Assembly: GCA_016195025.1 (NCBI GenBank)
Contig: JACQAL010000060.1
Span: 1-64,000, forward strand
Length of the DNA stretch: 64,000 bases
From: Bacteroidota bacterium
Lineage (GTDB): Bacteria > Bacteroidota > Bacteroidia > Palsa-948
Direction: 5' to 3'
The notes beneath the pieces are model-generated. The model saw only the letters and a program-made list of their open reading frames with translations. It was not told the origin of the DNA and did no database searches. Below are positions 1-64,000 of this stretch, one piece after another. How positions within the stretch are numbered: the first letter of the stretch is position 1; every line of letters begins with the position of its first letter. Position numbers and translations under genes: made by a program.

Positions 1-10
1 ATGAACAAGT

Positions 11-124
11 GGATGATATTTGCGTAATCGGTATTAGAATATAGAAGATAAGAAATGAATTTGCTGTAAAGGTTTGAATCCATCCCGATACGGCTTCTAT
101 CGGGAAGGATGATATTTGCGTAAT
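11..124. repeat. Direct repeat pair in decayed leader DNA
   Basis: An 18-bp sequence beginning GGATGATATTTGCG occurs at 11-28 and again at 107-124, 96 bp apart. Between the copies, TCCCGATA (83-90) and TATCGGGA (98-105) form an 8-bp hairpin of the same family as the perfect palindrome at 62061-62080. No convincing gene lies here. The stretch looks like accumulated repeats. Confidence 0.6.
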
Positions 125-179
125 AGGAATAAAAGTTTAGATTTTATTATACCGAAGGTAGTTAGGTTTCCGAAAAATG

Positions 180-310
180 AGAAAGTCCCAAGCATCAAGC
201 CCCAAGTTTCAAGCCCCAAGAAACAGCCAACAGCAACGGCTGTTTTCTTGGAATTTGGGACTTGCCGGCCGGCCGGCAAGGCAGGGAATTTGGAACTTTG
301 GACTTCAACA
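180..310. repeat. Degenerate CCAAGTTTCAAG-type repeats
   Basis: This stretch has runs such as CCAAGTTTCAAGCCCCAAG and, in the opposite sense, TTGGAACTTTGGACTT. A GCCGGCCGGCCGGCA palindrome is embedded at about 264-281. The same word family is inserted in the T9SS domain gene at 37520-37556. Short open frames across it look like by-products of the repeats, not genes. Confidence 0.5.
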
Positions 311-358
311 TTTCGCAAAGCCGATTTGTTTCAGTATAAAGAGAGGGAAAGAGGGAGA

Positions 359-400
359 GTTTGTTTGAAAGTTTTTACGGAGAAAGTGGTGATACAGTAA
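359..400 (+). pseudogene. Remnant of a T9SS type A sorting domain 3' end
   Basis: The last codons before the TAA at 398-400 encode KVFTEKVVIQ. This is nearly the same as the C-terminal end of the intact T9SS protein encoded at 24622-25857 (IYTEKVVIQ). Upstream the frame runs into repeats and shows no sorting-domain body, signal peptide or passenger. This is probably the tail of a secreted-protein gene whose body has decayed or been replaced by repeats. The match is short, so the assignment is tentative. Confidence 0.4.
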
Positions 401-504
401 GCGGTGCACGTTCTGAAAAATTAGTTTGCCGGCCCGCTTTCTTTTCCTGAAAGAACTCTATTCAAACAATTCATTTTTTTCCAAACAAGCAGTTGCTTTG
501 TGAA

Positions 505-512
505 TATATTTG
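505..512 (+). promoter_or_regulatory. Bacteroidota -7 element for trxB
   Basis: TATATTTG matches the TAnnTTTG consensus and ends 13 bp before the trxB ATG. No clear -33 TTG at the usual distance is visible. Confidence 0.5.
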
Positions 513-525
513 CACAAAATAGTTT

Positions 526-1467
526 ATGCAATCTGAAAAAGTAAAATGCCTCATCATCGGCTCCGGTCCTGCCGGATACACGGCAGCCATTTATGCCGCG
601 CGCGCAGATTTAAAACCGGTAATGATTGCCGGAATGGAACCTGGCGGGCAGTTGATGACCACCACCGAAGTTGAAAATTATCCCGGCTACCCCAGTGGAA
701 TTCAGGGACCGCAGATGATGGATGACTTCCGCAAACAGGCGGAGCGCTTCGGCACAAAAATAATTTACGGCTACGCTTCCTCGGTTGATTTTTCTTCCTA
801 TCCCTATAAAGTGGTGGTGGATGAAAAAGATACGCTCATTGCAGAATCAATAATTATTTCCACGGGCGCATCGGCAAAATGGCTCGGCATTGAATCGGAG
901 CAGCGCCTGCGAAAACTCAGCGGAGGGGTTTCCGCCTGCGCAGTGTGCGATGGATTTTTTTTCAAAGGGCAGGATGTGGCGATTGTGGGCGGAGGCGATA
1001 CCGCTGCCGAAGAAGCAACGTATCTTTCCAAACTCTGCCGCAAAGTGTACATGCTGGTGCGGAAAGATTTTTTGCGCGCCTCCAAAGCCATGCAGCACCG
1101 CGTGGAAAATACGGCAAACATTGAATTGCTTTACAATCATGAAACGGTGGAAGTGCTTGGCGAAACCGGAGTAAGCGGAGCGAAAATAAAAAATGTGAAA
1201 ACAGGCGAAGAACGGAAAATTAACATCACCGGATTTTTTGTCGCCATCGGCCACCAGCCCAACACGGAAATCTTCAACGGAAAAATAAAAATGGATGCGC
1301 AGGGATACATCATCACTGTTCCCAACTCAACCAGAACAAATGTGGAAGGTGTTTTCGCCTGCGGAGATGTGCAGGATAAAGTTTACCGCCAGGCGGTAAC
1401 TGCTGCCGGAAGCGGATGCATGGCGGCTTTGGATGCCGAGCGCTGGCTGGCTGCGAAAGGTCATTGA
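526..1467 (+). CDS. trxB: Thioredoxin reductase (NADPH, FAD)
   Basis: The 313-residue product has the normal length for low-molecular-weight thioredoxin reductase, which passes electrons from NADPH through FAD to thioredoxin in the cytoplasm. The N-terminal FAD fold has GSGPAGYTAA at residues 12-21. The redox centre C138-A-V-C141 lies in the NADPH domain, followed by GGGDTAAEEA as the second dinucleotide-binding loop. The C-terminal GVFACGDVQD loop closes the FAD site. It stands alone, with its own promoter element just upstream and an unrelated secreted protein 63 bp downstream. Family and function are clear. Confidence 0.97.
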   Translation: MQSEKVKCLIIGSGPAGYTAAIYAARADLKPVMIAGMEPGGQLMTTTEVENYPGYPSGIQGPQMMDDFRKQAERFGTKIIYGYASSVDFSSYPYKVVVDEKDTLIAESIIISTGASAKWLGIESEQRLRKLSGGVSACAVCDGFFFKGQDVAIVGGGDTAAEEATYLSKLCRKVYMLVRKDFLRASKAMQHRVENTANIELLYNHETVEVLGETGVSGAKIKNVKTGEERKINITGFFVAIGHQPNTEIFNGKIKMDAQGYIITVPNSTRTNVEGVFACGDVQDKVYRQAVTAAGSGCMAALDAERWLAAKGH

Positions 1468-1497
1468 GATAAGGGAACATTTTCTCTCAGTAATTTG

Positions 1498-1505
1498 TAT
1501 TTTCG
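1498..1505 (+). promoter_or_regulatory. -7 element for the MORN-like gene
   Basis: TATTTTCG (TAnnTTTG with one change) lies 25 bp before the ATG at 1531. Confidence 0.4.
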
Positions 1506-1530
1506 CAAACATTTTCTTTTAAGGTTTCAC

Positions 1531-2265
1531 ATGGTAAAAAAGTTACTTCTCTGTTTTATCTTATTTATCGGTTGCCATTTTTCATTCACTGTTTGCCAGG
1601 CGCAGGTGAAAAAAGGAGAAGTGCTCGAGTTCGTGGATGTGTATGATTCGGCTTACGGAATAAATGTGTACGATAACCTTTGCATCGGCACAGGCGGAGA
1701 TTCCACGCGCAACGATGGAAAGGGCTATGCCGCGCAGGGCTGGATTGAAGACGAATATCCCGATGGAAAACTTCTTCACAAAGGATATTACATTGACGGG
1801 CAGTTGAAGGCATATAAAAATTATTTTCCCAGCGGGCAGCTGGAGCGCGAATTCAAAATGACCGACCTCAGCAAAAGCGCCATGAATATTTTTTACCAGG
1901 ATGGAAAACCACGTTCGGTGATTGCATATTCCGGAAGCAATACATTAAAAGAAGAAGATTATTATCCGAGCGGACAACTCTCCTACGTGGAAGAATACGA
2001 TAGAAAATGTGAATACTATCTTCAGCGGAAATTTTTTAACCTGAACGGCAAGCCCACTTCCACCCTCGACATCACCGACACCAAACGAAAAACTTACGAC
2101 AGCAAAGAATATTACGACAACGGCAACCTGAAGGAAGAAGGACAAATGATTTTCAACACCGCGCTGGGCGATTACCAGAAAAACGGCAAATGGAAATTTT
2201 ACAATGAGAACGGGGGCGTGAAAGAAGAAAAAACTTTTTCGAAAGGAGAAGAAGGAAATGAATAG
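1531..2265 (+). CDS. Secreted MORN/YwqK-type repeat protein
   Basis: A 244-residue protein. The ATG at 1531 is preferred to an in-frame ATG at 1495 because it starts directly with a signal peptide (MVKKLLLCFILFIG, then a cleavage region near VCQAQ) and leaves the promoter element outside the gene. The mature part has repeats of the form YPDGKLLHKGYY, YFPSGQLEREF, YYPSGQLSYVEEY and YYDNGNLKEEG. These belong to the MORN-like (YwqK) family common in Bacteroidota cell-envelope proteins. No catalytic motif is seen and the role is unknown. It probably acts in the periplasm or at the cell surface. Confidence 0.8.
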   Translation: MVKKLLLCFILFIGCHFSFTVCQAQVKKGEVLEFVDVYDSAYGINVYDNLCIGTGGDSTRNDGKGYAAQGWIEDEYPDGKLLHKGYYIDGQLKAYKNYFPSGQLEREFKMTDLSKSAMNIFYQDGKPRSVIAYSGSNTLKEEDYYPSGQLSYVEEYDRKCEYYLQRKFFNLNGKPTSTLDITDTKRKTYDSKEYYDNGNLKEEGQMIFNTALGDYQKNGKWKFYNENGGVKEEKTFSKGEEGNE

Positions 2266-2292
2266 GGTTTCATCCTTAAAAAAAATTAACTT

Positions 2293-2300
2293 TATCTTTC
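2293..2300 (+). promoter_or_regulatory. -7 element for the TPR glycosyltransferase pair
   Basis: TATCTTTC differs from TAnnTTTG only in the last base and lies 13 bp before the ATG at 2314. Confidence 0.4.
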
Positions 2301-2313
2301 AGGAATAAAATTT

Positions 2314-4503
2314 ATGGCAGGAACTCCTTCCGCGCATACTGCACGCTATTATTTTTCAGAGAACCTGAAAAATTTTGTTCGCTATTTTGAATTGGAAAAG
2401 AAATCTCCGGCAGAACCGGAAAAAATCCCCGTAAAGAAGTTTCTGGTTTTCTTTTCTGCCCTCGCCCTGGCGGTAACGCTCGTTTACTCCAATCATTTTC
2501 ACAACGCATTTCATTTTGACGACATGCACACCATTGTGAATAACAGTTATGTTCAGGATATAAAAAATATTCCGTTGTTCTTTAAAGACGGAAGAACATT
2601 CAGTTCACTTCCTTCCAATCAATCCTACCGTCCAATGGTTACCACCACGCTCGCCATTGATTATTGGCTGGGGGGAGGGTTGAATCCTTTTTACTTTCAC
2701 GTTTCGCAGTTTGTTTTTTTTCTGGCGCAGGGATTGCTTCTGTTTTTTCTCTTCTATAAAATTTTTTCCATTGCATTTCCTCATGCCTGGAATTTTTTTG
2801 TTGCACTTCTTGCTGCGGCATGGTATCTTCTTCATCCCGCCAATGCCGAAACCATTAATTACATCATAGCGCGCGGAGATTCGCTTTCCACTTTTTTTGT
2901 AGTGCTTGCGTTTGTAATGTATATGTATTCTGAGCGGAGCAGGAAATATTTTTTATACCTGATTCCCGTTGCGCTTGGCGTGCTCACCAAACTTCCGGCA
3001 GTTATGTTTGCTCCGCTTCTGTTTATTTACATTGCCATGTTCGAAAAGAAAATTTCTTTCACCAATTTCCGGAAAAAAGAAAACCTGAACTCTTTTTTTT
3101 CTGCGGTGAAATTATCTTTGCCTGCCTTTATTTTTTGCGGAGCATGTTATTTGTTTCAGCAGGTGAAACAGCCGCCCACCTGGGTGGGCGCTTTCACTTC
3201 GCGCCATCTTTATTTAATCTCTCAGCCCTATATCATTCTTCATTACTTCAAAACTTTTTTTCTTCCCTTCTGGCTTTCGGCAGATACCGATTGGCAGGTA
3301 TTTGATTCGGTTTGGAATTTCAAAGTTATTATTGGTTTTTTGTTTGTCGCAATTTTATTTTTCTTCGGACTCCTTTGTTCCCGCTATGAAAAACTCCGCC
3401 CGGTTTCATTTGGAATTTTCTGGTTCTTCCTCGCGCTCCTTCCTTCTTCAAGCATTTTTCCGCTTTCCGAAGTGATGAATGACCATCGGATTTTTTTTCC
3501 GTATATCGGACTTGCGCTCAGCGTGTGCTGGCTGGTGTTTTTATTTCTGCAGGGAATAAAAAAAGAGTTTTCTTCTGAGAAAAAATTAATTTCCATTTCA
3601 TTTATTTTTTCTTTGCTTCTTCTTTCTGCGTATGCGTATGGAACACGTCAGCGCAATAAAGTTTGGGAAACCGATGAATCGTTGTGGTACGATGTTTCGG
3701 TGAAAAGCCCGAACAACGGGCGAGGATTGATGAACTACGGGCTGGTGCTGATGGGAAGAGGCGATTACAAAGGCGCTGAAAAATATTTTACCGATGCGCT
3801 TAAACTCTGGCCTTACTACGCTTACCTGCATGTGAACATGGGAATTTTAAAAGATGCAATGGGAAATCCGCAGGAAGCAGAACCGTATTTTAAGAACGCC
3901 ATTTCATACCGCGGTGATGCGCCCGACTGCTATTATTATTACGCGCGCTTTTTGAATGACCATAAACGGACCGATGAAGCCATTGCGCTGCTGGAAAAAT
4001 CGCTGAAGATTTCGCACGGCTATACGAATTCGCGCTACATGCTGTTGACTATTTATTTTAACCGCGGAGAATTTGATAAAGTAAATAAAATGGCAAATGA
4101 ACTGCTAAGCATTTTACCGAATGATGAGCAGGCGAAATATTTTCTGAATGCCGCGAAAGGAAAAAATTCTGTCGCGAATAAAAATCAGAAATCCTCTCTG
4201 GAAATTGCTCTTGAAAATGCCACGAACAATCCAACTCCTGAAAATTATATTCAACTAAGTTTGGAATATTACAATGCCGGCAAATACGAAGAGTGCATCA
4301 GCGCCTGCGAAAAAGCACTGAAGTTAAAACCCGACTATGATCTTGCCTACAACAATATTTGCAGCGCATACAACATTCTTGGAAATTGGGATAAGGCGAT
4401 TGAAGCAGGTGAAAAAGCAGTTCATCTGAATCCAACTAATCAATTAGCAAAAAACAATCTCCGTTTTGCAATCCAGTCAAAACAATTACAAAAAAAGAAA
4501 TGA
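2314..4503 (+). CDS. Polytopic membrane glycosyltransferase-like protein with C-terminal TPRs
   Basis: A 729-residue protein in two parts. Residues from about 45 to 440 are strongly hydrophobic, with roughly ten membrane segments and an early acidic motif HFDDMHTIVNN. That layout resembles GT-C/TMTC-like glycosyltransferases, in which acidic residues in the first outside loop are catalytic. From about residue 470 onward are tetratricopeptide repeats (for example GRGDYKGAEKYFTDALKLWP). Its stop overlaps the start of the next gene by 4 bp, and that gene has a related C-terminal TPR block. The donor and acceptor are unknown; a lipid-linked sugar donor is inferred from the fold. Confidence 0.75.
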   Translation: MAGTPSAHTARYYFSENLKNFVRYFELEKKSPAEPEKIPVKKFLVFFSALALAVTLVYSNHFHNAFHFDDMHTIVNNSYVQDIKNIPLFFKDGRTFSSLPSNQSYRPMVTTTLAIDYWLGGGLNPFYFHVSQFVFFLAQGLLLFFLFYKIFSIAFPHAWNFFVALLAAAWYLLHPANAETINYIIARGDSLSTFFVVLAFVMYMYSERSRKYFLYLIPVALGVLTKLPAVMFAPLLFIYIAMFEKKISFTNFRKKENLNSFFSAVKLSLPAFIFCGACYLFQQVKQPPTWVGAFTSRHLYLISQPYIILHYFKTFFLPFWLSADTDWQVFDSVWNFKVIIGFLFVAILFFFGLLCSRYEKLRPVSFGIFWFFLALLPSSSIFPLSEVMNDHRIFFPYIGLALSVCWLVFLFLQGIKKEFSSEKKLISISFIFSLLLLSAYAYGTRQRNKVWETDESLWYDVSVKSPNNGRGLMNYGLVLMGRGDYKGAEKYFTDALKLWPYYAYLHVNMGILKDAMGNPQEAEPYFKNAISYRGDAPDCYYYYARFLNDHKRTDEAIALLEKSLKISHGYTNSRYMLLTIYFNRGEFDKVNKMANELLSILPNDEQAKYFLNAAKGKNSVANKNQKSSLEIALENATNNPTPENYIQLSLEYYNAGKYEECISACEKALKLKPDYDLAYNNICSAYNILGNWDKAIEAGEKAVHLNPTNQLAKNNLRFAIQSKQLQKKK

Positions 4504-6758
4504 AGTGGTTTTCTGATTATAAAAAAATATTCATTCTCCTTTCGGTGATTATTGGAATTACACTTCCTGTTTTGAGTTTTGATTTTGGAATTACGGAGGA
4601 TGAGCAGGCGCATAACCAGCATGGAAAAAGTATTTTGAATTTTTTTCTTGGAGAAAACAACGATGCCATTCGCAGCCCTATCGACAGCACTGGAAAACTT
4701 TTGAATTCTGCTTTTGATAGTCAAATGAATGATATTTCGGGAGAGATGAATATGTATGGAGGATTGTTCGATTTAATTTGCGCGATTGCCAACAAATATT
4801 TTTTACACTTTGGTGAATTTGAAAACCGTCACTTTGTTAATTCATTATTTGGACTGCTGCTGATTATTTTCAGCGGACTTGTTGCGCAATTTATTGGGGG
4901 ATGGCGAGCTGGCGTGATAACTTTATTGCTGTTAGCCATTTCTCCGCGAATCATTGCGTACTCCATGAATAATCCGAAAGATTTGCCATTTGCTGCATTC
5001 TATATGCTCAACTTGTTTTTTATTTTTCGATTTGTTCAGGAACTTCCTCGTCCTTCTTTAAAAACATGGCTGCCACTTCTCATTGGAATTCCACTTGCTG
5101 CAGATATCCGCATATCAGGGCTTTTACTAATTATTTATTTGCTATTGTTTGTATGCGCCCGATGGGGAGTATTGCTCTTTAAAAAAATTATCAGCAAGAA
5201 AGACATAAAAGATTTTTTCCGCTCAATTGGTCTCACATTTTTAATTTGCGCTGGAGGATATTTTTTTATTTCGGCATTCTGGCCATTCGCGCATACAAAT
5301 CCTCTTACAGTTCCGATGCTTGCAATAAAACTTCTGTCCAGCTTTGAAATATTTAATTCATTAGAACTTTTTGGCGGAAAATGGATAAACCGATGGGAAA
5401 TTCCATGGTACTTTATTCCTAAATGGCTGATGATTGGTTATCCGCTTTTTATTCTTTTAGGAATTACTACATCATTATTCTTTTTGCGAAAAAGTTTTTC
5501 ATCCATAAGCAGAAAAAAAAATTTGCTTTTAGTTTTTACTTTTCTTTTTCCTATATGTTTTGTGATTTTTAATAAATCAAATATCTATGATGATGCGCGC
5601 CATGTTTTATTTGCTTATCCTCCATTAGTAGTTTGCTGTGCGCTTTCATTCGAAAATATTTTAAGAATGCGGGTTAAAAATTATTTTAGGATTATATTCA
5701 TTTCAATTCTTGGTTTAACATTGATTGAGCCAATTTACTTCATGGTCAAAAATCATCCGAATGAAAATGTTTATTTCAGCCCGTTGATAGGAGGAGTGGA
5801 TGGCGCGTTTAAAAAATATGAAACAGATTTTTGGGGAAGTTCGGTGAGGCAGGCAGTGGAATGGATTCAAAAAAATGTCACGCCAAAACAAGATGATACT
5901 ATTCGAATCCGAAACTGGTATGGTGACCAGATGAAAGCCAAATATTATATCCGAAAAAAAACCGGATACAAACATGTTCTTTGCATGGAAGATTCCCGTG
6001 AATGGGATTATGAAATTGTTCAAACTGTGGAATGCAAGTACACTCCGGAAATGCTGGAAAGCTGGCCGCCACCGAACACAGTATACGAAGTAAAAGCCGA
6101 CAACACTCCTCTTTGCGCAGTAGTAGAAAATTTCAGAAACAAAAATGCAGATGATGTTCTTGGAAAAATGAATGAGAGGATAAACACACAGCCAACTTTT
6201 TATCTTTATTATTCTTTGGCAGGAATGAATTATTATTTTAAAAAATATGCTGAATGCATTGACGCTTGCCAAAAATCCATCGCATTAAAACAGAATTATG
6301 CAAACACCTGGAGCTTGCTCGCGAGTGCGTATGGAATGCTGGGAAAATGGGACGAAGAAATTGAAGCATGCAAAAAAGCATTGGCAATAAATCCGAATAT
6401 GGATTTTGTTCGCAGCAATATGAATTTTGCTTTGCTTCAGAAAAATAAATCCACCTCTGAAACTATCATAATTAAGCAAAGCAATCTGCCACAGGGATTG
6501 ACAGCAGATGAATACATTAATTTAAGTTTGAAATTTTACAATGAAAAAAAATTTGAGGCGATGATTGATGCCTGCCGCATGGCGATTTCAAAAAATCCTT
6601 CCAGCGCCATTGCCTATAATAATTTATGTTCGGCTTATAACTCTCTGGAAAAATGGAACGAAGCGAAAGACGCCTGCGAAATGGCACTCGCGCTTCAGCC
6701 GGATTTTAATCTTGCAAAAAATAATTTAAACGTAGCGCTTCAACACCTGAAGAAATAA
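4500..6758 (+). CDS. GT39/ArnT-like membrane glycosyltransferase with C-terminal TPRs
   Basis: A 752-residue protein translationally coupled to the preceding gene (ATGA overlap). The N-terminal half has many membrane helices and the loop motif FGITEDEQAH near residue 30. This resembles the first-loop acidic pair of PMT/ArnT-type (GT39, GT83) transferases. A soluble stretch around residues 440-540 is followed by TPRs up to the C-terminus. The terminal repeats (AYNNLCSAYNSLEKWNEAKDA) are close relatives of those in the upstream gene. The pair probably modifies an envelope glycan or protein, but no substrate can be read from the sequence. Confidence 0.72.
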   Translation: MKWFSDYKKIFILLSVIIGITLPVLSFDFGITEDEQAHNQHGKSILNFFLGENNDAIRSPIDSTGKLLNSAFDSQMNDISGEMNMYGGLFDLICAIANKYFLHFGEFENRHFVNSLFGLLLIIFSGLVAQFIGGWRAGVITLLLLAISPRIIAYSMNNPKDLPFAAFYMLNLFFIFRFVQELPRPSLKTWLPLLIGIPLAADIRISGLLLIIYLLLFVCARWGVLLFKKIISKKDIKDFFRSIGLTFLICAGGYFFISAFWPFAHTNPLTVPMLAIKLLSSFEIFNSLELFGGKWINRWEIPWYFIPKWLMIGYPLFILLGITTSLFFLRKSFSSISRKKNLLLVFTFLFPICFVIFNKSNIYDDARHVLFAYPPLVVCCALSFENILRMRVKNYFRIIFISILGLTLIEPIYFMVKNHPNENVYFSPLIGGVDGAFKKYETDFWGSSVRQAVEWIQKNVTPKQDDTIRIRNWYGDQMKAKYYIRKKTGYKHVLCMEDSREWDYEIVQTVECKYTPEMLESWPPPNTVYEVKADNTPLCAVVENFRNKNADDVLGKMNERINTQPTFYLYYSLAGMNYYFKKYAECIDACQKSIALKQNYANTWSLLASAYGMLGKWDEEIEACKKALAINPNMDFVRSNMNFALLQKNKSTSETIIIKQSNLPQGLTADEYINLSLKFYNEKKFEAMIDACRMAISKNPSSAIAYNNLCSAYNSLEKWNEAKDACEMALALQPDFNLAKNNLNVALQHLKK

Positions 6759-7565
6759 TTATTTATTCAGCGCCTCGAGCGATTGCCAGAATGAGCGAAG
6801 AGTGATTCCGATTTTTTCTATGGATGGCTGCGTGTTTACTGTTTCGAGTTTTTTCAGCCCTTTCAGATTTTCTCTCGTTACCGGAAGTTTTATTCCCAGA
6901 AATTTCGGAATAAAAAGTAAAATATTTATCAGAAAATAAGAGAGGGGAATAAAAGTTGCTTTTACATTAAGCCATTTGCAAAGTGTTGTATAAAATTCTT
7001 TATAAGTAATCGGCTCTGCTTCCGCCAGCAAAGAAATTCCGGAGATGTTTTTTTCAATTCCATTTTCAATTGCAGAACATAAATCTCCTATGTAAATTGT
7101 TTGCATGGGCTGTTTGCCTCCGTCAATCAGCGGAATAATTTTTTTTCTTCTGACAAACTCGGTCATTTCTTTGAACAATCCTCCATTTCCAATCACAAGT
7201 CCGCTGCGGATAATCCAGTCGTTTTCTTTTTTGAAAAATTTCTCACAGGCAAATTTTTGTTTTCCATAAAGCGACACCGCATCTTCTTTTGCTGATATGC
7301 TCGAAAGAAAAATATATTTTTTAATTCCCTGTTTTCTGGTGCGTTCTACCAATTGCTTTGTTCCTTCTACATTTTCTTCAAAAGAATTTTTTATAAAAGC
7401 ACAATGAATTAAAACATTTGCATCTTGAAAATATTTTTCATCCGGCATTTTGGTAAAGTCAAATTCTTTTCGGGTAAGAGAAATTACCTGCCAACCTTTT
7501 TCAGAAAAAAAATCAGCAAGATGAGAGCCGATAAATCCATTCGCTCCTGTAATTACAATCTTCAT
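6759..7565 (-). CDS. NAD-dependent epimerase/dehydratase (extended SDR)
   Basis: A 268-residue extended short-chain dehydrogenase/reductase. The N-terminal Rossmann motif is GANGFIGSHLADFF, and the catalytic Tyr-Lys pair is in SLYGKQKF (YxxxK), with the upstream SSIS serine. The start overlaps the stop of the GMC oxidoreductase gene by 4 bp, so it ends an operon of GT2, small protein, GMC oxidoreductase and epimerase. Most relatives act on nucleotide sugars or lipid-linked sugars. The oxidoreductase partner suggests modification of a glycosyl or polyprenyl-type product, but this is inference. Confidence 0.8.
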   Translation of the reverse strand: MKIVITGANGFIGSHLADFFSEKGWQVISLTRKEFDFTKMPDEKYFQDANVLIHCAFIKNSFEENVEGTKQLVERTRKQGIKKYIFLSSISAKEDAVSLYGKQKFACEKFFKKENDWIIRSGLVIGNGGLFKEMTEFVRRKKIIPLIDGGKQPMQTIYIGDLCSAIENGIEKNISGISLLAEAEPITYKEFYTTLCKWLNVKATFIPLSYFLINILLFIPKFLGIKLPVTRENLKGLKKLETVNTQPSIEKIGITLRSFWQSLEALNK

Positions 7566-9163
7566 GCAAGTGAATTTAAAGCCACATTGTGCGCATTCGC
7601 CATGAGAGAAAAAGTCAATCCTTTTGCGGGCAAATATTTAAATCCTGAACCATCGGCAACAAAAATATTTTTTGCACCATTCAATTTTCCGGAAGGATGC
7701 AGCGAATACAGCAAATTATTTTCATTGAAAGGAAGCGTTCCCGCATAATGAATGCTCGCACCTAATCCGGGGTTTACTTTTTTCAAAGCAATGCATCCAA
7801 GTTTTCGCATGGTTCCTGTAAATTTCTTCTCTCTGGAAATTATTTTCTTTTTTTCTTCCTCTGAAAAAATATATTCGGCCTTCATACTATCCGCGGTGGG
7901 AGAGTTTTTATTTTCTTCGAGCCAGATTTTTTTTGCAGGAGAATATTCTTCCGGATGGTGGATGCCGAAAATAGTAATAGCAGGAAGCAAATACTGCATG
8001 ATGATTCTTGCATCCTGAAAAGCAAACGGGACTTCTTTGATTATTCTGAAAAGCAGAAGCGAGCGATAGGTATAAATGGAGGCGATGGAAACATCTTCAT
8101 TTTTTTTCTGCGGATCATACGCCATCACCAATTGAGCAAAACCTGTTCGGAAGCGATCCATTTCTTTTCCGAGCATTTGCCAATTCAGCGAAGGAACATA
8201 CGTATATGGATTGCATAGCAGCGGAAGCCGATGCGCTTCTTTCTGAAATGAACGGAGAATAATTCTTGCAGTGCCAAGCGTGCCGCTGGCAAGAACTAAT
8301 TTCCTGCATTGATGAATTTGTTTTTCATTCGTGGAAATATTCAAACACTCCACTTCAATGTAATCTTCCTTCTCTGAAAATTTTAAAACAAGTTGATTGC
8401 CAATGTAACGGAAATTATTTTGTTTTTTCAATTGCTCAATTGTAATCCATGGCCGCCATGCTGATTGCTCCCTGTCAGAATAAAAATCCATGTCATTGTA
8501 AGAAATTTTTTTTCTGCCATTTTTATCATTGGTCAGCAGAGCAAGCGCGGGTTTGCCCAAATAAAATCCTTCTTTATTAATTTGCTGTTTCTTCCGTAAA
8601 TATTTTTTATAAATTTTTTTTGAACCGGAATCCAACTCAATGGATGGAAAATGATTTTGAATTTCTCCGCATGTATACGCGCTTGCATCATCCTTTTCCG
8701 CGCTGATGCCTATGCGCGATGCAACCAGTTGATACGCATCTTTCATTTTATTTTTTTCAAGACCGCATTTCCCCAGTTCGGCACCGGAAAAAAAATTGCA
8801 GCCAACGCCCCAAGTGCTTCCCAGTCCTCCGTACGCCAAACTTTCCATAGGGAAAAAAGAAGATGAATCAAACTTCAGCAGTTCATTAACTTTTTCAATC
8901 ACAAATTTTCTGGGCGGAGTCAGTTGCGCACCGGTAGTTACATTTCCCCAGGGAACTCCTTCGAAATTATCTCCTAAAAAATAACGATGCTGTTCTTCTT
9001 CTGTTTGCCGGAGAGAAATAAAATCTTTGTCGGGAATACTATTTTTATATTTTTCTTCCGATAATCCGGCATCGAGCATGCAAACTTTTGCTCCTGCTTC
9101 TACCAGCGTTTGTGCAGCCATTGCACCCGTGCAGCCCGAACCTACCACAATAAAATCTTCCAT
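7562..9163 (-). CDS. GMC-family FAD oxidoreductase
   Basis: A 533-residue flavoprotein. The N-terminal FAD-binding motif VVGSGCTGAMAAQTL is followed by the GMC-type stretch GGLGSTWGVG, then LASGTLGTARI. The C-terminal region HYAGTLPF plus VADGSGFKYLPAKG resembles GMC and cholesterol/gluconate dehydrogenase-type enzymes. There is no signal peptide. Its start overlaps the stop of the upstream 130-residue gene by one base, and its stop overlaps the epimerase start. Such enzymes oxidise alcohol groups of sugars, sterols or polyols. The substrate here is unknown. Confidence 0.8.
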   Translation of the reverse strand: MEDFIVVGSGCTGAMAAQTLVEAGAKVCMLDAGLSEEKYKNSIPDKDFISLRQTEEEQHRYFLGDNFEGVPWGNVTTGAQLTPPRKFVIEKVNELLKFDSSSFFPMESLAYGGLGSTWGVGCNFFSGAELGKCGLEKNKMKDAYQLVASRIGISAEKDDASAYTCGEIQNHFPSIELDSGSKKIYKKYLRKKQQINKEGFYLGKPALALLTNDKNGRKKISYNDMDFYSDREQSAWRPWITIEQLKKQNNFRYIGNQLVLKFSEKEDYIEVECLNISTNEKQIHQCRKLVLASGTLGTARIILRSFQKEAHRLPLLCNPYTYVPSLNWQMLGKEMDRFRTGFAQLVMAYDPQKKNEDVSIASIYTYRSLLLFRIIKEVPFAFQDARIIMQYLLPAITIFGIHHPEEYSPAKKIWLEENKNSPTADSMKAEYIFSEEEKKKIISREKKFTGTMRKLGCIALKKVNPGLGASIHYAGTLPFNENNLLYSLHPSGKLNGAKNIFVADGSGFKYLPAKGLTFSLMANAHNVALNSLA

Positions 9164-9555
9164 CAGATGAATTTGAGTAATAGTGAGCCGAAAATTCTTC
9201 TTGCTATAGCGCGAATACTAACAAAAAAAAATGTTACGAGATATAAAGATGAATATTTTTTCGGAAGAAAATATTCACAGTGCTTCGGGCTTGCTTCGAG
9301 AATGGCAAGCATCAGAAAAATTTTTCTGCGAATGGTTGAAGAAGGATTTTTTACAGCAAGCGCTGCATCTGCAAATGGAAGAGCCCAGTTATTTTTCATA
9401 AGGAAGTTCCATTTTTTTTCTTCTTCCAAAGATAAATGGATATTCAGTTTTTGCATGGCATCGGCATACAGCAATTTTTCTTTTTTAGAAGGGGATTGAT
9501 GAATGAGATAGTGAGAAAGAATCTCTGCTTCGCGGAAATAATCTATATCAGCCAT
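9163..9555 (-). CDS. Small protein of unknown function, partner of the GMC oxidoreductase
   Basis: A 130-residue protein that I cannot assign to a family. The N-terminus is helical and charged (IDYFREAEILSHYL, LSLEEEKKWNFLM). The C-terminus has a hydrophobic stretch around residues 102-120 (SLYLVTFFFVSIRAIA) that could be one membrane helix. The 1-bp overlap with the GMC gene suggests a co-translated small subunit, as in membrane-bound gluconate dehydrogenases whose small subunit helps export or docking. That analogy rests on gene order and size only. Confidence 0.6.
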   Translation of the reverse strand: MADIDYFREAEILSHYLIHQSPSKKEKLLYADAMQKLNIHLSLEEEKKWNFLMKNNWALPFADAALAVKNPSSTIRRKIFLMLAILEASPKHCEYFLPKKYSSLYLVTFFFVSIRAIARRIFGSLLLKFI

Positions 9556-9564
9556 TCGCCCAAA

Positions 9565-10431
9565 CTATCCGTTTAAATTTTTTCTGATGAGCGAAAGTTG
9601 TTCTGCGAGCAGACCAAGCAAAAAGAAAACAATTCCCGTAATGATTCCAAGCATGGCGCCCACGCTCACTCCGTTTCCTTTCAGCACAATGGGCAGTCCC
9701 CAAGCAATGCTAACAAGAATAAAAAAAACCGATAGCGGAAAAAATACGCGCATAGGATTAAACAGCAAAACAATATTCAGAATTTGTTTGAGCGTTTCAA
9801 AAGCGGTGAGCGTATTGATGGTGCTTGTTCCGCTTGTGCGCGGATGAATGGTAACCGGAATTTCTTTTACCAGGTGCCGCTGGCTGATGAACACAAGTGC
9901 AATCACATCGCTGTATGCCATGGTGTTCGGGCAGAGATGAAGATATTTTTTTGCAAGCGCGGTGTTGTAAATTTTCATTCCCGAATTTAAATCGTGAATG
10001 TGAACGGGCATTAACAATTTTGCCACCGAGCGAATGAGCGACCTGCCGGCATTCCGGTAAGCATTTCCGCCAGTGCTCCGTCTTCCCACCACCATATCGG
10101 CATCAGAATTTTTTATTTCATTGAAAAGTTTTTCTACATCCTTCAACTCATGCTGGCCATCTGCATCAATGGTGATACAATAAGTGGTTTCCGCAGCGGC
10201 AACACCTGTTTTAATTGCGCCACCGTATCCTTTGTTTAATTTATTGTGGATAATGAACAGAACAGGTGAAGAAAAAATTTTCAGCACTTTCTGCGTACCA
10301 TCTGATGAGCCGTCATTCACCACAATGAGTTTGAATTTTTTTTCTTCGCAAAAAGAAATCACTTCGGGAAGAAACTGCTTCAGCGAATTTTCTTCGTTAT
10401 AGGCGGGAATTATTATTGTCAGTTCGTACAT
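9565..10431 (-). CDS. Family 2 glycosyltransferase, polyprenyl-phosphate sugar type
   Basis: A 288-residue GT-A enzyme. The N-terminus reads ELTIIIPAYNEENS. The nucleotide-binding loop is NDGSSDGT and the metal site is DADGQHE. This matches polyprenyl-phosphate mannose/glucose synthases (DPM1/ArnC-like). Two C-terminal hydrophobic segments (about 225-245 and 255-278) would hold it at the membrane. It is the first gene of the operon with the small protein, GMC oxidoreductase and epimerase (9-bp gap). It could make the lipid-linked sugar used by the GT-C type enzymes at 2314-6758; that link is inference. Confidence 0.88.
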   Translation of the reverse strand: MYELTIIIPAYNEENSLKQFLPEVISFCEEKKFKLIVVNDGSSDGTQKVLKIFSSPVLFIIHNKLNKGYGGAIKTGVAAAETTYCITIDADGQHELKDVEKLFNEIKNSDADMVVGRRSTGGNAYRNAGRSLIRSVAKLLMPVHIHDLNSGMKIYNTALAKKYLHLCPNTMAYSDVIALVFISQRHLVKEIPVTIHPRTSGTSTINTLTAFETLKQILNIVLLFNPMRVFFPLSVFFILVSIAWGLPIVLKGNGVSVGAMLGIITGIVFFLLGLLAEQLSLIRKNLNG

Positions 10432-10564
10432 TATATATATGGTAGAATCTGTCTAAAATACTCAGAAAAAATTTTTCGGGTATTCAGAAATATTGTATAT
10501 TCACTTTAGCCAAGAAACAACGCTCTATTTTGCTCACAAAAGTAATCCAAAATCGTTAGACAAC

Positions 10565-12772
10565 ATGGCTGTTGCCGAAACGCTTTCGCTGAAAGGGCAT
10601 CTCAAAAAATTTTTCGGGTTCACCAAGTTTAAAGGCGAACAGGAAGAAATAATGGAAAATGTCCTGAACGGAAAGGACACCTTTGTGATTATGCCCACAG
10701 GCGGAGGAAAATCCCTCTGCTATCAATTGCCCGCACTTATTTCTGAAGGAACCACCATCGTTGTTTCACCGCTCATTGCACTGATGAAAAACCAGGTGGA
10801 TTTGATTCGCGGTTTCGGAACGAAAGATAACATTGCTCACTTTTTGAATTCCTCTCTTGCGAAAGCAGAAATAATAAAAGTAAAACAGGAACTCACCGAA
10901 GGCAAAACAAAAATTCTTTACGTGGCTCCCGAATCGCTGGCGAAAGAAGCCAATGTAGAATTTTTCAAGGGCCTGAAAATTTCTTTCATCGCCATTGACG
11001 AGGCGCACTGCATTTCGGAATGGGGGCATGATTTCCGCCCTGAATATAGAAGAATAAGAGAACTCATTAATCAAATCGGAAGAGTTCCCATCATTGCTCT
11101 CACCGCAACAGCAACACCAAAAGTTCAGCAGGACATTTTGAAAAACCTGAACATTCCGGATGCAACTGTTTTTAAGGCATCGTTCAACCGCCCGAATTTA
11201 TATTATGAAGTGCGCTCAAAGATTGAAGCACCCAAGCAAATTATAAAATACATCCGGCAGAATCCGAACAAATCAGGAATCATTTACTGCCTCAGCCGCA
11301 AGGGAACAGAAGTGCTTGCCCAAACACTCAGTGCAAATAATATTCGCGCGCTTCCTTATCATGCGGGCTTGGAAAAAGAAGTGCGCACCAAAACGCAGGA
11401 CCAATTCCTCATGGAAGAAATAGAAGTGATTGTCGCCACCATTGCTTTCGGAATGGGAATTGACAAACCCGATGTGCGCTTTGTGATACACTTTGATATT
11501 CCAAAATCGCTCGAAGGATATTACCAGGAAACCGGCCGCTCGGGTAGAGACGGAGGAGAAGGAAAATGTATTGCCTTTTACAGCGAACAGGATATTGCCA
11601 AATTTGAAAAATTCCTGAAAGGAAAACCCATTGCCGAGCAGGAAATTCACCGGCAGTTAATTCAGGAAGTGGTTTCTTTTTCTGAATCTTCTGTTTGCCG
11701 GAGAAAAATGCTTTTGCATTACTTCGGAGAACAATATGAAGAAGAAAACTGCGGCAACTGCGACAACTGCCTGCATCCAAAAACAAAATTCGAAGGAAAG
11801 GACGATGTAGCCCTGTTGCTCGATTGCGTTTTGAGCGTAAAAGAAAAATTCAAAGCAAAATATATTGTGCATGTGCTAACAGGTACGATTACTTCTTCCA
11901 TCCGGCAATATAAGCACAACGAACTGGAAATTTTTGGCAAAGGCGCGGAAGATGAGAAGGATGAAAGATTTTGGAACGCGGTAATACGGCAGGCATATGT
12001 AGAAGGATTTCTTTCGAAAGATATTGATAATTACGGCCTGCTGAAAGTAACGAAGAAAGGAAAAAAATTTCTCGACAAGCCCTATTCATTCATGCTGACG
12101 AAGGACCATGATTTTTCAAGTTCCCAAGCGGATGACGATAAAGAAATAATTTCTGCCGGAGGGCGCGGAGGCGGAGCGCTTGACCAAACGCTTTACACCA
12201 TGCTGAAGGATTTATGCAAGCAAGTGGCAAAGAAAAATAATCTTCCTCCCTATGTAATTTTTTCCGAGAACTCGCTTTCCGAAATGTCCATTAACTATCC
12301 TGCCACAATTGAGGAAGTGGCAAAAATTTCCGGAGTTGGTCCCGGCAAGGCACAGCGTTACGGAAAACCATTTGCCGACATGATTGCAAAGTACGTGAAG
12401 GAAAATGAAATTGAGCGGCCGCAGGATTTAATTGTGAAATCCATTGTGAATAAATCCGGATTAAAAGTTTATCTCATTCAGGCGCTCGATAGAAAATTAG
12501 GGCTCGAAGACATTGCCGATGCAAAAGGGTTAAACATGAAGCAGGTGATTGACGAACTGGAAAGCATTATTTCTGCCGGCACGCGTGTGAACATAAGCCA
12601 TTACATTAACGAAGTAGTGGACGAAGATAAGCAGGATGCCATTTACGAATACCTCCGCGAAGCGCATACCGATTCTGTTTCCGAAGCACTGAAAGAACTG
12701 GGCGAGGATGAATTCAGTGAAGAAGAAGTGCGGCTGGTGAGGATTAAATTTATTTCGGAGTTCGGAAATTAA
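10565..12772 (+). CDS. recQ: ATP-dependent DNA helicase RecQ
   Basis: A 735-residue RecQ helicase from the ATG at 10565. An in-frame upstream ATG at 10493 adds 24 residues that do not resemble the family. Walker A is MPTGGGKS and motif II is DEAH. The motif V/VI region reads ATIAFGMGIDKPDVR and GRSGRDG. The zinc-binding domain has CRRKMLLHYFGE and CGNCDNC. A winged-helix region and an HRDC domain (about residues 520-600) follow, with an extra C-terminal helical tail. It unwinds DNA with 3'-5' polarity in recombination and fork repair. It is monocistronic and faces a convergent gene. Confidence 0.96.
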   Translation: MAVAETLSLKGHLKKFFGFTKFKGEQEEIMENVLNGKDTFVIMPTGGGKSLCYQLPALISEGTTIVVSPLIALMKNQVDLIRGFGTKDNIAHFLNSSLAKAEIIKVKQELTEGKTKILYVAPESLAKEANVEFFKGLKISFIAIDEAHCISEWGHDFRPEYRRIRELINQIGRVPIIALTATATPKVQQDILKNLNIPDATVFKASFNRPNLYYEVRSKIEAPKQIIKYIRQNPNKSGIIYCLSRKGTEVLAQTLSANNIRALPYHAGLEKEVRTKTQDQFLMEEIEVIVATIAFGMGIDKPDVRFVIHFDIPKSLEGYYQETGRSGRDGGEGKCIAFYSEQDIAKFEKFLKGKPIAEQEIHRQLIQEVVSFSESSVCRRKMLLHYFGEQYEEENCGNCDNCLHPKTKFEGKDDVALLLDCVLSVKEKFKAKYIVHVLTGTITSSIRQYKHNELEIFGKGAEDEKDERFWNAVIRQAYVEGFLSKDIDNYGLLKVTKKGKKFLDKPYSFMLTKDHDFSSSQADDDKEIISAGGRGGGALDQTLYTMLKDLCKQVAKKNNLPPYVIFSENSLSEMSINYPATIEEVAKISGVGPGKAQRYGKPFADMIAKYVKENEIERPQDLIVKSIVNKSGLKVYLIQALDRKLGLEDIADAKGLNMKQVIDELESIISAGTRVNISHYINEVVDEDKQDAIYEYLREAHTDSVSEALKELGEDEFSEEEVRLVRIKFISEFGN

Positions 12773-12794
12773 CTGCTGGCTTTGTCAGTTAATT
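12767..12794. terminator. Palindrome covering two convergent stop codons
   Basis: AATTAACTG (12767-12775) and CAGTTAATT (12786-12794) form a perfect 9-bp stem with a 10-nt loop. It contains the recQ stop and the stop of the opposing glycosyltransferase gene. There is no long T tract, so a role as bidirectional terminator is possible but not shown. Confidence 0.4.
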
Positions 12795-14092
12795 ACTTTA
12801 TCTAAAATTTCAACGAGTTTCTTAGTAAGTTCCTTCCTCGAATATTTTTCAATCCCTTTGGAATAAGAAATTAATTTCCCTTCCCTGTAAAGCGAATAGA
12901 GTTTCAAAATTTCTTCCTGCATTTTTTTGCTGTCGGAAAAATCGCAGGTAACGCCTGCAGTTGTTTCGCGGATAATTTTTGCTGCGTCACCGTCTTCGCT
13001 TCCAATACAAAGAATGGGGCGCTTGACCGAGAGGTATTCAAAAAATTTTCCGGTGAGAATTCCTTTTGCATTGGGAGTGTTATTTAAAAGCAAAAGAAGC
13101 ACCTGTGCCTGCTGCTGAAGTTTGGCCACTTCCGAATGCGGCAGGTAGGAAATTTTATTCACGAACTTTTCCAAATCAAATTCCTTCAGGGATTTTTCCA
13201 CGCTTACATCTGCCTTTCCTACAAGTTTTATTTCCAGGTCATTTCCAAAGGAAGAATTTTCTTTTACCAGTTCCAATAAAGTTTTCCAGAGCGCAACAGG
13301 ATTCCTGCTTGGAGTGATAGAACCGATATGAGCTATGGAAAATTTTTTATCGGGAATAATTTCTCCTTTGTACAAATCGTCTTCATCATAGCCGTTTGTA
13401 ATCACTGAAAATTTTTCGGACTGCTTTCCTAAAATATTTTTGAACTCTTCCGATATGGTTTCTCCTATGGAAATAACTTTATCGGCATTCTGTAAAACTT
13501 CTTTCTCCAGTTTTTTATGTTGGGCATCCGCTGTTTTTGTGAGTTTGAGGTCTTTGTAAAAATCAATGTTTGTCCACGGGTCACGGAAATCAGCAAGCCA
13601 TGGAATATTTATTTTCTTTTTTAATTCCAATGCGATAAGATGCATGCTGTGCGGAGGTCCGGTAGAAACAATTGCATTCACAGGATTTTTTTTGAGCTGC
13701 CCTGCCAAAAATTTTACTGACGGCTTAATCCAGAATTTGCGCGCATCGGGAATAAACCAGTTGCCGCGAATCCATACCGAAATTTTTTCTGCCATCCCGG
13801 GTTTTTCTTTTTCAGAGAGAAAGCCGGCATTTATTTTTTCTTCCTTCTTCTGCCCGATAAAACTTTTGTAGAGATTATACGGCTCCCATATTTTTGTTTT
13901 CAGCACGGTGATATTTTCCGGAATATCTTTTTCAAGCGAATGGTCGAGTACAGGTGCTTCTGGATTTTCAGTTGTGTAAACAATAGGTTCCCATCCGAAC
14001 TCGCGCAGGTATTTTACAAACTTCAGCCACCGCTGAACGCCTGCACCACCGCTCGGAGGCCAGTAATAGGTAATGATTAAAACTTTTTTCAT
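12785..14092 (-). CDS. Family 4 glycosyltransferase
   Basis: A 435-residue cytoplasmic GT-B enzyme. The N-terminus has the donor-enzyme loop YYWPPSGGAGVQRWLKF, typical of WcaI/WbuB-like family 4 transferases. An HIGSITPSRNP stretch opens the second Rossmann domain. The nucleotide-sugar binding part has GILTGKFFEYLSVKRPIL, with the E of the EX7E-type motif. It probably adds a sugar during surface polysaccharide or lipid glycan synthesis. The next gene on the same strand, 83 bp upstream, is a YfhO-type membrane protein. Confidence 0.85.
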   Translation of the reverse strand: MKKVLIITYYWPPSGGAGVQRWLKFVKYLREFGWEPIVYTTENPEAPVLDHSLEKDIPENITVLKTKIWEPYNLYKSFIGQKKEEKINAGFLSEKEKPGMAEKISVWIRGNWFIPDARKFWIKPSVKFLAGQLKKNPVNAIVSTGPPHSMHLIALELKKKINIPWLADFRDPWTNIDFYKDLKLTKTADAQHKKLEKEVLQNADKVISIGETISEEFKNILGKQSEKFSVITNGYDEDDLYKGEIIPDKKFSIAHIGSITPSRNPVALWKTLLELVKENSSFGNDLEIKLVGKADVSVEKSLKEFDLEKFVNKISYLPHSEVAKLQQQAQVLLLLLNNTPNAKGILTGKFFEYLSVKRPILCIGSEDGDAAKIIRETTAGVTCDFSDSKKMQEEILKLYSLYREGKLISYSKGIEKYSRKELTKKLVEILDKVIN

Positions 14093-14175
14093 TGTGCGAA
14101 TAACGAAAGAGGGCGAATCAACGAATGACAGCCAAAATATTTTGTATGCTTAGAATATTCGTTTTCATTCGCGAT

Positions 14176-16734
14176 TCATACCACTTTTCTTTTGAATTCC
14201 GTAAACGCAGCGAATCCGCATAGCAAAAAGAGAAGCCCCATGCTTGCGGCAGAAATTTTTTCTCCTGTGAAAATAATTTTCGGTTCGAACTTGAATTCCA
14301 CATTATGTTTCCCTGCCGGTATTCTCATTGCACGCAAAACATAATTCACACGGAAGTGCGGAGTGGGTTTTCCATCTACATAAGCATTCCATCCGTTCGG
14401 ATAATAAATTTCTGAAAACACCGCCAACCCTTCGGAAGAAGAATTGGATTCATACGCTAAATCATTTGCCTTATATGAAGTGAGTTTGATGTTCCCTGAA
14501 AATTCATTCGGCACGCTGAACCCTTTCACATTTTCTTCAAAGCGTTTGTCAACAATTGCAGTTATTTCCGGTTTGAAATTTTTCAGCGCCATAATTTCCG
14601 AATCGGGGTTCGCTACAATTTTATACTGGCTCACAAACCATGCGTTGCCCAGCGTTTCGCGGTTCGGATAAGCAACGGCTTCATTTTTTTCTCCCGGCAC
14701 AATCACATATTTTGTATTCAGCATATTTATCACAGACATGTTCCTGCGGTTAATATGGAAGTCAATCAACTCCTGGTATCGCCTGAGTTTTGCTCCGTGA
14801 TAACCGCTGATGGATTTATGAAAATAAGAAGTGGCGGCATCCTGGTCAGGACGAGCAAATGTGTTCCATACCCGGAAGTAGGGGTCTTTGTCTTTGAGAA
14901 TTTCCAAATCGGCATTGTTGGGTCTGCCCATGGATGCAAATGGATTTTGCATTTCATTTTTCTTCACGAAACTTTCGCTGTTCAGATACCTTCTGTCAAT
15001 TAAAATCATGTCGAGCGAAACAAGAATGATGAGAGAAGCAATGAGAATTTTTTTGTTCACGATTTTATTTTTTGCAAAGAGCCACAGCGCAGCAGCAGCA
15101 AGCAGAATAAAAATAAAACTCCGCAGGGCATCTGATTTCACGATGGCTTTGCGAGCTACTTCCACAGAGGGAAGCATTTCAGACAAGTAATTTTTTATCT
15201 GTGAATCCTGCGCATCGGGATTGCTTTGCTTAATCTGCGCCATGAGTTCATTGAATTCATCGGGCTGTGAAAAATTCGTAAACATTCCGGGGGCAAGCCA
15301 GCAGAGCAATGCAATTCCTCCGGTGAGAACAAAAGAGGCGATTAAAATTTTTTGCCCGCTGAATGTTTGTTTGAACGGAAGAGAAAAATTCTCTGTGAGA
15401 AAATTCTTCCGTTGAAAAATTTCATGGATGGCAAGAACTCCAAGAAGAGGAATGGTAAATTCAGCAATCACAAGTATCATTGCCACCGCGCGGAATTTAT
15501 TGTAAGCGGGAAAATGATCGAGCATGAAGTTGCTTAACCCCAACGGATCGTTTTTTCCCCACGAAAGCCAGATGGAAATAATTGTTGACAACACCAGCGC
15601 CCATTTGAGCGGTCCTTTCACTAAAAATAATCCGAGTACGAAAAGAAAAATTACAATGGCCCCGGCATAGACCGGTCCCATGGTGAAGGGCTGGTCGCCA
15701 AAATATTGATACATGCGCGAAACGGATTCGCGTTTTTCAGGGTCAACTTTTTCGAGCGCGCTTTTATTATTTCCAATCGGAGAAGAACTTCCGCCTTTGA
15801 AATTCGGAATCAGCAGCGTCATCGTCTCCCCTACTCCGTAACTCCATGCTGTTGCATAATCTTTATCAAGCCCCGATGTTACGTTGCGTTCGTTCTTTGT
15901 TCCATCGGGATTAATGGTAAGTTCCGTTCCTCCGCGAATGGTGTACTTGCTGTAATCGGCAGTTGCCCACAAACTCGTAATGTTTACTCCGAGTGCAATG
16001 AGCGCGGCCATTCCAACGGCAGCAGAACTTTTCAAAAAGCCGCTGAACTTTTTTTCTTTCCATGCATTGAATAATTCCGACAAGCCGTAAAACACCAGAA
16101 CAAATCCGAGATAGTAAAGAATCTGCGGATGGTTGGAAAAAATTTCCATTGAAAGAAAAAATGCTGTGACAGCCGTTCCCGTCAGAAGTTTTCCCCTGTA
16201 TGTTAAAATCATTCCTCCCAACACCGGAGCCATGTACGAGATGGCAGCCATTTTTGAATTATGCCCTGTGTCAATGCAAATAAAAAAATAAGATGAAAGC
16301 CCGAACGCCAGCGCGCCCGCAATGGAAAGCCACGAATCTACTTTCAACACCTGCAGCAGAAAATAAAATCCGAGGAAGCAGAGAAAAATATAGCGCACAG
16401 GATGAGGAAGGAAGAGTGAAAAAATTTTCTGAACATATTCCAGTTTGCTTGAAAGATAAATGGTGGAAATCTGGTAAGCGGGCATTCCGCAGAAGAGAGA
16501 GTTTGTCCAGTAGGGCTCTTGGTGATTTTGTGCGCGAAAATCTGCAATCTCTTTCGATACTCCGCGCGCGCGCATAATGTCTTCCTGAAAAATTTCTTTG
16601 CCGCTGAAAATAACCGGAGAAAAATAAGCAACCGTTATCAGAAGGAAAATTCCAACAGCAATGAGGTGTGGCATCCAGTGTTTCATCCTGCTGATTTCGC
16701 CAGCAGGAATTTCTGAAGATATTTTTTGCGACAT
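14176..16734 (-). CDS. YfhO-family polytopic membrane protein
   Basis: An 852-residue protein with about a dozen membrane segments, from residue 20 (LIAVGIFLLITVAYFSPVIFSG) to the last helix near the C-terminus. Large extracytoplasmic loops and the C-terminal stretch YPNGWNAYVDGKPTPHFRVNYVLRAM are hallmarks of the YfhO family. Gram-positive YfhO proteins take part in glycosylating teichoic acids with lipid-linked sugars. In Bacteroidota the family is common and its substrate is not settled. A TACTTTCG -7 element lies about 20 bp before the start. Confidence 0.85.
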   Translation of the reverse strand: MSQKISSEIPAGEISRMKHWMPHLIAVGIFLLITVAYFSPVIFSGKEIFQEDIMRARGVSKEIADFRAQNHQEPYWTNSLFCGMPAYQISTIYLSSKLEYVQKIFSLFLPHPVRYIFLCFLGFYFLLQVLKVDSWLSIAGALAFGLSSYFFICIDTGHNSKMAAISYMAPVLGGMILTYRGKLLTGTAVTAFFLSMEIFSNHPQILYYLGFVLVFYGLSELFNAWKEKKFSGFLKSSAAVGMAALIALGVNITSLWATADYSKYTIRGGTELTINPDGTKNERNVTSGLDKDYATAWSYGVGETMTLLIPNFKGGSSSPIGNNKSALEKVDPEKRESVSRMYQYFGDQPFTMGPVYAGAIVIFLFVLGLFLVKGPLKWALVLSTIISIWLSWGKNDPLGLSNFMLDHFPAYNKFRAVAMILVIAEFTIPLLGVLAIHEIFQRKNFLTENFSLPFKQTFSGQKILIASFVLTGGIALLCWLAPGMFTNFSQPDEFNELMAQIKQSNPDAQDSQIKNYLSEMLPSVEVARKAIVKSDALRSFIFILLAAAALWLFAKNKIVNKKILIASLIILVSLDMILIDRRYLNSESFVKKNEMQNPFASMGRPNNADLEILKDKDPYFRVWNTFARPDQDAATSYFHKSISGYHGAKLRRYQELIDFHINRRNMSVINMLNTKYVIVPGEKNEAVAYPNRETLGNAWFVSQYKIVANPDSEIMALKNFKPEITAIVDKRFEENVKGFSVPNEFSGNIKLTSYKANDLAYESNSSSEGLAVFSEIYYPNGWNAYVDGKPTPHFRVNYVLRAMRIPAGKHNVEFKFEPKIIFTGEKISAASMGLLFLLCGFAAFTEFKRKVV

Positions 16735-16753
16735 GAAAAATAAATTTGTCAGA

Positions 16754-16761
16754 CGAAAGTA
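16754..16761 (-). promoter_or_regulatory. -7 element for the YfhO-type gene
   Basis: On the minus strand this reads TACTTTCG, one change from TAnnTTTG, 19 bp before the start at 16734. Confidence 0.4.
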
Positions 16762-16776
16762 CTTGAAATTTTGAAA

Positions 16777-18456
16777 CTATCTCACAATGGAAATACTTCC
16801 TTTCCGGGTTTCCCTCTCCCCGGTAATGGTGGTGGTTTTACAATAATATACCAACACAGAAGAATTAATCGGCTGCCCTCTGAAAGTTCCATCCCATGAG
16901 TCATTAATATTTTTTGTTTCAAAAACTTTTTCTCCCCAGCGATTATAAATAGCGATTTCAAATTCATCGAGGCAATATTTATCCTTTCGGAAAAAAGAAA
17001 GCACATCATTTGTTCCGTCATCGTTCGGAGAAAATGCATTCGGCACAAATACAAACGCGCTGATGTCATGCGGTGCGTATGGAATTTGCCTGCTGAATGT
17101 ATCCGCGCAGTTAGTAAACGGATTTATCACCAGCGAAACATTGTAAACAGAAGAATCGCTGTAGTAATGACAAGCAGCGATAGATGCGCCAGTATTTCCA
17201 TCTCCGAAATCCCAGTTATAGGATAACGCATTTGTAGATCTATCCGCAAAGGTTACACATTTATCTCTGCAAGGCAAGTAAGAATAATCAAAGAAAGCAT
17301 CTGCTGAAGTTATGACAGAAATTGTTGCTTTTGTTTTTGCCGAATCGCAATGGTCAAATACATTTAGCGTATATGTTGTGGCAGTTGAAGGCGAAACAAA
17401 AATTGTTGCAGCAGAATCTCCGGTGCTCCAACTATATGTTCCTCCTCCGCTGGCAGTAAGAGATGAAATGCTTCCGATACAAATACTCGTATTGCCGCTG
17501 ATGGAAGGAACGATGACGGAAAAAGAAAACTTCCAGAGGTCGTTCTTTTCTCCAAAAGATTGGTCGCTTCCTGTTCCGATATATGCAGAATTATTTATGA
17601 CGAACGAGGGCTGGTCAGTTCTTGCTCCGCCCGGAAAAGCAGAAAGCGCAGTCCAGGAATTTGCAAGCGGGTCGTACTTGTAAAAATCACTTAGCAGATT
17701 TCCGTTTTCATCCATTCCCAATCCCACATAGCCATAATTGCACAAAGAAAATCCGGTGGCGCCACGCCTGCCGAGCGGCAAGTTTGCTTTTTGCGTCCAG
17801 TTGTTTGTGGTTTGATTGTATTCCCAGAAATCAGCGTAATGCGTAGTCACAAAATCCCATCCAGTTCCCAGGTAAGCAGAAGTTCCGAGCACGAATACCG
17901 CGCGGTCCATATCGGCTCTGCCGCCTATTGGTATAGATTGTTTTTGTGTCCATGCATCAGCGACAGGGTCATATTCCCATAAATCATTTAAAGTATTACT
18001 TCCATCCCAGCCAGCAGCAATATATCCTTTTCCCGCTATGGAAAAACCGATTGCTCTTTCTCTTGCAATGGCAGGCAAACTGGTTTTCTGTGTCCACGAA
18101 TTTGCTGAAGGGTCATATTCCCAAAAGTCATTATAATCATTGTTTGAATCAAAGCCGGTGCCGATATATCCTTTTGTGCCAGTTGCAAACCCGGTTGCAA
18201 ACTCGCGCACTCCTCCTCCAAAGTTTGCTTTCTGCGTCCACGAATTTGCTATGGGATCATATTCCCAGAAATCATCAAACGTTTTAAACACATCGTCTCC
18301 CGTTCCCAAATATCCTTTGTTGCCAATGGTGAAAGCCACTGCGGAAAATCTTCCGCCCGCAGGCAAACTTGCTTTTTGTACCCATGATTGGGAAAAAAGG
18401 GCAGAGAGAAAAAAGCAGAGAAGAAATAGTAATGAGAAAAATAATTTTCGCAACAT
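16777..18456 (-). CDS. Secreted Kelch-repeat/PKD protein with T9SS type B (CHU_C) domain
   Basis: A 559-residue exported protein. The signal peptide (about residues 1-22) is followed by about six Kelch-type blades of the pattern GTGFD..NDFWEYDP..NSWTQK (to about residue 310), forming a propeller. A segment with ASGGGTYSWSTGDSAATI resembles Ig/PKD-like stalk repeats, and a PKD domain has SYNWDFGDGNTG. The C-terminus is the gliding-motility type sorting domain (PNAFSPNDDGTNDV, IYNRWGEKVFET). It is therefore a cargo of the type IX system, probably left on the cell surface. Ligand unknown. It is a paralogue in layout of the product of 24622-25857. Confidence 0.88.
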   Translation of the reverse strand: MLRKLFFSLLFLLCFFLSALFSQSWVQKASLPAGGRFSAVAFTIGNKGYLGTGDDVFKTFDDFWEYDPIANSWTQKANFGGGVREFATGFATGTKGYIGTGFDSNNDYNDFWEYDPSANSWTQKTSLPAIARERAIGFSIAGKGYIAAGWDGSNTLNDLWEYDPVADAWTQKQSIPIGGRADMDRAVFVLGTSAYLGTGWDFVTTHYADFWEYNQTTNNWTQKANLPLGRRGATGFSLCNYGYVGLGMDENGNLLSDFYKYDPLANSWTALSAFPGGARTDQPSFVINNSAYIGTGSDQSFGEKNDLWKFSFSVIVPSISGNTSICIGSISSLTASGGGTYSWSTGDSAATIFVSPSTATTYTLNVFDHCDSAKTKATISVITSADAFFDYSYLPCRDKCVTFADRSTNALSYNWDFGDGNTGASIAACHYYSDSSVYNVSLVINPFTNCADTFSRQIPYAPHDISAFVFVPNAFSPNDDGTNDVLSFFRKDKYCLDEFEIAIYNRWGEKVFETKNINDSWDGTFRGQPINSSVLVYYCKTTTITGERETRKGSISIVR

Positions 18457-18472
18457 GAAAAAAATTCTGGAG

Positions 18473-18480
18473 CAAAGATA
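18473..18480 (-). promoter_or_regulatory. -7 element for the Kelch/T9SS gene
   Basis: A perfect TATCTTTG on the minus strand, 16 bp before the start at 18456. Confidence 0.55.
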
Positions 18481-18509
18481 GAAAATGGCAATAAGAAAAT
18501 TATTTTTCT

Positions 18510-18663
18510 TTATTAGACATTATTCAGATTAAGAGTTTATAGGGTAAATTTCTTTGGTGCAAATTTGGTGTTTTGGTGTTTTTGTGGCGAAAAAAGTATT
18601 TTGCCACCAAAGCACAAAGACACAAAATCCCACTAAAAAGATAATCTGAATAATGTCTATTAT
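18510..18663. mobile_element. 146-bp MITE-like element with perfect 18-bp terminal inverted repeats
   Basis: TAGACATTATTCAGATTA (18514-18531) and its exact reverse complement (18642-18659) bound a 110-bp non-coding core. TTAT directly flanks both ends (18510-18513 and 18660-18663), as expected for a target duplication. The core holds an imperfect hairpin with a GTGGC...GCCAC pair (around 18575-18606) and CACAAAGACACAAA-type words, known as a widespread repeat in this phylum. The right flank supplies the TAA stop codon of carB. There is no transposase; movement by an enzyme encoded elsewhere is inferred. Confidence 0.65.
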
Positions 18664-21476
18664 CTGCTCAAATAAAGATTCCTCTCAGCATACACCTTCT
18701 GGAAGAATTCATCTTCCAAATCCTCTATGAAATAAATGGCTTCACCAGTGGATTTCATTTCAGGTCCGAGTTCTTTATTCACATCCTGAAATTTATCGAA
18801 CGAAAACACCGGAACTTTTATGGCGTAGCCCTCTTTCTTCGGAGAGAATTTAAAGTCCTTTAACTTTTTTGCGCCAAGCATAATTTTCGTAGCGTAGTTG
18901 ATATACGGTTCATCGTATGCTTTTGCAATGAACGGCATGGAACGCGATGCGCGCGGGTTGGCTTCGATGACGAACACTTCTTCATTCTTAATTGCGAACT
19001 GGATGTTGATGAGCCCTTTGGTTTGCAGCGCGAGCGCAATTTTTTTTGTGTATTCTTCCATTTTCTTAATCACTTTTTCACTGAGGTCGAACGGAGGTAA
19101 CACTGCGTTGGAATCTCCTGAATGAATTCCCGCGGGCTCGATGTGTTCCATGATTCCCATGATATAATTTTCTTCTCCATCGCAGATGGAATCGGTTTCG
19201 GCTTCAATGGCGTTCTCTAAAAAATGGTCGAGAAGAATTTTATTTCCGGGAATGTCCTGCAGAATTTTTATGATGTGCTCTTCCAATTCCTGTTCGTTGA
19301 TTACAATTTTCATGCTCTGCCCGCCCAGCACATACGAAGGACGAACGAGAAGAGGAAATCCGAGTTCGCGCGAAAGTTTCACTGCTTGCTCGGCATCTTC
19401 CGCCACTCCGAATTTCGGATAAGGAATTTTTAAATCGCTGAGAAGCGTGGAGAAACTTCCGCGGTCTTCTGCCAAATCAATCGAAGAAAATGCGGTGCCG
19501 ATAATTTTTATTCCGTACTTATCCATCTTCTCTGCAAGTTTCAAAGCGGTTTGTCCGCCAAGTTGAACAATTACTCCTTCGGGTTTTTCGTGCTGAATGA
19601 TTTCATACACGTGCTCCCAGAACACGGGCTCGAAATAAAGTTTGTCTGCAATATCAAAATCGGTGGAGACAGTTTCGGGATTGCAATTTATCATGATGGT
19701 TTCGTAGCCACATTCTTTCGCAGCAAGAACTCCGTGCACACAGGAATAATCAAACTCGATTCCCTGTCCAATTCTGTTTGGTCCTGAACCAAGAATGACA
19801 ACTTTCTTTTTCTTCGAAGGAATGGATTCATTCTCTTCTTCGAACGTAGAATAGTAATAAGGAGTTTTCGCTTCGAACTCTGCCGCGCAGGTGTCAACGA
19901 GTTTGTAAACTCTTTTTATTCCGAGTTCCTGACGCCTCTTATAAATTTGTGATTCGAGGCAGCGAAGCAGATGAGCGATTTGTCTGTCGGCATAACCTTT
20001 TTGTTTTGCTTCGAGCAATAAATCTTTCGGAATATTTTCCAGAGAATATTTTTCAATTTCTTTTTCCAGTGCGATGAGTTCCTCGATCTGATTTAAAAAC
20101 CACGGGTCAATCTTCGTGAGCTTGTGAATGGTCTTGAACGGAATTCCTATTTTGAAAGCATCATATACATGGAACAAGCGGTTCCACAACGGCTTCTCTA
20201 AATTTTCCAAAAGAGTTTTCTGGTCGGCAATTTCTCTTCCGTCAGCGCCTAAACCATTTCGTTTTATTTCCAAACTCTGACATGCTTTCTGCAGCGCTTC
20301 CTGAAAACTTCTTCCTATTCCCATTGTTTCTCCCACCGATTTCATTTGCAGACCTAAATGGCGGTCGCTTCCTTTGAACTTGTCAAAATTCCAGCGTGGA
20401 ACTTTCACAATCACATAATCAATTGTCGGTTCAAAAAATGCGGAAGTAGATTTTGTAATTTGATTTTTCAGTTCATCCAAATTATATCCCATGGCAAGTT
20501 TGGCGGCAATCTTCGCGATGGGGTAACCCGTTGCTTTGCTCGCAAGAGCGGAAGAGCGCGACACGCGCGGATTGATTTCAATCACAATCATCTCTTCCTC
20601 GTTGTCTGGATTCACCGCGAACTGAATGTTGCATCCGCCCGCGAAATGCCCGATTCCGTTCATACATTTTATTGCAGCATCGCGCATGCGCTGATAACAA
20701 GTATCCGAAAGTGTCATCGCAGGAGCAACCGTCACAGAATCTCCCGTGTGAATTCCCATCGGGTCAAAGTTTTCTATAGAGCAAATGATAACTACATTAT
20801 CATTCGCATCGCGAAGTAATTCCAGCTCGTATTCTTTCCAACCGAAAACGCTTTGCTCAATCAAAACTTCGTGAATGGGTGAAGCGTGAAGCCCGCGATT
20901 GAGAGCGGCATCAAAATCTTTTTGAGTGTGAACAAATCCTCCGCCCGTTCCTCCGAGCGTAAACGATGGGCGAATCACCAGCGGAAACCCGACTTCCTGC
21001 GCAATCTCTTTTCCTTCGAGAAAAGATGTTGCGGTTCTTCCTTTGCAAACTCCCATTCCTAATTCCAGCATCCGCAAGCGAAATTTTTCTCTGTCTTCGG
21101 TGGTGTGAATTGCTTCCACATTCACACCAATCATTTTCACGTTGTGCTTTTTCCAGAACCCTGCTTTTTCACAATCGAGCGCGAGATTCAAAGCAGTTTG
21201 TCCTCCCATTGTGGGAAGCACCGCATCAATTTTATGTTTCTTCAGAATTTCTCCTATGGATTTTTTGGTGAGTGGTTTTAAATAAATATTATCGGCCGTG
21301 ACTTTATCCGTCATAATCGTAGCCGGATTGGAATTGATGAGCGTAACTTCTATTCCTTCTTCCTTGAGCGAGCGCGATGCCTGCGAACCGGAGTAATCAA
21401 ATTCGCATGCCTGTCCGATAATGATGGGTCCGCTTCCTATGATGAGAACTGATTTTATTGAATTGTCTTTCGGCAT
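18660..21476 (-). CDS. carB: Carbamoyl-phosphate synthase large subunit
   Basis: The 938-residue large subunit makes carbamoyl phosphate from ammonia, bicarbonate and two ATP for pyrimidine and arginine synthesis. Two homologous ATP-grasp halves are visible. The first begins [22 protein letters not shown] with GGTGGG later. The second begins [21 protein letters not shown]. It is about 130 residues shorter than the E. coli protein and ends after the second synthetase domain, so the C-terminal allosteric (MGS-like) domain is absent. I believe this short form is usual in many Bacteroidota. The small subunit carA is not next to it. The stop codon abuts a MITE-like element. Confidence 0.96.
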
Positions 21477-21544
21477 TTTTTTAGTTTTCAGTTTATGATT
21501 TTTGTCTACCGTAAGCGGTCTGTTGTCAAGTTGATTTTTTTTCG

Positions 21545-21615
21545 AGGTCGGAACCAGATTTGAACTGGTGTAGGAGCTTTTGCAGAGCTCTGCCTAACCG
21601 CTCGGCCATCCGACC
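21545..21615 (-). tRNA. tRNA-Cys (anticodon GCA)
   Basis: Read on the minus strand, 71 nt fold as a full cloverleaf. The acceptor stem is GGTCGGA/TCCGACC. The D arm is closed by GCC/GGC. The anticodon stem is GAGCT/AGCTC with loop CTGCAAA (anticodon GCA). The variable loop has four bases. The T stem is ACCAG/CTGGT with loop TTCAAAT. The discriminator base is U, the usual identity base of tRNA-Cys. The 3' CCA is not encoded. It lies between folB and carB on the same strand. Confidence 0.95.
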
Positions 21616-21638
21616 AAAAATCTAAAAACGAATCAGTA

Positions 21639-21646
21639 CGAACTTA
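21639..21646 (-). promoter_or_regulatory. -7-like element before tRNA-Cys
   Basis: On the minus strand this reads TAAGTTCG, 23 bp before the tRNA 5' end. One base departs from TAnnTTTG. Read-through from folB is an alternative. Confidence 0.3.
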
Positions 21647-21680
21647 CGAAAAAATTAATCGTTTCGTTTTTCGATGAGTT

Positions 21681-22031
21681 CTATTCTGAAAGAACAATAC
21701 AAACTTTTTCTACCACCCCCTTGATGGGAGGATTCAGTTTCGTCACCTTCACTTCAACTGAATTTACTTTTTCAAATTTGTTTTTCAGCGCATCGAGAAT
21801 TCTTTTTGCCACATGCTCAATTAATTTTGAACGAACCGACATTTCCTGTTTCACAATTTCATACACCGCAACATAATCAATCGTCTCGCTGAGTTTATCG
21901 CTCTGTGACGGCTTGCTCAAATCGGCATCAATGCAAACATCCACAACATAATTTCCCCCCACCACCGATTCTTCTTCCATGCAGCCATGATAGCCGTAAA
22001 TTTTTATTCCTTCCACTAAAATTTTTGCCAT
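21681..22031 (-). CDS. folB: Dihydroneopterin aldolase
   Basis: A 116-residue protein, the usual length for FolB, which cleaves 7,8-dihydroneopterin to 6-hydroxymethyl-dihydropterin and glycolaldehyde in folate synthesis. The N-terminus GIKIYGYHGCMEEE matches the family segment V...GYHG...EE. Further on are TIDYVAVYEIV and the C-terminal KLNPPIKGVVEKVCI, which carries the pterin-binding glutamate region. It is divergent from the flavoprotein gene at 22106, with a perfect TACATTTG element 20 bp upstream. Confidence 0.93.
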   Translation of the reverse strand: MAKILVEGIKIYGYHGCMEEESVVGGNYVVDVCIDADLSKPSQSDKLSETIDYVAVYEIVKQEMSVRSKLIEHVAKRILDALKNKFEKVNSVEVKVTKLNPPIKGVVEKVCIVLSE

Positions 22032-22050
22032 GAAATTTTTCTAAGGGGGG

Positions 22051-22058
22051 CAAATGTA
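22051..22058 (-). promoter_or_regulatory. -7 element for folB
   Basis: A perfect TACATTTG on the minus strand, 19 bp before the folB start. Confidence 0.55.
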
Positions 22059-22091
22059 GAAATCTTATTCTTACACCGAATCGTGAATTTT

Positions 22092-22099
22092 TATCTTTG
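22092..22099 (+). promoter_or_regulatory. -7 element for the Lpd-like gene, nearly leaderless
   Basis: A perfect TATCTTTG ends 6 bp before the ATG at 22106. A transcript starting at the usual distance after this element would begin at or next to the start codon. Confidence 0.55.
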
Positions 22100-22105
22100 C
22101 TTTCT

Positions 22106-23593
22106 ATGGAGAAATATGATTTATGCATAATCGGTGGTGGCCCTTCCGGTTATGCGGCTGCTATGCGCGCGATTGATTTCGGAAAAAAAGTTGTGTTGAT
22201 TGAGCGCGATAAAATTGGCGGGACCGGCTTGTACAATGGCGCGCTTTCTTCCAAAGCCATGTGGGAGTTTTCTCAGAAATATTTTACGGTGAAGAATGAG
22301 TTGAAGGAAAGCGGTGCTGACGGTTTCGACATAAGTTTTGAAGATTTTATGAAGACAACCAACGCGGCCGTGTTCGACAGAAAATTTCAACTGGCGGTTC
22401 ATGTTAAACTTTTGCAGACGGAAACAGAAAAAAAAGTTTTCACTTATGAAAGAGGAAATGCTGTTTTGAAAAATAAAAATGAAGTCGTTATTCAAAAGGT
22501 AGAGAAAGAGAAAACAATTTATGCCGATTATATCATTCTTGCCACCGGAAGCCGCCCGCGGAAACTTCCGACAATTCCCATTGACGAAAAAATAATTTTT
22601 ACCAGCGATGGAATTTTTTCTATTACTGATTTCCCGAAATCAATGGTGGTGTTGGGTGCAGGAGTAATCGGATGCGAGTTCGCCACTATTTTTTCCAATC
22701 TCGGCAAGACAAAAGTTTTTCTGATTGATAAGGCGGACAGAATTCTTCCGTTTGAGGATGAAGATGTTTCTTCTACTGCCGCTTCCAATCTTGAAAAAAA
22801 CGGAGCAGTGATTCACCGCAATTCTTCTCTTGCACGAATGGAAATTAAAAACGGAGAAGTGGAATACGAATTACAATATAAAGACGGAAGAAAAGAAATT
22901 CATCACGTAGAGAAGGCGCTTGTTTCCGTTGGAAGAATTCCGAACACCGATAACTTAGGACTGGAAAATGCAGGCGTGCAGGTTGACCCGAACGGATACA
23001 TAGTTGAAAAAGATACGCAGACAACTGTGCCGACTATTTATGCCGTGGGAGATATTTCGCGCAACGTTGCGCTGGTAAATGTGGGCGAACTCGAAGGAAG
23101 ATTGGCCGTGGAGAAAATTTTTTCTGAGCCGGATAAAAAACTGAACTATCAGAATCTTTCCGCCATTATGTTTCTCAATCCGGAAGTGGCAACGGTTGGA
23201 TTGAACGAGCAGCAGGCGAAAGAAAAAAAATTAAACTTCCGCGTGGTGAAGATTGATTACTCCTGCATTGCGCGTGCCATTGCCATGCGGAAAACGCAGG
23301 GCTTCTTTAAAATCATTGTTACCGATGACGATGAAATGAAAATTCTGGGAATGCGCGCAGTGGGCGAACATGCCTCGAGTGCAATACAGGCGGTGGCACT
23401 TTTAATTTCAATGGATAAAGGAATCGGAGTGCTTGCCGATTTAATTCATCCGCATCCAAGCATCATTGAGGGAATTCAGGAATGTGTGCGCATGCTGATG
23501 GGAAAATCTATTTTCAAATCTTCCGTGTTTAAAGATAAATTGAAATGTTACCGCTATGTGAACGGAGAAATAATTCCTATGGAGAGGTTGTAA
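22106..23593 (+). CDS. Lipoamide dehydrogenase-like FAD oxidoreductase lacking the redox cysteines
   Basis: The 495-residue protein aligns by eye with the full length of dihydrolipoamide dehydrogenase. The FAD motif is CIIGGGPSGYAAA (7-19). An NAD-binding motif VVLGAGVIGCEFA lies mid-protein, then YAVGDIS, and a C-terminal HPHPSIIEGIQE keeps the His and Glu of the acid-base dyad. The active-site disulfide segment, normally GGTCLNxGCxPSK, reads GGTGLYNGALSSK here, so both cysteines are replaced (Gly41, Ala46). It cannot run the usual disulfide chemistry. A transhydrogenase-like or other FAD/NAD role is possible. The ATG at 22106 is chosen over 22097 because of the motif spacing. Standard annotation as lpdA would mislead. 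Confidence 0.85.
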   Translation: MEKYDLCIIGGGPSGYAAAMRAIDFGKKVVLIERDKIGGTGLYNGALSSKAMWEFSQKYFTVKNELKESGADGFDISFEDFMKTTNAAVFDRKFQLAVHVKLLQTETEKKVFTYERGNAVLKNKNEVVIQKVEKEKTIYADYIILATGSRPRKLPTIPIDEKIIFTSDGIFSITDFPKSMVVLGAGVIGCEFATIFSNLGKTKVFLIDKADRILPFEDEDVSSTAASNLEKNGAVIHRNSSLARMEIKNGEVEYELQYKDGRKEIHHVEKALVSVGRIPNTDNLGLENAGVQVDPNGYIVEKDTQTTVPTIYAVGDISRNVALVNVGELEGRLAVEKIFSEPDKKLNYQNLSAIMFLNPEVATVGLNEQQAKEKKLNFRVVKIDYSCIARAIAMRKTQGFFKIIVTDDDEMKILGMRAVGEHASSAIQAVALLISMDKGIGVLADLIHPHPSIIEGIQECVRMLMGKSIFKSSVFKDKLKCYRYVNGEIIPMERL

Positions 23594-23612
23594 TTGTGAA
23601 TAAGAATTTTCT

Positions 23613-23706
23613 GGTTACGAATTACGAATTTGGCAACGAATATTACGAATTGAAACAGGAAGCGGTTATTCGTAACATTCGTAAAACGATTCGTTAATTC
23701 GTAACC
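23613..23706. repeat. Imperfect inverted repeat between Lpd-like and GDPD genes
   Basis: GGTTACGAATTACGAA (23613-23628) faces TTCGTTAATTCGTAACC (23690-23706), complementary except for one extra T. Inside are further ATTACGAATT and ATTCGTAAC words. This is a 94-bp non-coding element of REP/MITE character. No flanking duplication is clear. Confidence 0.5.
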
Positions 23707-23737
23707 CGAAAAATTACAAATGCTAATTACATAATAC

Positions 23738-24601
23738 ATGGTAGAAATTTTTGGACATCGCGGAGCGCGCGGATATTTTCCTGAAAATACTTTAACGGGT
23801 TTTATTGAAGCCGTGAAAATGGGCGTTCATTGGCTGGAACTGGATGTGGTGATTTCAAAAGATAAAAAAGTGGTGGTGTCGCACGAGCCGTGGATGAATT
23901 CAAAGTTTTGTTTGATGCCGGATGGTTCTCCTGTGAAGAAAAGAAGAAAGTTTAATTTACACAAAATGAATTATGAAGAAATAAAAAAGTTTGATTGCGG
24001 AAAAAAAACGAACAAGGATTTTCCAAAACAAAAATCAATTTCATCTTATAAGCCGTTGCTGAGCGAAGTGATGGATGGCGTTGATTCTTTCACAAAAGAA
24101 AATAATCTTCCTTTGATAAAATACTGCATTGAAATAAAAAGTTTCAAACTCTTTGAAAATAAATTTCAACCGCCCGTGAAAGAATTTTGCGAACTGGTTT
24201 ATGAAGTCATAAAAGAAAAAAATATGCAGGAGCGCGCAATGGTTATCAGTTTCGACAAAAGGGTTCTTCAGCATTTTCAAAAATCCGATAGCAAAATAAA
24301 AACCGGATTTACCTTTGTCAATCTTTTTTCTGTGAAAACAAATCTTAAACGACTTGGATTTACTCCTTATTCTTTTAATCCCTATTATAAACTGGTTTCA
24401 AAAAAAATGATTGAGCAGACACATGAATCGGGAATAAAAATAATTGCATGGACTGTGAATAAAGAAAAATCCATAGCGCGCATGATAAATTCAGGAGTGG
24501 ATGGAATTATGAGCGATTACCCGGATGTGGCTTTGAAAGCAAACAAACTCTCCCTCTTTCCCTCTCTTTGCAAAGAGAGGGATGTCCGAAGGACAGGGTG
24601 A
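23738..24601 (+). CDS. Glycerophosphodiester phosphodiesterase (GDPD family)
   Basis: A 287-residue TIM-barrel enzyme. The N-terminus FGHRGARGYFPENTL carries the catalytic His-Arg, LELDVVISKD the metal-binding Glu and Asp, and VVVSHEP the second catalytic His. These hydrolyse glycerophosphodiesters to glycerol-3-phosphate and an alcohol. The C-terminal IIAWTVNKEKSIARMINSGVDGI closes the barrel. There is no signal peptide, so it is probably cytoplasmic. The last 16 or so residues (after ALKANK) are encoded by a palindromic repeat at 24548-24600, so the native C-terminus has been replaced or extended. Confidence 0.9.
   Translation: MVEIFGHRGARGYFPENTLTGFIEAVKMGVHWLELDVVISKDKKVVVSHEPWMNSKFCLMPDGSPVKKRRKFNLHKMNYEEIKKFDCGKKTNKDFPKQKSISSYKPLLSEVMDGVDSFTKENNLPLIKYCIEIKSFKLFENKFQPPVKEFCELVYEVIKEKNMQERAMVISFDKRVLQHFQKSDSKIKTGFTFVNLFSVKTNLKRLGFTPYSFNPYYKLVSKKMIEQTHESGIKIIAWTVNKEKSIARMINSGVDGIMSDYPDVALKANKLSLFPSLCKERDVRRTG
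24548..24600. repeat. Palindromic repeat forming the GDPD C-terminus
   Basis: CCCTCTCTTTG/CAAAGAGAGGG (24560-24581) is a perfect 22-bp palindrome, followed by GTCCGAAGGAC (24585-24595). Together they form a compact REP-like unit. It is read in frame as the end of the phosphodiesterase. A second near-palindrome, CTGCCTGC/GCAGGCAG, follows at 24604-24620. Confidence 0.6.
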
Positions 24602-24621
24602 GACTGCCTGCCGCAGGCAGG

Positions 24622-25857
24622 TTACTGTATCACCACTTTTTCAGTATAAATCTTGCTCTCGCTCTGCACCTTCACAAAATATATTCCTTTGGGCTGGTTT
24701 GAAATATCAATCGTGAGATTCCCTGCCTGTCCGGCAGGCAGGCTCGCTCCGCTCGGAATGTTACTTTGTGTAACTTTTTCTCCATGAACATTATAAATAT
24801 CAATAGTAGTTAAACTGCCGCTGCCTGCTGCCAGTGCAACTTGCATTTTCCCATTTGATGGATTAGGAAAAACAGAAATAGAATTGTTTAATTCATTTTC
24901 ATGTACTCCCACGCCATTGGGGTCAAACTCCCAGAAATCTTTATAATATGTAGTGGAAGAACTGCCGCCTGTTCCCACATATCCCTTTGTACCAATTGAA
25001 AAACCGACTGCACCATTTCTTACTGCTCCGCTGAAATTTGTTTTTTGTGTCCAGATATTTGTTGTTTGGTCCCATTCCCAAAAATTATTAATACAATTTC
25101 CACTGCAATCACAACCAATACCAAGATATCCTTTTGTGCCGATTGAAAATCCTACAGCCCCGGTACTTTGGCCTCCGCCAAAACTTGCTTTTTGCGTCCA
25201 AATATTTGTTGCTTGGTCCCATTCCCAAAAATCTACAGGACAGGAACCATTCCATCCAACACCTACATAACCTTTAGTACCTATTGAAAAACCGGCTGCA
25301 TACCATCTTGTACTTCCTCCAAAATTTGCCTTTTGAGTCCAAATATTTGTCGATGGATCCCATTCCCAAAAATCATTGTATGTAATAATTGGCGGCTGAT
25401 TGTTCTGACCAGTACCAATGTATCCCTTTGTTCCAATAGAAAATCCTACAGTACAACAGCGGGGACCTCCATTTAAATTACTTTTTTGTGACCATGTATT
25501 TGTTGCCTGGTCCCATTCATAAAAAGTATTTGTACTTCCACTTAAAATTGCACCTGTGCCTACATATCCCTTTGTTCCGATAGAAAAACCAGCAGCATCT
25601 GATCGTAAAGATCCGGTAAAATTTGCTTTTTGAGACCATACATCTATTGAAGGGTCATATTCCCAGAAATCATTTTTTAATATATATCCCGTGTCTGTTC
25701 CAATACCAATGTACCCTTTTGTGCCTATAGAAAAGCCAACCGCACCCAACCTGTTTCCTCCTCCAAAATCTGCTTTTTGAGTCCATGTGCCTTGGGAAAA
25801 CGAAACGGCTGTAATAAAAAAGAAAATAATTACGAAGGAGAGGAAAAGTTTTTTCAT
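24622..25857 (-). CDS. Secreted Kelch-like repeat protein with T9SS type A domain
   Basis: A 411-residue exported protein. The signal peptide (about residues 1-22) is followed by about seven near-identical blades with GFSIGTKGYIGIG and DFWEWDPSTNIWTQKANF, which should fold as a Kelch-type propeller. The C-terminal 80 residues form a T9SS type A sorting domain (SVFPNPSNGKMQV, IYNVHGEKV, KGIYFVKV, YTEKVVIQ). Within it, residues ASLPAGQAGN come from a palindromic CCTGCC...GGCAGG repeat inserted in frame at 24722-24742. Its blades are close to those of the 16777-18456 product. Ligand unknown. Confidence 0.88.
   Translation of the reverse strand: MKKLFLSFVIIFFFITAVSFSQGTWTQKADFGGGNRLGAVGFSIGTKGYIGIGTDTGYILKNDFWEYDPSIDVWSQKANFTGSLRSDAAGFSIGTKGYVGTGAILSGSTNTFYEWDQATNTWSQKSNLNGGPRCCTVGFSIGTKGYIGTGQNNQPPIITYNDFWEWDPSTNIWTQKANFGGSTRWYAAGFSIGTKGYVGVGWNGSCPVDFWEWDQATNIWTQKASFGGGQSTGAVGFSIGTKGYLGIGCDCSGNCINNFWEWDQTTNIWTQKTNFSGAVRNGAVGFSIGTKGYVGTGGSSSTTYYKDFWEFDPNGVGVHENELNNSISVFPNPSNGKMQVALAAGSGSLTTIDIYNVHGEKVTQSNIPSGASLPAGQAGNLTIDISNQPKGIYFVKVQSESKIYTEKVVIQ
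24722..24742. repeat. CCTGCC...GGCAGG palindrome inside a T9SS domain
   Basis: A 21-bp near-palindrome lies in frame in the sorting-domain coding region and is read as LPAGQAG on the minus strand. The same repeat family occurs near 264-281, at 24604-24620 and in nuoL (51572-51603). Confidence 0.6.
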
Positions 25858-26052
25858 GAGAATGGTTTTAGTTGGAAGAAAAGAGTACGCGAGGTTTTAC
25901 GGCAGTTGAAAGAAAAGGTTTCAGAAAAAGAAAGAAAAAAATTAACTGCTCCTTCTCCGCGCGGTTAACATTTTTTAACAGAACGTTTGCAATAAACTTC
26001 CTCCTGCTGCCGTTGCAGTATTTAAAAAAGAACCGCATGCGGCAAAATTACC

Positions 26053-26406
26053 ATGCAAGTGCAATTAACATTCAAAGACAAAGACGGCTTTCCGTTCTTC
26101 CGCGATGGCGCAGATGTGTGCTGGGCGCAGCCCGCACGAAGAAAGTGCATCCTCCATTTTAAAAACGGGGAAGCGCTTGTGTACGGGCATCCGTTAAACT
26201 ATTTTCATAAAAAGAAAGTATGGGCTCTCAATCTCTTCAGGCGGTTCGACAAGTTTTTACTGCTGAACATTTCGCAGCTTGCAAACGGCAAGTGGCTTTT
26301 TGCCCTGCTGAAGAACGGAAAAATGCTTCCCCTCACCCGCAGCGGAAGCAAAAAGTTGAAACGCTATCTCCTCAGGCATAAAAACAGCGAAGGCGGCAAC
26401 CCATAG
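26053..26406 (+). CDS. Small LytTR-like DNA-binding protein
   Basis: A 117-residue protein. Its last two thirds resemble a lone LytTR DNA-binding domain: KCILHFKNGEALVYGHPL, then FDKFLLLNISQL, then LKNGKMLPLTRSGSKKLKRYL. This parallels the LytTR pattern hLxdGxxhhVrxsL / FhRIHrSyLINL / LxnGxxhPVSRrxxkxL. There is no receiver domain, sensor or membrane segment. The 195 bp upstream hold no clear promoter. Just 39 bp downstream begins a 21-bp tandem array, a period close to the distance between paired LytTR half-sites. Family assignment is by pattern and moderate. Confidence 0.55.
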   Translation: MQVQLTFKDKDGFPFFRDGADVCWAQPARRKCILHFKNGEALVYGHPLNYFHKKKVWALNLFRRFDKFLLLNISQLANGKWLFALLKNGKMLPLTRSGSKKLKRYLLRHKNSEGGNP

Positions 26407-26445
26407 CCCGCGCTTCTGCATTCCGCTGCCGCGCACCTGCGCACC

Positions 26446-26802
26446 GTTACCTGTAATGCGGTGCGCGTGAGCTGTAACCTGCATCCCGTAACGTGTAACA
26501 GGGTGCGGATGACGCATAACCTGCATCCCGTGACAGGTAACGCGGTACAGGTAACGCATAATGTGGTGCGCGTGACGTGTAACAGGGTACAGGTGACGTG
26601 TAGTGTGGTACAGGTGACGTGTAATATGGTACAGGTGACGTGTAGTGTGGTACAGGTGACGTGTCGCCTGCATCCCGTAACCTGTAATGTGGTACGGATG
26701 ACGTGTCACCTGCATCCCGTTACAGGTAACGCGGTACAGGTAACGCGTAATGTGGTGCGCGTGACGTGTAATGTGGTACAGGTGACGTGTCACTTGTTAC
26801 AC
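26446..26802. repeat. Tandem array, 17 units of exactly 21 bp
   Basis: Seventeen consecutive units of exactly 21 bp, none with a gap, have the core GTGACGTGTAATGTGGTAC and a variable second half of two types, GTGGTACAG or CTGCATCCC. The first unit starts GTTACCTGTAATG. Some units are nearly self-complementary to others (GTTACCTG and CAGGTAAC). The period is a multiple of three, so several frames stay open on both strands. None has an ATG-led start or other coding features. The region 26407-26962 otherwise holds only the 20-bp triplet below. Confidence 0.85.
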
Positions 26803-26820
26803 TTTCATCGTCCCGTGATG

Positions 26821-26880
26821 TGCAGTTGGGGATATACGTATGCCGTTGGGGATATAAAGGTGCAATGGGGGATATAAACG
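26821..26880. repeat. Three 20-bp repeats after the 21-bp array
   Basis: Three units with a 20-bp period share the core TTGGGGATATA or TGGGGGATATA (TGCAGTTGGGG, TGCCGTTGGGG, TGCAATGGGGG starts). They lie between the 21-bp array and the gene at 26963. The function is unknown. They could be operator-like direct repeats for that gene. Confidence 0.65.
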
Positions 26881-26962
26881 CAAACTTATTTCACGCTGCC
26901 GCGTTAAGGTAACAGATTGGGCAACGAAGTTCAATCGCAACAAAAACAAAAAAACAAAAAAA

Positions 26963-27688
26963 ATGAAAAAGTTAATTTTTAAAGTAGCGATTCACAGAGA
27001 CCGCTACGGAAACCGCATCGTAATAATGATGGCGGTGGTATCAAAAACAAATGTAAAACGGGTGGGCGCTATTTTAAACCTGAAAAAAATCAGGAAGATT
27101 GGCGACTTCCAGAACAAGGCGAAACTGATTCGCACCTCCATGGTGGGCAATGCGTTTTTTCCTTCGCCTCCCATTTCGGTATCGAATGGCGGTGTGTTCG
27201 ACCTCGACATTCAGGCGCTGGATACTGCCGAAGTAACCGCGCAAACCAGAGCGAGGGGCACAGCCACCGCCCGCGATGTGGCAAAGCAAACCGTGCTGGA
27301 CGACATGCACACTTTGCAGGGCTACGTGCAAACCGTGGCGGATGCAACGCCTAAAAAAGCCCAGGAGATTGTGCTCGGTTCGGGCTTCAGCATGAAAATT
27401 GCCGCCCCGCGCGACAAGGATGACTTCATGGTGAAGAACACCAAAGTGAAAGGCACTATGAAGTTAACCGTAAATGTGAAAAAAGTTACGGGCGGCAGCA
27501 GGCGGGCGTTTTTCAAATGGCAAATCAGCACCGATGGAATTACGTTTACCGATTTGCCTTCCACCTTAAAAGGAAGCACGCTGGTGAGCGGGCTCACCAG
27601 AGGAACTACGTATTGGTTCCGCTTCTTAGTGGTGGCGAAAAATGGCGAAAGCGGCTGGAGCGCTGCCGTGAGCGAAATGAGCAACTGA
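26963..27688 (+). CDS. Protein with C-terminal fibronectin type III-like domain
   Basis: A 241-residue protein with no signal peptide. The N-terminal two thirds are basic and unassigned. The central part (residues about 75-130, DIQALDTAEVTAQTRARGTATARDVA) looks helical. The C-terminal 85 residues are fibronectin III-like, with FFKWQISTDGITFTDL, LVSGLTRGTTYWFRFLVVAKNG and GWSAAVSE. Similar proteins of about 200 residues occur in Bacteroidota without a known role. A strong intrinsic terminator follows. Confidence 0.7.
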   Translation: MKKLIFKVAIHRDRYGNRIVIMMAVVSKTNVKRVGAILNLKKIRKIGDFQNKAKLIRTSMVGNAFFPSPPISVSNGGVFDLDIQALDTAEVTAQTRARGTATARDVAKQTVLDDMHTLQGYVQTVADATPKKAQEIVLGSGFSMKIAAPRDKDDFMVKNTKVKGTMKLTVNVKKVTGGSRRAFFKWQISTDGITFTDLPSTLKGSTLVSGLTRGTTYWFRFLVVAKNGESGWSAAVSEMSN

Positions 27689-27719
27689 CCTCCACCTCTC
27701 AGGGTTTTTCAAAGAAAGC

Positions 27720-27755
27720 CCCGCTTGTAAAAAATTTGCAGGCGGGATTTTTTTT
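27720..27755 (+). terminator. Intrinsic terminator
   Basis: CCCGCTTGTAA (27720-27730) pairs with TTGCAGGCGGG (27736-27746) through 11 bp including two G-U pairs. It is followed by A and eight T residues. It ends the fibronectin-like gene transcript. Confidence 0.8.
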
Positions 27756-27809
27756 GTTCCTGCAAAAAATAAACGGCACGCGCTTTGACGTCTTACATAC
27801 TATTTTTAC

Positions 27810-27940
27810 AAAGACAGGACTTACGCAGAAGTTTAGTGAGTATTGTCATTTCGACCAGAGGGAGAAATCTCCTATGTTTGGCACAAAGGAGATTCCTCGC
27901 TTCGCTCGGAATGACACCGTTTTGCGTAAGTCCTGAAAGA
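27810..27940. mobile_element. 121-bp MITE-like element enclosing a REP palindrome
   Basis: CAGGACTTACGCAGAA (27815-27830) and TTTTGCGTAAGTCCTG (27920-27935) are terminal inverted repeats matching at 15 of 16 positions. AAAGA flanks both sides (27810-27814 and 27936-27940) like a 5-bp target duplication. Inside, GTCATTTCGACC... and ...CGGAATGAC (27845-27914) form a second palindromic repeat with GAGAAATCTCC/GGAGATTCC arms. There is no coding potential. Confidence 0.65.
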
Positions 27941-27947
27941 TTCGTTC

Positions 27948-27955
27948 TATCTTTG
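27948..27955 (+). promoter_or_regulatory. -7 element for the outer membrane protein gene
   Basis: A perfect TATCTTTG, 8 bp before the ATG at 27964 and 7 bp outside the MITE-like element. Confidence 0.55.
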
Positions 27956-27963
27956 CCCCTCTT

Positions 27964-28806
27964 ATGTTTCGGAATTTTTTCATCCTGCTTATTCTTCTTG
28001 CCTGCAAAAATTCTTTTGCGCAATCCGCCAACAATAAACTTATACTGGGAACAGAATACGGAAGCAACACGGTGTATATCGGAGAAGCGCCCGCGCAAAA
28101 ACTTCCCTATCTGAATGCTTCTGCCGATTTCACTCTTTCATTCGGGCTCTGGTTGAATGTTACTGCTTACCATCTGCTCGAAAGCAATTTGGTTTCGGAT
28201 GAAACGCGCCCATCGGTTGGCTGGGATATTCCGCTTTCAAAACACTGGACGTTCACTCCTTCGTACACGCATTTTTTCTTCGCGCCCGAAAGCCCGCTGC
28301 CGCACGCCTCGCTGCTGAATGACTGGGCGGGCGAACTGGCGTATTCAAAAAAAATGGAATGGATGTTGGATGCGGATTACTTAACCGGAAACGGAGAGAG
28401 CGATTATTATTTTTCAATAGATGCCGACCGCCCTTTTTACATTCCCAAAATCTTGGGCAAGAATGACGAACTGAAAATAATGCCCGATGCGGTTGCGTAT
28501 TTCGGCACCACCAATTTTTATTCTTCCTATCAGAATAAAAACGGAATGCCCATAGGAAACGGAGGCGCAGGGCACGGGCATCATGGGCAGGGACAAGGCG
28601 GTGGCGGAACTTCGTCCGGCAGCGGAAGCAGTTTTTCTGTCATCAGCATTATTGGCGGCTTGCCGGTGCATTATTACGCGGGCGGCTTTGATTTATATTT
28701 CACTCCCTCCTGCTCTTTCCTGCCAAACGATGCAGCCAATTCATTCTTTTATTTTCAAACGGGGCTGAATTATTTTTTCGCTTCTGCGCATAAGCATAAG
28801 AAATAA
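27964..28806 (+). CDS. Predicted outer membrane beta-barrel protein
   Basis: A 280-residue exported protein with signal peptide FFILLILLACKNSFAQS. Alternating aromatic and hydrophobic strands (ADFTLSFGLWLNVTAYHLL, WTFTPSYTHFFF, DLYFTPSCSFLP) and a C-terminal FFYFQTGLNYFF suggest an outer membrane barrel of about ten strands. Residues about 199-220 form a Gly/His-rich loop (GHGHHGQGQGGGGTSSG) that could bind metal or be a surface loop. No family name can be given with certainty. Metal binding is a guess from composition. Confidence 0.65.
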   Translation: MFRNFFILLILLACKNSFAQSANNKLILGTEYGSNTVYIGEAPAQKLPYLNASADFTLSFGLWLNVTAYHLLESNLVSDETRPSVGWDIPLSKHWTFTPSYTHFFFAPESPLPHASLLNDWAGELAYSKKMEWMLDADYLTGNGESDYYFSIDADRPFYIPKILGKNDELKIMPDAVAYFGTTNFYSSYQNKNGMPIGNGGAGHGHHGQGQGGGGTSSGSGSSFSVISIIGGLPVHYYAGGFDLYFTPSCSFLPNDAANSFFYFQTGLNYFFASAHKHKK

Positions 28807-28914
28807 AAAAGATTAAATAAATAACTATGTAACTTCTGCACATCCTTCTTTCGTCTTATACTTGAACGGGCAAGAAATCTAAAAAATTGTTTTGCGTTTA
28901 TAATAATAAGCGCA

Positions 28915-28922
28915 TACCTTCG
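28915..28922 (+). promoter_or_regulatory. Promoter-like element for the lipoprotein gene
   Basis: TACCTTCG with a TTG (28892-28894) 20 bp upstream fits the Bacteroidota -33/-7 layout with one change. The ATG is at 28941. Confidence 0.4.
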
Positions 28923-28940
28923 TTCTCAAAAAAAAATCAA

Positions 28941-29888
28941 ATGAAAACATCTTGTAAATTAATCTGCCTTGCTGCTATTGCAGCAGCAGCATCTTGCAAA
29001 AAAAAGGATACTCCTCCTTCTAACTCCACCACAACTACTGAGAATTATTCTTCAGTGAATGATTTTTTTGTAAAGAACGGAGTCGCTATGCAAACCTATA
29101 CGGTAAGCGGAACAACAGGCGGAAGTTTCACTTCTCCTCAGGGAACGGTCGTAACAATTCCCGCGAATGCTTTTGTAACGCAGTCAAATGCGCCAGTTAC
29201 AGGAAATGTAACCATTCAGTTTAAAGACCTTTACAAGAAAAGCGATATGCTTTTATCAAACATGCCGACCATGATGGCTTATGGTGCTCCATTAAAATCA
29301 GGCGGAGAATTTTTTATTAAAGCATCTGCGAATAATTCGGCTGTTGTTCTTGCTCCCGGAAAAAAAATAACTGCTGCGCAACCTGTGGCATTAACAGGAA
29401 TATTAGATTCTGCTATGCAACCGTTCGTACAACAGAAGGATTCCAGTGGAACGTATTCATGGGGTTTAACTTCAGCGGATTCTATTAATTATGTGGCATC
29501 AAATTATTTGTTCAGTTTATATCAATTTAATGTCCCCGTTGATTCAGGCAGTTGGAGTAACAGCGACAACTCATCATACTTTTCTTCCTATCCACAAACT
29601 ACATTAACATTACAACCCAATGATAATTTGACAACTTATGGAACAAATGTTTTTCTGGTGTTTAAAAATATATCTTCCATGGTGCATGTTTATCACAACG
29701 GAACAAATTTCCCTTACTACTATGCACCGCAAGGTTTGCAATGCACGCTTGTTGCTGTTGGAATAAAAAGCGGAATCCTCTATTCTTCTTTTGTTCCTAT
29801 TACAATTAGTTCTAATCAAACAGTAAATTTTTCTCTGAGCCAGACAACCACCAGCGCCTTTATTACGCAGTTAAAAACTTTGAACTAA
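28941..29888 (+). CDS. Predicted lipoprotein of unknown function
   Basis: A 315-residue protein from the ATG at 28941. An in-frame start at 28887 would put 18 polar residues before the signal peptide. The N-terminus MKTSCKLICLAAIAAAASC ends in a lipobox with the acylated Cys at residue 19, followed by KKKDTPPSNS. The mature protein has GGSFTSPQGTVVTIPANAF near residue 60, a pattern seen in Bacteroidota lipoproteins with a ZU5-like fold, and beta-rich sequence after it. Location: probably the outer membrane. Role unknown. Confidence 0.75.
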   Translation: MKTSCKLICLAAIAAAASCKKKDTPPSNSTTTTENYSSVNDFFVKNGVAMQTYTVSGTTGGSFTSPQGTVVTIPANAFVTQSNAPVTGNVTIQFKDLYKKSDMLLSNMPTMMAYGAPLKSGGEFFIKASANNSAVVLAPGKKITAAQPVALTGILDSAMQPFVQQKDSSGTYSWGLTSADSINYVASNYLFSLYQFNVPVDSGSWSNSDNSSYFSSYPQTTLTLQPNDNLTTYGTNVFLVFKNISSMVHVYHNGTNFPYYYAPQGLQCTLVAVGIKSGILYSSFVPITISSNQTVNFSLSQTTTSAFITQLKTLN

Positions 29889-29924
29889 AAAAAAGAGCGA
29901 AGTATTTCGCTTGGATGAAATAAA

Positions 29925-29955
29925 AAAGGGAGAAAACTTTTTCGTTTCTCCCTTT
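29925..29955. terminator. Bidirectional terminator between convergent genes
   Basis: AAAGGGAGAAA (29925-29935) and TTTCTCCCTTT (29945-29955) make a perfect 11-bp stem. Read on the minus strand it is followed by a T-rich run, so it serves best as terminator of the 29978-30277 gene. It also lies 37 bp after the lipoprotein stop. Confidence 0.65.
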
Positions 29956-29977
29956 CACTAAATGTTCTAACTAACAT

Positions 29978-30277
29978 TTATTTTTTCGGTCCTTTATGAT
30001 GACCTTTGCCGTGCCCCTCGCCATGATGGGCTTTTTCTTTTTTCATTTCCTGCCCATGGTTGTCTTTAGCTTCGGTGCTCACCACCTGCCCTTTGCCCGG
30101 ACCGGAAGGTGTGCTTTGAGCAGTGCCGCTCACTTCCTTGCCGTGATTTTCTTTAGGCGCGGGAGCAGGAGCGGGTGAAGTGGGGTTTGTTTTTGAAGAC
30201 GCTGCGTTTTGCGCGAAACCGGTTCCTGCAAGCAGCATGGCTGCAAGAAAAGCGGCTGATACGATTACTTTTTTCAT
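29978..30277 (-). CDS. Small exported His/Lys-rich protein
   Basis: A 99-residue protein with a clean signal peptide (MKKVIVSAAFLAAMLLAGTGFAQ). The mature part is low-complexity, with Pro-Ala repeats (SPAPAPAPKE) and then a charged His/Lys-rich tail (HHGEGHGKGHHKGPKK). Ten or more histidines suggest divalent metal binding in the periplasm, but no family is recognised. A TACCTTTA element lies upstream at 30307-30314. The gene converges on the lipoprotein gene across a shared terminator. Confidence 0.65.
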   Translation of the reverse strand: MKKVIVSAAFLAAMLLAGTGFAQNAASSKTNPTSPAPAPAPKENHGKEVSGTAQSTPSGPGKGQVVSTEAKDNHGQEMKKEKAHHGEGHGKGHHKGPKK

Positions 30278-30360
30278 AATTGATTTTTTTTATTGATTGA
30301 TTTGGGTAAAGGTAATTCAATTATCGTGCCGGAAAATAGTTTTCACAATTTTTAACAACT

Positions 30361-31353
30361 TCATATAGAGGGAAAAAACTGGTTGGCAAAAACCGAAAGG
30401 AGCAGCAGCGTGAAAATAATTTCCGCAAGCCATTGTCTTTTTGCATAAAGCAGGTAATCAGAAATAAAAACGGTGAAGGGAATAGCAAGAAAAGAGAGAA
30501 AGAAAATAGAATACGAAGGAGCGAGAAAAACAGAAAGCAAAGCGAGCAAAGAAAAATAAATCAGCAGCCGGAAATTATTCCGCAGCCACACGGTGCTGCC
30601 GCTGAGGTTATGCAGCAATCTGCCCGAAGCGAGCAGCGCGGTTAAAAGCAGCAGCGCAAACTGTGAAATTTCCGCTATGGAAAAAGAATTCATGTTGAAT
30701 GATTTTACAGGCGTTACCAAACTATAATAAAGCAATTCATACCGCAGGTCTTCGAGTTTATCGTTCCAGAAAAAATAAAATATCAGATAGAGCCACGGCA
30801 GCAAAAAACCGGTAAATGAAATCACCCATTCCCTCCACACAAAAGGGCGAATGATAAGTAGTCCAATCCAAATCAGCAAAACAAAAATAATGGAAGGAAA
30901 ATAAAACAGCACTGCGAGCGAAATAAAAATTCCCATGCTGAACGCTTCGGAATAGGCGGTTTCTTTCCGGTACGATTGCATGAGTTTATGCAGCGTGTAC
31001 AAAATAAAAATATTGGCAATGAGAATGGGATGCAGCGAAAGCATTTCGGGCTGCAAACTCATCAGTACAATATAAATCAGCGCGGGCAGATAACTGTTGG
31101 TATCTATAATTTCATTTTTCCGGATGATGTAATTAATGAGAAGCGCTTCGCAGAAAATGAGAACGAAAGAAATAATTACCAGTGCGTGCGGAAAACCCGA
31201 AAGCCCTGCCAGAACAAGACGATGCAGCGGAGCCGAATGCCCGGTGGAAGGAATGGAAGGATGAATGAATCCAACCACCCACAGCGCAATCAGCACAACA
31301 GGCAGCAGAAGAACGGATGCCGGCTGGTTTCTTTTTATAAATCCTATCAGCAT
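30361..31353 (-). CDS. DUF6427-family membrane protein
   Basis: A 330-residue integral membrane protein with about ten helices, starting FIKRNQPASVLLLPVVLIALWVVGF. The N-terminal pattern and its position beside a DUF6341-like gene and purD fit the DUF6427 family of Bacteroidota. The function of the family is not known. No catalytic motif stands out; WREWVISFTGFLLPW is a typical conserved-looking central segment. It is divergent from the small gene at 31439, with 85 bp between the two starts. Confidence 0.7.
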   Translation of the reverse strand: MLIGFIKRNQPASVLLLPVVLIALWVVGFIHPSIPSTGHSAPLHRLVLAGLSGFPHALVIISFVLIFCEALLINYIIRKNEIIDTNSYLPALIYIVLMSLQPEMLSLHPILIANIFILYTLHKLMQSYRKETAYSEAFSMGIFISLAVLFYFPSIIFVLLIWIGLLIIRPFVWREWVISFTGFLLPWLYLIFYFFWNDKLEDLRYELLYYSLVTPVKSFNMNSFSIAEISQFALLLLTALLASGRLLHNLSGSTVWLRNNFRLLIYFSLLALLSVFLAPSYSIFFLSFLAIPFTVFISDYLLYAKRQWLAEIIFTLLLLSVFANQFFPSI

Positions 31354-31411
31354 AAAAATTCGGTGCGGTGGCGGAGGAAATCTATTTTCATTTCGCGTAA
31401 TTAATTTTTTT

Positions 31412-31419
31412 TACATTTG
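31412..31419 (+). promoter_or_regulatory. -7 element for the DUF6341-like gene
   Basis: A perfect TACATTTG, 19 bp before the ATG at 31439. Confidence 0.55.
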
Positions 31420-31438
31420 TCCAATCAAATTTTTTTCT

Positions 31439-31633
31439 ATGCTCTTATTTACATGGATGGGTTTGTGGACAAAAGCAGCGCATTTGTTCCAATGGTCGTT
31501 CCGCGTAATGGAAGGACCCAACCGCAAGATGAATATTTTATTCATTGCCATTGGCGCATTGATTGCCCTTTACTGGCTGTGGAGGCAAAACCAACTCAAC
31601 CGGAAAGCGGAACAGGAAGAAACCTTTAAGTGA
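31439..31633 (+). CDS. DUF6341-like small membrane protein
   Basis: A 64-residue protein from the ATG at 31439. Longer upstream in-frame starts run through the promoter element and the neighbour's leader. It has one clear membrane helix ([19 protein letters not shown]) and a polar C-terminus rich in Glu and Gln. Size, single helix and location between a DUF6427 gene and purD match the small DUF6341-type proteins of Bacteroidota, but the sequence match is only by pattern. Its last 8 bp overlap the end of purD tail to tail. Confidence 0.6.
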
Positions 31634-32942
31634 TTTTTATTTCCTGTTTCTCCGGAAAAATCCTTTCGGACAAATCAAAGCCGATATCTCTTCTGAAATA
31701 TTTTTTCTCGTAGTTAATTTTTTCCGCGCCTGAAAAACTTTTTGCCAGCGCTTGCTCCATAGTAATTCCGTAAGAAGTAACTGCCAGCACTCTTCCTCCG
31801 TTCGTAACCGCTTTCCCATTTTCTTCTTTTGTGCCCGCATGAAACACGATTGAATCTTTTACTTCTTCCAAGCCGGTAATTGTTTTTCCTTTTTCATAAT
31901 CGCCCGGGTAGCCGCCCGAAACAAGCATTACGGTTGCAGCGCTTCGCAAATCAAATTCTAATTTTTTTGTGTCGAGCGTTTGAAAGGCAACACCTGCAAA
32001 CAAATCGAGAATGTCAGATTTAATCCGCGGCATCACCACTTCCGTTTCCGGATCGCCCATGCGGCAGTTGTATTCAATCACAAAAGGATTTCCTTCCACG
32101 TTAATCAATCCGAAAAAAATAAATCCTTTGTAAATGATATTTTCTTTTTTCAATCCTTCCACTGTCGGAATAATAATTTTCTGTTCCACTTTCCGCATGA
32201 ACGATGAATCCGCAAACGGAACGGGAGAAACCGCGCCCATGCCTCCGGTATTTAATCCGGTATCGCCTTCGCCAATGCGCTTGTAGTCCTTTGCCTCCGG
32301 AAGAATTTTATAATTGCTGCCATCCGTAAGAATGAAAACCGAGATCTCAATGCCTTTGAGAAATTCTTCAATCACCACTTTCGCGCTGGCATTTCCGAAT
32401 TTTCCGCTGAGCATTTCTTCCAGTTCTTTTTTTGCTTCGTTCATAGTTTGCGCAATCACCACGCCTTTTCCGGCAGCAAGCCCATCGGCTTTGAGCACGT
32501 AAGGAGGAGAAAGTGTTTTGAGAAAAGCAAACGCTTCTGAAATTTTTTCTTTAGTAAAAGTTTGATAGCGCGCAGTGGGGATTCGATGACGGAACATAAA
32601 TTGCTTTGAAAAATCTTTGCTTCCCTCCAATTGTGCGCCTGCTTTAGCGGGACCAATGACAGGAATATTTTTCAACTTCTCATCTGCCAGAAAAAAATCA
32701 TGAATGCCTTTTACAAGCGGCTCTTCCGGACCAACCACCACCATATTTATTTTGTTTTCGAGAACAAACTTTTTTACGGCTTCAAAATCGGTAGGAGAAA
32801 TGTTTATGTTTTCTCCGTAATCGGAGGTTCCTGCATTTCCGGGTGCAATAAAAAATGCTCCGAGTTTTTTGCTCTGCGCCATTTTCCATGCAAGCGCGTG
32901 CTCTCTTCCTCCGCTTCCCATCAACAATACATTCATGTTCAA
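31626..32942 (-). CDS. purD: Phosphoribosylamine-glycine ligase (GAR synthetase)
   Basis: The 438-residue PurD joins phosphoribosylamine and glycine with ATP in purine synthesis. The N-terminus [18 protein letters not shown] is characteristic, followed by [12 protein letters not shown]. The ATP-grasp core has [31 protein letters not shown] and the [17 protein letters not shown] signature. The C-terminal [11 protein letters not shown] is also typical. Length is normal. A TAAATTTG element lies upstream at 32960-32967. Confidence 0.97.
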
Positions 32943-32959
32943 AAATTATTTCTGAACAT

Positions 32960-32967
32960 CAAATTTA
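32960..32967 (-). promoter_or_regulatory. -7 element for purD
   Basis: On the minus strand this reads TAAATTTG, matching TAnnTTTG, 17 bp before the purD start. Confidence 0.5.
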
Positions 32968-32999
32968 GAAATGTATTTCGCGCAGAAGGAAGAAAGTTT

Positions 33000-33302
33000 T
33001 CAATAAATCTTTTGCCTTGAAATCAATTTTTCGCGGGGAAGCAAATCGGCTTTCACTTTTACATCTACCACTTCGGCAATATTTTTTGTCAGCAGGCGGG
33101 GAATTTTAATGCCGAAACCCTTCACCGCAATTTTGAAATTGCTTTCAAGCGAAATGCTGTTTCCTTTTATTATGAGAATTCCTTTTTCGGTTCGCTCCTG
33201 CTCCACTCCATGAATTTTTAATTTGCCGGTTGCAGTAACATGGTAAGTTCCGTCTTTGGAATAATCAACCCGCTCGTTAATCTTCCCGGTAAATGTGGAA
33301 GA
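33000..33302 (-). pseudogene. YceI-family protein, C-terminal fragment
   Basis: About 100 codons read TFTGKINERVDYSKDGTYHV, then TATGKLKIHGVEQER and NFKIAVKGFGIKIPRL to the stop. This is the second half of a YceI-like (lipocalin-fold, isoprenoid-binding) periplasmic protein. The signal peptide and first half are missing. Family similarity stops near 33295, exactly where a plus-strand cupredoxin fragment begins. No start codon and no promoter remain in a sensible position. Either a real deletion joined two divergent genes or the assembly is chimeric here. Confidence 0.75.
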
Positions 33303-33495
33303 AGGAACAACGATTGTCTGGACAAATCAGGACTATGCCACTCATACTGTAACGAGCAACACCGGTTTATTCAACAGCGGTGATATGACGAATGGAAAAA
33401 CTTTTTCCTATAAGTTTAGCGATGCCGGAACTTATGCCTATTACTGCAAATACCATCAGGCAATGGGAATGACGGGAACGGTGGTGGTGCAGTAA
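33283..33495 (+). pseudogene. Cupredoxin (plastocyanin-like), C-terminal fragment
   Basis: About 70 codons encode VEEGTTIVWTNQDYATHTVTS, FNSGDM and a C-terminal GTYAYYCKYHQAMGMTGTVVV. These hold the type 1 copper ligands His, Cys, His and Met of a small blue-copper domain. The frame upstream reaches a stop at 33262-33264 with no ATG. The signal peptide and first strands are absent. It is joined head to head with the YceI fragment; both have lost their 5' ends at the same point. Confidence 0.75.
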
Positions 33496-33570
33496 TTTGT
33501 AACTATGGTTATTAACCATATACTGCTGATAAAAGCATTTGTTCGCGGTATGGGTTCGGTTTGCTGCAAT

Positions 33571-33578
33571 TAATTTTG
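33571..33578 (+). promoter_or_regulatory. -7 element for the PKD/CHU_C gene
   Basis: TAATTTTG matches TAnnTTTG, 21 bp before the ATG at 33600. Confidence 0.5.
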
Positions 33579-33599
33579 TGAATTCAACTTACCGAAAAC

Positions 33600-34835
33600 A
33601 TGCGTGGAAGAAGTTTTTGCTTGCTGAAAATTATTTTTGTTCTCCTGCTTATTCCCTTTTCCCTTATGAAGATAAAAGCAGGTACCGGTTGTGTGGCGGG
33701 CATAACTGGAAATAATACCATTTGCGCAGGCGACAGCACCACGCTCACTGCATTCGGAGGAATAAATTATTCATGGAGCACAGGCAACACTATAGATTCT
33801 ATTATTGTTGTGAAACCAACCATTACTACAACTTATTCTGTAATTATCACCGACACATGCGGAACTGACACAAGCAGCATTACGGTATTTGTCAACCCTC
33901 TTCCAAATGCAAACTTCAGCGGCATTACCAGTTTTTGCAATGGCAGCAGTTCTGTTCTTACCGCATCGGGAGGAATAAGTTATTTGTGGAGCACGGGCGA
34001 AACTGCCGCCACTATTATTATTTCCCCTTCCCTCAGCACTACATATACTCTTATTGCAATGAATAATTGCGGCTCGGATACAACTTCTATTCCTGTAACT
34101 GTTCTATCACCTCCTGTTGTGGTGATTTCAGGAAATACTTTTTTATGCAAAGGAAATCCGGGAGTGCTGACTGCATCAGGCGGAAGTGTTTATTCGTGGA
34201 ACACAGGAGCCACAACTTCATCTATTGCAATTTCTCCTTCAACCAATACTACTTCTTTTTTTGTGATTGCTTTGAATCAATGCGGAAGCGATACTGCCGA
34301 CACCACAGTAATCCTTGTGCCAAAAACAGTTTCATCTTTCAGTTATGCGTATGATACCTGTGTTTATTCCTGTATTCAGTTCAACGACCAGTCACAAAAC
34401 GCTTTTTACTGGCAATGGCAGTTTGGAGATGGCGATACTTCTATGAGAGAAAACCCCTGTCATTTTTATTTAAGCGGGCAGTATACTATTATGCTGATTA
34501 CGCTGAACTCATTTCAGATGTGCCCCGATACAAGCAAAGCATCGCTGAAATATTTTGCGGCAGATACTTCTCTTTCGCTCATCATTCCCAATGTTTTCAC
34601 CCCGAACGGTGACGGACAAAACGATGCATTTAAAATTTCCGGATTAAACCGGTGCTCGCCTTTCTCGCTAAAAATAGTTGACCGCTGGGGAGGGCTTATG
34701 TTTGAAACCACTGATTATGGTTTTGTGTGGGACGGAAGAACAGCGGCAGGAGTTCCGGCACACGAAGGAGTATACTTCTATGTGTTCTCAAATAATAATT
34801 CTACCTACAAAGGTTTCGTTTCTTTGTTGAAGTGA
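33600..34835 (+). CDS. Secreted Ig/PKD-repeat protein with T9SS type B (CHU_C) domain
   Basis: A 411-residue exported protein with a long signal peptide (about residues 1-27). Three tandem stalk repeats share ICAGDSTTLTAFGGINYSWST, CNGSSSVLTASGG and CKGNPGVLTASGG openings and STTYTL endings. A PKD domain has FYWQWQFGDGDT. The C-terminal sorting domain contains NVFTPNGDGQNDAF, IVDRWGGLMFET and VYFYVFS. It is a type IX cargo with adhesin-like layout. The repeats resemble the stalk of the 16777-18456 protein. No catalytic part is seen. Confidence 0.88.
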   Translation: MRGRSFCLLKIIFVLLLIPFSLMKIKAGTGCVAGITGNNTICAGDSTTLTAFGGINYSWSTGNTIDSIIVVKPTITTTYSVIITDTCGTDTSSITVFVNPLPNANFSGITSFCNGSSSVLTASGGISYLWSTGETAATIIISPSLSTTYTLIAMNNCGSDTTSIPVTVLSPPVVVISGNTFLCKGNPGVLTASGGSVYSWNTGATTSSIAISPSTNTTSFFVIALNQCGSDTADTTVILVPKTVSSFSYAYDTCVYSCIQFNDQSQNAFYWQWQFGDGDTSMRENPCHFYLSGQYTIMLITLNSFQMCPDTSKASLKYFAADTSLSLIIPNVFTPNGDGQNDAFKISGLNRCSPFSLKIVDRWGGLMFETTDYGFVWDGRTAAGVPAHEGVYFYVFSNNNSTYKGFVSLLK

Positions 34836-34846
34836 ATTAAGAAAAC

Positions 34847-36646
34847 TTAGTGTAACAACGCCTTTGCTGAACCTCCTACACCGGTAGATTCAAGCCACAT
34901 TCCTATGGAACCTGCAGTACCGGTAGTGCCCCGTGCTTTTCCTGCAGTAGAAGATGTAGTTACTTGATATCCACGAATAGTTCCTGTGGCGGTTTGTACT
35001 GTTACAACTCCCAATATTGCAATACGTCCAACTGCACCGATTGCAATAGTTGCATCATAAACAATCCCAATTGCCTGGGAGGAACTTGCAGTTGTAGTTA
35101 CAGTAAATGCATTATCAGTTGTAGAACTAGAGATTACTATTTCACCGGCACTGCGGGTCGCACCGCTGACATTCTTAAGCCATACAGTTATTGGCTGATT
35201 GCCGGTTAGAGTGCCATCACCTAATCCTATGTCACCTCCAGCAACCTGAAGGGTGCTGGTAACAGTGGTAGTGCCTATTCCCACATTTGTACCTGTGTTA
35301 TATAAATTACTGGTTGCTGTCCATGCAGAACCATTGTAATAAAGCGTCTGCCCGGTTGTTCCCGTTGCCCCTATGTTGCCGGTAGCGCCTGTTGCTCCTG
35401 TTGGACCTGCTGCCCCAGTTGGACCTGCTGCCCCAGTTGGACCTGCAACGCCTGTTGCGCCATTCAAACCCGCAGCACCTGTTGCACCTATCGGACCAGT
35501 TGCACCCACCGCACCAGTTGCTCCATCTGCTCCTGTGGGTCCGGTTACTCCCATCGCGCCTGTAGCACCATCAGCACCTGTAGGACCAGTAATTCCCTGC
35601 GCGCCTGTGGCTCCGTCAGCGCCTGTTGGACCGGTTACTCCCATTGCACCAGTTGCTCCATCCGCTCCTGTAGGACCGGTTGCACCCATTGCACCCGTTG
35701 CTCCATTTGTTCCTGTGGGACCAGTTGCTCCCATTGCACCCGTTGCGCCATCCGCTCCTGTAGGACCTGTGACTCCCATTGCACCTGTTGCTCCATCCGC
35801 TCCTGTAGGACCTGTGACTCCCATTGCACCTGTTGCTCCATCCGCTCCTGTAGGACCTGTGACTCCCATTGCACCTGTTGCGCCATCCGCTCCTGTAGGA
35901 CCTGTGACTCCCATTGCACCCGTTGCGCCATCCGCTCCTGTAGGACCAGTTGCACCCATTGCACCCGTTGCGCCATCCGCTCCTGTAGGACCTGTGACTC
36001 CCATTGCACCTGTTGCGCCATCCGCTCCTGTAGGACCTGTGACTCCCATTGCACCTGTTGCTCCATCCGCTCCTGTGGGACCGGTTGCACCCATTGCACC
36101 CGTTGCGCCATCCGCGCCAGTAGGACCAGTAATTCCCTGAGCACCGGTTGCACCGTCAGCGCCAGAAGGTCCTGTTGGTCCAGTGGGACCTGTTGGTCCG
36201 CTAGCAGGACCAGTAGGACCTTGAGCACCTGTTGGACCCATCGGTCCTGTTGCACCATTTGCGGTATACAAAGCATATGGCACGCTTAACAATTGTGAAG
36301 CGCCCATGGAAACATATCCGCTTCCAAAGTCAACTTCTATTTCAATAAATTTATTTCCGCTGTTCCATGGAATAGTTAAAAAATTTCCGCTGACTACTGT
36401 GCCTGCTCCTATACTTAATGTTACCAACCCGAATTGATTAGTAAGCGCAGTTTGAGTTTCCTGGTATACAATAGGTCCCGCCTGCGTGTTATCGTGAATG
36501 GTTACACGAATGGGAAATGAAGTGTTGGCTATGGGATTTCCCGAAACATCGCGGATGACCGATTGGTACTTGAATGCCTGTGGCGCCTGTGCATTAGCGA
36601 TAACAGCAAGCAGCAAAAAAGAGAAAAGCAGTTTAAAAATTTTCAT
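34847..36646 (-). CDS. Collagen-like triplet-repeat surface protein
   Basis: A 599-residue exported protein. After the signal peptide (1-19), residues 20-130 form an N-terminal domain ending [16 protein letters not shown], as in many Bacteroidota collagen-like proteins. Residues 131 to about 435 are Gly-X-Y triplets, most in 15 copies of a 15-residue unit ([15 protein letters not shown]). A C-terminal domain of about 150 residues ([22 protein letters not shown] onward) looks like the phage-tail-like head found on such proteins. It is probably a surface fibre. It lies 18 bp downstream of the T9SS gene at 36665 and may be co-transcribed with it. Confidence 0.88.
35498..36172. repeat. 15 tandem copies of a 45-bp collagen-coding unit
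   Basis: Each 45-bp unit encodes 15 residues on the minus strand. Units differ by few bases, and the sixth triplet pair alternates AMGVT, AMGAT or AQGIT. Near identity at the DNA level points to recent expansion, so copy number probably varies between strains. Confidence 0.85.
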
Positions 36647-36664
36647 TTGATATTTTTTATAGAG

Positions 36665-37159
36665 TTATTTAAGCCGCACTATTTTATAAGAACATTTATA
36701 GATATTGTTTTTGCCGATTATGTTCAGCAGGTAAATTCCTTCCTCATACTCATTAAAAGAAAAAGTCAGATTATTTTTTCCATCCAGCAATTCTTCTTTA
36801 CGCAAGAGTTTTCCGTTGGAATCAAAAAGTTCCACCGAAAAATTCCCCGGCACTTTTTCAAAATCAATCCAGAGGTTATTTATTACCGGGTTCGGATATA
36901 CGAAAACAGAGGGCTCCGTGTAATTGGCTACCGATAAAATATTGTAAGCGGGCTGCTGAAATCCCTGCGTCATGAAATGTGCCGAAGCGGAATATGTTTC
37001 AGTCATCGCCTCACCAAGCGTCCAACTTACGGAGTTGTTTGCATTGGCAAAATAATCTCCTGATGCGGCAATGACTTCGGGCGATGCCGACTGGCAAAAT
37101 AGCATACGAGAATTAAAAAGCAGGATTAATAAAAAAGTAATATTTAAAAATTTGCTCAT
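36665..37159 (-). CDS. Short secreted protein with T9SS type A domain
   Basis: A 164-residue exported protein. The signal peptide is at about residues 1-24. A short conserved module (PEVIAASGDYFANANNSVSWTLGEAMTETY ... FMTQGFQQP, written here in part) often precedes T9SS domains in Bacteroidota. The C-terminal sorting domain has FVYPNPVINNLWIDF, LFDSNGKLL and EGIYLLNI. There is no other passenger, so the module may itself be functional or a remnant. A TATTTTTG promoter element lies at 37180-37187, and the collagen-like gene follows after 18 bp. Confidence 0.85.
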   Translation of the reverse strand: MSKFLNITFLLILLFNSRMLFCQSASPEVIAASGDYFANANNSVSWTLGEAMTETYSASAHFMTQGFQQPAYNILSVANYTEPSVFVYPNPVINNLWIDFEKVPGNFSVELFDSNGKLLRKEELLDGKNNLTFSFNEYEEGIYLLNIIGKNNIYKCSYKIVRLK

Positions 37160-37179
37160 TGAAACTCAGTTTGGGGTTG

Positions 37180-37187
37180 CAAAAATA
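37180..37187 (-). promoter_or_regulatory. -7 element for the 36665 gene and probably the collagen-like gene
   Basis: On the minus strand this reads TATTTTTG, 20 bp before the start at 37159. Confidence 0.45.
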
Positions 37188-37355
37188 CAGGTTTTTATGT
37201 AGAAGAGCAGTTCTTAATTTCACTTCAATACGCAGATTTATTAAGAAGGTTTCTTATAAGAATCAATTACTCTATTTTTAATATGAAAAACACATATTTA
37301 CTTTATTTTTAATTGCTTTTTCTAAAAGAATTGCTAAAATTATTTTAAAAATATA

Positions 37356-37376
37356 TGTCTATTTCAGGAATAGACA
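37356..37376 (-). terminator. Possible terminator of the 37413-38990 gene
   Basis: TGTCTATT (37356-37363) and AATAGACA (37369-37376) form an 8-bp stem with a 5-nt loop, 37 bp past the stop. On the minus strand the next bases are TATATTTTT. The stem is AT-rich, so strength is uncertain. The rest of 37188-37412 is AT-rich with no gene. Confidence 0.4.
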
Positions 37377-37412
37377 AATTGCAGCAGCTTTTTGTTTCGC
37401 GGTGAAAATAGA

Positions 37413-38990
37413 TTACTCAATCACTACCTTTCCCGCGCCAATGACCTCACCCCAGCCCTCTCCTTTAGGAGAGGGAGCAGAGAGTTTGTAGAAATAAATT
37501 CCGCTTGAAAGATTGCCTCTTTCAACTTGGAACTTTGAACTTGAGACTTGAAACTTTTTTACTTCTTTGCCAAAAACATCATATATTTTGAATTCAGAAT
37601 CAATCACCGTTGACCGATTGCCGTTCACTTGTATTGTTGCACTCGTGCTGAATGGATTTGGAAAAATATTTATTTCTGGTTTTGAGGTTTGGAAATCGTT
37701 TATTCCATTTGCAAAACAAAGTGTAGTTACTGTTCCTCCATCACTTGTTAAAGTTGGGCGATTTGTAATAATGCCACCAGAGGAAACTAAAGTAGAGGGA
37801 TTTGTAACTATTGTTGCAGGAGATAACTCAATTGTGTTTGGATTACCTTCATTACATCCACTATGCCCAAGAGAATCAGTTTTTATAAAATATATTTTTG
37901 GAAGAGAACCTGCCCCCCAATAATCAAACGCACCTAAAATAGCATAACCGCCATCTGCAGTTTGTTGCACAAATGTTCCTGCATCTTCATCCGAATCTCC
38001 ATATAATTTTGACCAAAGTAAATTTCCATTTGAAGTTGTTTTAATCAGATAGCAATCTTCATCGCCATTTCCAAAACTTACAGTTTTACCAACAAGAATA
38101 TATCCTCCATCTGAAGTTTGATGAACACAGTTTGAATAATCACCATCTGTTCCTCCAAATATTTTTGACCATATTAAATTTCCACTTGAATCAATTTTTA
38201 TTAAGTAGACATCATAGTATCCAATACTAAAGTTATCGTCTCTATATCCAGAAATAATATAACCATTATCATTTGTTTGTTCCACCGAATAACCAAAGTC
38301 ATTGCCAGTGCTACCATATGTTTTTGACCAAAGAACATTTCCATTTATGTCGGTCTTTATTGCATAAATATCATTAGCGCCTGCGCCAAAACTTTGTGTT
38401 GTCCCCACTATAATATATCCGCTATCAGAGGTTTGTTGAAGAAAATTTCCATCATCACGTCCAGTACCGCCATAAGTTTTCGTCCATAATGTATCACCGT
38501 TTGAATTCGTTTTTATTAAATAAAAATCATCATCTCCTGCACCAAAGCTTCCAGTTACTCCAGCAACAATATAGCTACCATTAAAAGTTTGTTGAACTGA
38601 ATAAGCAATATCCCAAGAAGTTCCTCCGAAATTTTTTGACCAAAGTACATTTCCCATCGAATCAGTTTTCAATAGATAGGCATCATCTATTCCTAATGCA
38701 AAACTATGGGCAGTGCCAGCGATAATAAATCCTCTCTCTAATGTTTCTGCTATAGAATTTCCACCGTCTCCTGGTTTAGTTCCTGCATAAGTTTTTGTCC
38801 ATAATGTATCGCCATCAGAATTAATTTTAATAATTGGAGTGCCAACAAAAATATATTCTCCTTCTTTTGTTTGTGTTCCAGAAAATACTCCGCCACTTCC
38901 GTTCGTTCCTCCATAAGTTTTCTGAAAAGTAATTTGCGCTTGAGTAAAAAGAGAAATAAAAAATAGAGTTATGAAAAAGAATTTTTTCAT
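37413..38990 (-). CDS. Secreted repeat protein with T9SS type A domain
   Basis: A 525-residue exported protein with a signal peptide (1-19). Seven or eight repeats of about 50 residues follow, with GGTGRDDGNFLQQTSDSGYI, VGTTQSFGAGANDIYAIKTD and NGNVLWSKTYG, a propeller-type pattern common in secreted proteins of this phylum. The C-terminal sorting domain starts FPNPFSTSATIQV. Two palindromic repeats sit in frame within it: FQVSSSKFQV (37520-37556) and APSPKGEGWGEV (37445-37481), before the final GKVVIE. The domain remains open, so it may still be exported. Function unknown. Confidence 0.85.
   Translation of the reverse strand: MKKFFFITLFFISLFTQAQITFQKTYGGTNGSGGVFSGTQTKEGEYIFVGTPIIKINSDGDTLWTKTYAGTKPGDGGNSIAETLERGFIIAGTAHSFALGIDDAYLLKTDSMGNVLWSKNFGGTSWDIAYSVQQTFNGSYIVAGVTGSFGAGDDDFYLIKTNSNGDTLWTKTYGGTGRDDGNFLQQTSDSGYIIVGTTQSFGAGANDIYAIKTDINGNVLWSKTYGSTGNDFGYSVEQTNDNGYIISGYRDDNFSIGYYDVYLIKIDSSGNLIWSKIFGGTDGDYSNCVHQTSDGGYILVGKTVSFGNGDEDCYLIKTTSNGNLLWSKLYGDSDEDAGTFVQQTADGGYAILGAFDYWGAGSLPKIYFIKTDSLGHSGCNEGNPNTIELSPATIVTNPSTLVSSGGIITNRPTLTSDGGTVTTLCFANGINDFQTSKPEINIFPNPFSTSATIQVNGNRSTVIDSEFKIYDVFGKEVKKFQVSSSKFQVERGNLSSGIYFYKLSAPSPKGEGWGEVIGAGKVVIE
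37445..37481. repeat. REP-like palindrome inside a T9SS domain
   Basis: CCCTCTCC TTTA GGAGAGGG (37456-37475) is an 8-bp perfect stem within a longer CCTCACCCCAGCCC-type repeat. It is read in frame on the minus strand as PSPKGEGWGE. Confidence 0.65.
37520..37556. repeat. AACTTTGAACTTGAGACTTGAA-type repeat inside a T9SS domain
   Basis: A run of TTGGAACTTTGAACTTGAG-like words is read on the minus strand as SKFQV twice. The same word family appears at 180-310. Confidence 0.55.
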
Positions 38991-38994
38991 TAAT

Positions 38995-39002
38995 CAAATG
39001 TA
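38995..39002 (-). promoter_or_regulatory. -7 element for the 37413-38990 gene
   Basis: A perfect TACATTTG on the minus strand, 4 bp before the start codon, so a transcript from it would be leaderless or nearly so. Confidence 0.45.
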
Positions 39003-39024
39003 AGGAAAAGAATTGGCTTTCAAA

Positions 39025-39089
39025 GACTCACCCCGTCTCACTCCATTCGACACCCCGCTCTACGGGTAGAAAGGGGGAAGGGGAGAGTC
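39025..39089. repeat. REP-like repeat between two secreted-protein genes
   Basis: GACTCACCCC at one end faces GGGGAGAGTC at the other, with CACCCCGCTC and AAAGGGGGAAGG inside. It is the C/G-block repeat type also seen in the nuo operon. Confidence 0.5.
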
Positions 39090-39090
39090 C

Positions 39091-42000
39091 TTATTCATCT
39101 CCATCCGCATTCTCATGCCACGGGAAGTTTGCATTGTATCCCGATATTTCCCAGAAAAATTTTCCTCTTTTCTTATCATAGTTGCCGATCTCGTTCATGG
39201 TGTCGCAATCATATAAGCGCCCGTTCACCATAGTGTATTTTACTGTTTCAGAATTCAAAATATTTTCCAAAGGGTTTTTGTCAAGGATAATTAAGTCGGC
39301 AAGTTTTCCTTTCTCCAGCGAGCCGATTTCTTTTTCCATGCCGAGATAAGTTGCTCCGTTAATAGTTGCGCATTGCAGTGCCTGCATGTTCGTCATTCCA
39401 CCCTGCTGTAGCATCCACAATTCCCAATGTGCGCCAATGCCGTTCATTTGTCCGTGCTGCCCTAAATTTATTTTCACGCCTGCGTCCGAAAGTTTTTTGC
39501 AACTCTGGGATACAAGCATATAACCATTCGTGTATTCTTCTTCGGGAATCATGGTGCGGTGGCGCGCTTTTGTGTCAACAACATTTCGCGGAGTAAAATT
39601 TAAAAGTCGCTGTTTTTCCCAAACATTTGTATGCTGGTACCAATATGTTTCTCCGCTCATGGCGCCATAGCAAACAATGAGCGTGGGCGTGTACTGCGTT
39701 TTGCTTTTGCTCCAGAGTTGCACAACATCATTATATAAAGTAGCGATGGGAAGATTGTGTTCCACACCTGTGTGACCGTCTAAAATATGTGTGAGATTAT
39801 AAAAATAAGTGGAGCCGCCTTCGGGAACAACTTGTATTCCTAACTGCTTTGCCGCTGTGATTACTTGCTGGCGTTGTTCTCTTCTCGGCTGGTTATAACT
39901 TTTCACGGAGAACGCACCGAACGCTTTTGTGCGAACGATTGCGCTTTTCGCGTCATTCAAAGAATTAATTACCGCTTTGAAGTCACCGTCAGCGCCATAG
40001 AGAATTGTTCCGGTAGAAAAAATTCTTGGTCCCGTCATGATTCCTGCTTTCACCATTTCGCTCTGCGAGAAAACCATTTCGGTATTGGAAGATGGGTCAT
40101 GTGTTGTAGTAACTCCGTAAGCAAGATTGGAATAGTATGTCCATTCTTTCTGCGGAGAAAGTCCCTGGCGAAATGTCCACAAGTGTGCGTGCACATCGAT
40201 CATTCCGGGCATAATTGTTTTTCCTGTAACATCCATCACCTTTGCTCCTGCTGGAATCTGAACTTTGTCAGCAGCACCGATGTCCGTGATTTTATTGTCT
40301 GTTACAATGATGGTTCCGTTCTCGATTACATCGCTTCCGTTATTCATCGTAATTATTCTTGCTCCTGTGAACGCAATCGTTCCTTTTGGTTTGTCAGAAT
40401 CCAAAACAAGATTTACTTTTATTCCAACCGTGTCCATTTTCAAAACACTGTCGGCTTTTCCGCTGATGAAGCCGAAACGATTTCCGAGTTCGGTTGTAAA
40501 ATATTCTTCGCCCAATGTCCAGTGAACTTTTTTGCTGTCAGCACCCCAGTGAATATTTATTCCTGCATCTTTCGCCACCTGCGCAACAGGAACGGATTCC
40601 ATTTTTGCGGAGAGGTCAGATGTTTTTCCCACGAGCGGCATTGCGGCAACATACACTTTGAAAAGTTCGCAGTACGCTATCCAATTATTATCAGGACTCA
40701 CAACAAAATTGTTCGTGTACTTTGAAGTGAAATGCGTTCGCACATCCTTGCCATTCAAATCACAACTTTTGAGGACGAACAAATCATCCTTTCCTTCCGA
40801 TTCAGTTGACTGGAAGAAAATTCTTTTTCCGTCTTTGGAAAAACGCGGGTCACTTCCTTCTTTGATGACGAGCGTTGGTTTTCCTCCTGTGCTCGGCATA
40901 ACATAAATTCCCGGGTTCACGCAGAAAGCATTTCCCTGCTGGTTGTTGCCATTTTCTTTTTGATACACGAGCCATTTTCCATCGGGAGAATATCTTGGTG
41001 TGCGGTAAATTCCTTTTTCTTCAGAAAGTTTTGTCATCTTTTTATCTGTCACATTCATTTTCCAAATTGCTCCGCTGTTCTCATCGCTCCAGGTCACGAA
41101 TACAATTTCTTTTCCATCGGGGGAAAAACTTGGCTCAAACATAAAGTGGTCAGTGGTTGCGATTTTGGTGGGAACTCCGTTCGGTAAATCTTTTTTCCAA
41201 ATTGCTCCGACAGCATTGAACAGCATATATTTTTCATCGGGAGAAGTCACCGCATTGCGGATTGTTTTTACTGTGAACTTATCAGGCGCAACCGGATTTT
41301 CAAAATGCAGCGCGTCATAAATCTTTTGTTTCACTTTTACTGTGAAAGGAATTTCTGTGGCTTGTGAGGTGGTAACATCTATCTTCCAGATTTTTCCCTG
41401 CGCCCAGATGATTATATTTTTTGCATCGAGCCACTGAAATCCACAGTACGGTCCGAATATCGCCCAAGCTTCTGACTGGTCTTTGCTGAGTTTGTCATAC
41501 ACGGGCCATTCTTCTCCGGTTTCTAAATTTCTCAGATACAAAACTGTTTTCTCGTGAACTCTTCTTACAAAAGCTAATGTTTTTCCGTCTCTTGAAATTT
41601 GCGGACGCATTGCGCTGCCTGCGCCACCAGTCACAGTTTCGGTTTCTCCTTTTTCAAAATTGTATCGCTTGATAACATAAATCTGCTGGTTCGGATCTTT
41701 GTTGTATTCAAAATGTCCGCCCGGATACATATCCTCGCTGTAGTAAACATATTTTCCATCAGCAGAAACGCAGGGCTCGCCTAAATCCTGCTGGTCATTT
41801 TTTCTTTTCGTGATCTGAATTCCTTCCCCGCCTGTGAAATGGTACATCCACAATTCTCCGGCACCGAGCGAGCGGGTAGAGGTGAAATGTTTTTTTGCGA
41901 TGAGATAATTTCCATCAGGCATCCATACTGCGTTGTTTAGCAAACGAAAATTTTCTTTGGTGATTTGTTTTGCGTCCGAGCCGTCTCTGTTCATCATCCA

Positions 42001-42357
42001 GATATTATCTCCGCCTCCTGCATCGCTGGTGAAAGAAATTTTCTTTCCATCCGCAGAAAATCTCGGCTGTGTTTCCATCGCATGATTCTGCCTCAGTGCT
42101 TTTGCTTCTCCGCCTGTGATAGGCATGGAATAAATATCTCCGAGCATGTCAAACACAATTTCTTTTCCGTCAGGGGAAACATCTAAACTCATCCATGTCC
42201 CTTCATTTGTGGTAAACTCCACTTCTTTAAAAGTTCCCGGAGGGTTGAGTACATCCCATTTTTTATCGTCTTTCTTTTTTATTGTGTCTTTAGAAGATTC
42301 TTTTGATTGTGCAAAAAGATTTGTGGAGATGAGAAAGAAAACAAATATTTTTTTCAT
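39091..42357 (-). CDS. Exported amidohydrolase with N-terminal TolB-like propeller
   Basis: A 1088-residue protein. The signal peptide FVFFLISTNLFAQS is followed by a propeller of TolB/WD40-like repeats from about residue 50 to 620 (DVSPDGKEIVFD, RFSADGKKISFTSD, SPDGKWLVYQ). From about residue 665 an amidohydrolase domain follows: GTIAFTGARIITMNNG, then PGMIDVHAHLW with the metal-binding His-X-His, then later GVEHNLP and KINLGQHGQMNG, ending GSLEKGKLADLIILDKNPL. Such fusions are frequent in Bacteroidota and are thought to be periplasmic hydrolases. The substrate is unknown. A TACATTTA element lies upstream at 42376-42383. Confidence 0.88.
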   Translation of the reverse strand: MKKIFVFFLISTNLFAQSKESSKDTIKKKDDKKWDVLNPPGTFKEVEFTTNEGTWMSLDVSPDGKEIVFDMLGDIYSMPITGGEAKALRQNHAMETQPRFSADGKKISFTSDAGGGDNIWMMNRDGSDAKQITKENFRLLNNAVWMPDGNYLIAKKHFTSTRSLGAGELWMYHFTGGEGIQITKRKNDQQDLGEPCVSADGKYVYYSEDMYPGGHFEYNKDPNQQIYVIKRYNFEKGETETVTGGAGSAMRPQISRDGKTLAFVRRVHEKTVLYLRNLETGEEWPVYDKLSKDQSEAWAIFGPYCGFQWLDAKNIIIWAQGKIWKIDVTTSQATEIPFTVKVKQKIYDALHFENPVAPDKFTVKTIRNAVTSPDEKYMLFNAVGAIWKKDLPNGVPTKIATTDHFMFEPSFSPDGKEIVFVTWSDENSGAIWKMNVTDKKMTKLSEEKGIYRTPRYSPDGKWLVYQKENGNNQQGNAFCVNPGIYVMPSTGGKPTLVIKEGSDPRFSKDGKRIFFQSTESEGKDDLFVLKSCDLNGKDVRTHFTSKYTNNFVVSPDNNWIAYCELFKVYVAAMPLVGKTSDLSAKMESVPVAQVAKDAGINIHWGADSKKVHWTLGEEYFTTELGNRFGFISGKADSVLKMDTVGIKVNLVLDSDKPKGTIAFTGARIITMNNGSDVIENGTIIVTDNKITDIGAADKVQIPAGAKVMDVTGKTIMPGMIDVHAHLWTFRQGLSPQKEWTYYSNLAYGVTTTHDPSSNTEMVFSQSEMVKAGIMTGPRIFSTGTILYGADGDFKAVINSLNDAKSAIVRTKAFGAFSVKSYNQPRREQRQQVITAAKQLGIQVVPEGGSTYFYNLTHILDGHTGVEHNLPIATLYNDVVQLWSKSKTQYTPTLIVCYGAMSGETYWYQHTNVWEKQRLLNFTPRNVVDTKARHRTMIPEEEYTNGYMLVSQSCKKLSDAGVKINLGQHGQMNGIGAHWELWMLQQGGMTNMQALQCATINGATYLGMEKEIGSLEKGKLADLIILDKNPLENILNSETVKYTMVNGRLYDCDTMNEIGNYDKKRGKFFWEISGYNANFPWHENADGDE

Positions 42358-42393
42358 AGGAAAATTTTGAGAAGGTAAATGTAAAAAAATTAC

Positions 42394-44247
42394 TTAGTGC
42401 TGAAATTGTTGAAGCCTATTTGCAAATTCACTTGCTTTTTCTTTTTCGCCAATAGAGTTGTAAGCCATCATCAGATTATTGATGACATCTTTATTGTTCG
42501 GATTGTTTTTGTAGTAGCGTTCATAATAAGGTATTGCCTGCTGAGGATTTCCTGCCATGTGATAGACGAGCCCTGTTTTAAAACTCACATCCAGAAAATC
42601 CGGTTCAGTTTCATAGAGGCGTAAAAAATAATTTAGCGAGTTCTGATAATCTTTTCTGCTGAGGTAAACAGTTGCGAGATTGTACAAAGAATTTCTATGT
42701 TTCGGATTTATTTCCAGCGCACGCTTGTAATCATTCACTGCTTCATCCACTTTTCCAAGATTGCTTTGCGATACTCCGTAATTGTACCAGTCGGCTTCTA
42801 TATTCGGATAAATCGCAAGGCCTTTCTGATAATAAGTAACTGCATTTTGCAAATGAATTTTCTTTTTCTCTTTATCTGTTTCTTTTTCTCCTGCTAAAAC
42901 GCTTTCCCATGCGAAGGTTGTATTTGTTCTATATGAATTCGGACAATCTTCAACTCCTTTTGCAAATAAAGTTAAGTTGGATTCCCAGTCTTTATTTCGG
43001 GAGAAAGTTTTGTATGAAAAGAGAAAAAGAATAATTGCAAGAGGAATAGTTTTAATGTTGAACGATTCAATCTTCAAAAGTTTTATCATAGCGTATGCAA
43101 GCAGAATGCAAAATGCAAGCGATGGAGTAAATAAAAATCTTTCTGCCATTGTTGAGCCAATGAGAATAAAAATATTTGAACTTACAGAGAGCGAAATCAG
43201 AAAAAATAAAATGCAGAATGAGATTAATTTGAAAATTTTAGAATTCGATGATTTGAAAATTCCTCCTATAGAAATTATTCCGAGTGTCAAATAAATCAAA
43301 ACAGAAATAATCGCCAATGGATTTCCAAATCCCACAAGTGGAATCTGATTGTAGCCATAATCCCAGCAAAGCGGATGTGGAAAGAAAAGAAGTTTGAGAT
43401 AATCGAATAGAATTACAAAAATGGTAGCGTAGCGCTCGGTAAAAATTTTCGCACCGGCAAGTGTATTATTTACTAAACCGATAGGCGGAGGATTTGAATC
43501 AAGTGCTGAATTGCGCGCAAGAAAATAAATCAGAATACCCGAAGCAAGAATTCCTGTGACAGCTAAAAGGTTCTTCACGTTGACTGATCTGAAAAAGAAA
43601 AGCGCAAGCGGAATAATGAAAATAAATGTTGCGGCACTTTCCTTGGAAAATAAAGCGCAGAGAAAAAACAAAAATGAAACCACTAAATATTTTTTCTCAG
43701 AAGTTTCTGAAAATTTTATTGCGAATAAAAACGCGAGCGAACAAAAAAGCAAACTCAGAATTTCATCCGCGCTTTTAATGTTAGCGGTGACTTCGGTGTG
43801 AATGGGGTGCGCTGCAAAAAATAAAACAGCAATTAAAGGAAGAAGCGGGTGGAAATCTTTCAATAGTTTTTTCAGAAAAATAAAAATTACAACACATAAA
43901 ATCCCATAGAGCAAAACCTGAACGAAATGATAAGCCGAAGAATTCTCTTTGAAGAAACCATATTCTATCGCGAATAAACTCATGGTGAGCGGACGATATG
44001 TTCCGAAATTTTCTTTCGTGCTTCCGTAAACCGATGATTGCCCGAATAATTCTTTGATTCCTCTAAAACCTTTTTTAACCGTTTCGTGATTGGTAATCAC
44101 TGCGCCATCGTCCATCACAAAACCGTGATGAAGTGTGTTGGTGTAGAGGAGAAAAGCAAAAACAAAAATGATTAAAGGAAACCAATGTTCAATTTTCTTT
44201 TCGAAAGAAATATTTTTTTGCATTTTATTTTTAGTTAACTTAGGCAT
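42394..44247 (-). CDS. Polytopic membrane protein with C-terminal TPRs (TMTC-like)
   Basis: A 617-residue protein and third member of the TPR-tailed glycosyltransferase-like group. The first extracytoplasmic loop has GFVMDDGAVITNHETV, matching the HFDDMHTIVNN loop of the 2314-4503 product. About ten membrane segments run to residue 420, followed by four or five TPRs (NLGKVDEAVNDYKRALEINP, GNPQQAIPYYERYYKNNP). Relatives transfer sugars from polyprenyl carriers. Acceptor unknown. It is divergent from the nuo operon. Confidence 0.75.
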   Translation of the reverse strand: MPKLTKNKMQKNISFEKKIEHWFPLIIFVFAFLLYTNTLHHGFVMDDGAVITNHETVKKGFRGIKELFGQSSVYGSTKENFGTYRPLTMSLFAIEYGFFKENSSAYHFVQVLLYGILCVVIFIFLKKLLKDFHPLLPLIAVLFFAAHPIHTEVTANIKSADEILSLLFCSLAFLFAIKFSETSEKKYLVVSFLFFLCALFSKESAATFIFIIPLALFFFRSVNVKNLLAVTGILASGILIYFLARNSALDSNPPPIGLVNNTLAGAKIFTERYATIFVILFDYLKLLFFPHPLCWDYGYNQIPLVGFGNPLAIISVLIYLTLGIISIGGIFKSSNSKIFKLISFCILFFLISLSVSSNIFILIGSTMAERFLFTPSLAFCILLAYAMIKLLKIESFNIKTIPLAIILFLFSYKTFSRNKDWESNLTLFAKGVEDCPNSYRTNTTFAWESVLAGEKETDKEKKKIHLQNAVTYYQKGLAIYPNIEADWYNYGVSQSNLGKVDEAVNDYKRALEINPKHRNSLYNLATVYLSRKDYQNSLNYFLRLYETEPDFLDVSFKTGLVYHMAGNPQQAIPYYERYYKNNPNNKDVINNLMMAYNSIGEKEKASEFANRLQQFQH

Positions 44248-44261
44248 AGAAAAGAAAGAAA

Positions 44262-44269
44262 CGAAAATA
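44262..44269 (-). promoter_or_regulatory. -7 element for the TMTC-like gene
   Basis: On the minus strand this reads TATTTTCG, one change from TAnnTTTG, 14 bp before the start. No clear matching element is seen for nuoA in the other direction. Confidence 0.4.
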
Positions 44270-44367
44270 TAAAATCGTTAACTTAAAAGACCAAAAGAGT
44301 TATTCAGCTGTGTTAATATCATTCTTGATTAGGAAAAATAAATTCTTAAATTCACGAACTAAAAATT

Positions 44368-44718
44368 ATGGGAATCGCATCACTTATTTTGCTTGCCGTC
44401 TGCGGTGCAGTTTTCTGCGGAATGGGAATTTTAATTTCCAAATGGATTGCACCAACCTCTAAGAATGCTTCAAAACTTGAAGCGTATGAGTGCGGTGTTC
44501 CTGCCGAGAGCGGTTCGTGGGTGCAATATAATGTAGGATATTATTTGTTTGCACTTATCTTTTTAGTGTTTGATGTGGAAATAGTTTTTCTGTTTCCTTG
44601 GGCGGTTGTACTTCGTGAAGTGGGAATGATTGCCTTCGTTGAGATTCTGATTTTTGTTTTCATACTTTTTCTCGGATTGATGTACGCTTGGAAAAAAGGC
44701 GCATTGAAATGGGAGTAA
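44368..44718 (+). CDS. nuoA: NADH-quinone oxidoreductase subunit A
   Basis: A 116-residue membrane subunit of complex I with three helices. The conserved loop KLEAYECGVPAESG after the first helix and the second-helix segment FLVFDVEIVFLFPWAV are diagnostic of NuoA/ND3. It opens the operon nuoA-B-C-D-(DUF559)-H-I-J-K-L-M-N. NuoA links the membrane arm to the quinone-binding module. Confidence 0.96.
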   Translation: MGIASLILLAVCGAVFCGMGILISKWIAPTSKNASKLEAYECGVPAESGSWVQYNVGYYLFALIFLVFDVEIVFLFPWAVVLREVGMIAFVEILIFVFILFLGLMYAWKKGALKWE

Positions 44719-44771
44719 AATAAAAGAAGATTTCCCTATGAAAATCTAATGAATAGTTGTAACTTTAAAAC

Positions 44772-45308
44772 ATGGTTGACACAAAACAACAGGAACTGAT
44801 TAAAAGTTTTCCAGGTCAGGTTCACAATCTTCCTGGCGGTGGAAATATTGTAATGTCCACCATTGAAGGCGTTGCGAACTGGTCGCGCTCTAATTCGTTA
44901 TGGCCGTTGGTGTTTGGAACTTCTTGTTGTGCGATTGAGATGATGTCGGCTGCTTCTGCAAAACATGACTGGTCACGGTTTGGTTTTGAAGTAGCGCGCG
45001 CAACTCCTCGTCAGGCCGATTTAATTATCTGCGCGGGAACCATCGTTTATAAAATGGCTCCCGTTCTCAAAAGATTGTACGATCAGATGGCGGATCCTAA
45101 ATATGTAATTGCGATGGGCGCCTGCACAATTTCGGGCGGACCCTTCTTTTATAATTCTTATTCTGTGGTGCGCGGTGTGGATCATGTGATTCCTGTGGAT
45201 GTTTACATCGCGGGTTGTCCTCCGAGACCGGAAGCGTTGTTACACGCACTAATTACTCTTCAAGAAAAAATCAGAGCGGGCGGTCCAAGAGAAAAAATAA
45301 ATATTTGA
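44772..45308 (+). CDS. nuoB: NADH-quinone oxidoreductase subunit B
   Basis: A 178-residue cytoplasmic subunit carrying cluster N2, the last iron-sulfur centre before quinone. The tandem cysteines in [13 protein letters not shown] and the later [10 protein letters not shown] and [10 protein letters not shown] cysteines are all present. It is a normal-length NuoB, 53 bp after nuoA. A 128-bp gap full of palindromic repeats separates it from nuoC. Confidence 0.97.
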
Positions 45309-45310
45309 GG

Positions 45311-45346
45311 CCCCACCCCAACCCTCCCCGTTAGGGAGGGAGAAGG
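45311..45346. repeat. REP-like palindrome after nuoB
   Basis: CCCTCCC (45322-45328) and GGGAGGG (45334-45340) form a 7-bp stem within a CCCCACCCCAACCC-type repeat. It starts two bases after the nuoB stop. Confidence 0.65.
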
Positions 45347-45394
45347 TAAAGACAAAAAAACAAAATGAACAGTAATAAGAATAAAAACATCTGC

Positions 45395-45430
45395 AAGTCC
45401 TCCCCGATGGGGAGGATTTAGGAGGAGCTT
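45395..45430. repeat. REP-like palindrome before nuoC, supplying a GGAGGAG
   Basis: TCCTCCCC (45398-45405) and GGGGAGGA (45409-45416) form an 8-bp stem. The tail GGAGGAG (45421-45427) lies 9 bp before the nuoC ATG, where it could act as a Shine-Dalgarno sequence, otherwise unusual in this phylum. Confidence 0.6.
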
Positions 45431-45436
45431 TGTATT

Positions 45437-45880
45437 ATGACCAACGAAGAATTAAAAACTTTTATTTCCGCTCATGCTCCCGAAACTGTTTTCGAAGAAT
45501 CTCAATTTCTCAACGCAATCATTCCTGCTGAAAAACTTTATTTACTTGCGAAAACTCTTCGCGCTGCTGATTACGATTATTTGATTTGTGTTTCAGGAGT
45601 TGACTGGAAAGATCATTTCATGGTGGTGTATCATCTAGAATCAAGAAAGACCAAAAATGTTTTTGTTTTGAAAGCAAAAATTACGGATAGAGTAAATCCT
45701 GCTGTGGATACGGTTTGCGATATATGGAGAACAGCTGAACTTCATGAGCGCGAAGTATTTGATCTGTTCGGAATAAAATTTAATAATCATCCTGACCTCA
45801 GAAGATTATTCATGGATGATACATGGGGATTTCCGTTAAGGAAAGATTATGTGGATGATGTAACGATAGTGCAATTGTAG
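45437..45880 (+). CDS. nuoC: NADH-quinone oxidoreductase subunit C
   Basis: A 147-residue 30-kDa-type subunit of the peripheral arm. The family signature is visible as DTVCDIWRTAELHEREVFDLFGIKFNNHPDLRRLFMDD (quoted in two pieces: DIWRTAELHEREVFDLFGI and NNHPDLRRLFM). It is separate from NuoD, not fused as in some proteobacteria. A 181-bp repeat-rich gap follows. Confidence 0.95.
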   Translation: MTNEELKTFISAHAPETVFEESQFLNAIIPAEKLYLLAKTLRAADYDYLICVSGVDWKDHFMVVYHLESRKTKNVFVLKAKITDRVNPAVDTVCDIWRTAELHEREVFDLFGIKFNNHPDLRRLFMDDTWGFPLRKDYVDDVTIVQL

Positions 45881-45969
45881 TTTGCGTTAGCGATTGCAGC
45901 GGAAATCCTTTTTGCGTTTCGCAAAAAGATTGAAGCGAAAAGCGCGACCCGCAGGGGAACGCCCAAATG
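45881..45969. repeat. Repeat element with 9-bp hairpin between nuoC and nuoD
   Basis: CTTTTTGCG (45908-45916) and CGCAAAAAG (45920-45928) form a perfect stem with a 3-nt loop. It lies inside a GCGTTAGCGATTGCAGCGG...GAAGCGAAAAGCGCGACCC unit of a repeat type I recognise as dispersed in this phylum. Confidence 0.55.
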
Positions 45970-46030
45970 AAAATACAAATAGGCAGTAAACAGTTGGCAG
46001 TAGGCAAAAAATACAAAATGAAAAAATCTG

Positions 46031-46060
46031 TGAGATTGCTTCGCTGCGCTCGCAATGACG
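46031..46060. repeat. Half copy of the GATTGCTTCG...CGCAATGACG repeat
   Basis: GAGATTGCTTCGCTGCGCTC plus GCAATGACG is one arm of the palindrome found complete at 49250-49319. It ends one base before the nuoD start codon. Confidence 0.6.
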
Positions 46061-46061
46061 A

Positions 46062-47192
46062 ATGAACCGAAACGAAAACATAGAAGAACTTTTAGAATCC
46101 AAGGAAGAGGATTTTGTGGTGAACATTGGTCCGCAGCACCCGAGTACGCACGGGGTTTTGCATTTGAAAGTGAAACTGCAGGGCGAAACGGTGAAGGATG
46201 TTGTGCCGCACCTCGGATACATTCACCGCTCGATAGAAAAAATGAGCGAGGCGAGCACGTATCGCAATTTTATTTACCTCACGAGCCGGATGGATTATCT
46301 CTCAGCGCACATGAATAATCAGGCGTGTTCGATGGCGGTGGAAAAAGGAATGGCGCTTGAAATTCCTGCGCGCGCGAAAGTGATTCGCATTCTGATGTCG
46401 GAACTTACGCGCCTTGCTTCGCATACGCTTTGGTGGGGAGCGCTTGGTTTGGATCTGGGCGCAACTACTCCGTTCTTCATCGGCTTCCGCGACCGCGAAG
46501 AGATCATGGATATTTTTGAAGAGACCTGCGGTGCACGACTCACAATGAATTATATGGTTCCGGGAGGGGCGATGTATGATCTTCATTCGAACTTTCAGAA
46601 ACGTGTTCATACTTTTCTTATCAATTTCAAAAAACATTTACCTGAATACGATGAACTGCTTACAGGAAATATAATTTTTCAAAACAGAATGAAAGGAGTT
46701 GGAAAAATTTCTGCGGAAGATGCGATTTCGTATGGATGTACCGGCCCTGTTGCGCGCGGATCAGGTGTGAGTTGTGATATTCGCAAATGGTTTCCGTATG
46801 ATGGATATGAAGGCGCAAGGTTCGATGAGATTTTAGAAACTGAAGGAGATTGTTTTGCCCGTTACATGGTTCGTGTTCGCGAAATGTATGAGTCGGTAAA
46901 AATTATTGAGCAGTATATTGATAACATTCCTGAGGGGGATTTTCAGGCGAAGACAAAAGCAGTGCTCAAACTTCCGAAAGGAGAATTTTATTCGCGCGTT
47001 GAAACCGCTCGCGGAGAACTGGGAGTTTACATTGTGAGCGATGGAAGCATGAAGCCGTACAGAATAAAATATCGTTCTCCGAACTTTTCAAATCTTTCCG
47101 CGCTCAAACACATGGCGGTTGGAGGAAAAATTGGCGATCTGGTGGCAATTATGGCAACTTTGGATTTGGTAATTCCGGATATAGACAGATAA
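46062..47192 (+). CDS. nuoD: NADH-quinone oxidoreductase subunit D
   Basis: A 376-residue 49-kDa-type subunit. It has NIGPQHPSTHGVLH at the start (quinone-site His), then HRSIEKMSEA, MDYLSAHMNN and the C-terminal RSPNFSNLSAL and DLVAIMATLDLVIPDIDR. With NuoB it forms the quinone-reduction site. The start codon directly follows a repeat half-element. In an ordinary 14-gene operon nuoE, F and G would come next; here a repeat and a DUF559 gene do. Confidence 0.97.
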   Translation: MNRNENIEELLESKEEDFVVNIGPQHPSTHGVLHLKVKLQGETVKDVVPHLGYIHRSIEKMSEASTYRNFIYLTSRMDYLSAHMNNQACSMAVEKGMALEIPARAKVIRILMSELTRLASHTLWWGALGLDLGATTPFFIGFRDREEIMDIFEETCGARLTMNYMVPGGAMYDLHSNFQKRVHTFLINFKKHLPEYDELLTGNIIFQNRMKGVGKISAEDAISYGCTGPVARGSGVSCDIRKWFPYDGYEGARFDEILETEGDCFARYMVRVREMYESVKIIEQYIDNIPEGDFQAKTKAVLKLPKGEFYSRVETARGELGVYIVSDGSMKPYRIKYRSPNFSNLSALKHMAVGGKIGDLVAIMATLDLVIPDIDR

Positions 47193-47200
47193 TGTATTTG

Positions 47201-47232
47201 TCCCCCTTCAGTGAAGGGGGATTAAGGGGGAT
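47201..47232. repeat. C/G palindrome upstream of the DUF559 gene
   Basis: CCCCCTTCA (47202-47210) and TGAAGGGGG (47212-47220) form a 9-bp stem, followed by ATTAAGGGGGATG. The end AGGGGGATG is inverted relative to CATCCCCCT at 47606-47614, so the two repeats bracket the gene. Confidence 0.65.
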
Positions 47233-47242
47233 GTAAAAAGTT

Positions 47243-47677
47243 ATGAAAAGAAAATATAAACCAGAACTAAAAACTTTCGCGAGAGAACTCAGGAAAAGTT
47301 CTACGCCTGGTGAAGTTCGTTTATGGTGCGAGTTGCTTCTAGGAAGAAAAATGTTTGGATATCAGTTTCTAAGACAAATGCCCATTGAAAAATATGTTGC
47401 CGATTTTGCTTGCAGAAAATTAAAATTGGTTATTGAGTTGGATGGATATTCTCACCACGATAGGAGTGATAGAGATAATAAGAAAGATATCGCATTGAAT
47501 AAATTGGGGTACACAGTTCTCAGATTTTCGGAATCACAAGTGATGAAAGACTTGCATAATGTTTATAGAGCGCTTGAAGATTATATTGAGAAATTTGAAA
47601 TGAAACATCCCCCTGTTTCGCAAGGCGAAACTTCCCCCTTCAAAAAAGGGGGACTTATTCCCGAAATGGCACAATGA
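47243..47677 (+). CDS. DUF559-family (Vsr-like) endonuclease domain protein
   Basis: A 144-residue protein of the DUF559 family, related to very-short-patch-repair and other PD-(D/E)xK nucleases. The N-terminus has KTFARELRKSSTPGEVRLWCELL, then FLRQMPIEKYVADFACRKLKLVIELDGYSH with the acidic active-site residues, then YTVLRFSESQVMKDL. The last 25 or so codons are made by a palindromic repeat (47606-47653). The stop overlaps the nuoH start by 4 bp. It is not a complex I subunit. Its position between nuoD and nuoH suggests arrival with its bracketing repeats. Confidence 0.85.
   Translation: MKRKYKPELKTFARELRKSSTPGEVRLWCELLLGRKMFGYQFLRQMPIEKYVADFACRKLKLVIELDGYSHHDRSDRDNKKDIALNKLGYTVLRFSESQVMKDLHNVYRALEDYIEKFEMKHPPVSQGETSPFKKGGLIPEMAQ
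47606..47653. repeat. Double palindrome forming the DUF559 C-terminus
   Basis: GTTTCGC/GCGAAAC (47615-47621, 47625-47631) and CCCCCTT/AAGGGGG (47634-47640, 47646-47652) are two perfect 7-bp stems. They are read in frame as PPVSQGETSPFKKGG. Confidence 0.65.
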
Positions 47678-48759
47678 AATATTTATACGACTTCACATAT
47701 CTCACAGATGAAATCCATAATTGGCTTTACGCTCATTGTTCTCCGTTAATGACAATGTTGTTGGAGTTTATGATTGTCGGAGTGTGCGTGCTGAGCGTTT
47801 GCGTTTTGCTGGCAATCATTTTCGTTTACATGGAAAGAAAAGTTGCTGCGTTCATGCAAATTCGTCTCGGTCCCAATCGTGTTGGACCAAAAGGAATTCT
47901 CCAGGCAGTTGCAGATGTTCTGAAACTTTTATTGAAAGAAGGAATCACTCCGCAGGCGTCAGATAAATTTTTATTCAACCTCGCTCCGTTCATTGTGATG
48001 ATCGTGGCAATGCTCGTGCTCGCTCCAATTCCGTTCGCGAAAGGATTGCAGATGTATGATATTAATATTGGTGTATTTTATATTTCCGCTGTGTCATCTA
48101 TTTCCGTCATCGGAATTCTCATGGCGGGCTGGGCAAGCAACAGCAAATATTCTTTGCTTGGTGCCATGCGCAGCGGTGCGCAGATCGTGAGTTATGAATT
48201 ATCCGCAGGACTTTCCATCATTGTGATTGTTGCATTAACAGGAAGCATGAGCATGAATGACATTGTGGAAAGCCAACGCACTGGCTGGTGGATCTTCAAA
48301 GGACATATTCCTGCCATCATTGCGTTCGTCATTTTTATCATCGCTGGAACTGCTGAATTAAATCGTGCTCCGTTTGATATGGCAGAAGCAGAATCGGAAC
48401 TTACTGCAGGATTTCATACGGAATACACCGGAATGCGTTTTGCCATGTTCTTTATGGCAGAGTATGTGAACATGTTTACGGTCTGCGCGATAGGTGCGAC
48501 ATTATTTCTTGGCGGATGGATGCCCTTCCATGTCGGGCATTTTGAAAGTTTCAATCACATCATGGATTTTATTCCTCCGGTAGTTTGGTTCTTCGGAAAG
48601 ACTTTCTTTTTAATTTTTGTCATTATGTGGTTCCGCTGGACTTTTCCGCGTTTGCGCATTGATCAATTGCTCACGCTTGAATGGAAATATCTGATGCCGA
48701 TAAGTCTTGTTAATATGATTTTAGTTGCGTTAGTAGTAATAATGAAATGGCATTTTTAA
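47674..48759 (+). CDS. nuoH: NADH-quinone oxidoreductase subunit H
   Basis: A 361-residue membrane subunit with about eight helices that joins the membrane arm to the quinone site. Signatures include YMERKVAAFMQIRLGPNRVG and GTAELNRAPFDMAEAESELTAGFHTEY (the acidic loop; quoted in part as RAPFDMAEAESELTAGF). Also present is the C-terminal RWTFPRLRIDQLLTLEWK. The start overlaps the DUF559 stop (ATGA), so translation may be coupled. Confidence 0.97.
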   Translation: MKYLYDFTYLTDEIHNWLYAHCSPLMTMLLEFMIVGVCVLSVCVLLAIIFVYMERKVAAFMQIRLGPNRVGPKGILQAVADVLKLLLKEGITPQASDKFLFNLAPFIVMIVAMLVLAPIPFAKGLQMYDINIGVFYISAVSSISVIGILMAGWASNSKYSLLGAMRSGAQIVSYELSAGLSIIVIVALTGSMSMNDIVESQRTGWWIFKGHIPAIIAFVIFIIAGTAELNRAPFDMAEAESELTAGFHTEYTGMRFAMFFMAEYVNMFTVCAIGATLFLGGWMPFHVGHFESFNHIMDFIPPVVWFFGKTFFLIFVIMWFRWTFPRLRIDQLLTLEWKYLMPISLVNMILVALVVIMKWHF

Positions 48760-48760
48760 T

Positions 48761-49243
48761 ATGAGATATTTAGCGATGTACATAGGAACAATTCTCCGCG
48801 CAATCAACTCGCTCCGCAAAGGCATGAAGTTGACGGGATATTATTTTTCTCATCACAAAGAAATTGTAACACAGCAATATCCGGAGAACAGAAAAGAAAT
48901 GTTCATTGGTGATAGGTTCCGAGGAGAAGTGGTATTGACGCATGATGAAAACAACGAGCACAAATGCACGGGTTGTTCTGCCTGCGAAATTGCTTGTCCG
49001 AACGGTACAATCAGAATTATCAGCAAGTTTGAAATTGATCCTGAAACACAAAAAAAGAAAAAGGCAATTGATGAGTTTGTGTATCACCTCGGCATGTGCA
49101 CATTCTGCAATCTCTGTATTCTTTCTTGTCCGACTGATGCGATTGTGATGTCAAAAGATTTTGAGCACAGCACGTACGACAGAAAACCGCTGACAAAGAT
49201 TTTAAATAAACCAGGAAGTAAATTAATGAAAGGAGTAGAATAA
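48761..49243 (+). CDS. nuoI: NADH-quinone oxidoreductase subunit I
   Basis: A 160-residue ferredoxin-like subunit with two 4Fe-4S motifs, CTGCSACEIACP and CTFCNLCILSCP. These hold clusters N6a and N6b between the input module and N2. It starts one base after nuoH ends. With no NuoEFG encoded here, NuoI would be the electron entry point for another donor such as ferredoxin or a different dehydrogenase. Confidence 0.96.
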   Translation: MRYLAMYIGTILRAINSLRKGMKLTGYYFSHHKEIVTQQYPENRKEMFIGDRFRGEVVLTHDENNEHKCTGCSACEIACPNGTIRIISKFEIDPETQKKKKAIDEFVYHLGMCTFCNLCILSCPTDAIVMSKDFEHSTYDRKPLTKILNKPGSKLMKGVE

Positions 49244-49249
49244 TGAAAC

Positions 49250-49319
49250 CGTCATTGCGAGCGAAGCGAAGCAATCCCATCAATGAGATTGCTTCGGTCG
49301 TACCTCCCTCGCAATGACG
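49250..49319. repeat. Complete GTCATTGCGAG palindromic repeat between nuoI and nuoJ
   Basis: CGTCATTGCGAG (49250-49261) pairs with CTCGCAATGACG (49308-49319). Inside, GAAGCAATC (49268-49276) pairs with GATTGCTTC (49287-49295). A transcript through it would fold into a long two-part hairpin. This is a widespread bacterial repeat family. Confidence 0.8.
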
Positions 49320-49329
49320 AATAAAAAAT

Positions 49330-49842
49330 ATGAAAGCTGAATTCTTCCTATACCTGATTTCTATCATGCTCCTTGTCTTTGGTGCTCTTACAGTGACCTC
49401 CAAGAAGATTTTCCGTGTAGCAATTTATTTGCTCTTCACACTGATAAATGTTGCTGCATTGTATTTTTATCTTCAGTATGAATTTCTCGCTGCCGTTCAG
49501 ATCGTTGTTTATGTAGGGGGAATCGTGGTGTTGGTCATATTTTCACTTTTCCTGACTCATCGTGTCGGTTCCGATCTTCCTGCCCCATCTTACCTGAAAA
49601 TGTTTTTCACTTTTCTTGCAGTATTGTTTGGTTTTGGATTTGTGTATTCGCTTTTACTCGGACATGAATTTACCGCTACAGAAACAATCGGCTCGTCAAT
49701 AAGCATGCGCTCTATAGGAAAAGCAATGTTGAATTATGGTGAAGGTGGATTCGTTCTTCCATTCGAAGTGGTAAGTATTTTATTATTGGCTGCGTTAATA
49801 GGAAGTATTGCAATTGCCATGAAAACAAAACCTAAAGCATGA
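49330..49842 (+). CDS. nuoJ: NADH-quinone oxidoreductase subunit J
   Basis: A 170-residue membrane subunit with five helices. The NuoJ/ND6 segment FLAAVQIVVYVGGIVVLVIFSLFL (shown in part as AAVQIVVYVGGIVVLVIF) is diagnostic. It starts 10 bp after a long hairpin repeat that could lower or stabilise the downstream message. The stop overlaps nuoK. Confidence 0.95.
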   Translation: MKAEFFLYLISIMLLVFGALTVTSKKIFRVAIYLLFTLINVAALYFYLQYEFLAAVQIVVYVGGIVVLVIFSLFLTHRVGSDLPAPSYLKMFFTFLAVLFGFGFVYSLLLGHEFTATETIGSSISMRSIGKAMLNYGEGGFVLPFEVVSILLLAALIGSIAIAMKTKPKA

Positions 49843-50150
49843 TGGGTGAAATGAAATTCATATTGGCAATCAGCTTCGCGCTCTTTTTCATAGGAGCGTA
49901 CGGATTTCTCACGCGCAGGAATATGATCACCATGCTCATGGCGGTGGAACTGATGCTGAATGCCGTGAATATCAACTTTGTCGTATTTAACAAATATTTG
50001 TTTTCTGAAAAACTAGACGGACTCTTCTTCACCATATTCATCATCACCATTGCTGCTGCTGAAGCCGCTGTGGCAATCGCAATCATTATTAATCTCTACA
50101 GAAAATTCAAATCAATTGACGAAGACGATATTGACACGCTGAAATGGTAA
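49839..50150 (+). CDS. nuoK: NADH-quinone oxidoreductase subunit K
   Basis: A 103-residue, three-helix ND4L-type subunit. The family's buried acidic residues are seen in MLMAVELMLNAVNINFV and IAAAEAAVAIAIIINLYR. The ATG at 49839 overlaps the nuoJ stop by 4 bp. Its own stop overlaps the nuoL start by 7 bp. Confidence 0.95.
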   Translation: MMGEMKFILAISFALFFIGAYGFLTRRNMITMLMAVELMLNAVNINFVVFNKYLFSEKLDGLFFTIFIITIAAAEAAVAIAIIINLYRKFKSIDEDDIDTLKW

Positions 50151-52108
50151 TGCAAAATTATTCTTACATATCATTGGTCCTGATAATTCCGCTGGCAGTA
50201 TTTCTAGTCACAGGATTATTCGGAAAAAAGTTTCAATTGCTATCAGGAATTCTCGGAACAGTAGGAATGCTCGCTGCCACTTGCCTTTCTTATTTCGCTG
50301 CGTACAAATATTTCATTGTTGGAGGAAGAGCAGACGGAATTTATCCGACCATCATTGCGTTCAAACAAACCTGGCTGCATTTTTCTCCAACACTCAGCAT
50401 TGATTTCGGAATCATGCTTGACCCGATTTCGGTGATGATGCTTGTGGTTGTGACAACGGTTTCGCTGATGGTTCATCTTTACAGTATCGGCTACATGCAC
50501 GGGGAAGAAAGATATTCCACTTACTATTCTTTTCTTTCTCTCTTTAGTTTTTCCATGCTCGGATTAGTTGTCTCCACAAACATTTTCCAGATGTATATGT
50601 TCTGGGAGCTTGTTGGCGTTTCTTCTTTTCTTCTCGTAGGATTTTATTTTTCAAAACCATCCGCAGTGGCAGCTGCGAAAAAAGCATTCATCGTCACTCG
50701 CTTTGCCGATTTGGGATTCCTTGCCGGAATTTTAATTCTTTCTTATTACAGCGAGTCGCTGGATTTTCAAACCATCATTCACCGCATGATGGATTACCAC
50801 GGAGCAATTTTTCTGAATGCGAACGCTGCTTCCTTCATGGGAATTTCTGCTCTCACCTGGGCGTTATGTTTAATATTCATCGGAGGCGCAGGAAAATCTG
50901 CTATGTTCCCGTTGCATATCTGGCTTCCCGATGCGATGGAAGGACCAACTCCCGTTTCTGCTCTCATCCACGCAGCAACGATGGTGGTTGCCGGAGTTTT
51001 TTTGGTGGCGAGATTATTTCCGGTGTACTCACAAATTCCCGCAGCGCTGAATGTGGTGATGTATGTTGGTGCGTTCTCAGCGTTCTTCGCGGCTATCATC
51101 GCCTGCACGCAAACAGATATTAAACGCGTTCTGGCGTATTCCACTATGTCGCAAATCGGTTACATGATGTTCGCGCTGGGCGTTTCAGGATTTTGGGGAG
51201 AAAAAGGACTTGGATTCTCTGCTTCAATGTTTCATCTCTTCACGCACGCGATGTTCAAAGCGTTATTGTTTCTCGGAGCAGGTGCAGTCATTCATTATGT
51301 TCATTCCAACGAAATGGGCGATATGGGCGGACTTAGAAAAAAAATGCCTGTGACAAATGCAGTATTTCTCATAGCATGTTTAGCGATTTCAGGAGTTCCA
51401 CCCTTATCAGGATTTTTTTCCAAGGAGGAAATTCTAACAGCCGCACTTCATCACAATAAAATAATTTATCTGGTCGGATTGGCTACAGCTTGCCTTACCG
51501 CATTTTATATGTTCCGTTTGTACTTGAGTATTTTCTGGAACAAGGAATATAAATCGCACGGACATGATCATCCTGCCTTCGCAGATACTTCGGCAGGCAG
51601 GCATTCGGAAGCACCGATGACCATGAAACTTCCTTTGCTTATTCTCGCTATCGCAACTCTCATAGCTGGATTCATTCCTTTCAGCATGTATATCTCTGCA
51701 GATGGAACCGCCTTCGAATCCGAATTTCATTTAATTCCTGCAATGATTGCTGTTACAGCCGGACTGATTGGAATTTTTACTGCAATAATTCTTTACGCAA
51801 AACAAAATGACAAGTCAGAAAAAATTTCTATGTCTCTTGGAAATATTTACCGCTCTGCTTATAAAAAATTCTATGTAGACGAATTGTATCTGTTCCTTAC
51901 GAAGAAAATAATTTTCAATTTGATTTCCACTCCCGCTGCGTGGATAGATAGAAATATTGTTGACGGAATGATGAATCTAATTGGAACGGTGACGGAAAAT
52001 TTCTCAGACGGAGTTAAGTCTGTTCAGTCAGGAAAAATTTCAAGTTATGTGATGTGGTTTTTTGTCGGAGCAATTTTATTATCAATGCTGATTGTTTACT
52101 CGTTTTAG
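50144..52108 (+). CDS. nuoL: NADH-quinone oxidoreductase subunit L
   Basis: A 654-residue antiporter-like subunit at the end of the membrane arm, with a C-terminal lateral-helix region. Signatures include MYMFWELVGVSSFLLVGF, GKSAMFPLHIWLPDAMEGPTPVSALIHAATMV (part: FPLHIWLPDAMEGPTPVSAL) and KRVLAYSTMSQIGYM. Between helices, the loop HPAFADTSAGRHSEAP is partly encoded by a CCTGCC...GGCAGG repeat inserted in frame at 51572-51603. This adds about 11 residues in a loop where length change should be tolerated. Confidence 0.96.
   Translation: MVMQNYSYISLVLIIPLAVFLVTGLFGKKFQLLSGILGTVGMLAATCLSYFAAYKYFIVGGRADGIYPTIIAFKQTWLHFSPTLSIDFGIMLDPISVMMLVVVTTVSLMVHLYSIGYMHGEERYSTYYSFLSLFSFSMLGLVVSTNIFQMYMFWELVGVSSFLLVGFYFSKPSAVAAAKKAFIVTRFADLGFLAGILILSYYSESLDFQTIIHRMMDYHGAIFLNANAASFMGISALTWALCLIFIGGAGKSAMFPLHIWLPDAMEGPTPVSALIHAATMVVAGVFLVARLFPVYSQIPAALNVVMYVGAFSAFFAAIIACTQTDIKRVLAYSTMSQIGYMMFALGVSGFWGEKGLGFSASMFHLFTHAMFKALLFLGAGAVIHYVHSNEMGDMGGLRKKMPVTNAVFLIACLAISGVPPLSGFFSKEEILTAALHHNKIIYLVGLATACLTAFYMFRLYLSIFWNKEYKSHGHDHPAFADTSAGRHSEAPMTMKLPLLILAIATLIAGFIPFSMYISADGTAFESEFHLIPAMIAVTAGLIGIFTAIILYAKQNDKSEKISMSLGNIYRSAYKKFYVDELYLFLTKKIIFNLISTPAAWIDRNIVDGMMNLIGTVTENFSDGVKSVQSGKISSYVMWFFVGAILLSMLIVYSF
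51572..51603. repeat. CCTGCC...GGCAGGCAGG repeat inserted in nuoL
   Basis: The 32-bp unit CCTGCCTTCGCAGATACTTC plus GGCAGGCAGGCA is in frame and read as PAFADTSAGRH. Related palindromes lie at 24604-24620 and 24722-24742. Confidence 0.65.
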
Positions 52109-52111
52109 AAA

Positions 52112-53584
52112 ATGAATTTGAATCTCCTTATATCGATTCCAACGTTAACGCTTCTCGGCATTTTGTTGGCGAATAGAAAAATGGCGCGAGTGGTTGCATT
52201 AGTGGGTTCTTTTGCTCAGTTGGGTGCTGCACTGTTTATGCTTTTCTCCTATATGAAATCCAATGACGCCTCTCATCTTGCTTTTGAAGAAAGCCATGTC
52301 TGGTTTGCGCAATGGAATATTAATTATCATATTGGAGTAGATGCAATTTCCATTGCTATGGTATTGCTTACTTCTGTTGTTCTGGTTGCAGGAATTCTTG
52401 TTTCCTGGAACATCGAAGATAAGCCAAAAGAATTTTTCTTCTTACTTGTTATGCTTGCAACAGGCGCATTCGGATTTTTTATTTCGGTGGATTTGTTCGC
52501 GCAGTTTTTCTTTTTTGAACTCGCTGTCATTCCGAAATATCTTCTAATCGCCATCTGGGGAAGCGGACGAAAAGAATATTCCGCTATGAAACTGGTGCTG
52601 ATGCTGATGGGCGGTTCTTCGCTCGTTCTGATCGGTATTCTCGGATTTTATTTTTATTCATCGCAAGGAGGAGCTCCTTCGTTTGATTTACAAACGCTTT
52701 CTCATTTGAGTTTGACTCATGATCAGCAGATGTTCTTGTTCCCGATGCTGTTTGCAGGATTTGCTGTTCTCAGTGCGATGTTCCCATTTCATACATGGGC
52801 GCCTGACGGACATTCCTCTGCGCCAACTGCTGCTTCTATGTTCCTCGCGGGAATTTCCATGAAACTTGGTGGATACGGATGCCTGCGTGTTGCAACTTAT
52901 CTTTTGCCTGATGCTGCGCGCGAATATTCTCCTTACGTAATTATTCTTGCTTGTATTGGAATTTTATACGGAGCATTCGTCACGCTGAAACAAAAAGACA
53001 TCAAACTGATGAACGCGTATTCATCTGTTAGTCATTGCGGATTTGTTGTTCTCGGAATTGCGATGCTCACGCGAACTGCGATGACAGGCGCAGTTCTTCA
53101 AATGATCTCTCACGGAGTGATGACGGCTCTTTTCTTCGCTGTAATTGGAATGATCTACGAGCGTTCGCACACGCGCATTGGAAGTGAAATGGGTGGACTG
53201 ATGAAAGTGATGCCGTTCCTTGGCACAGTGTTTATTATAGCGGGATTAACTTCGCTCGGACTTCCGGGCTTCAGCGGATTTGTGGCGGAGATGACCGTGT
53301 TTGTCGGTTCATTTCAAAATGCAGATTTATTCCATCGTGTTGCAACCATCATTGCAACTGCTTCAATAGTTGTAACTGCAGTTTATATTTTACGAGCAGT
53401 GGGTGTTGCTCTATGGGGGCCGATAACGAAAAAAGAATTTGAAAAACTTTCTGACGCCACATGGAATGAAAAATTGGCCGGAGGAATTTTAGTTATGTCA
53501 ATTGTGATTATTGGAACAATGCCATGGTGGCTTTCAGATATGATTTCAAAATCAACAGAAGTATTATTTACGAGCGTGAAATGA
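52112..53584 (+). CDS. nuoM: NADH-quinone oxidoreductase subunit M
   Basis: A 490-residue antiporter-like subunit with about 14 helices. Seen are FFFFELAVIPKYLLIAIWG (the conserved Glu of helix 5), FPFHTWAPDGHSSAPTAASM and KLMNAYSSVSHCGFVVLGI. It couples electron transfer to proton pumping. It starts three bases after nuoL and its stop overlaps the nuoN ATG. Confidence 0.97.
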   Translation: MNLNLLISIPTLTLLGILLANRKMARVVALVGSFAQLGAALFMLFSYMKSNDASHLAFEESHVWFAQWNINYHIGVDAISIAMVLLTSVVLVAGILVSWNIEDKPKEFFFLLVMLATGAFGFFISVDLFAQFFFFELAVIPKYLLIAIWGSGRKEYSAMKLVLMLMGGSSLVLIGILGFYFYSSQGGAPSFDLQTLSHLSLTHDQQMFLFPMLFAGFAVLSAMFPFHTWAPDGHSSAPTAASMFLAGISMKLGGYGCLRVATYLLPDAAREYSPYVIILACIGILYGAFVTLKQKDIKLMNAYSSVSHCGFVVLGIAMLTRTAMTGAVLQMISHGVMTALFFAVIGMIYERSHTRIGSEMGGLMKVMPFLGTVFIIAGLTSLGLPGFSGFVAEMTVFVGSFQNADLFHRVATIIATASIVVTAVYILRAVGVALWGPITKKEFEKLSDATWNEKLAGGILVMSIVIIGTMPWWLSDMISKSTEVLFTSVK

Positions 53585-54996
53585 GCCTAATCAATTACAT
53601 ATCCATGATGCGTTTCGAAGTGCTTGCGCTTGGAATGGTGATTTTCCTTTTACTAGTAAAAGTTTTTTCTGAGAAACTAAATCCTTCTGTGATGCTGGGA
53701 TTTGTAAATGTTTCTCTGCTTCTAATGCTTGCTTCAGGATTCATCGGACATCCGTACGGAAGCATGTTCGGGGGAATGTTTCTGAATGACGGAACGCTGA
53801 TGCTTGAAAAATCCATAATTACTTTTGCAGTGCTGCTCATTTCTCTGCAGGCAAATAACTGGCTGAAAAATCATTCCAGCTATCTTGAATTTTATCTTTT
53901 ACTTTTCTCTGTTCTCATCGGAATGTATTTCATGATTTCTTCCGGAAACTTTCTGATGTTCTATCTCGGACTTGAAACTGCAACGATTCCTCTCACAGCG
54001 CTTGTTGCTTTTGATTTTAATAAAATCCGTTCAGCAGAAGGAGCTGGCAAAATGATTTTGTCTTCTGCTTTTTCTTCCGCTATATTACTCTTCTGCCTTT
54101 CCTTATTATATGGAACAACCGGCTCGCTGGATTTTGGTGCTGTCTCTCAAAATTTTTCACCTGATTTATTATCACTTTTAGGTTTATCTCTTCTTCTCGT
54201 AGGATTTGCGTTTAAAATTTCAGTCGTTCCTTTCCATCTCTGGACGGCAGATACGTACGAAGGTTCACCCGTAGCCATCACTACTTTCCTTTCAGTAGTT
54301 TCCAAAGGCGCGGCTGTTTTCATTTTCATGACAATTCTCTACAGAGTTTTCGGACATCTATATGAGAAATGGATTCATGCACTGGTGCTTCTTTCGGCAA
54401 TCACCATGACCATCGGAAATCTTTTCGCGATGAGGCAGTCCAATATCAAACGATTTCTTGCTTTCTCTTCTATCACTCAAGCGGGATATATTTTGATAGG
54501 TGTTGCTTCCGGAACAATGCAGGGAATGTCTTCAGTAATTTATTTTCTGCTGATTTATATTTTCTCCAACGTGGGCGCATTCACAGTCGTTTCTCTCATC
54601 AGCGATAAAACCGGTAAAGACGATATAGATGATTACAAAGGACTTTACAAAACAAATCCAAAGCTTGCCCTTGCTATGATGATTGCGTTACTTTCTCTGG
54701 CAGGAGTTCCGCCTACGGCAGGTTTCTTCGGAAAATTATTTCTGCTTACATCAGGTGCTTCCGCAGGATTGATAACTCTCCTTATCATCGCTTCATTGAA
54801 CATGGTTATTTCACTTTATTATTATCTGAAAATTGTTAAAGTAATGTTCGTAGATAAAAATGAAACTCCGATTGAAAATTTCTCCAGCGACATTTTGTCA
54901 AAAGTTGTTTTGGTACTCTGCATGATAGGAATTCTTGCTATAGGATTTGCAAATTATATTTTTGAATACATCCACTCACTTAGTTTTGGAATATGA
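53581..54996 (+). CDS. nuoN: NADH-quinone oxidoreductase subunit N
   Basis: A 471-residue antiporter-like subunit. The ATG at 53581 is chosen because it overlaps the nuoM stop (ATGA) as elsewhere in the operon. A further upstream in-frame ATG at 53524 would lie deep in nuoM. Signatures include FLMFYLGLETATIPLTALVAF, FKISVVPFHLWTADTYEGSP and KRFLAFSSITQAGYILIG. It ends the canonical complex I set. One more gene overlaps its stop. Confidence 0.96.
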   Translation: MSLINYISMMRFEVLALGMVIFLLLVKVFSEKLNPSVMLGFVNVSLLLMLASGFIGHPYGSMFGGMFLNDGTLMLEKSIITFAVLLISLQANNWLKNHSSYLEFYLLLFSVLIGMYFMISSGNFLMFYLGLETATIPLTALVAFDFNKIRSAEGAGKMILSSAFSSAILLFCLSLLYGTTGSLDFGAVSQNFSPDLLSLLGLSLLLVGFAFKISVVPFHLWTADTYEGSPVAITTFLSVVSKGAAVFIFMTILYRVFGHLYEKWIHALVLLSAITMTIGNLFAMRQSNIKRFLAFSSITQAGYILIGVASGTMQGMSSVIYFLLIYIFSNVGAFTVVSLISDKTGKDDIDDYKGLYKTNPKLALAMMIALLSLAGVPPTAGFFGKLFLLTSGASAGLITLLIIASLNMVISLYYYLKIVKVMFVDKNETPIENFSSDILSKVVLVLCMIGILAIGFANYIFEYIHSLSFGI

Positions 54997-55418
54997 ATCG
55001 TTTAAGTAAAGAAGGACATATCGTTGAAGAGTTGAATGGCGTTCGTTGTTCTATCGTAGAAAAAAATGTTTCGCCTGAGCGTGTTGAGTTCCTGAAAAAT
55101 CTTTTGGAGCATAACGGATACACGGTAATGGTTGCACAAACTCCTCCGCCTCCTGTGAAACCTCCACCGAAACCTCCCGCTCCTGTCATTGGTCCTGATG
55201 GATTGGCTGTAGCAGTTGCACCCCCACCGCCACCGCCTCCTCCGCCACCCGCGCCAAATACTTTTACGGTTGGCGTTACAAATATTTCTTTTCATCCGAT
55301 GCTTGCCGTATATGAACGTTCGCTTTTTACTTCAGAGGGAAAAATTGTTTCCATCGCTTACTGGAACCAGGAGCCCGAGAAGGAAGAAGAGTTGTATTGG
55401 CAGAGAAGGAAAAAATAA
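54993..55418 (+). CDS. Unknown proline-rich protein at the end of the nuo operon
   Basis: A 141-residue protein I cannot assign. Residues 1-50 (EELNGVRCSIVEKNVSPERVEFLKNLLEHNGYTVMVA) look like a small alpha/beta module. Residues about 51-94 are a proline-rich linker including ten consecutive prolines. The C-terminal 47 residues (FTVGVTNISFHPMLAVYERSLF, then IAYWNQ and a charged end) look folded. There is no signal peptide or membrane helix. The 4-bp overlap with nuoN shows co-translation, so a role in assembly or activity of this complex I is possible. This is inferred from position only. Confidence 0.7.
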   Translation: MNRLSKEGHIVEELNGVRCSIVEKNVSPERVEFLKNLLEHNGYTVMVAQTPPPPVKPPPKPPAPVIGPDGLAVAVAPPPPPPPPPPAPNTFTVGVTNISFHPMLAVYERSLFTSEGKIVSIAYWNQEPEKEEELYWQRRKK

Positions 55419-55441
55419 TTTTACCGTAAAAAAATTTTCTT

Positions 55442-55449
55442 TACTTTTG
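55442..55449 (+). promoter_or_regulatory. -7 element for the STAS-like pair
   Basis: TACTTTTG matches TAnnTTTG, 18 bp before the ATG at 55468. Confidence 0.5.
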
Positions 55450-55467
55450 TTCAGCATTTATGACGCA

Positions 55468-55877
55468 ATGAAATCCAGAAAAGAATTCCCTTCCTTTTTT
55501 ATTTCTCTCCTCGGGGAAGGAATTGTTCACGTTGAAATGAAAGATGTAAAAGAAATGTCGGTGAAAGACACGATGCAGATTTACGATGAAATGGAGCGGT
55601 TGGGCAATGGAGAAAAAATGTGCGTGCTGACCACCTTCAACGGATTTATTTCTTCGCAGGATAAAGAAGTTTCAAAATATGCAACGACTGAGCGTGCGAA
55701 AAAACTTGTGCTTGCCACTGCTTATGTGTTCGATTCTTTGGCTTTGAGAATAGCTGTAAATTTTTTATGAACTTTCAAAAACAAATTGCTCAGCGAAAAA
55801 TTTTTGATGACAAAAAACAAGCACTTGCCTGGCTGAGAAAAATGCGGGAAGAAATTCTTGCCCCCGTTGAACGCTGA
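55468..55877 (+). pseudogene. STAS/SpoIIAA-like protein, frameshifted
   Basis: The frame from the ATG at 55468 (MKSRKEFPSFFISLLGEGIV) stops at 55768-55770, just after a run of six T residues (55761-55766). With one more T the frame continues as VNFFMNFQKQIAQRKIFDDK, then ALAWLRKM, to the stop at 55875-55877. It then matches the whole length of the intact neighbour (55891-56277). So this is one of two tandem paralogues with a -1 indel in a homopolymer. The cause could be a real mutation, phase variation or a sequencing error. A STAS-like fold is a guess from size and the ending ALxWL. Confidence 0.7.
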
Positions 55878-55890
55878 TTCTTTTTTATGA

Positions 55891-56277
55891 ATGAAAAAAG
55901 ATTTTCCCACCTTTTCCATTTCTGAAATCGAAAAAGGAATTGCTTTTATCGAATACAAGGGAATTGAAATGGGGCTGAAAGAAATCATTGAACTTTATGA
56001 CGAGATAGAAAATTTCGGCAATGGAAAAAAGATTGCCATTCTTAATACGTTTAAAGAGTTTATTCCTTCCAACGAGGAAACGATGAAATACGTGGAAGGA
56101 GAACGTCCGCCAAAACTTTTATATGCTTCGGCAATTGTCGTGGAATCGCTCGCAACACGCCTTGCGATGATGATGTTTATGCGATTCAACAAACAAAGAG
56201 TTCCGCGAAAAGTTTTTAACAGCAAAAAGAAAGCGATGAAGTGGCTCAGAGAAATGAGTAGGAAAAAATCAGATTGA
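55891..56277 (+). CDS. STAS/SpoIIAA-like small protein, intact paralogue
   Basis: A 128-residue cytoplasmic protein (KKDFPTFSISEIEKGIAFIE, then IIELYDEIENFGNGKKIAIL, SLATRLAMMMFMRFN and FNSKKKAMKWLREM). The pattern of beta strand, helix, beta strand and a C-terminal FxxxxxAxxWL is like the SpoIIAA/STAS-like families of small regulators in Bacteroidota. Exact family not certain. It is 13 bp after the frameshifted copy. Its last 9 bp overlap the threonine aldolase gene tail to tail. Confidence 0.65.
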   Translation: MKKDFPTFSISEIEKGIAFIEYKGIEMGLKEIIELYDEIENFGNGKKIAILNTFKEFIPSNEETMKYVEGERPPKLLYASAIVVESLATRLAMMMFMRFNKQRVPRKVFNSKKKAMKWLREMSRKKSD

Positions 56278-57291
56278 TTTCAGCGCCTTCAAAGTTTTTT
56301 CCAGCATCTCATCAGTGAAGTCAAGGTGAGTAACAAAGCGCACCATTTTTTTTCCAAAGGCAATTCCTTTCACATCTTTCTCTCCAAGTTTCGCTATGAA
56401 TTCCTGAGAAGTCATTGGTTCTTTTACAGTGAAGATGATAATGTTTGTCGTGACGGGAAGAAGTTCCTGAACATAGGGAGCAGTTTTTAATACTTCCGCA
56501 ATTTTCTGTGCGCGGATATGGTCTTCTTTCAAACGTTTGATATTATTGTCGAGCGCGTAAAGTCCCGCACTTGCAATGAATCCCGCCTGACGCATTCCTC
56601 CTCCGAAAACTTTTCGCACTCTTCGTGCTTTTTTAATGTAGTCTGCATCGCCAACTAAAACAGAACCGACAGGACAACCTAATCCTTTTGAAAAACAAAT
56701 GGAAACTGAATCAAAATACTTTGCAGTTTCAGCAGGAGAATCTCCTGTTTCAGCGAGCGCGTTAAAAATTCGCGCGCCATCCAGGTGAAGTTTCAAATTA
56801 TTTTTCTTGCAGACTTCAGAGATTTCTTTGATTGAGTCCAGAGAATAATAACTTCCACCAGCGCGGTTCACTGTATTTTCCAAACACACCAGCGTTGTCT
56901 GCGGAAGCCAGTCAAATGGCGCATTAATATTTTCCGAAACTTGTTGAGCGGAAAGCCTTCCCTGGTCTCCGTTCACCAATCGCACCTGAACTCCGGAGTT
57001 GAAAGCAATTCCTCCCGCTTCATTTATATAAATGTGCGCGGCAATATCGCAGATCAATTCATTGCCCGGCTGCGTGTGCGCTTTGATAGCGACCTGATTC
57101 GTCATTGTTCCCGAAGGACAATACACGCCCGCTTCTTTTCCGAAAAGTTTTGCTGTGCGTTCTTCCAGCAGATTTACGCTCGGGTCTTCTTTGAAAACAT
57201 CATCGCCTACTTGCGCGTTCATCATCGCTTCGAGCATTCCTTTGGATGGGCGCGTAACGGTATCACTTCTTAAGTCAATAAATTTTTCCAT
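56269..57291 (-). CDS. ltaE: Low-specificity L-threonine aldolase
   Basis: A 340-residue PLP enzyme that splits L-threonine and L-allo-threonine to glycine and acetaldehyde. The N-terminus IDLRSDTVTRPSKGMLEAM is the family signature. VGDDVFKEDPSVNLLEE and HLDGARIFNA follow, and the cofactor lysine lies in SICFSKGLGCPVGSVL. Length is normal. It is divergent from the ABC ATPase gene, with minus-strand TAAATTCG and plus-strand TATATTCG elements in the 67-bp gap. Confidence 0.95.
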   Translation of the reverse strand: MEKFIDLRSDTVTRPSKGMLEAMMNAQVGDDVFKEDPSVNLLEERTAKLFGKEAGVYCPSGTMTNQVAIKAHTQPGNELICDIAAHIYINEAGGIAFNSGVQVRLVNGDQGRLSAQQVSENINAPFDWLPQTTLVCLENTVNRAGGSYYSLDSIKEISEVCKKNNLKLHLDGARIFNALAETGDSPAETAKYFDSVSICFSKGLGCPVGSVLVGDADYIKKARRVRKVFGGGMRQAGFIASAGLYALDNNIKRLKEDHIRAQKIAEVLKTAPYVQELLPVTTNIIIFTVKEPMTSQEFIAKLGEKDVKGIAFGKKMVRFVTHLDFTDEMLEKTLKALKSI

Positions 57292-57309
57292 AGAGAAAAA
57301 TAGGGATTG

Positions 57310-57317
57310 CGAATTTA
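57310..57317 (-). promoter_or_regulatory. -7 element for ltaE
   Basis: On the minus strand this reads TAAATTCG, 18 bp before the start, one change from consensus. Confidence 0.4.
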
Positions 57318-57346
57318 CAAATAACCTTCATATAGAAATCCATTTG

Positions 57347-57354
57347 TATATTCG
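57347..57354 (+). promoter_or_regulatory. -7 element for the ABC ATPase gene
   Basis: TATATTCG, one change from TAnnTTTG, 4 bp before the ATG at 57359. Confidence 0.4.
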
Positions 57355-57358
57355 CCCG

Positions 57359-58303
57359 ATGGAAATTATTTCTGCGCAAAATATTGTAAAACGTTTCGCC
57401 AATCACACAGCGTTGGATGAAGTAAGTATTTCCATTCCTGAAAAAAGTGTTTTTGGTTTGCTCGGTCCGAACGGAGCAGGAAAAACCACGCTTATACGCA
57501 TCATCAATCAAATTACCGCACCCGACAGCGGACAGGTTTTGTTCAACGGAGAAAAACTTTCGCAAAAACATATTGAGCAAATCGGCTACCTGCCCGAAGA
57601 GCGCGGGCTCTACAAAAAAATGGAAGTGGGCGAACAATGCCTTTACCTTGCGCAGTTAAAAGGTCTAAGTAAAAAAGAAGCGCAGAAGAAATTAAAAATA
57701 TGGTTTGAGAAATTTGAGATGGGTAGTTGGTGGAAAAAGAAAGTGGAAGAACTCTCTAAAGGAATGCAGCAGAAAGTTCAGTTTGTGGCAACCGTTATTC
57801 ATGAGCCGCGAGTTTTAATTCTCGATGAACCCTTCAGCGGGTTTGATCCCATCAATGCCAACCTTATCAAGAATGAATTGCTTGAACTGAAAGCAAAAGG
57901 TTCCACCATCATGCTTTCCACGCATAATATGAATTCGGTGGAAGAACTCTGCGGCCATATTGCGCTTATCAACAATGCAAAAACAATTCTGCATGGCTCG
58001 GTAAAAGAAATACGCCAGCAATATAAATCAGATACGTATGAAGTGGATTTCACAGGTGACTTGATCACATTTACAAAATCGCTCTATGTAAATTTTGAAT
58101 TACTGGAAAAAAATCAGGAGGGAACGCATTGCAAAGTCAAAGTAAAACTTCTACGAAACAAAACTCCGAACGATTTGCTTGAAACCATTCTTCCATTCGT
58201 TCAGATACAGGGCCTCCGCGAAATCCTGCCAAGCATGAACGATATTTTTATTTCGAAAGTGAAAGAAACAGAAATTCATTCAACAGTAAACCTTACTGAA
58301 TAA
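57359..58303 (+). CDS. ABC transporter ATP-binding protein (DUF4162 type)
   Basis: A 314-residue ATPase from the ATG at 57359; longer in-frame starts run into ltaE. Walker A is GPNGAGKTT, the signature is ELSKGMQQKV, Walker B is VLILDEPFSG, and the H-loop is STHNM. The C-terminal 80 residues (TYEVDFTGDLITF, then REILPSMNDIFISKV) match the DUF4162 extension of NatA/YhaQ-like exporters. Such ATPases usually sit beside a membrane permease, but the next gene is an SDR, so the partner must be elsewhere. Confidence 0.92.
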   Translation: MEIISAQNIVKRFANHTALDEVSISIPEKSVFGLLGPNGAGKTTLIRIINQITAPDSGQVLFNGEKLSQKHIEQIGYLPEERGLYKKMEVGEQCLYLAQLKGLSKKEAQKKLKIWFEKFEMGSWWKKKVEELSKGMQQKVQFVATVIHEPRVLILDEPFSGFDPINANLIKNELLELKAKGSTIMLSTHNMNSVEELCGHIALINNAKTILHGSVKEIRQQYKSDTYEVDFTGDLITFTKSLYVNFELLEKNQEGTHCKVKVKLLRNKTPNDLLETILPFVQIQGLREILPSMNDIFISKVKETEIHSTVNLTE

Positions 58304-58309
58304 TATTTA

Positions 58310-58981
58310 ATGAATATTATTATTACAGGTGCAAGCAGGGGAATTGGCTATGAAACCGCCCAGCTTCTTTCCAAAGAACATAAAGTAATTGGAATTGCAA
58401 GAACTATCGCTGGCCGGAATTTAAAATCTCCGCCAACTTTTATTTCTCTTCCTTTTGATTTGGAAAAAGGAAATATAAAAAAGGATTTGCTTCCGCAGAT
58501 TAAAAAACATTTTGATTCGGCAGATGTTTTAATTAATAATGCAGCAGCATTTTTCAGAAAACCTTTTGAAAAAATTTCACGACAAGATTTCGAAAAAATA
58601 TTTCAGGTAAATGTTTTTTCTGTTGCTGAATTAACCCAGGCAATCCTTCCTTTGATGAAAAAAGGACACGTCCTTAACATTGCTTCTATGGGAGGAATAC
58701 AGGGAAGCATAAAATTTCCGGGACTTTCCGCTTATAGTTCCAGCAAAGGCGCGCTAATTACGCTTACAGAATGCTTGGCAGAAGAATACAAAAACAAAAA
58801 TATTTCTTTTAACGCAATTGCTTTTGGTGCGGTTCAAACCGAAATGCTTTCGGAAGCATTTCCAAATTTCAAAGCGCCTCTTACCGCAACGCAGGCAGCA
58901 GAGTTTGTTTCTTACTTTGCAGTAAACGGAAATAAATATTTCAACGGAAAAATTTTGCAGATGGCTTTATCTACTCCGTAA
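58310..58981 (+). CDS. Short-chain dehydrogenase/reductase
   Basis: A 223-residue classical SDR. The cofactor motif is ITGASRGIGYETA, the NNAA box is VLINNAAAF, the catalytic Ser is in NIASMGG, and Tyr-Lys is in SAYSSSKGALI. The cofactor is NAD(P); the substrate is not evident. It lies 6 bp after the ABC ATPase and 5 bp before an MFS gene, so the three are probably one transcript. Confidence 0.9.
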   Translation: MNIIITGASRGIGYETAQLLSKEHKVIGIARTIAGRNLKSPPTFISLPFDLEKGNIKKDLLPQIKKHFDSADVLINNAAAFFRKPFEKISRQDFEKIFQVNVFSVAELTQAILPLMKKGHVLNIASMGGIQGSIKFPGLSAYSSSKGALITLTECLAEEYKNKNISFNAIAFGAVQTEMLSEAFPNFKAPLTATQAAEFVSYFAVNGNKYFNGKILQMALSTP

Positions 58982-58986
58982 ATTTT

Positions 58987-60240
58987 GTGAGTTTAGAAAA
59001 AAATAATCCTTCCTCTCCCTTTTCTTCGTTTCAGAATAAAGAATTTCTCTGGTATCTTTTAGCGCGGTTCGGATTAATTCTTGGCGCGCAAATGCAATAT
59101 ACAATTGTTGGCTGGCAAATAAAAGAACTGACGAATGATGCGCTTTCACTTGGTCTCATCGGTTTGGGAGAAGCAATTCCTTTTCTCGCCATTGCTCCGT
59201 TTGCCGGACACATTGCCGATATAATTGACAGAAAAAAAATTCTTTTTGTTTCCACTGTAGCAATGATGTTTTCATCCGCATTTCTTTTCTGGTTCACCGT
59301 AGATTCTTCCATCATAAATAATTTCGGCACGTTTCCCATTTACTCAGTAATTTTTCTCACCGGAATTGCCAGGGGATTTATCGGTCCCACTTATTTTGCA
59401 TTGCTCCCACAAATTGTTTCGCGGGAACTGATTCCAAATGCCGCCACCTGGAGTTCCACTATTTTTCACATCTGTGTGGTGGCGGGTCCCGCAGCAGGCG
59501 GATTGATTCTTGGATTTGCGGGAATGAATTATGCGTACGCAGTTTCATTTGTAATGATTGCTTTTTCTCTTCTCTCTATACTTTTTATAAAAAGCCATCC
59601 GCTGCCGAAAAAAGAATCCAAAGATTCATTTGTTACCAATCTTTCTGCGGGAATCCGTTTCGTACTAAAAAATCAAATTGTGTTCAGCGCGCTCTCGCTC
59701 GATTTGTTCGCAGTTCTTTTTGGCGGAGCAACCGCACTGCTTCCTATTTTCGCTACAGATATTCTGCACGTGGGCAGCGAAGGTTTTGGGTTTCTCCGCG
59801 CAGCTCCTGCATTTGGTGCGGTGGTAATGGCGGGAGTTCTTGCTTATTTTCCTCCGCAGAAAAAAGCGGGAACAACTTTACTCTGGTCGGTGGCATTATT
59901 TGGAGTTTGCATTATTCTTTTTGCGGTTTCAAAAAATTTTTATCTCTCACTTTTCATCCTTGCGCTCAGCGGAGCGTTTGACAATGTAAGCGTAGTGGTT
60001 CGCCATATAATTCTTCAACTTGCCACACCGGATGACATGCGCGGGCGAGTTGCTGCAGTGAACGGAATGTTCATTGGTTCATCGAATGAAATCGGTGCGT
60101 TTGAATCGGGAGTTGCCGCAAAACTTCTTGGATTAATTCCATCCGTAATTTTTGGCGGCTGCATGACGATTGGAATTGTGGGATTGATCGGGAAAATTTC
60201 TCCACGCTTAAGAAAATTAGATTTACAATCCATGCAATAG
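58987..60240 (+). CDS. MFS transporter (enterobactin exporter/EntS-like)
   Basis: A 417-residue carrier with 12 predicted helices. The GTG at 58987 is used as start because no ATG precedes the first helix (LARFGLILGAQMQYTIVGW). The cytoplasmic loop after helix 2 reads FAGHIADIIDRKKILF, the MFS motif A. The helix 10 region has FDNVSVVVRHIILQLATPDDMRGRVAA, typical of the MFS_3/EntS subgroup (quoted in part: LATPDDMRGRVAA). It probably exports a small molecule. Last gene of the ABC-SDR-MFS run. Confidence 0.88.
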   Translation: MSLEKNNPSSPFSSFQNKEFLWYLLARFGLILGAQMQYTIVGWQIKELTNDALSLGLIGLGEAIPFLAIAPFAGHIADIIDRKKILFVSTVAMMFSSAFLFWFTVDSSIINNFGTFPIYSVIFLTGIARGFIGPTYFALLPQIVSRELIPNAATWSSTIFHICVVAGPAAGGLILGFAGMNYAYAVSFVMIAFSLLSILFIKSHPLPKKESKDSFVTNLSAGIRFVLKNQIVFSALSLDLFAVLFGGATALLPIFATDILHVGSEGFGFLRAAPAFGAVVMAGVLAYFPPQKKAGTTLLWSVALFGVCIILFAVSKNFYLSLFILALSGAFDNVSVVVRHIILQLATPDDMRGRVAAVNGMFIGSSNEIGAFESGVAAKLLGLIPSVIFGGCMTIGIVGLIGKISPRLRKLDLQSMQ

Positions 60241-60248
60241 AAATGTTT

Positions 60249-60256
60249 TATTTTTG
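60249..60256 (+). promoter_or_regulatory. -7 element for the SRPBCC/GyrI-like gene
   Basis: TATTTTTG matches TAnnTTTG, 21 bp before the ATG at 60278. Confidence 0.5.
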
Positions 60257-60277
60257 CTCCCCATTAAAAAAAATCCC

Positions 60278-61321
60278 ATGAAAATCATTAAAGGAATTTT
60301 AATCACACTTGTTATTCTTGCAGTAATTATTACCGTTATAGGATTTCTTTCGCCAAGGCACGTTCATGTTGAACGTTCGATGACAATCAAAGCACCTGTG
60401 GAAATTGTGCATGCACAAATCAACAATTTAAAAAACTGGAACAATTGGTCGCCCTGGTATAAAATGGATACCGCTATGAAAATGGAATACAATACTATTG
60501 CAGAAGGAGCTGGCGCAAGTTTCAAATGGGAAAGCAAAAATAAAAATGTTGGCAGCGGAGATTTAACAATCACATCAAGCACCAAAGATTCGATTGTAAC
60601 CGCGATGAACTTTATGGAAAACGGAACGGCAACCGGAAAATTTGTTTTCACGAAAGCGGATAGTCCGAAGGACTCCTTACGGAGCGGTACAAAAGTTACC
60701 TGGACAATGGAAAGCGATATGGGAATGAATCCTATAGGAAGAATTTTTGGTTTGTTCATGGATAAAATGGTAGGAAAAGATTTTGAAAAAGGACTTGCAG
60801 GAATTAAAGATGTGGCAGAAGCAACTCCGACCGGACCGAAAAAATACCGCGGCTATGAAGTGGTGGAAATGGATTCGCCTGAAATTATTTTCATAGGAAA
60901 AAAAGATTCAATAAGCCGGAATAAAATTTCTGAGTTCTATCAGAAAAATCTTCCTGCAGTTTTTGAAGCGGTGAAAAAAGAAAAACTCCAGCCCGCAATT
61001 CCTTTTCCTTCCGGATTATTTTTCAAATGGGATACTGTAAATAAAATAACTGTGATGGCTGCGGTAATGGCTGTGAAAGGCGATTCAAAAACAAAGGTGA
61101 AAGGATTTGAAACGTTTGTTGTTCCCGCAGGAAAAACTTTGAACATAAAATATTTTGGCGGCTATAATGGAATAGGTCCTGCTCATGAGGCAATGGATGA
61201 TTACATTAATGAAAAAGGATTTATAAAACGTACCCCTGTAAGAGAAGAATACGTGACTGACCCGATGACGGAAAAAGACAGCACTAAATGGCTGACGAAT
61301 GTAATTTATCCGGTAAAGTGA
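60278..61321 (+). CDS. Membrane-anchored SRPBCC protein with C-terminal GyrI-like effector domain
   Basis: A 347-residue protein from the ATG at 60278. One N-terminal helix (GILITLVILAVIITVIGFL) anchors it. Residues about 35-180 are a polyketide-cyclase/START-like (SRPBCC) domain with VERSMTIKAPVEIVHAQINN and NWNNWSPWYKMD. The C-terminal 150 residues resemble GyrI/AraC effector-binding domains and end TFVVPAGKTLNIKYFGGYNG. The stretch DSPKDSLRSGTK is encoded by a double palindrome at 60663-60684 that looks inserted. Ligand unknown. Confidence 0.82.
   Translation: MKIIKGILITLVILAVIITVIGFLSPRHVHVERSMTIKAPVEIVHAQINNLKNWNNWSPWYKMDTAMKMEYNTIAEGAGASFKWESKNKNVGSGDLTITSSTKDSIVTAMNFMENGTATGKFVFTKADSPKDSLRSGTKVTWTMESDMGMNPIGRIFGLFMDKMVGKDFEKGLAGIKDVAEATPTGPKKYRGYEVVEMDSPEIIFIGKKDSISRNKISEFYQKNLPAVFEAVKKEKLQPAIPFPSGLFFKWDTVNKITVMAAVMAVKGDSKTKVKGFETFVVPAGKTLNIKYFGGYNGIGPAHEAMDDYINEKGFIKRTPVREEYVTDPMTEKDSTKWLTNVIYPVK
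60663..60684. repeat. Double palindrome inside the SRPBCC coding region
   Basis: GTCCGAAGGAC is followed directly by CTCCTTACGGAG, two short stems, read in frame as SPKDSLRS. GTCCGAAGGAC also occurs in the GDPD-end repeat at 24585-24595. Confidence 0.5.
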
Positions 61322-62070
61322 CCGAAGAAGAACTCCTTTTATTCCTAGAAGAAAAAGTTGACAAGTATAACCGCCCTGAATTTATAGAGAGTGATCCCAT
61401 TTCCATTCCGCATAAGTTTTCAAAGAGAGAAGATATAGAGATTGCCGGATTTCTTACCGCTACAATTTCCTGGGGACAACGCATTACTATAATAAAGAAT
61501 GCAAATGAATTGATGAGACGAATGGATTTTTCTCCATACAGTTTTATCCTGAACCATTCAAAAAAAGATTTGTCTTCATTCAAAAATTTCAAACACAGAA
61601 CTTTTAATCATACTGATTTGAAATTTTTTCTCAGTTCATTAAAAAATATTTATTGCAAACATAAATCGCTTGAAAATGTTTTTATAGGCGAAAATGTAAA
61701 AGAAGCAATCATTAACTTCCGAAAAATATTTTTATCCGTTCCCCATCCTGCAAGAACGAAAAAACACATTTCAAATCCCGAAGCAAATTCATCTGCAAAA
61801 AGATTAAATATGTTTTTACGATGGATGATTCGAAAAGATAAGCGTGGAGTTGATTTTGGAATCTGGAAAAACTTTTTTCAGAAAGATTTAATGTGTCCGC
61901 TTGATGTGCATTCGGGAAATGTGGCTCGTAAACTCGGTTTGCTCGCCCGAAAACAAAACGACTGGCAAGCAGTTGAAGAACTTACCAGTCGTTTGCGTGA
62001 GTTTGATTCGAATGACCCTGTGAAATATGACTTCGCATTGTTCGGCTTAGGAGTATTCGAATCCCGATAG
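61288..62070 (+). CDS. TIGR02757/DUF2400-family protein
   Basis: A 260-residue protein whose start region reads LLLFLEEKVDKYNRPEFIESDPISIPHKFSKREDIEIAGFL (quoted in part: KVDKYNRPEFIESDPISIPH), diagnostic of the TIGR02757 family. Also present are TISWGQRITIIKNANELM, RLNMFLRWMIRKDKRGVDFG and PLDVHSGNVARKLGLL, which recall helix-hairpin DNA glycosylase-like folds. Function unknown. The ATG at 61288 overlaps the previous gene by 34 bp. A GTG at 61318 overlaps by only 4 bp and may be the true start. The stop TAG lies inside a palindrome. Confidence 0.88.
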   Translation: MADECNLSGKVTEEELLLFLEEKVDKYNRPEFIESDPISIPHKFSKREDIEIAGFLTATISWGQRITIIKNANELMRRMDFSPYSFILNHSKKDLSSFKNFKHRTFNHTDLKFFLSSLKNIYCKHKSLENVFIGENVKEAIINFRKIFLSVPHPARTKKHISNPEANSSAKRLNMFLRWMIRKDKRGVDFGIWKNFFQKDLMCPLDVHSGNVARKLGLLARKQNDWQAVEELTSRLREFDSNDPVKYDFALFGLGVFESR

Positions 62071-62080
62071 CTATCGGGAT
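62061..62080. repeat. Perfect 20-bp palindrome at a stop codon
   Basis: ATCCCGATAGCTATCGGGAT is its own reverse complement. It encodes the last residues and TAG of the TIGR02757 gene and lies 5 bp from the end of the convergent THX gene. The same family is at 83-105. It may act as a terminator stem. Confidence 0.65.
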
Positions 62081-62084
62081 TAAA

Positions 62085-62522
62085 CTATTTCTTTTTCTTT
62101 GCAGTTGATTTTTTTGCTGCCGGTTTTTTTGCTGCCGGTTTTTTTGCTGCCGGTTTTTTTGCAGAAGTTTTCTTTGCTGCGGGCTTTGCCGTTTTTTTCG
62201 CAGCAGTTTTTTTCTCTGCCTTTTTTTCTTTATGCGCAGGTTCAACTGCCGGAACTTCAACAACAGGTTCAGAAACAATCTGCGGAACTTCTGCTGTGAT
62301 TCCTTCCACCACAGGTTGAACGGTTTCCACTACAGGAACAGTTTCCATCACCGGTTTTTTTACGATTGGTTCGGCAACTGCCTTTGGAAGTTCTTTTAAT
62401 GTTTTCACCTTGCGCGATGGCGCTGACGGTCGAATTGTTTTTGATTTTTTACGAGGACGAGTAACACCTGTGGTGCCTCTCCAAATTTTTCCTCTGCGCG
62501 AGCGGATATCACCTTTTCCCAT
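62085..62522 (-). CDS. Ribosomal protein THX (bS31) with long Lys/Ala/Pro-rich tail
   Basis: A 145-residue protein. Residues 1-26 (GKGDIRSRRGKIWRGTTGV then TRPRKKSK) match small-subunit protein THX, which in Thermus is only about 26 residues and sits in the head of the 30S subunit. The rest is unlike THX. Residues 28-90 are Pro/Val/Glu-rich, with repeated VVEVPAV-like words. Residues 90-145 are Lys/Ala repeats including three KKPAA units, like histone H1-type or PAKKA tails. The tail could bind rRNA or DNA. A TACATTCG element lies upstream. Confidence 0.8.
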   Translation of the reverse strand: MGKGDIRSRRGKIWRGTTGVTRPRKKSKTIRPSAPSRKVKTLKELPKAVAEPIVKKPVMETVPVVETVQPVVEGITAEVPQIVSEPVVEVPAVEPAHKEKKAEKKTAAKKTAKPAAKKTSAKKPAAKKPAAKKPAAKKSTAKKKK

Positions 62523-62565
62523 TTGAAATATTTTTTAGTGAATTATTAATTTGTTATAAGGACTG

Positions 62566-62573
62566 CGAATGTA
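62566..62573 (-). promoter_or_regulatory. -7 element for the THX gene
   Basis: On the minus strand this reads TACATTCG, 43 bp before the start, one change from TAnnTTTG. Confidence 0.4.
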
Positions 62574-62591
62574 GAAAAATCTGCCAATGGC

Positions 62592-63260
62592 TTACCTGGA
62601 TTTCAGCAAAAAATCTTTTTCTAAAATTTCGCATTTGGGAATGGAATTTCTCAGCCATTGCAAGCGAATTTCAATTTCTTCTTCTTTTGTTACTTTCCAC
62701 TTTATCTGGGATTTTTTCAAGCGGGAAGCAAGCGTGTATAATGTCACCGCTGCTGAAACCGAAATATTCAAACTCTCCGTAAATCCCACCATCGGAATTT
62801 TTACGAATGCATCTGCCTGCTCAAATGCTAATGGAGTAGCACCACGCATTTCTGTTCCGAAGAAAAGCGCGGTTTTGTTTTCAATATTTAATTCTTCAAT
62901 TGAACAATCGTTTTTATGCGGAGATGTGACAATGATTTTGTATCTTTTTTTTTTCAAGGACGAAATGCAATCAAAAGTATTTTCGGGTTTTGAATTATAC
63001 TTATATATAGTAAGCCATTTGAGCGAGCCAAGTTCCACATCGGGGTTTGCTTCAAACTTATTTTGATTTTCTATGATGTGCACATCCTGAATTCCGAAAC
63101 AATCGCACGAGCGCAAAACCGCTGCAGCATTGTGCGGCTGGTAAATATCTTCGAGAACAAGAGTGAGATGGCGTGTGCGTTCAGCGATGACTTCATCAAA
63201 ACGCTTCAAACGCTTTGCAGTAACAAAGCCGGAAAGATATTCCAACAACTCTTTACTCAT
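62592..63260 (-). CDS. trmH: TrmH-type tRNA 2'-O-methyltransferase
   Basis: A 222-residue SPOUT enzyme. The ATG at 63260 is chosen because it overlaps the arginase-family stop and matches the family start (MSKELLEYLSGFVTAKRL). Motif 1 is LVLEDIYQPHNAAAVLRSCD, motif 2 is TALFFGTEMRGATPLAFEQAD, and motif 3 is MVGFTESLNISVSAAVTLY. These bind S-adenosylmethionine in the trefoil knot. The length and C-terminal extension (KSQIKWKVTKEEEIEIRLQW) fit TrmH, which methylates G18 of tRNA. Confidence 0.9.
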   Translation of the reverse strand: MSKELLEYLSGFVTAKRLKRFDEVIAERTRHLTLVLEDIYQPHNAAAVLRSCDCFGIQDVHIIENQNKFEANPDVELGSLKWLTIYKYNSKPENTFDCISSLKKKRYKIIVTSPHKNDCSIEELNIENKTALFFGTEMRGATPLAFEQADAFVKIPMVGFTESLNISVSAAVTLYTLASRLKKSQIKWKVTKEEEIEIRLQWLRNSIPKCEILEKDFLLKSR

Positions 63261-64000
63261 TAACTGAATTTTGCGAGTCCGTTTGAAACCGCAGTGAGAT
63301 TGCACATTTTGAAAAGCATTCTTGCGCCAACGTTTCCGTTCCATTCATCTTTTCCTGGCGCAACTTCATTCAAATCGAAACCAATAATTTTTTTTCCGCT
63401 CTTTACTACTTCTGTGATGAGATAAACTGCCTGCTCAAATTCCAATCCTCCGGGAACAGGCGTGCCGGTGTTAGGGCAAAGTTTCGGATCAAGCCCGTCA
63501 ATATCAAAACTCAGATAAACTTTTTCCGGAAGTTCGGAAACAATTTCTTCGCAAATGTTTTTCCAGATTTTTCCTTCATATATTTCATTTTTCATCCTAT
63601 AATCGAAAAAAGTTTTCACTCTGCCGTTTGAAGAATTAATAAGATTATTTTCTTCTTCGCACCAGTCGCGGATTCCAACCTGAACTAATTTTTTTATTTG
63701 TGGAATCTTTAATACATTATACATAATCGAAGCGTGGGAATATTCAAAACCTTCGTATGCTTTTCTCAAATCGCAGTGCGCGTCAATCTGCAGAATTCCA
63801 AACTCATTTTTTTCTACCAGCGCTTCCATAAAACCAAGAGGAGTGCTGTGGTCTCCGCCAACCAATCCGACAATTTTATTTTTCTGCAAATATTTTTTTG
63901 CTGATTCTTTCACCCAAGATTTTAATTCTTCACAACCTTTATTTACTTCAGCGCAGATTTTTTTCATTGCCGAGGTTTCGGTGGAAACTCCTTTTTCAAT
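63260..64000 (-). CDS. Arginase/agmatinase-family protein, 5' end beyond the window
   Basis: The last 246 or so codons of an ureohydrolase-fold gene; the frame stays open to the window edge (EKGVSTETSAMKKICAEV). Manganese ligands lie in GLVGGDHST, LQIDAHCDLR and LSFDIDGLDP, with GTPVPGGLEFEQAV and FDLNEVAPGKDEWNGNVGARM towards the end. These hydrolyse guanidino groups of arginine, agmatine or formiminoglutamate. Which substrate is used cannot be decided. In this phylum the family is common and often unassigned. It overlaps trmH by one base. Confidence 0.9.
   Translation of the reverse strand: MEKGVSTETSAMKKICAEVNKGCEELKSWVKESAKKYLQKNKIVGLVGGDHSTPLGFMEALVEKNEFGILQIDAHCDLRKAYEGFEYSHASIMYNVLKIPQIKKLVQVGIRDWCEEENNLINSSNGRVKTFFDYRMKNEIYEGKIWKNICEEIVSELPEKVYLSFDIDGLDPKLCPNTGTPVPGGLEFEQAVYLITEVVKSGKKIIGFDLNEVAPGKDEWNGNVGARMLFKMCNLTAVSNGLAKFS

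Follow-up and report, generated by a model that had tools for sequence, protein, structure and literature searches.

A phased array between a LytTR gene and a helical-bundle–FN3 gene

We analyzed a 64-kb stretch of forward-strand DNA from a Bacteroidota bacterium (contig JACQAL010000060.1, positions 1 to 64,000; hereafter the window), in which a plus-strand gene for a 117-aa stand-alone LytTR DNA-binding protein (26053..26406) is followed by a tandem array of 21-bp units (26447..26803), a second short array (26826..26876, plus strand) and a plus-strand gene for a 241-aa cytoplasmic protein that combines a helical bundle with an FN3 domain (26963..27688). Direct reading of the LytTR gene leader (25938..26052, plus strand) reveals three TTAAC words at steps of 23 and 10 bp, a spacing kept in all three paralogs (window, C16 and C18), and this leader probably acts as a promoter/operator region.

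The long array is formed by 17 tandem, indel-free units of exactly 21 bp, as the first-pass annotation of this DNA had counted, and begins 40 bp after the stop codon of the LytTR gene rather than the 39 bp given there. Units match the consensus TGACGTGTAACGTGGTACAGG at 13–20 of 21 positions, and identity at lag 21 reaches 0.61, whereas 2,000 shuffles average 0.255 and do not exceed 0.334. Alternation of two unit types raises identity at lag 42 further still, to 0.74, and the two unit endings that had been noted earlier are thus real. Each unit also carries partial dyad symmetry and a weak 7-bp sub-period (identity 0.46 at lag 7 and 0.48 at lag 14), and an autocorrelation scan found no further lag-21 array anywhere in the 64-kb window. 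Past the 21-bp array, within the leader of the FN3-type gene, lie three copies of TTGGGGATATA at an exact 20-bp spacing (starts 26826, 26846 and 26866), an arrangement that none of 1,000 shuffles equaled in score. This second array had been overlooked in the first-pass annotation, as had the downstream gene and the many sister arrays elsewhere that are described below. The window's unit type recurs at two contig ends in the same genome, in one array that is 90% identical (C50, positions 27–200) and one that is 89% identical (C22, positions 137–173); the sequence covered around them contains neither a LytTR nor an FN3-type gene, and contigs may break at repeats of this type.

Searched on its own, the 117-aa protein scores 13.7 bits against the LytTR profile PF04397 (E 0.074, residues 20–106), below the cut-off of 22.6 bits, but the profile check suggested in the first-pass annotation succeeds at the level of the family: four of six close homologs scanned match PF04397 (best E 4.5e-9), the more distant paralogs C62 and C57 exceed the cut-off, and E values within the family fall to 1e-10. 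The fold predicted by AF2 for the window protein (pLDDT 87) matches the LytTR structures of ComE and AgrA (4cbv, 3d6w and 3bs1/4xqj) with E values of 2e-5 to 2e-4 and TM scores of 0.64–0.68 by query length. Profile matches among relatives and the predicted fold together identify the window protein as a stand-alone LytTR domain, and its 117 residues contain no N-terminal receiver domain, in agreement with the earlier reading of the product.

The model of the 241-aa protein (AF2 pLDDT 92) comprises a beta hairpin, a helical bundle (residues 46–139) and an FN3 domain (residues 143–240), and Foldseek matches are confined to the FN3 part. Inspection of sequence and model by eye revealed no signal peptide or membrane segment. 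PF00041 matches 45 of 98 members of the helical-bundle–FN3 family.

Phased repeats follow stand-alone LytTR genes in the genus

A search for the same gene-plus-array pair in related genomes, as proposed in the first-pass annotation, showed that phased repeats with a step of about 20–21 bp lie downstream of nine of nine readable stand-alone LytTR genes in the genus, comprising C60 and the paralogs C62, C16, C18, C57 and C51 in the window's own genome, C131 and C208 in genome G006 and C59 in genome G001. Full-length LytTR response regulators had no array within 1.5 kb (0 of 3). The C51 gene and these three negatives came from one Pfam search run after the idea was formed, and they constitute the independent part of the evidence because most of the other cases had prompted discovery of the pattern. 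The C208 array has a period of 41 bp, and short repeats at about 20 bp lie directly past the LytTR stop codon in C131, C208 and C59 (three repeats each) and in C16 (two repeats). In C51, four YTACACTTATT-type units spaced at 21 bp follow immediately after the stop codon of a 106-aa stand-alone LytTR gene on the reverse strand, and these units resemble published LytTR half-sites (PMC6193735); of the arrays compared with the half-site consensus, that of C51 approaches it most closely (TACACTTAT, p 0.057).

Published LytTR operators consist of 9-bp direct repeats separated mostly by 12 bp and sometimes by 11 or 13 bp, in which spacing is conserved and sequence only poorly so (PMC6193735), and the 21-bp step of the window array agrees with this geometry, as had been pointed out from the sequence. 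Direct repeats 20–22 bp apart are present in both the 21-bp array and the 3 × 20-bp element. The window locus thus shares with LytTR operators, including those of LytTR regulatory systems (LRS) and of ComE/AgrA regulators (PMC6193735), direct repeats 20–22 bp center to center, conservation of spacing over sequence and an adjacent LytTR gene that is likely autoregulatory. In contrast to the single pair of 9-bp repeats that lies directly upstream of the promoter in those operators, the arrays here reach 17 units, and the window array lies downstream of the regulator gene. The window array lacks the half-site consensus (for example ACCRCTTAY), a misfit already conceded in the first-pass annotation: a LytTR half-site matrix gave p 0.41 for the window array and p 0.93 for the 3 × 20-bp element, and across 86 arrays it showed no enrichment (mean z −0.26). 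Whereas an LRS encodes a membrane inhibitor in the same operon, no such membrane partner is encoded here and the next gene specifies the helical-bundle–FN3 protein. The LytTR paralogs C60 and C18 are 59% identical and adjoin unrelated arrays.

Private arrays accompany helical-bundle–FN3 genes across Bacteroidota

We collected 125 distinct genes of the helical-bundle–FN3 family, which has 14 matches to the window protein in its own genome and relatives that are patchy across the phylum. Arrays scored against shuffles occur at 97 of 123 FN3-type genes across Bacteroidota, 88 of them upstream and 9 only downstream. In the 600 bp upstream of 120 FN3-type genes, mean autocorrelation peaks only at 21, 42, 63, 84, 105 and 126 bp, with z values of 10–12.5. 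Most of the 97 arrays have no LytTR neighbor, and most of the loci read outside the genus lack an obvious regulator gene next to the array. LytTR loci are therefore one subset of a larger array class, as the departure of the units from the half-site consensus also indicates. The earlier proposal that the array may be an operator of the neighboring protein is partly supported: it agrees with all nine stand-alone LytTR genes, but the class extends well beyond LytTR, and arrays without the LytTR gene, which the first-pass annotation had named as grounds for refuting the proposal, are widespread. Single-domain regulators of XRE or LuxR type adjoin FN3-type genes that lack LytTR at four loci in the own genome (L045, L049, L050 and L226).

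Array sequence is nearly private to each locus. Among the roughly 97 arrays only 12 pairs show any similarity, despite FN3-type proteins that reach 70–98% identity, and at 70–80% protein identity the arrays are mostly unrelated. The own genome contains about 15 such arrays in 864 kb, with enrichment only at lags 21, 42 and 63; about half of them have an FN3-type or another small cytoplasmic gene as neighbor, and the others adjoin ordinary genes. One candidate locus (L219) was excluded from this count, as its lag-42 match is a lysine-rich coding repeat. At four own-genome loci (L202, L207, L208 and L216) arrays lie beside further small proteins, possibly distant relatives of the helical-bundle–FN3 family. 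No such phased array was present in samples of 140, 120 and 140 kb from three other genomes, two of which carry FN3-type genes, and the arrays are therefore not a general chromosome feature. Intergenic 21-bp arrays were likewise absent from about 120 kb of tiles from same-genus genomes without the FN3 family, where the sole lag-21 match is a low-complexity GCT/CCG-rich repeat.

Three origins or roles of the family were considered and dropped. Phage and plasmid collections gave no match to the one FN3-family protein searched, and a mobile-element origin was set aside; PADLOC gave no hit of weight for a role in defense; and PHROG tail-protein matches are confined to the FN3 part and hence provide no evidence for a phage origin.

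Array phasing is helical and units carry dyad symmetry

To define the spacing, we counted best-lag windows in 122 upstream regions with no preselection of arrays by lag. Lags of 21 bp (139 windows), 22 bp (12) and 20 bp (4) and of 42 bp (166), 44 bp (32) and 41 bp (17) dominate, whereas the frame-keeping lags of 18 (1), 24 (0), 39 (0) and 45 bp (1) are nearly absent. One-base drift is tolerated and three-base drift is not, the opposite of the pattern that coding repeats would show, and the phasing is thus helical and not codon-based. Comparison with column-permuted arrays, which have the identical period, further reveals dyad symmetry in excess of expectation across 86 arrays (mean z 1.8, Stouffer z 16.8), with arms 4–8 bp from the dyad center. 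The window array scores z 2.8–2.9 (p 0.005–0.015) in this comparison, and the LytTR subset is uneven, with clear dyads in C60, C18 and C208 and none in C16, C57 and C59. Arm mismatches show no excess of G-T (125) over A-C (149), and the symmetry therefore belongs to the DNA and not to one RNA strand.

Candidate readers and functions of the arrays

Together, these features suggest that spacing, and not sequence, is kept in rows of putative protein-binding sites. The reading we favor, which we hold tentatively at a little under an even chance, is that each array is a locus-specific, in-phase, multi-site operator for its own cassette and that the LytTR protein is the likely ligand at the window locus. 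Such a cassette would consist of a small DNA-binding protein, an array and a gene for a cytoplasmic helical-bundle–FN3 protein, with the array serving as a cis-acting row of putative protein sites two helical turns apart. We infer that a dimeric protein could load cooperatively along one face of the DNA, an arrangement in which spacing would stay at 20–22 bp and sequence would be free to change along with the partner. At the window locus, position and spacing point to the LytTR protein encoded upstream as the most likely ligand, and it may act on its own unit and on the downstream FN3-type gene; the position of the array is what suggests regulation as the outcome. Assignment of LytTR as the ligand is weakened by the consensus misfit, by the unrelated arrays beside similar paralogs and by the many arrays without LytTR. 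Counting against an operator more generally are the arrays beside ordinary genes, the C50 and C22 arrays without a LytTR or FN3-type gene nearby, and the lack of uniform dyad symmetry in the LytTR subset.

The cassettes with XRE or LuxR-type regulators would be in line with a general pairing of each private array with a single small regulator. With somewhat less confidence than in an operator for the window locus, we propose that these loci represent an undescribed class of Bacteroidota cassette, in which a helical-bundle–FN3 protein is paired with a private phased-dyad array that is replaced wholesale between close paralogs with its two-turn spacing retained. Each cassette would in this way possess its own DNA address, read by changing one-domain regulators (LytTR, XRE or LuxR-type) or by the cassette protein.

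An unlikely alternative is a sequence-independent structural element in which phased 21-bp units sum small bends into curved or wrappable DNA, to be exploited by supercoiling or by a general nucleoid protein, with no partner protein reading the sequence. A fixed period of 20–22 bp in units that are nearly all unrelated between loci, the scarcity of similar array pairs beside closely related FN3-type proteins and the occurrence of some arrays beside ordinary genes are all as expected of such an element. Curvature, however, does not require the dyad symmetry that the arrays show, a 10–11 bp sub-period is missing from the autocorrelation peaks, and phased arrays are absent from the samples of three other genomes.

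We consider it quite improbable that the array makes up most of a small gene for a heptapeptide-repeat protein, with 21 bp as seven codons. The window array has one stop-free plus-strand frame (26407..26877), which would encode hypothetical heptapeptide repeats of the type VTCNVVQ, and the other plus-strand frames are closed in most units. Within the genus, ATG-started frames with a coverage of at least 0.9 occur on the plus strand in 11 of 22 cases compared to 3 of 22 on the minus strand, and they start alike (for example MKTRVTYQ, MKTSATYK and MKTKMTYN). Against this reading, unit lengths include 20, 22 and 41 bp, which are not multiples of three, and 18 and 24 are nearly absent; synonymous change is not in excess among units, plus and minus frames are alike outside the genus (14 and 12 of 57), and in the window frame no ATG precedes the array and the first GTG is at position 26461. 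Stop-free frames outnumber those in column-permuted arrays (52 compared to 28.6), but we gave this no weight as coding evidence, since open frames are plentiful on the minus strand too and the permutation ignores dinucleotide bias. Neither triplet unit length nor synonymous bias was thus found, and the spacing, synonymous-bias and strand tests speak against heptapeptide coding as the general cause of the arrays. Small frames run before or through the arrays at five loci (L008, L023, L025, L040 and L054), and their similar starts, which include MKTEKNIV and MKTQATDT, hint at a conserved short leader ORF at some of these loci.

Neutral, satellite-like expansion, in which tandem duplication in loosely constrained intergenic DNA sets the 21-bp length through the duplication mechanism, is in our view also improbable, and marginally more so than coding. 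Fast and complete turnover between close paralogs and the solo arrays at contig ends would follow from it naturally, but the arrays have a specific location beside one gene family throughout the phylum (upstream in 88 of 123 cases and exclusively downstream in 9 others), intergenic 21-bp arrays are missing from the same-genus tiles without that family, and the 864 kb examined in the own genome show enrichment at 21 and its multiples alone. An RNA element in which transcribed repeated hairpins control the downstream gene is very improbable: many units contain inverted repeats and the window-array RNA folds better than shuffles, but it does so equally on each strand (z −2.4), and with G-T not favored over A-C there is therefore no sign of one selected RNA strand.

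Comparison with other tandem-repeat systems and significance

Iterons and plasmid centromere arrays are tandem sites about two helical turns apart on which proteins load cooperatively along one face of the DNA. The arrays described here are likewise rows of candidate sites about two turns apart; unlike those systems, they are chromosomal, have no replication-initiator or partition gene nearby and occur as many unrelated arrays per genome. Cyanobacterial short tandemly repeated repetitive sequences share a heptamer genome-wide, and they resemble the present arrays in being intergenic, tandem and numerous in each genome, as well as in the 7-bp sub-period of the window unit. In contrast to the cyanobacterial repeats, the arrays here nearly all differ from one another in sequence and share a constant 21-bp step. 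A pure 7-bp repeat of CAGAACC extends one 21-bp array in genome G006 (contig C173, positions ~814–968).

Open-access texts yielded no published account of 21-bp arrays or LytTR–FN3 pairs in Bacteroidota, and arrays in which the helical step alone is conserved have, to our knowledge, not been described; if private, fast-changing arrays form a shared class, that class would be new. An element that is free in sequence and fixed in spacing would escape motif searches and sequence alignment, which may explain why no description was found. The roughly 100 array examples provide natural material for testing to what extent a protein–DNA array is defined by its spacing alone, and they draw attention to an uncharacterized FN3 protein family that reaches 14 copies in a single genome. 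If small regulators bind these private arrays, the loci would provide a ready collection of regulator–operator pairs with changing specificity.

Two separate repeat arrays of other periods also occur in the window. One, at 35388–36151, has periods of 9, 18, 45 and 135 bp and a unit like GCACCTGTTGCGCCATCC, and probably encodes a Gly-X-Y-type repeat on the minus strand; the other, at 62094–62228, is a 15/30-bp array of TTTTTTTGCTGCCGG.
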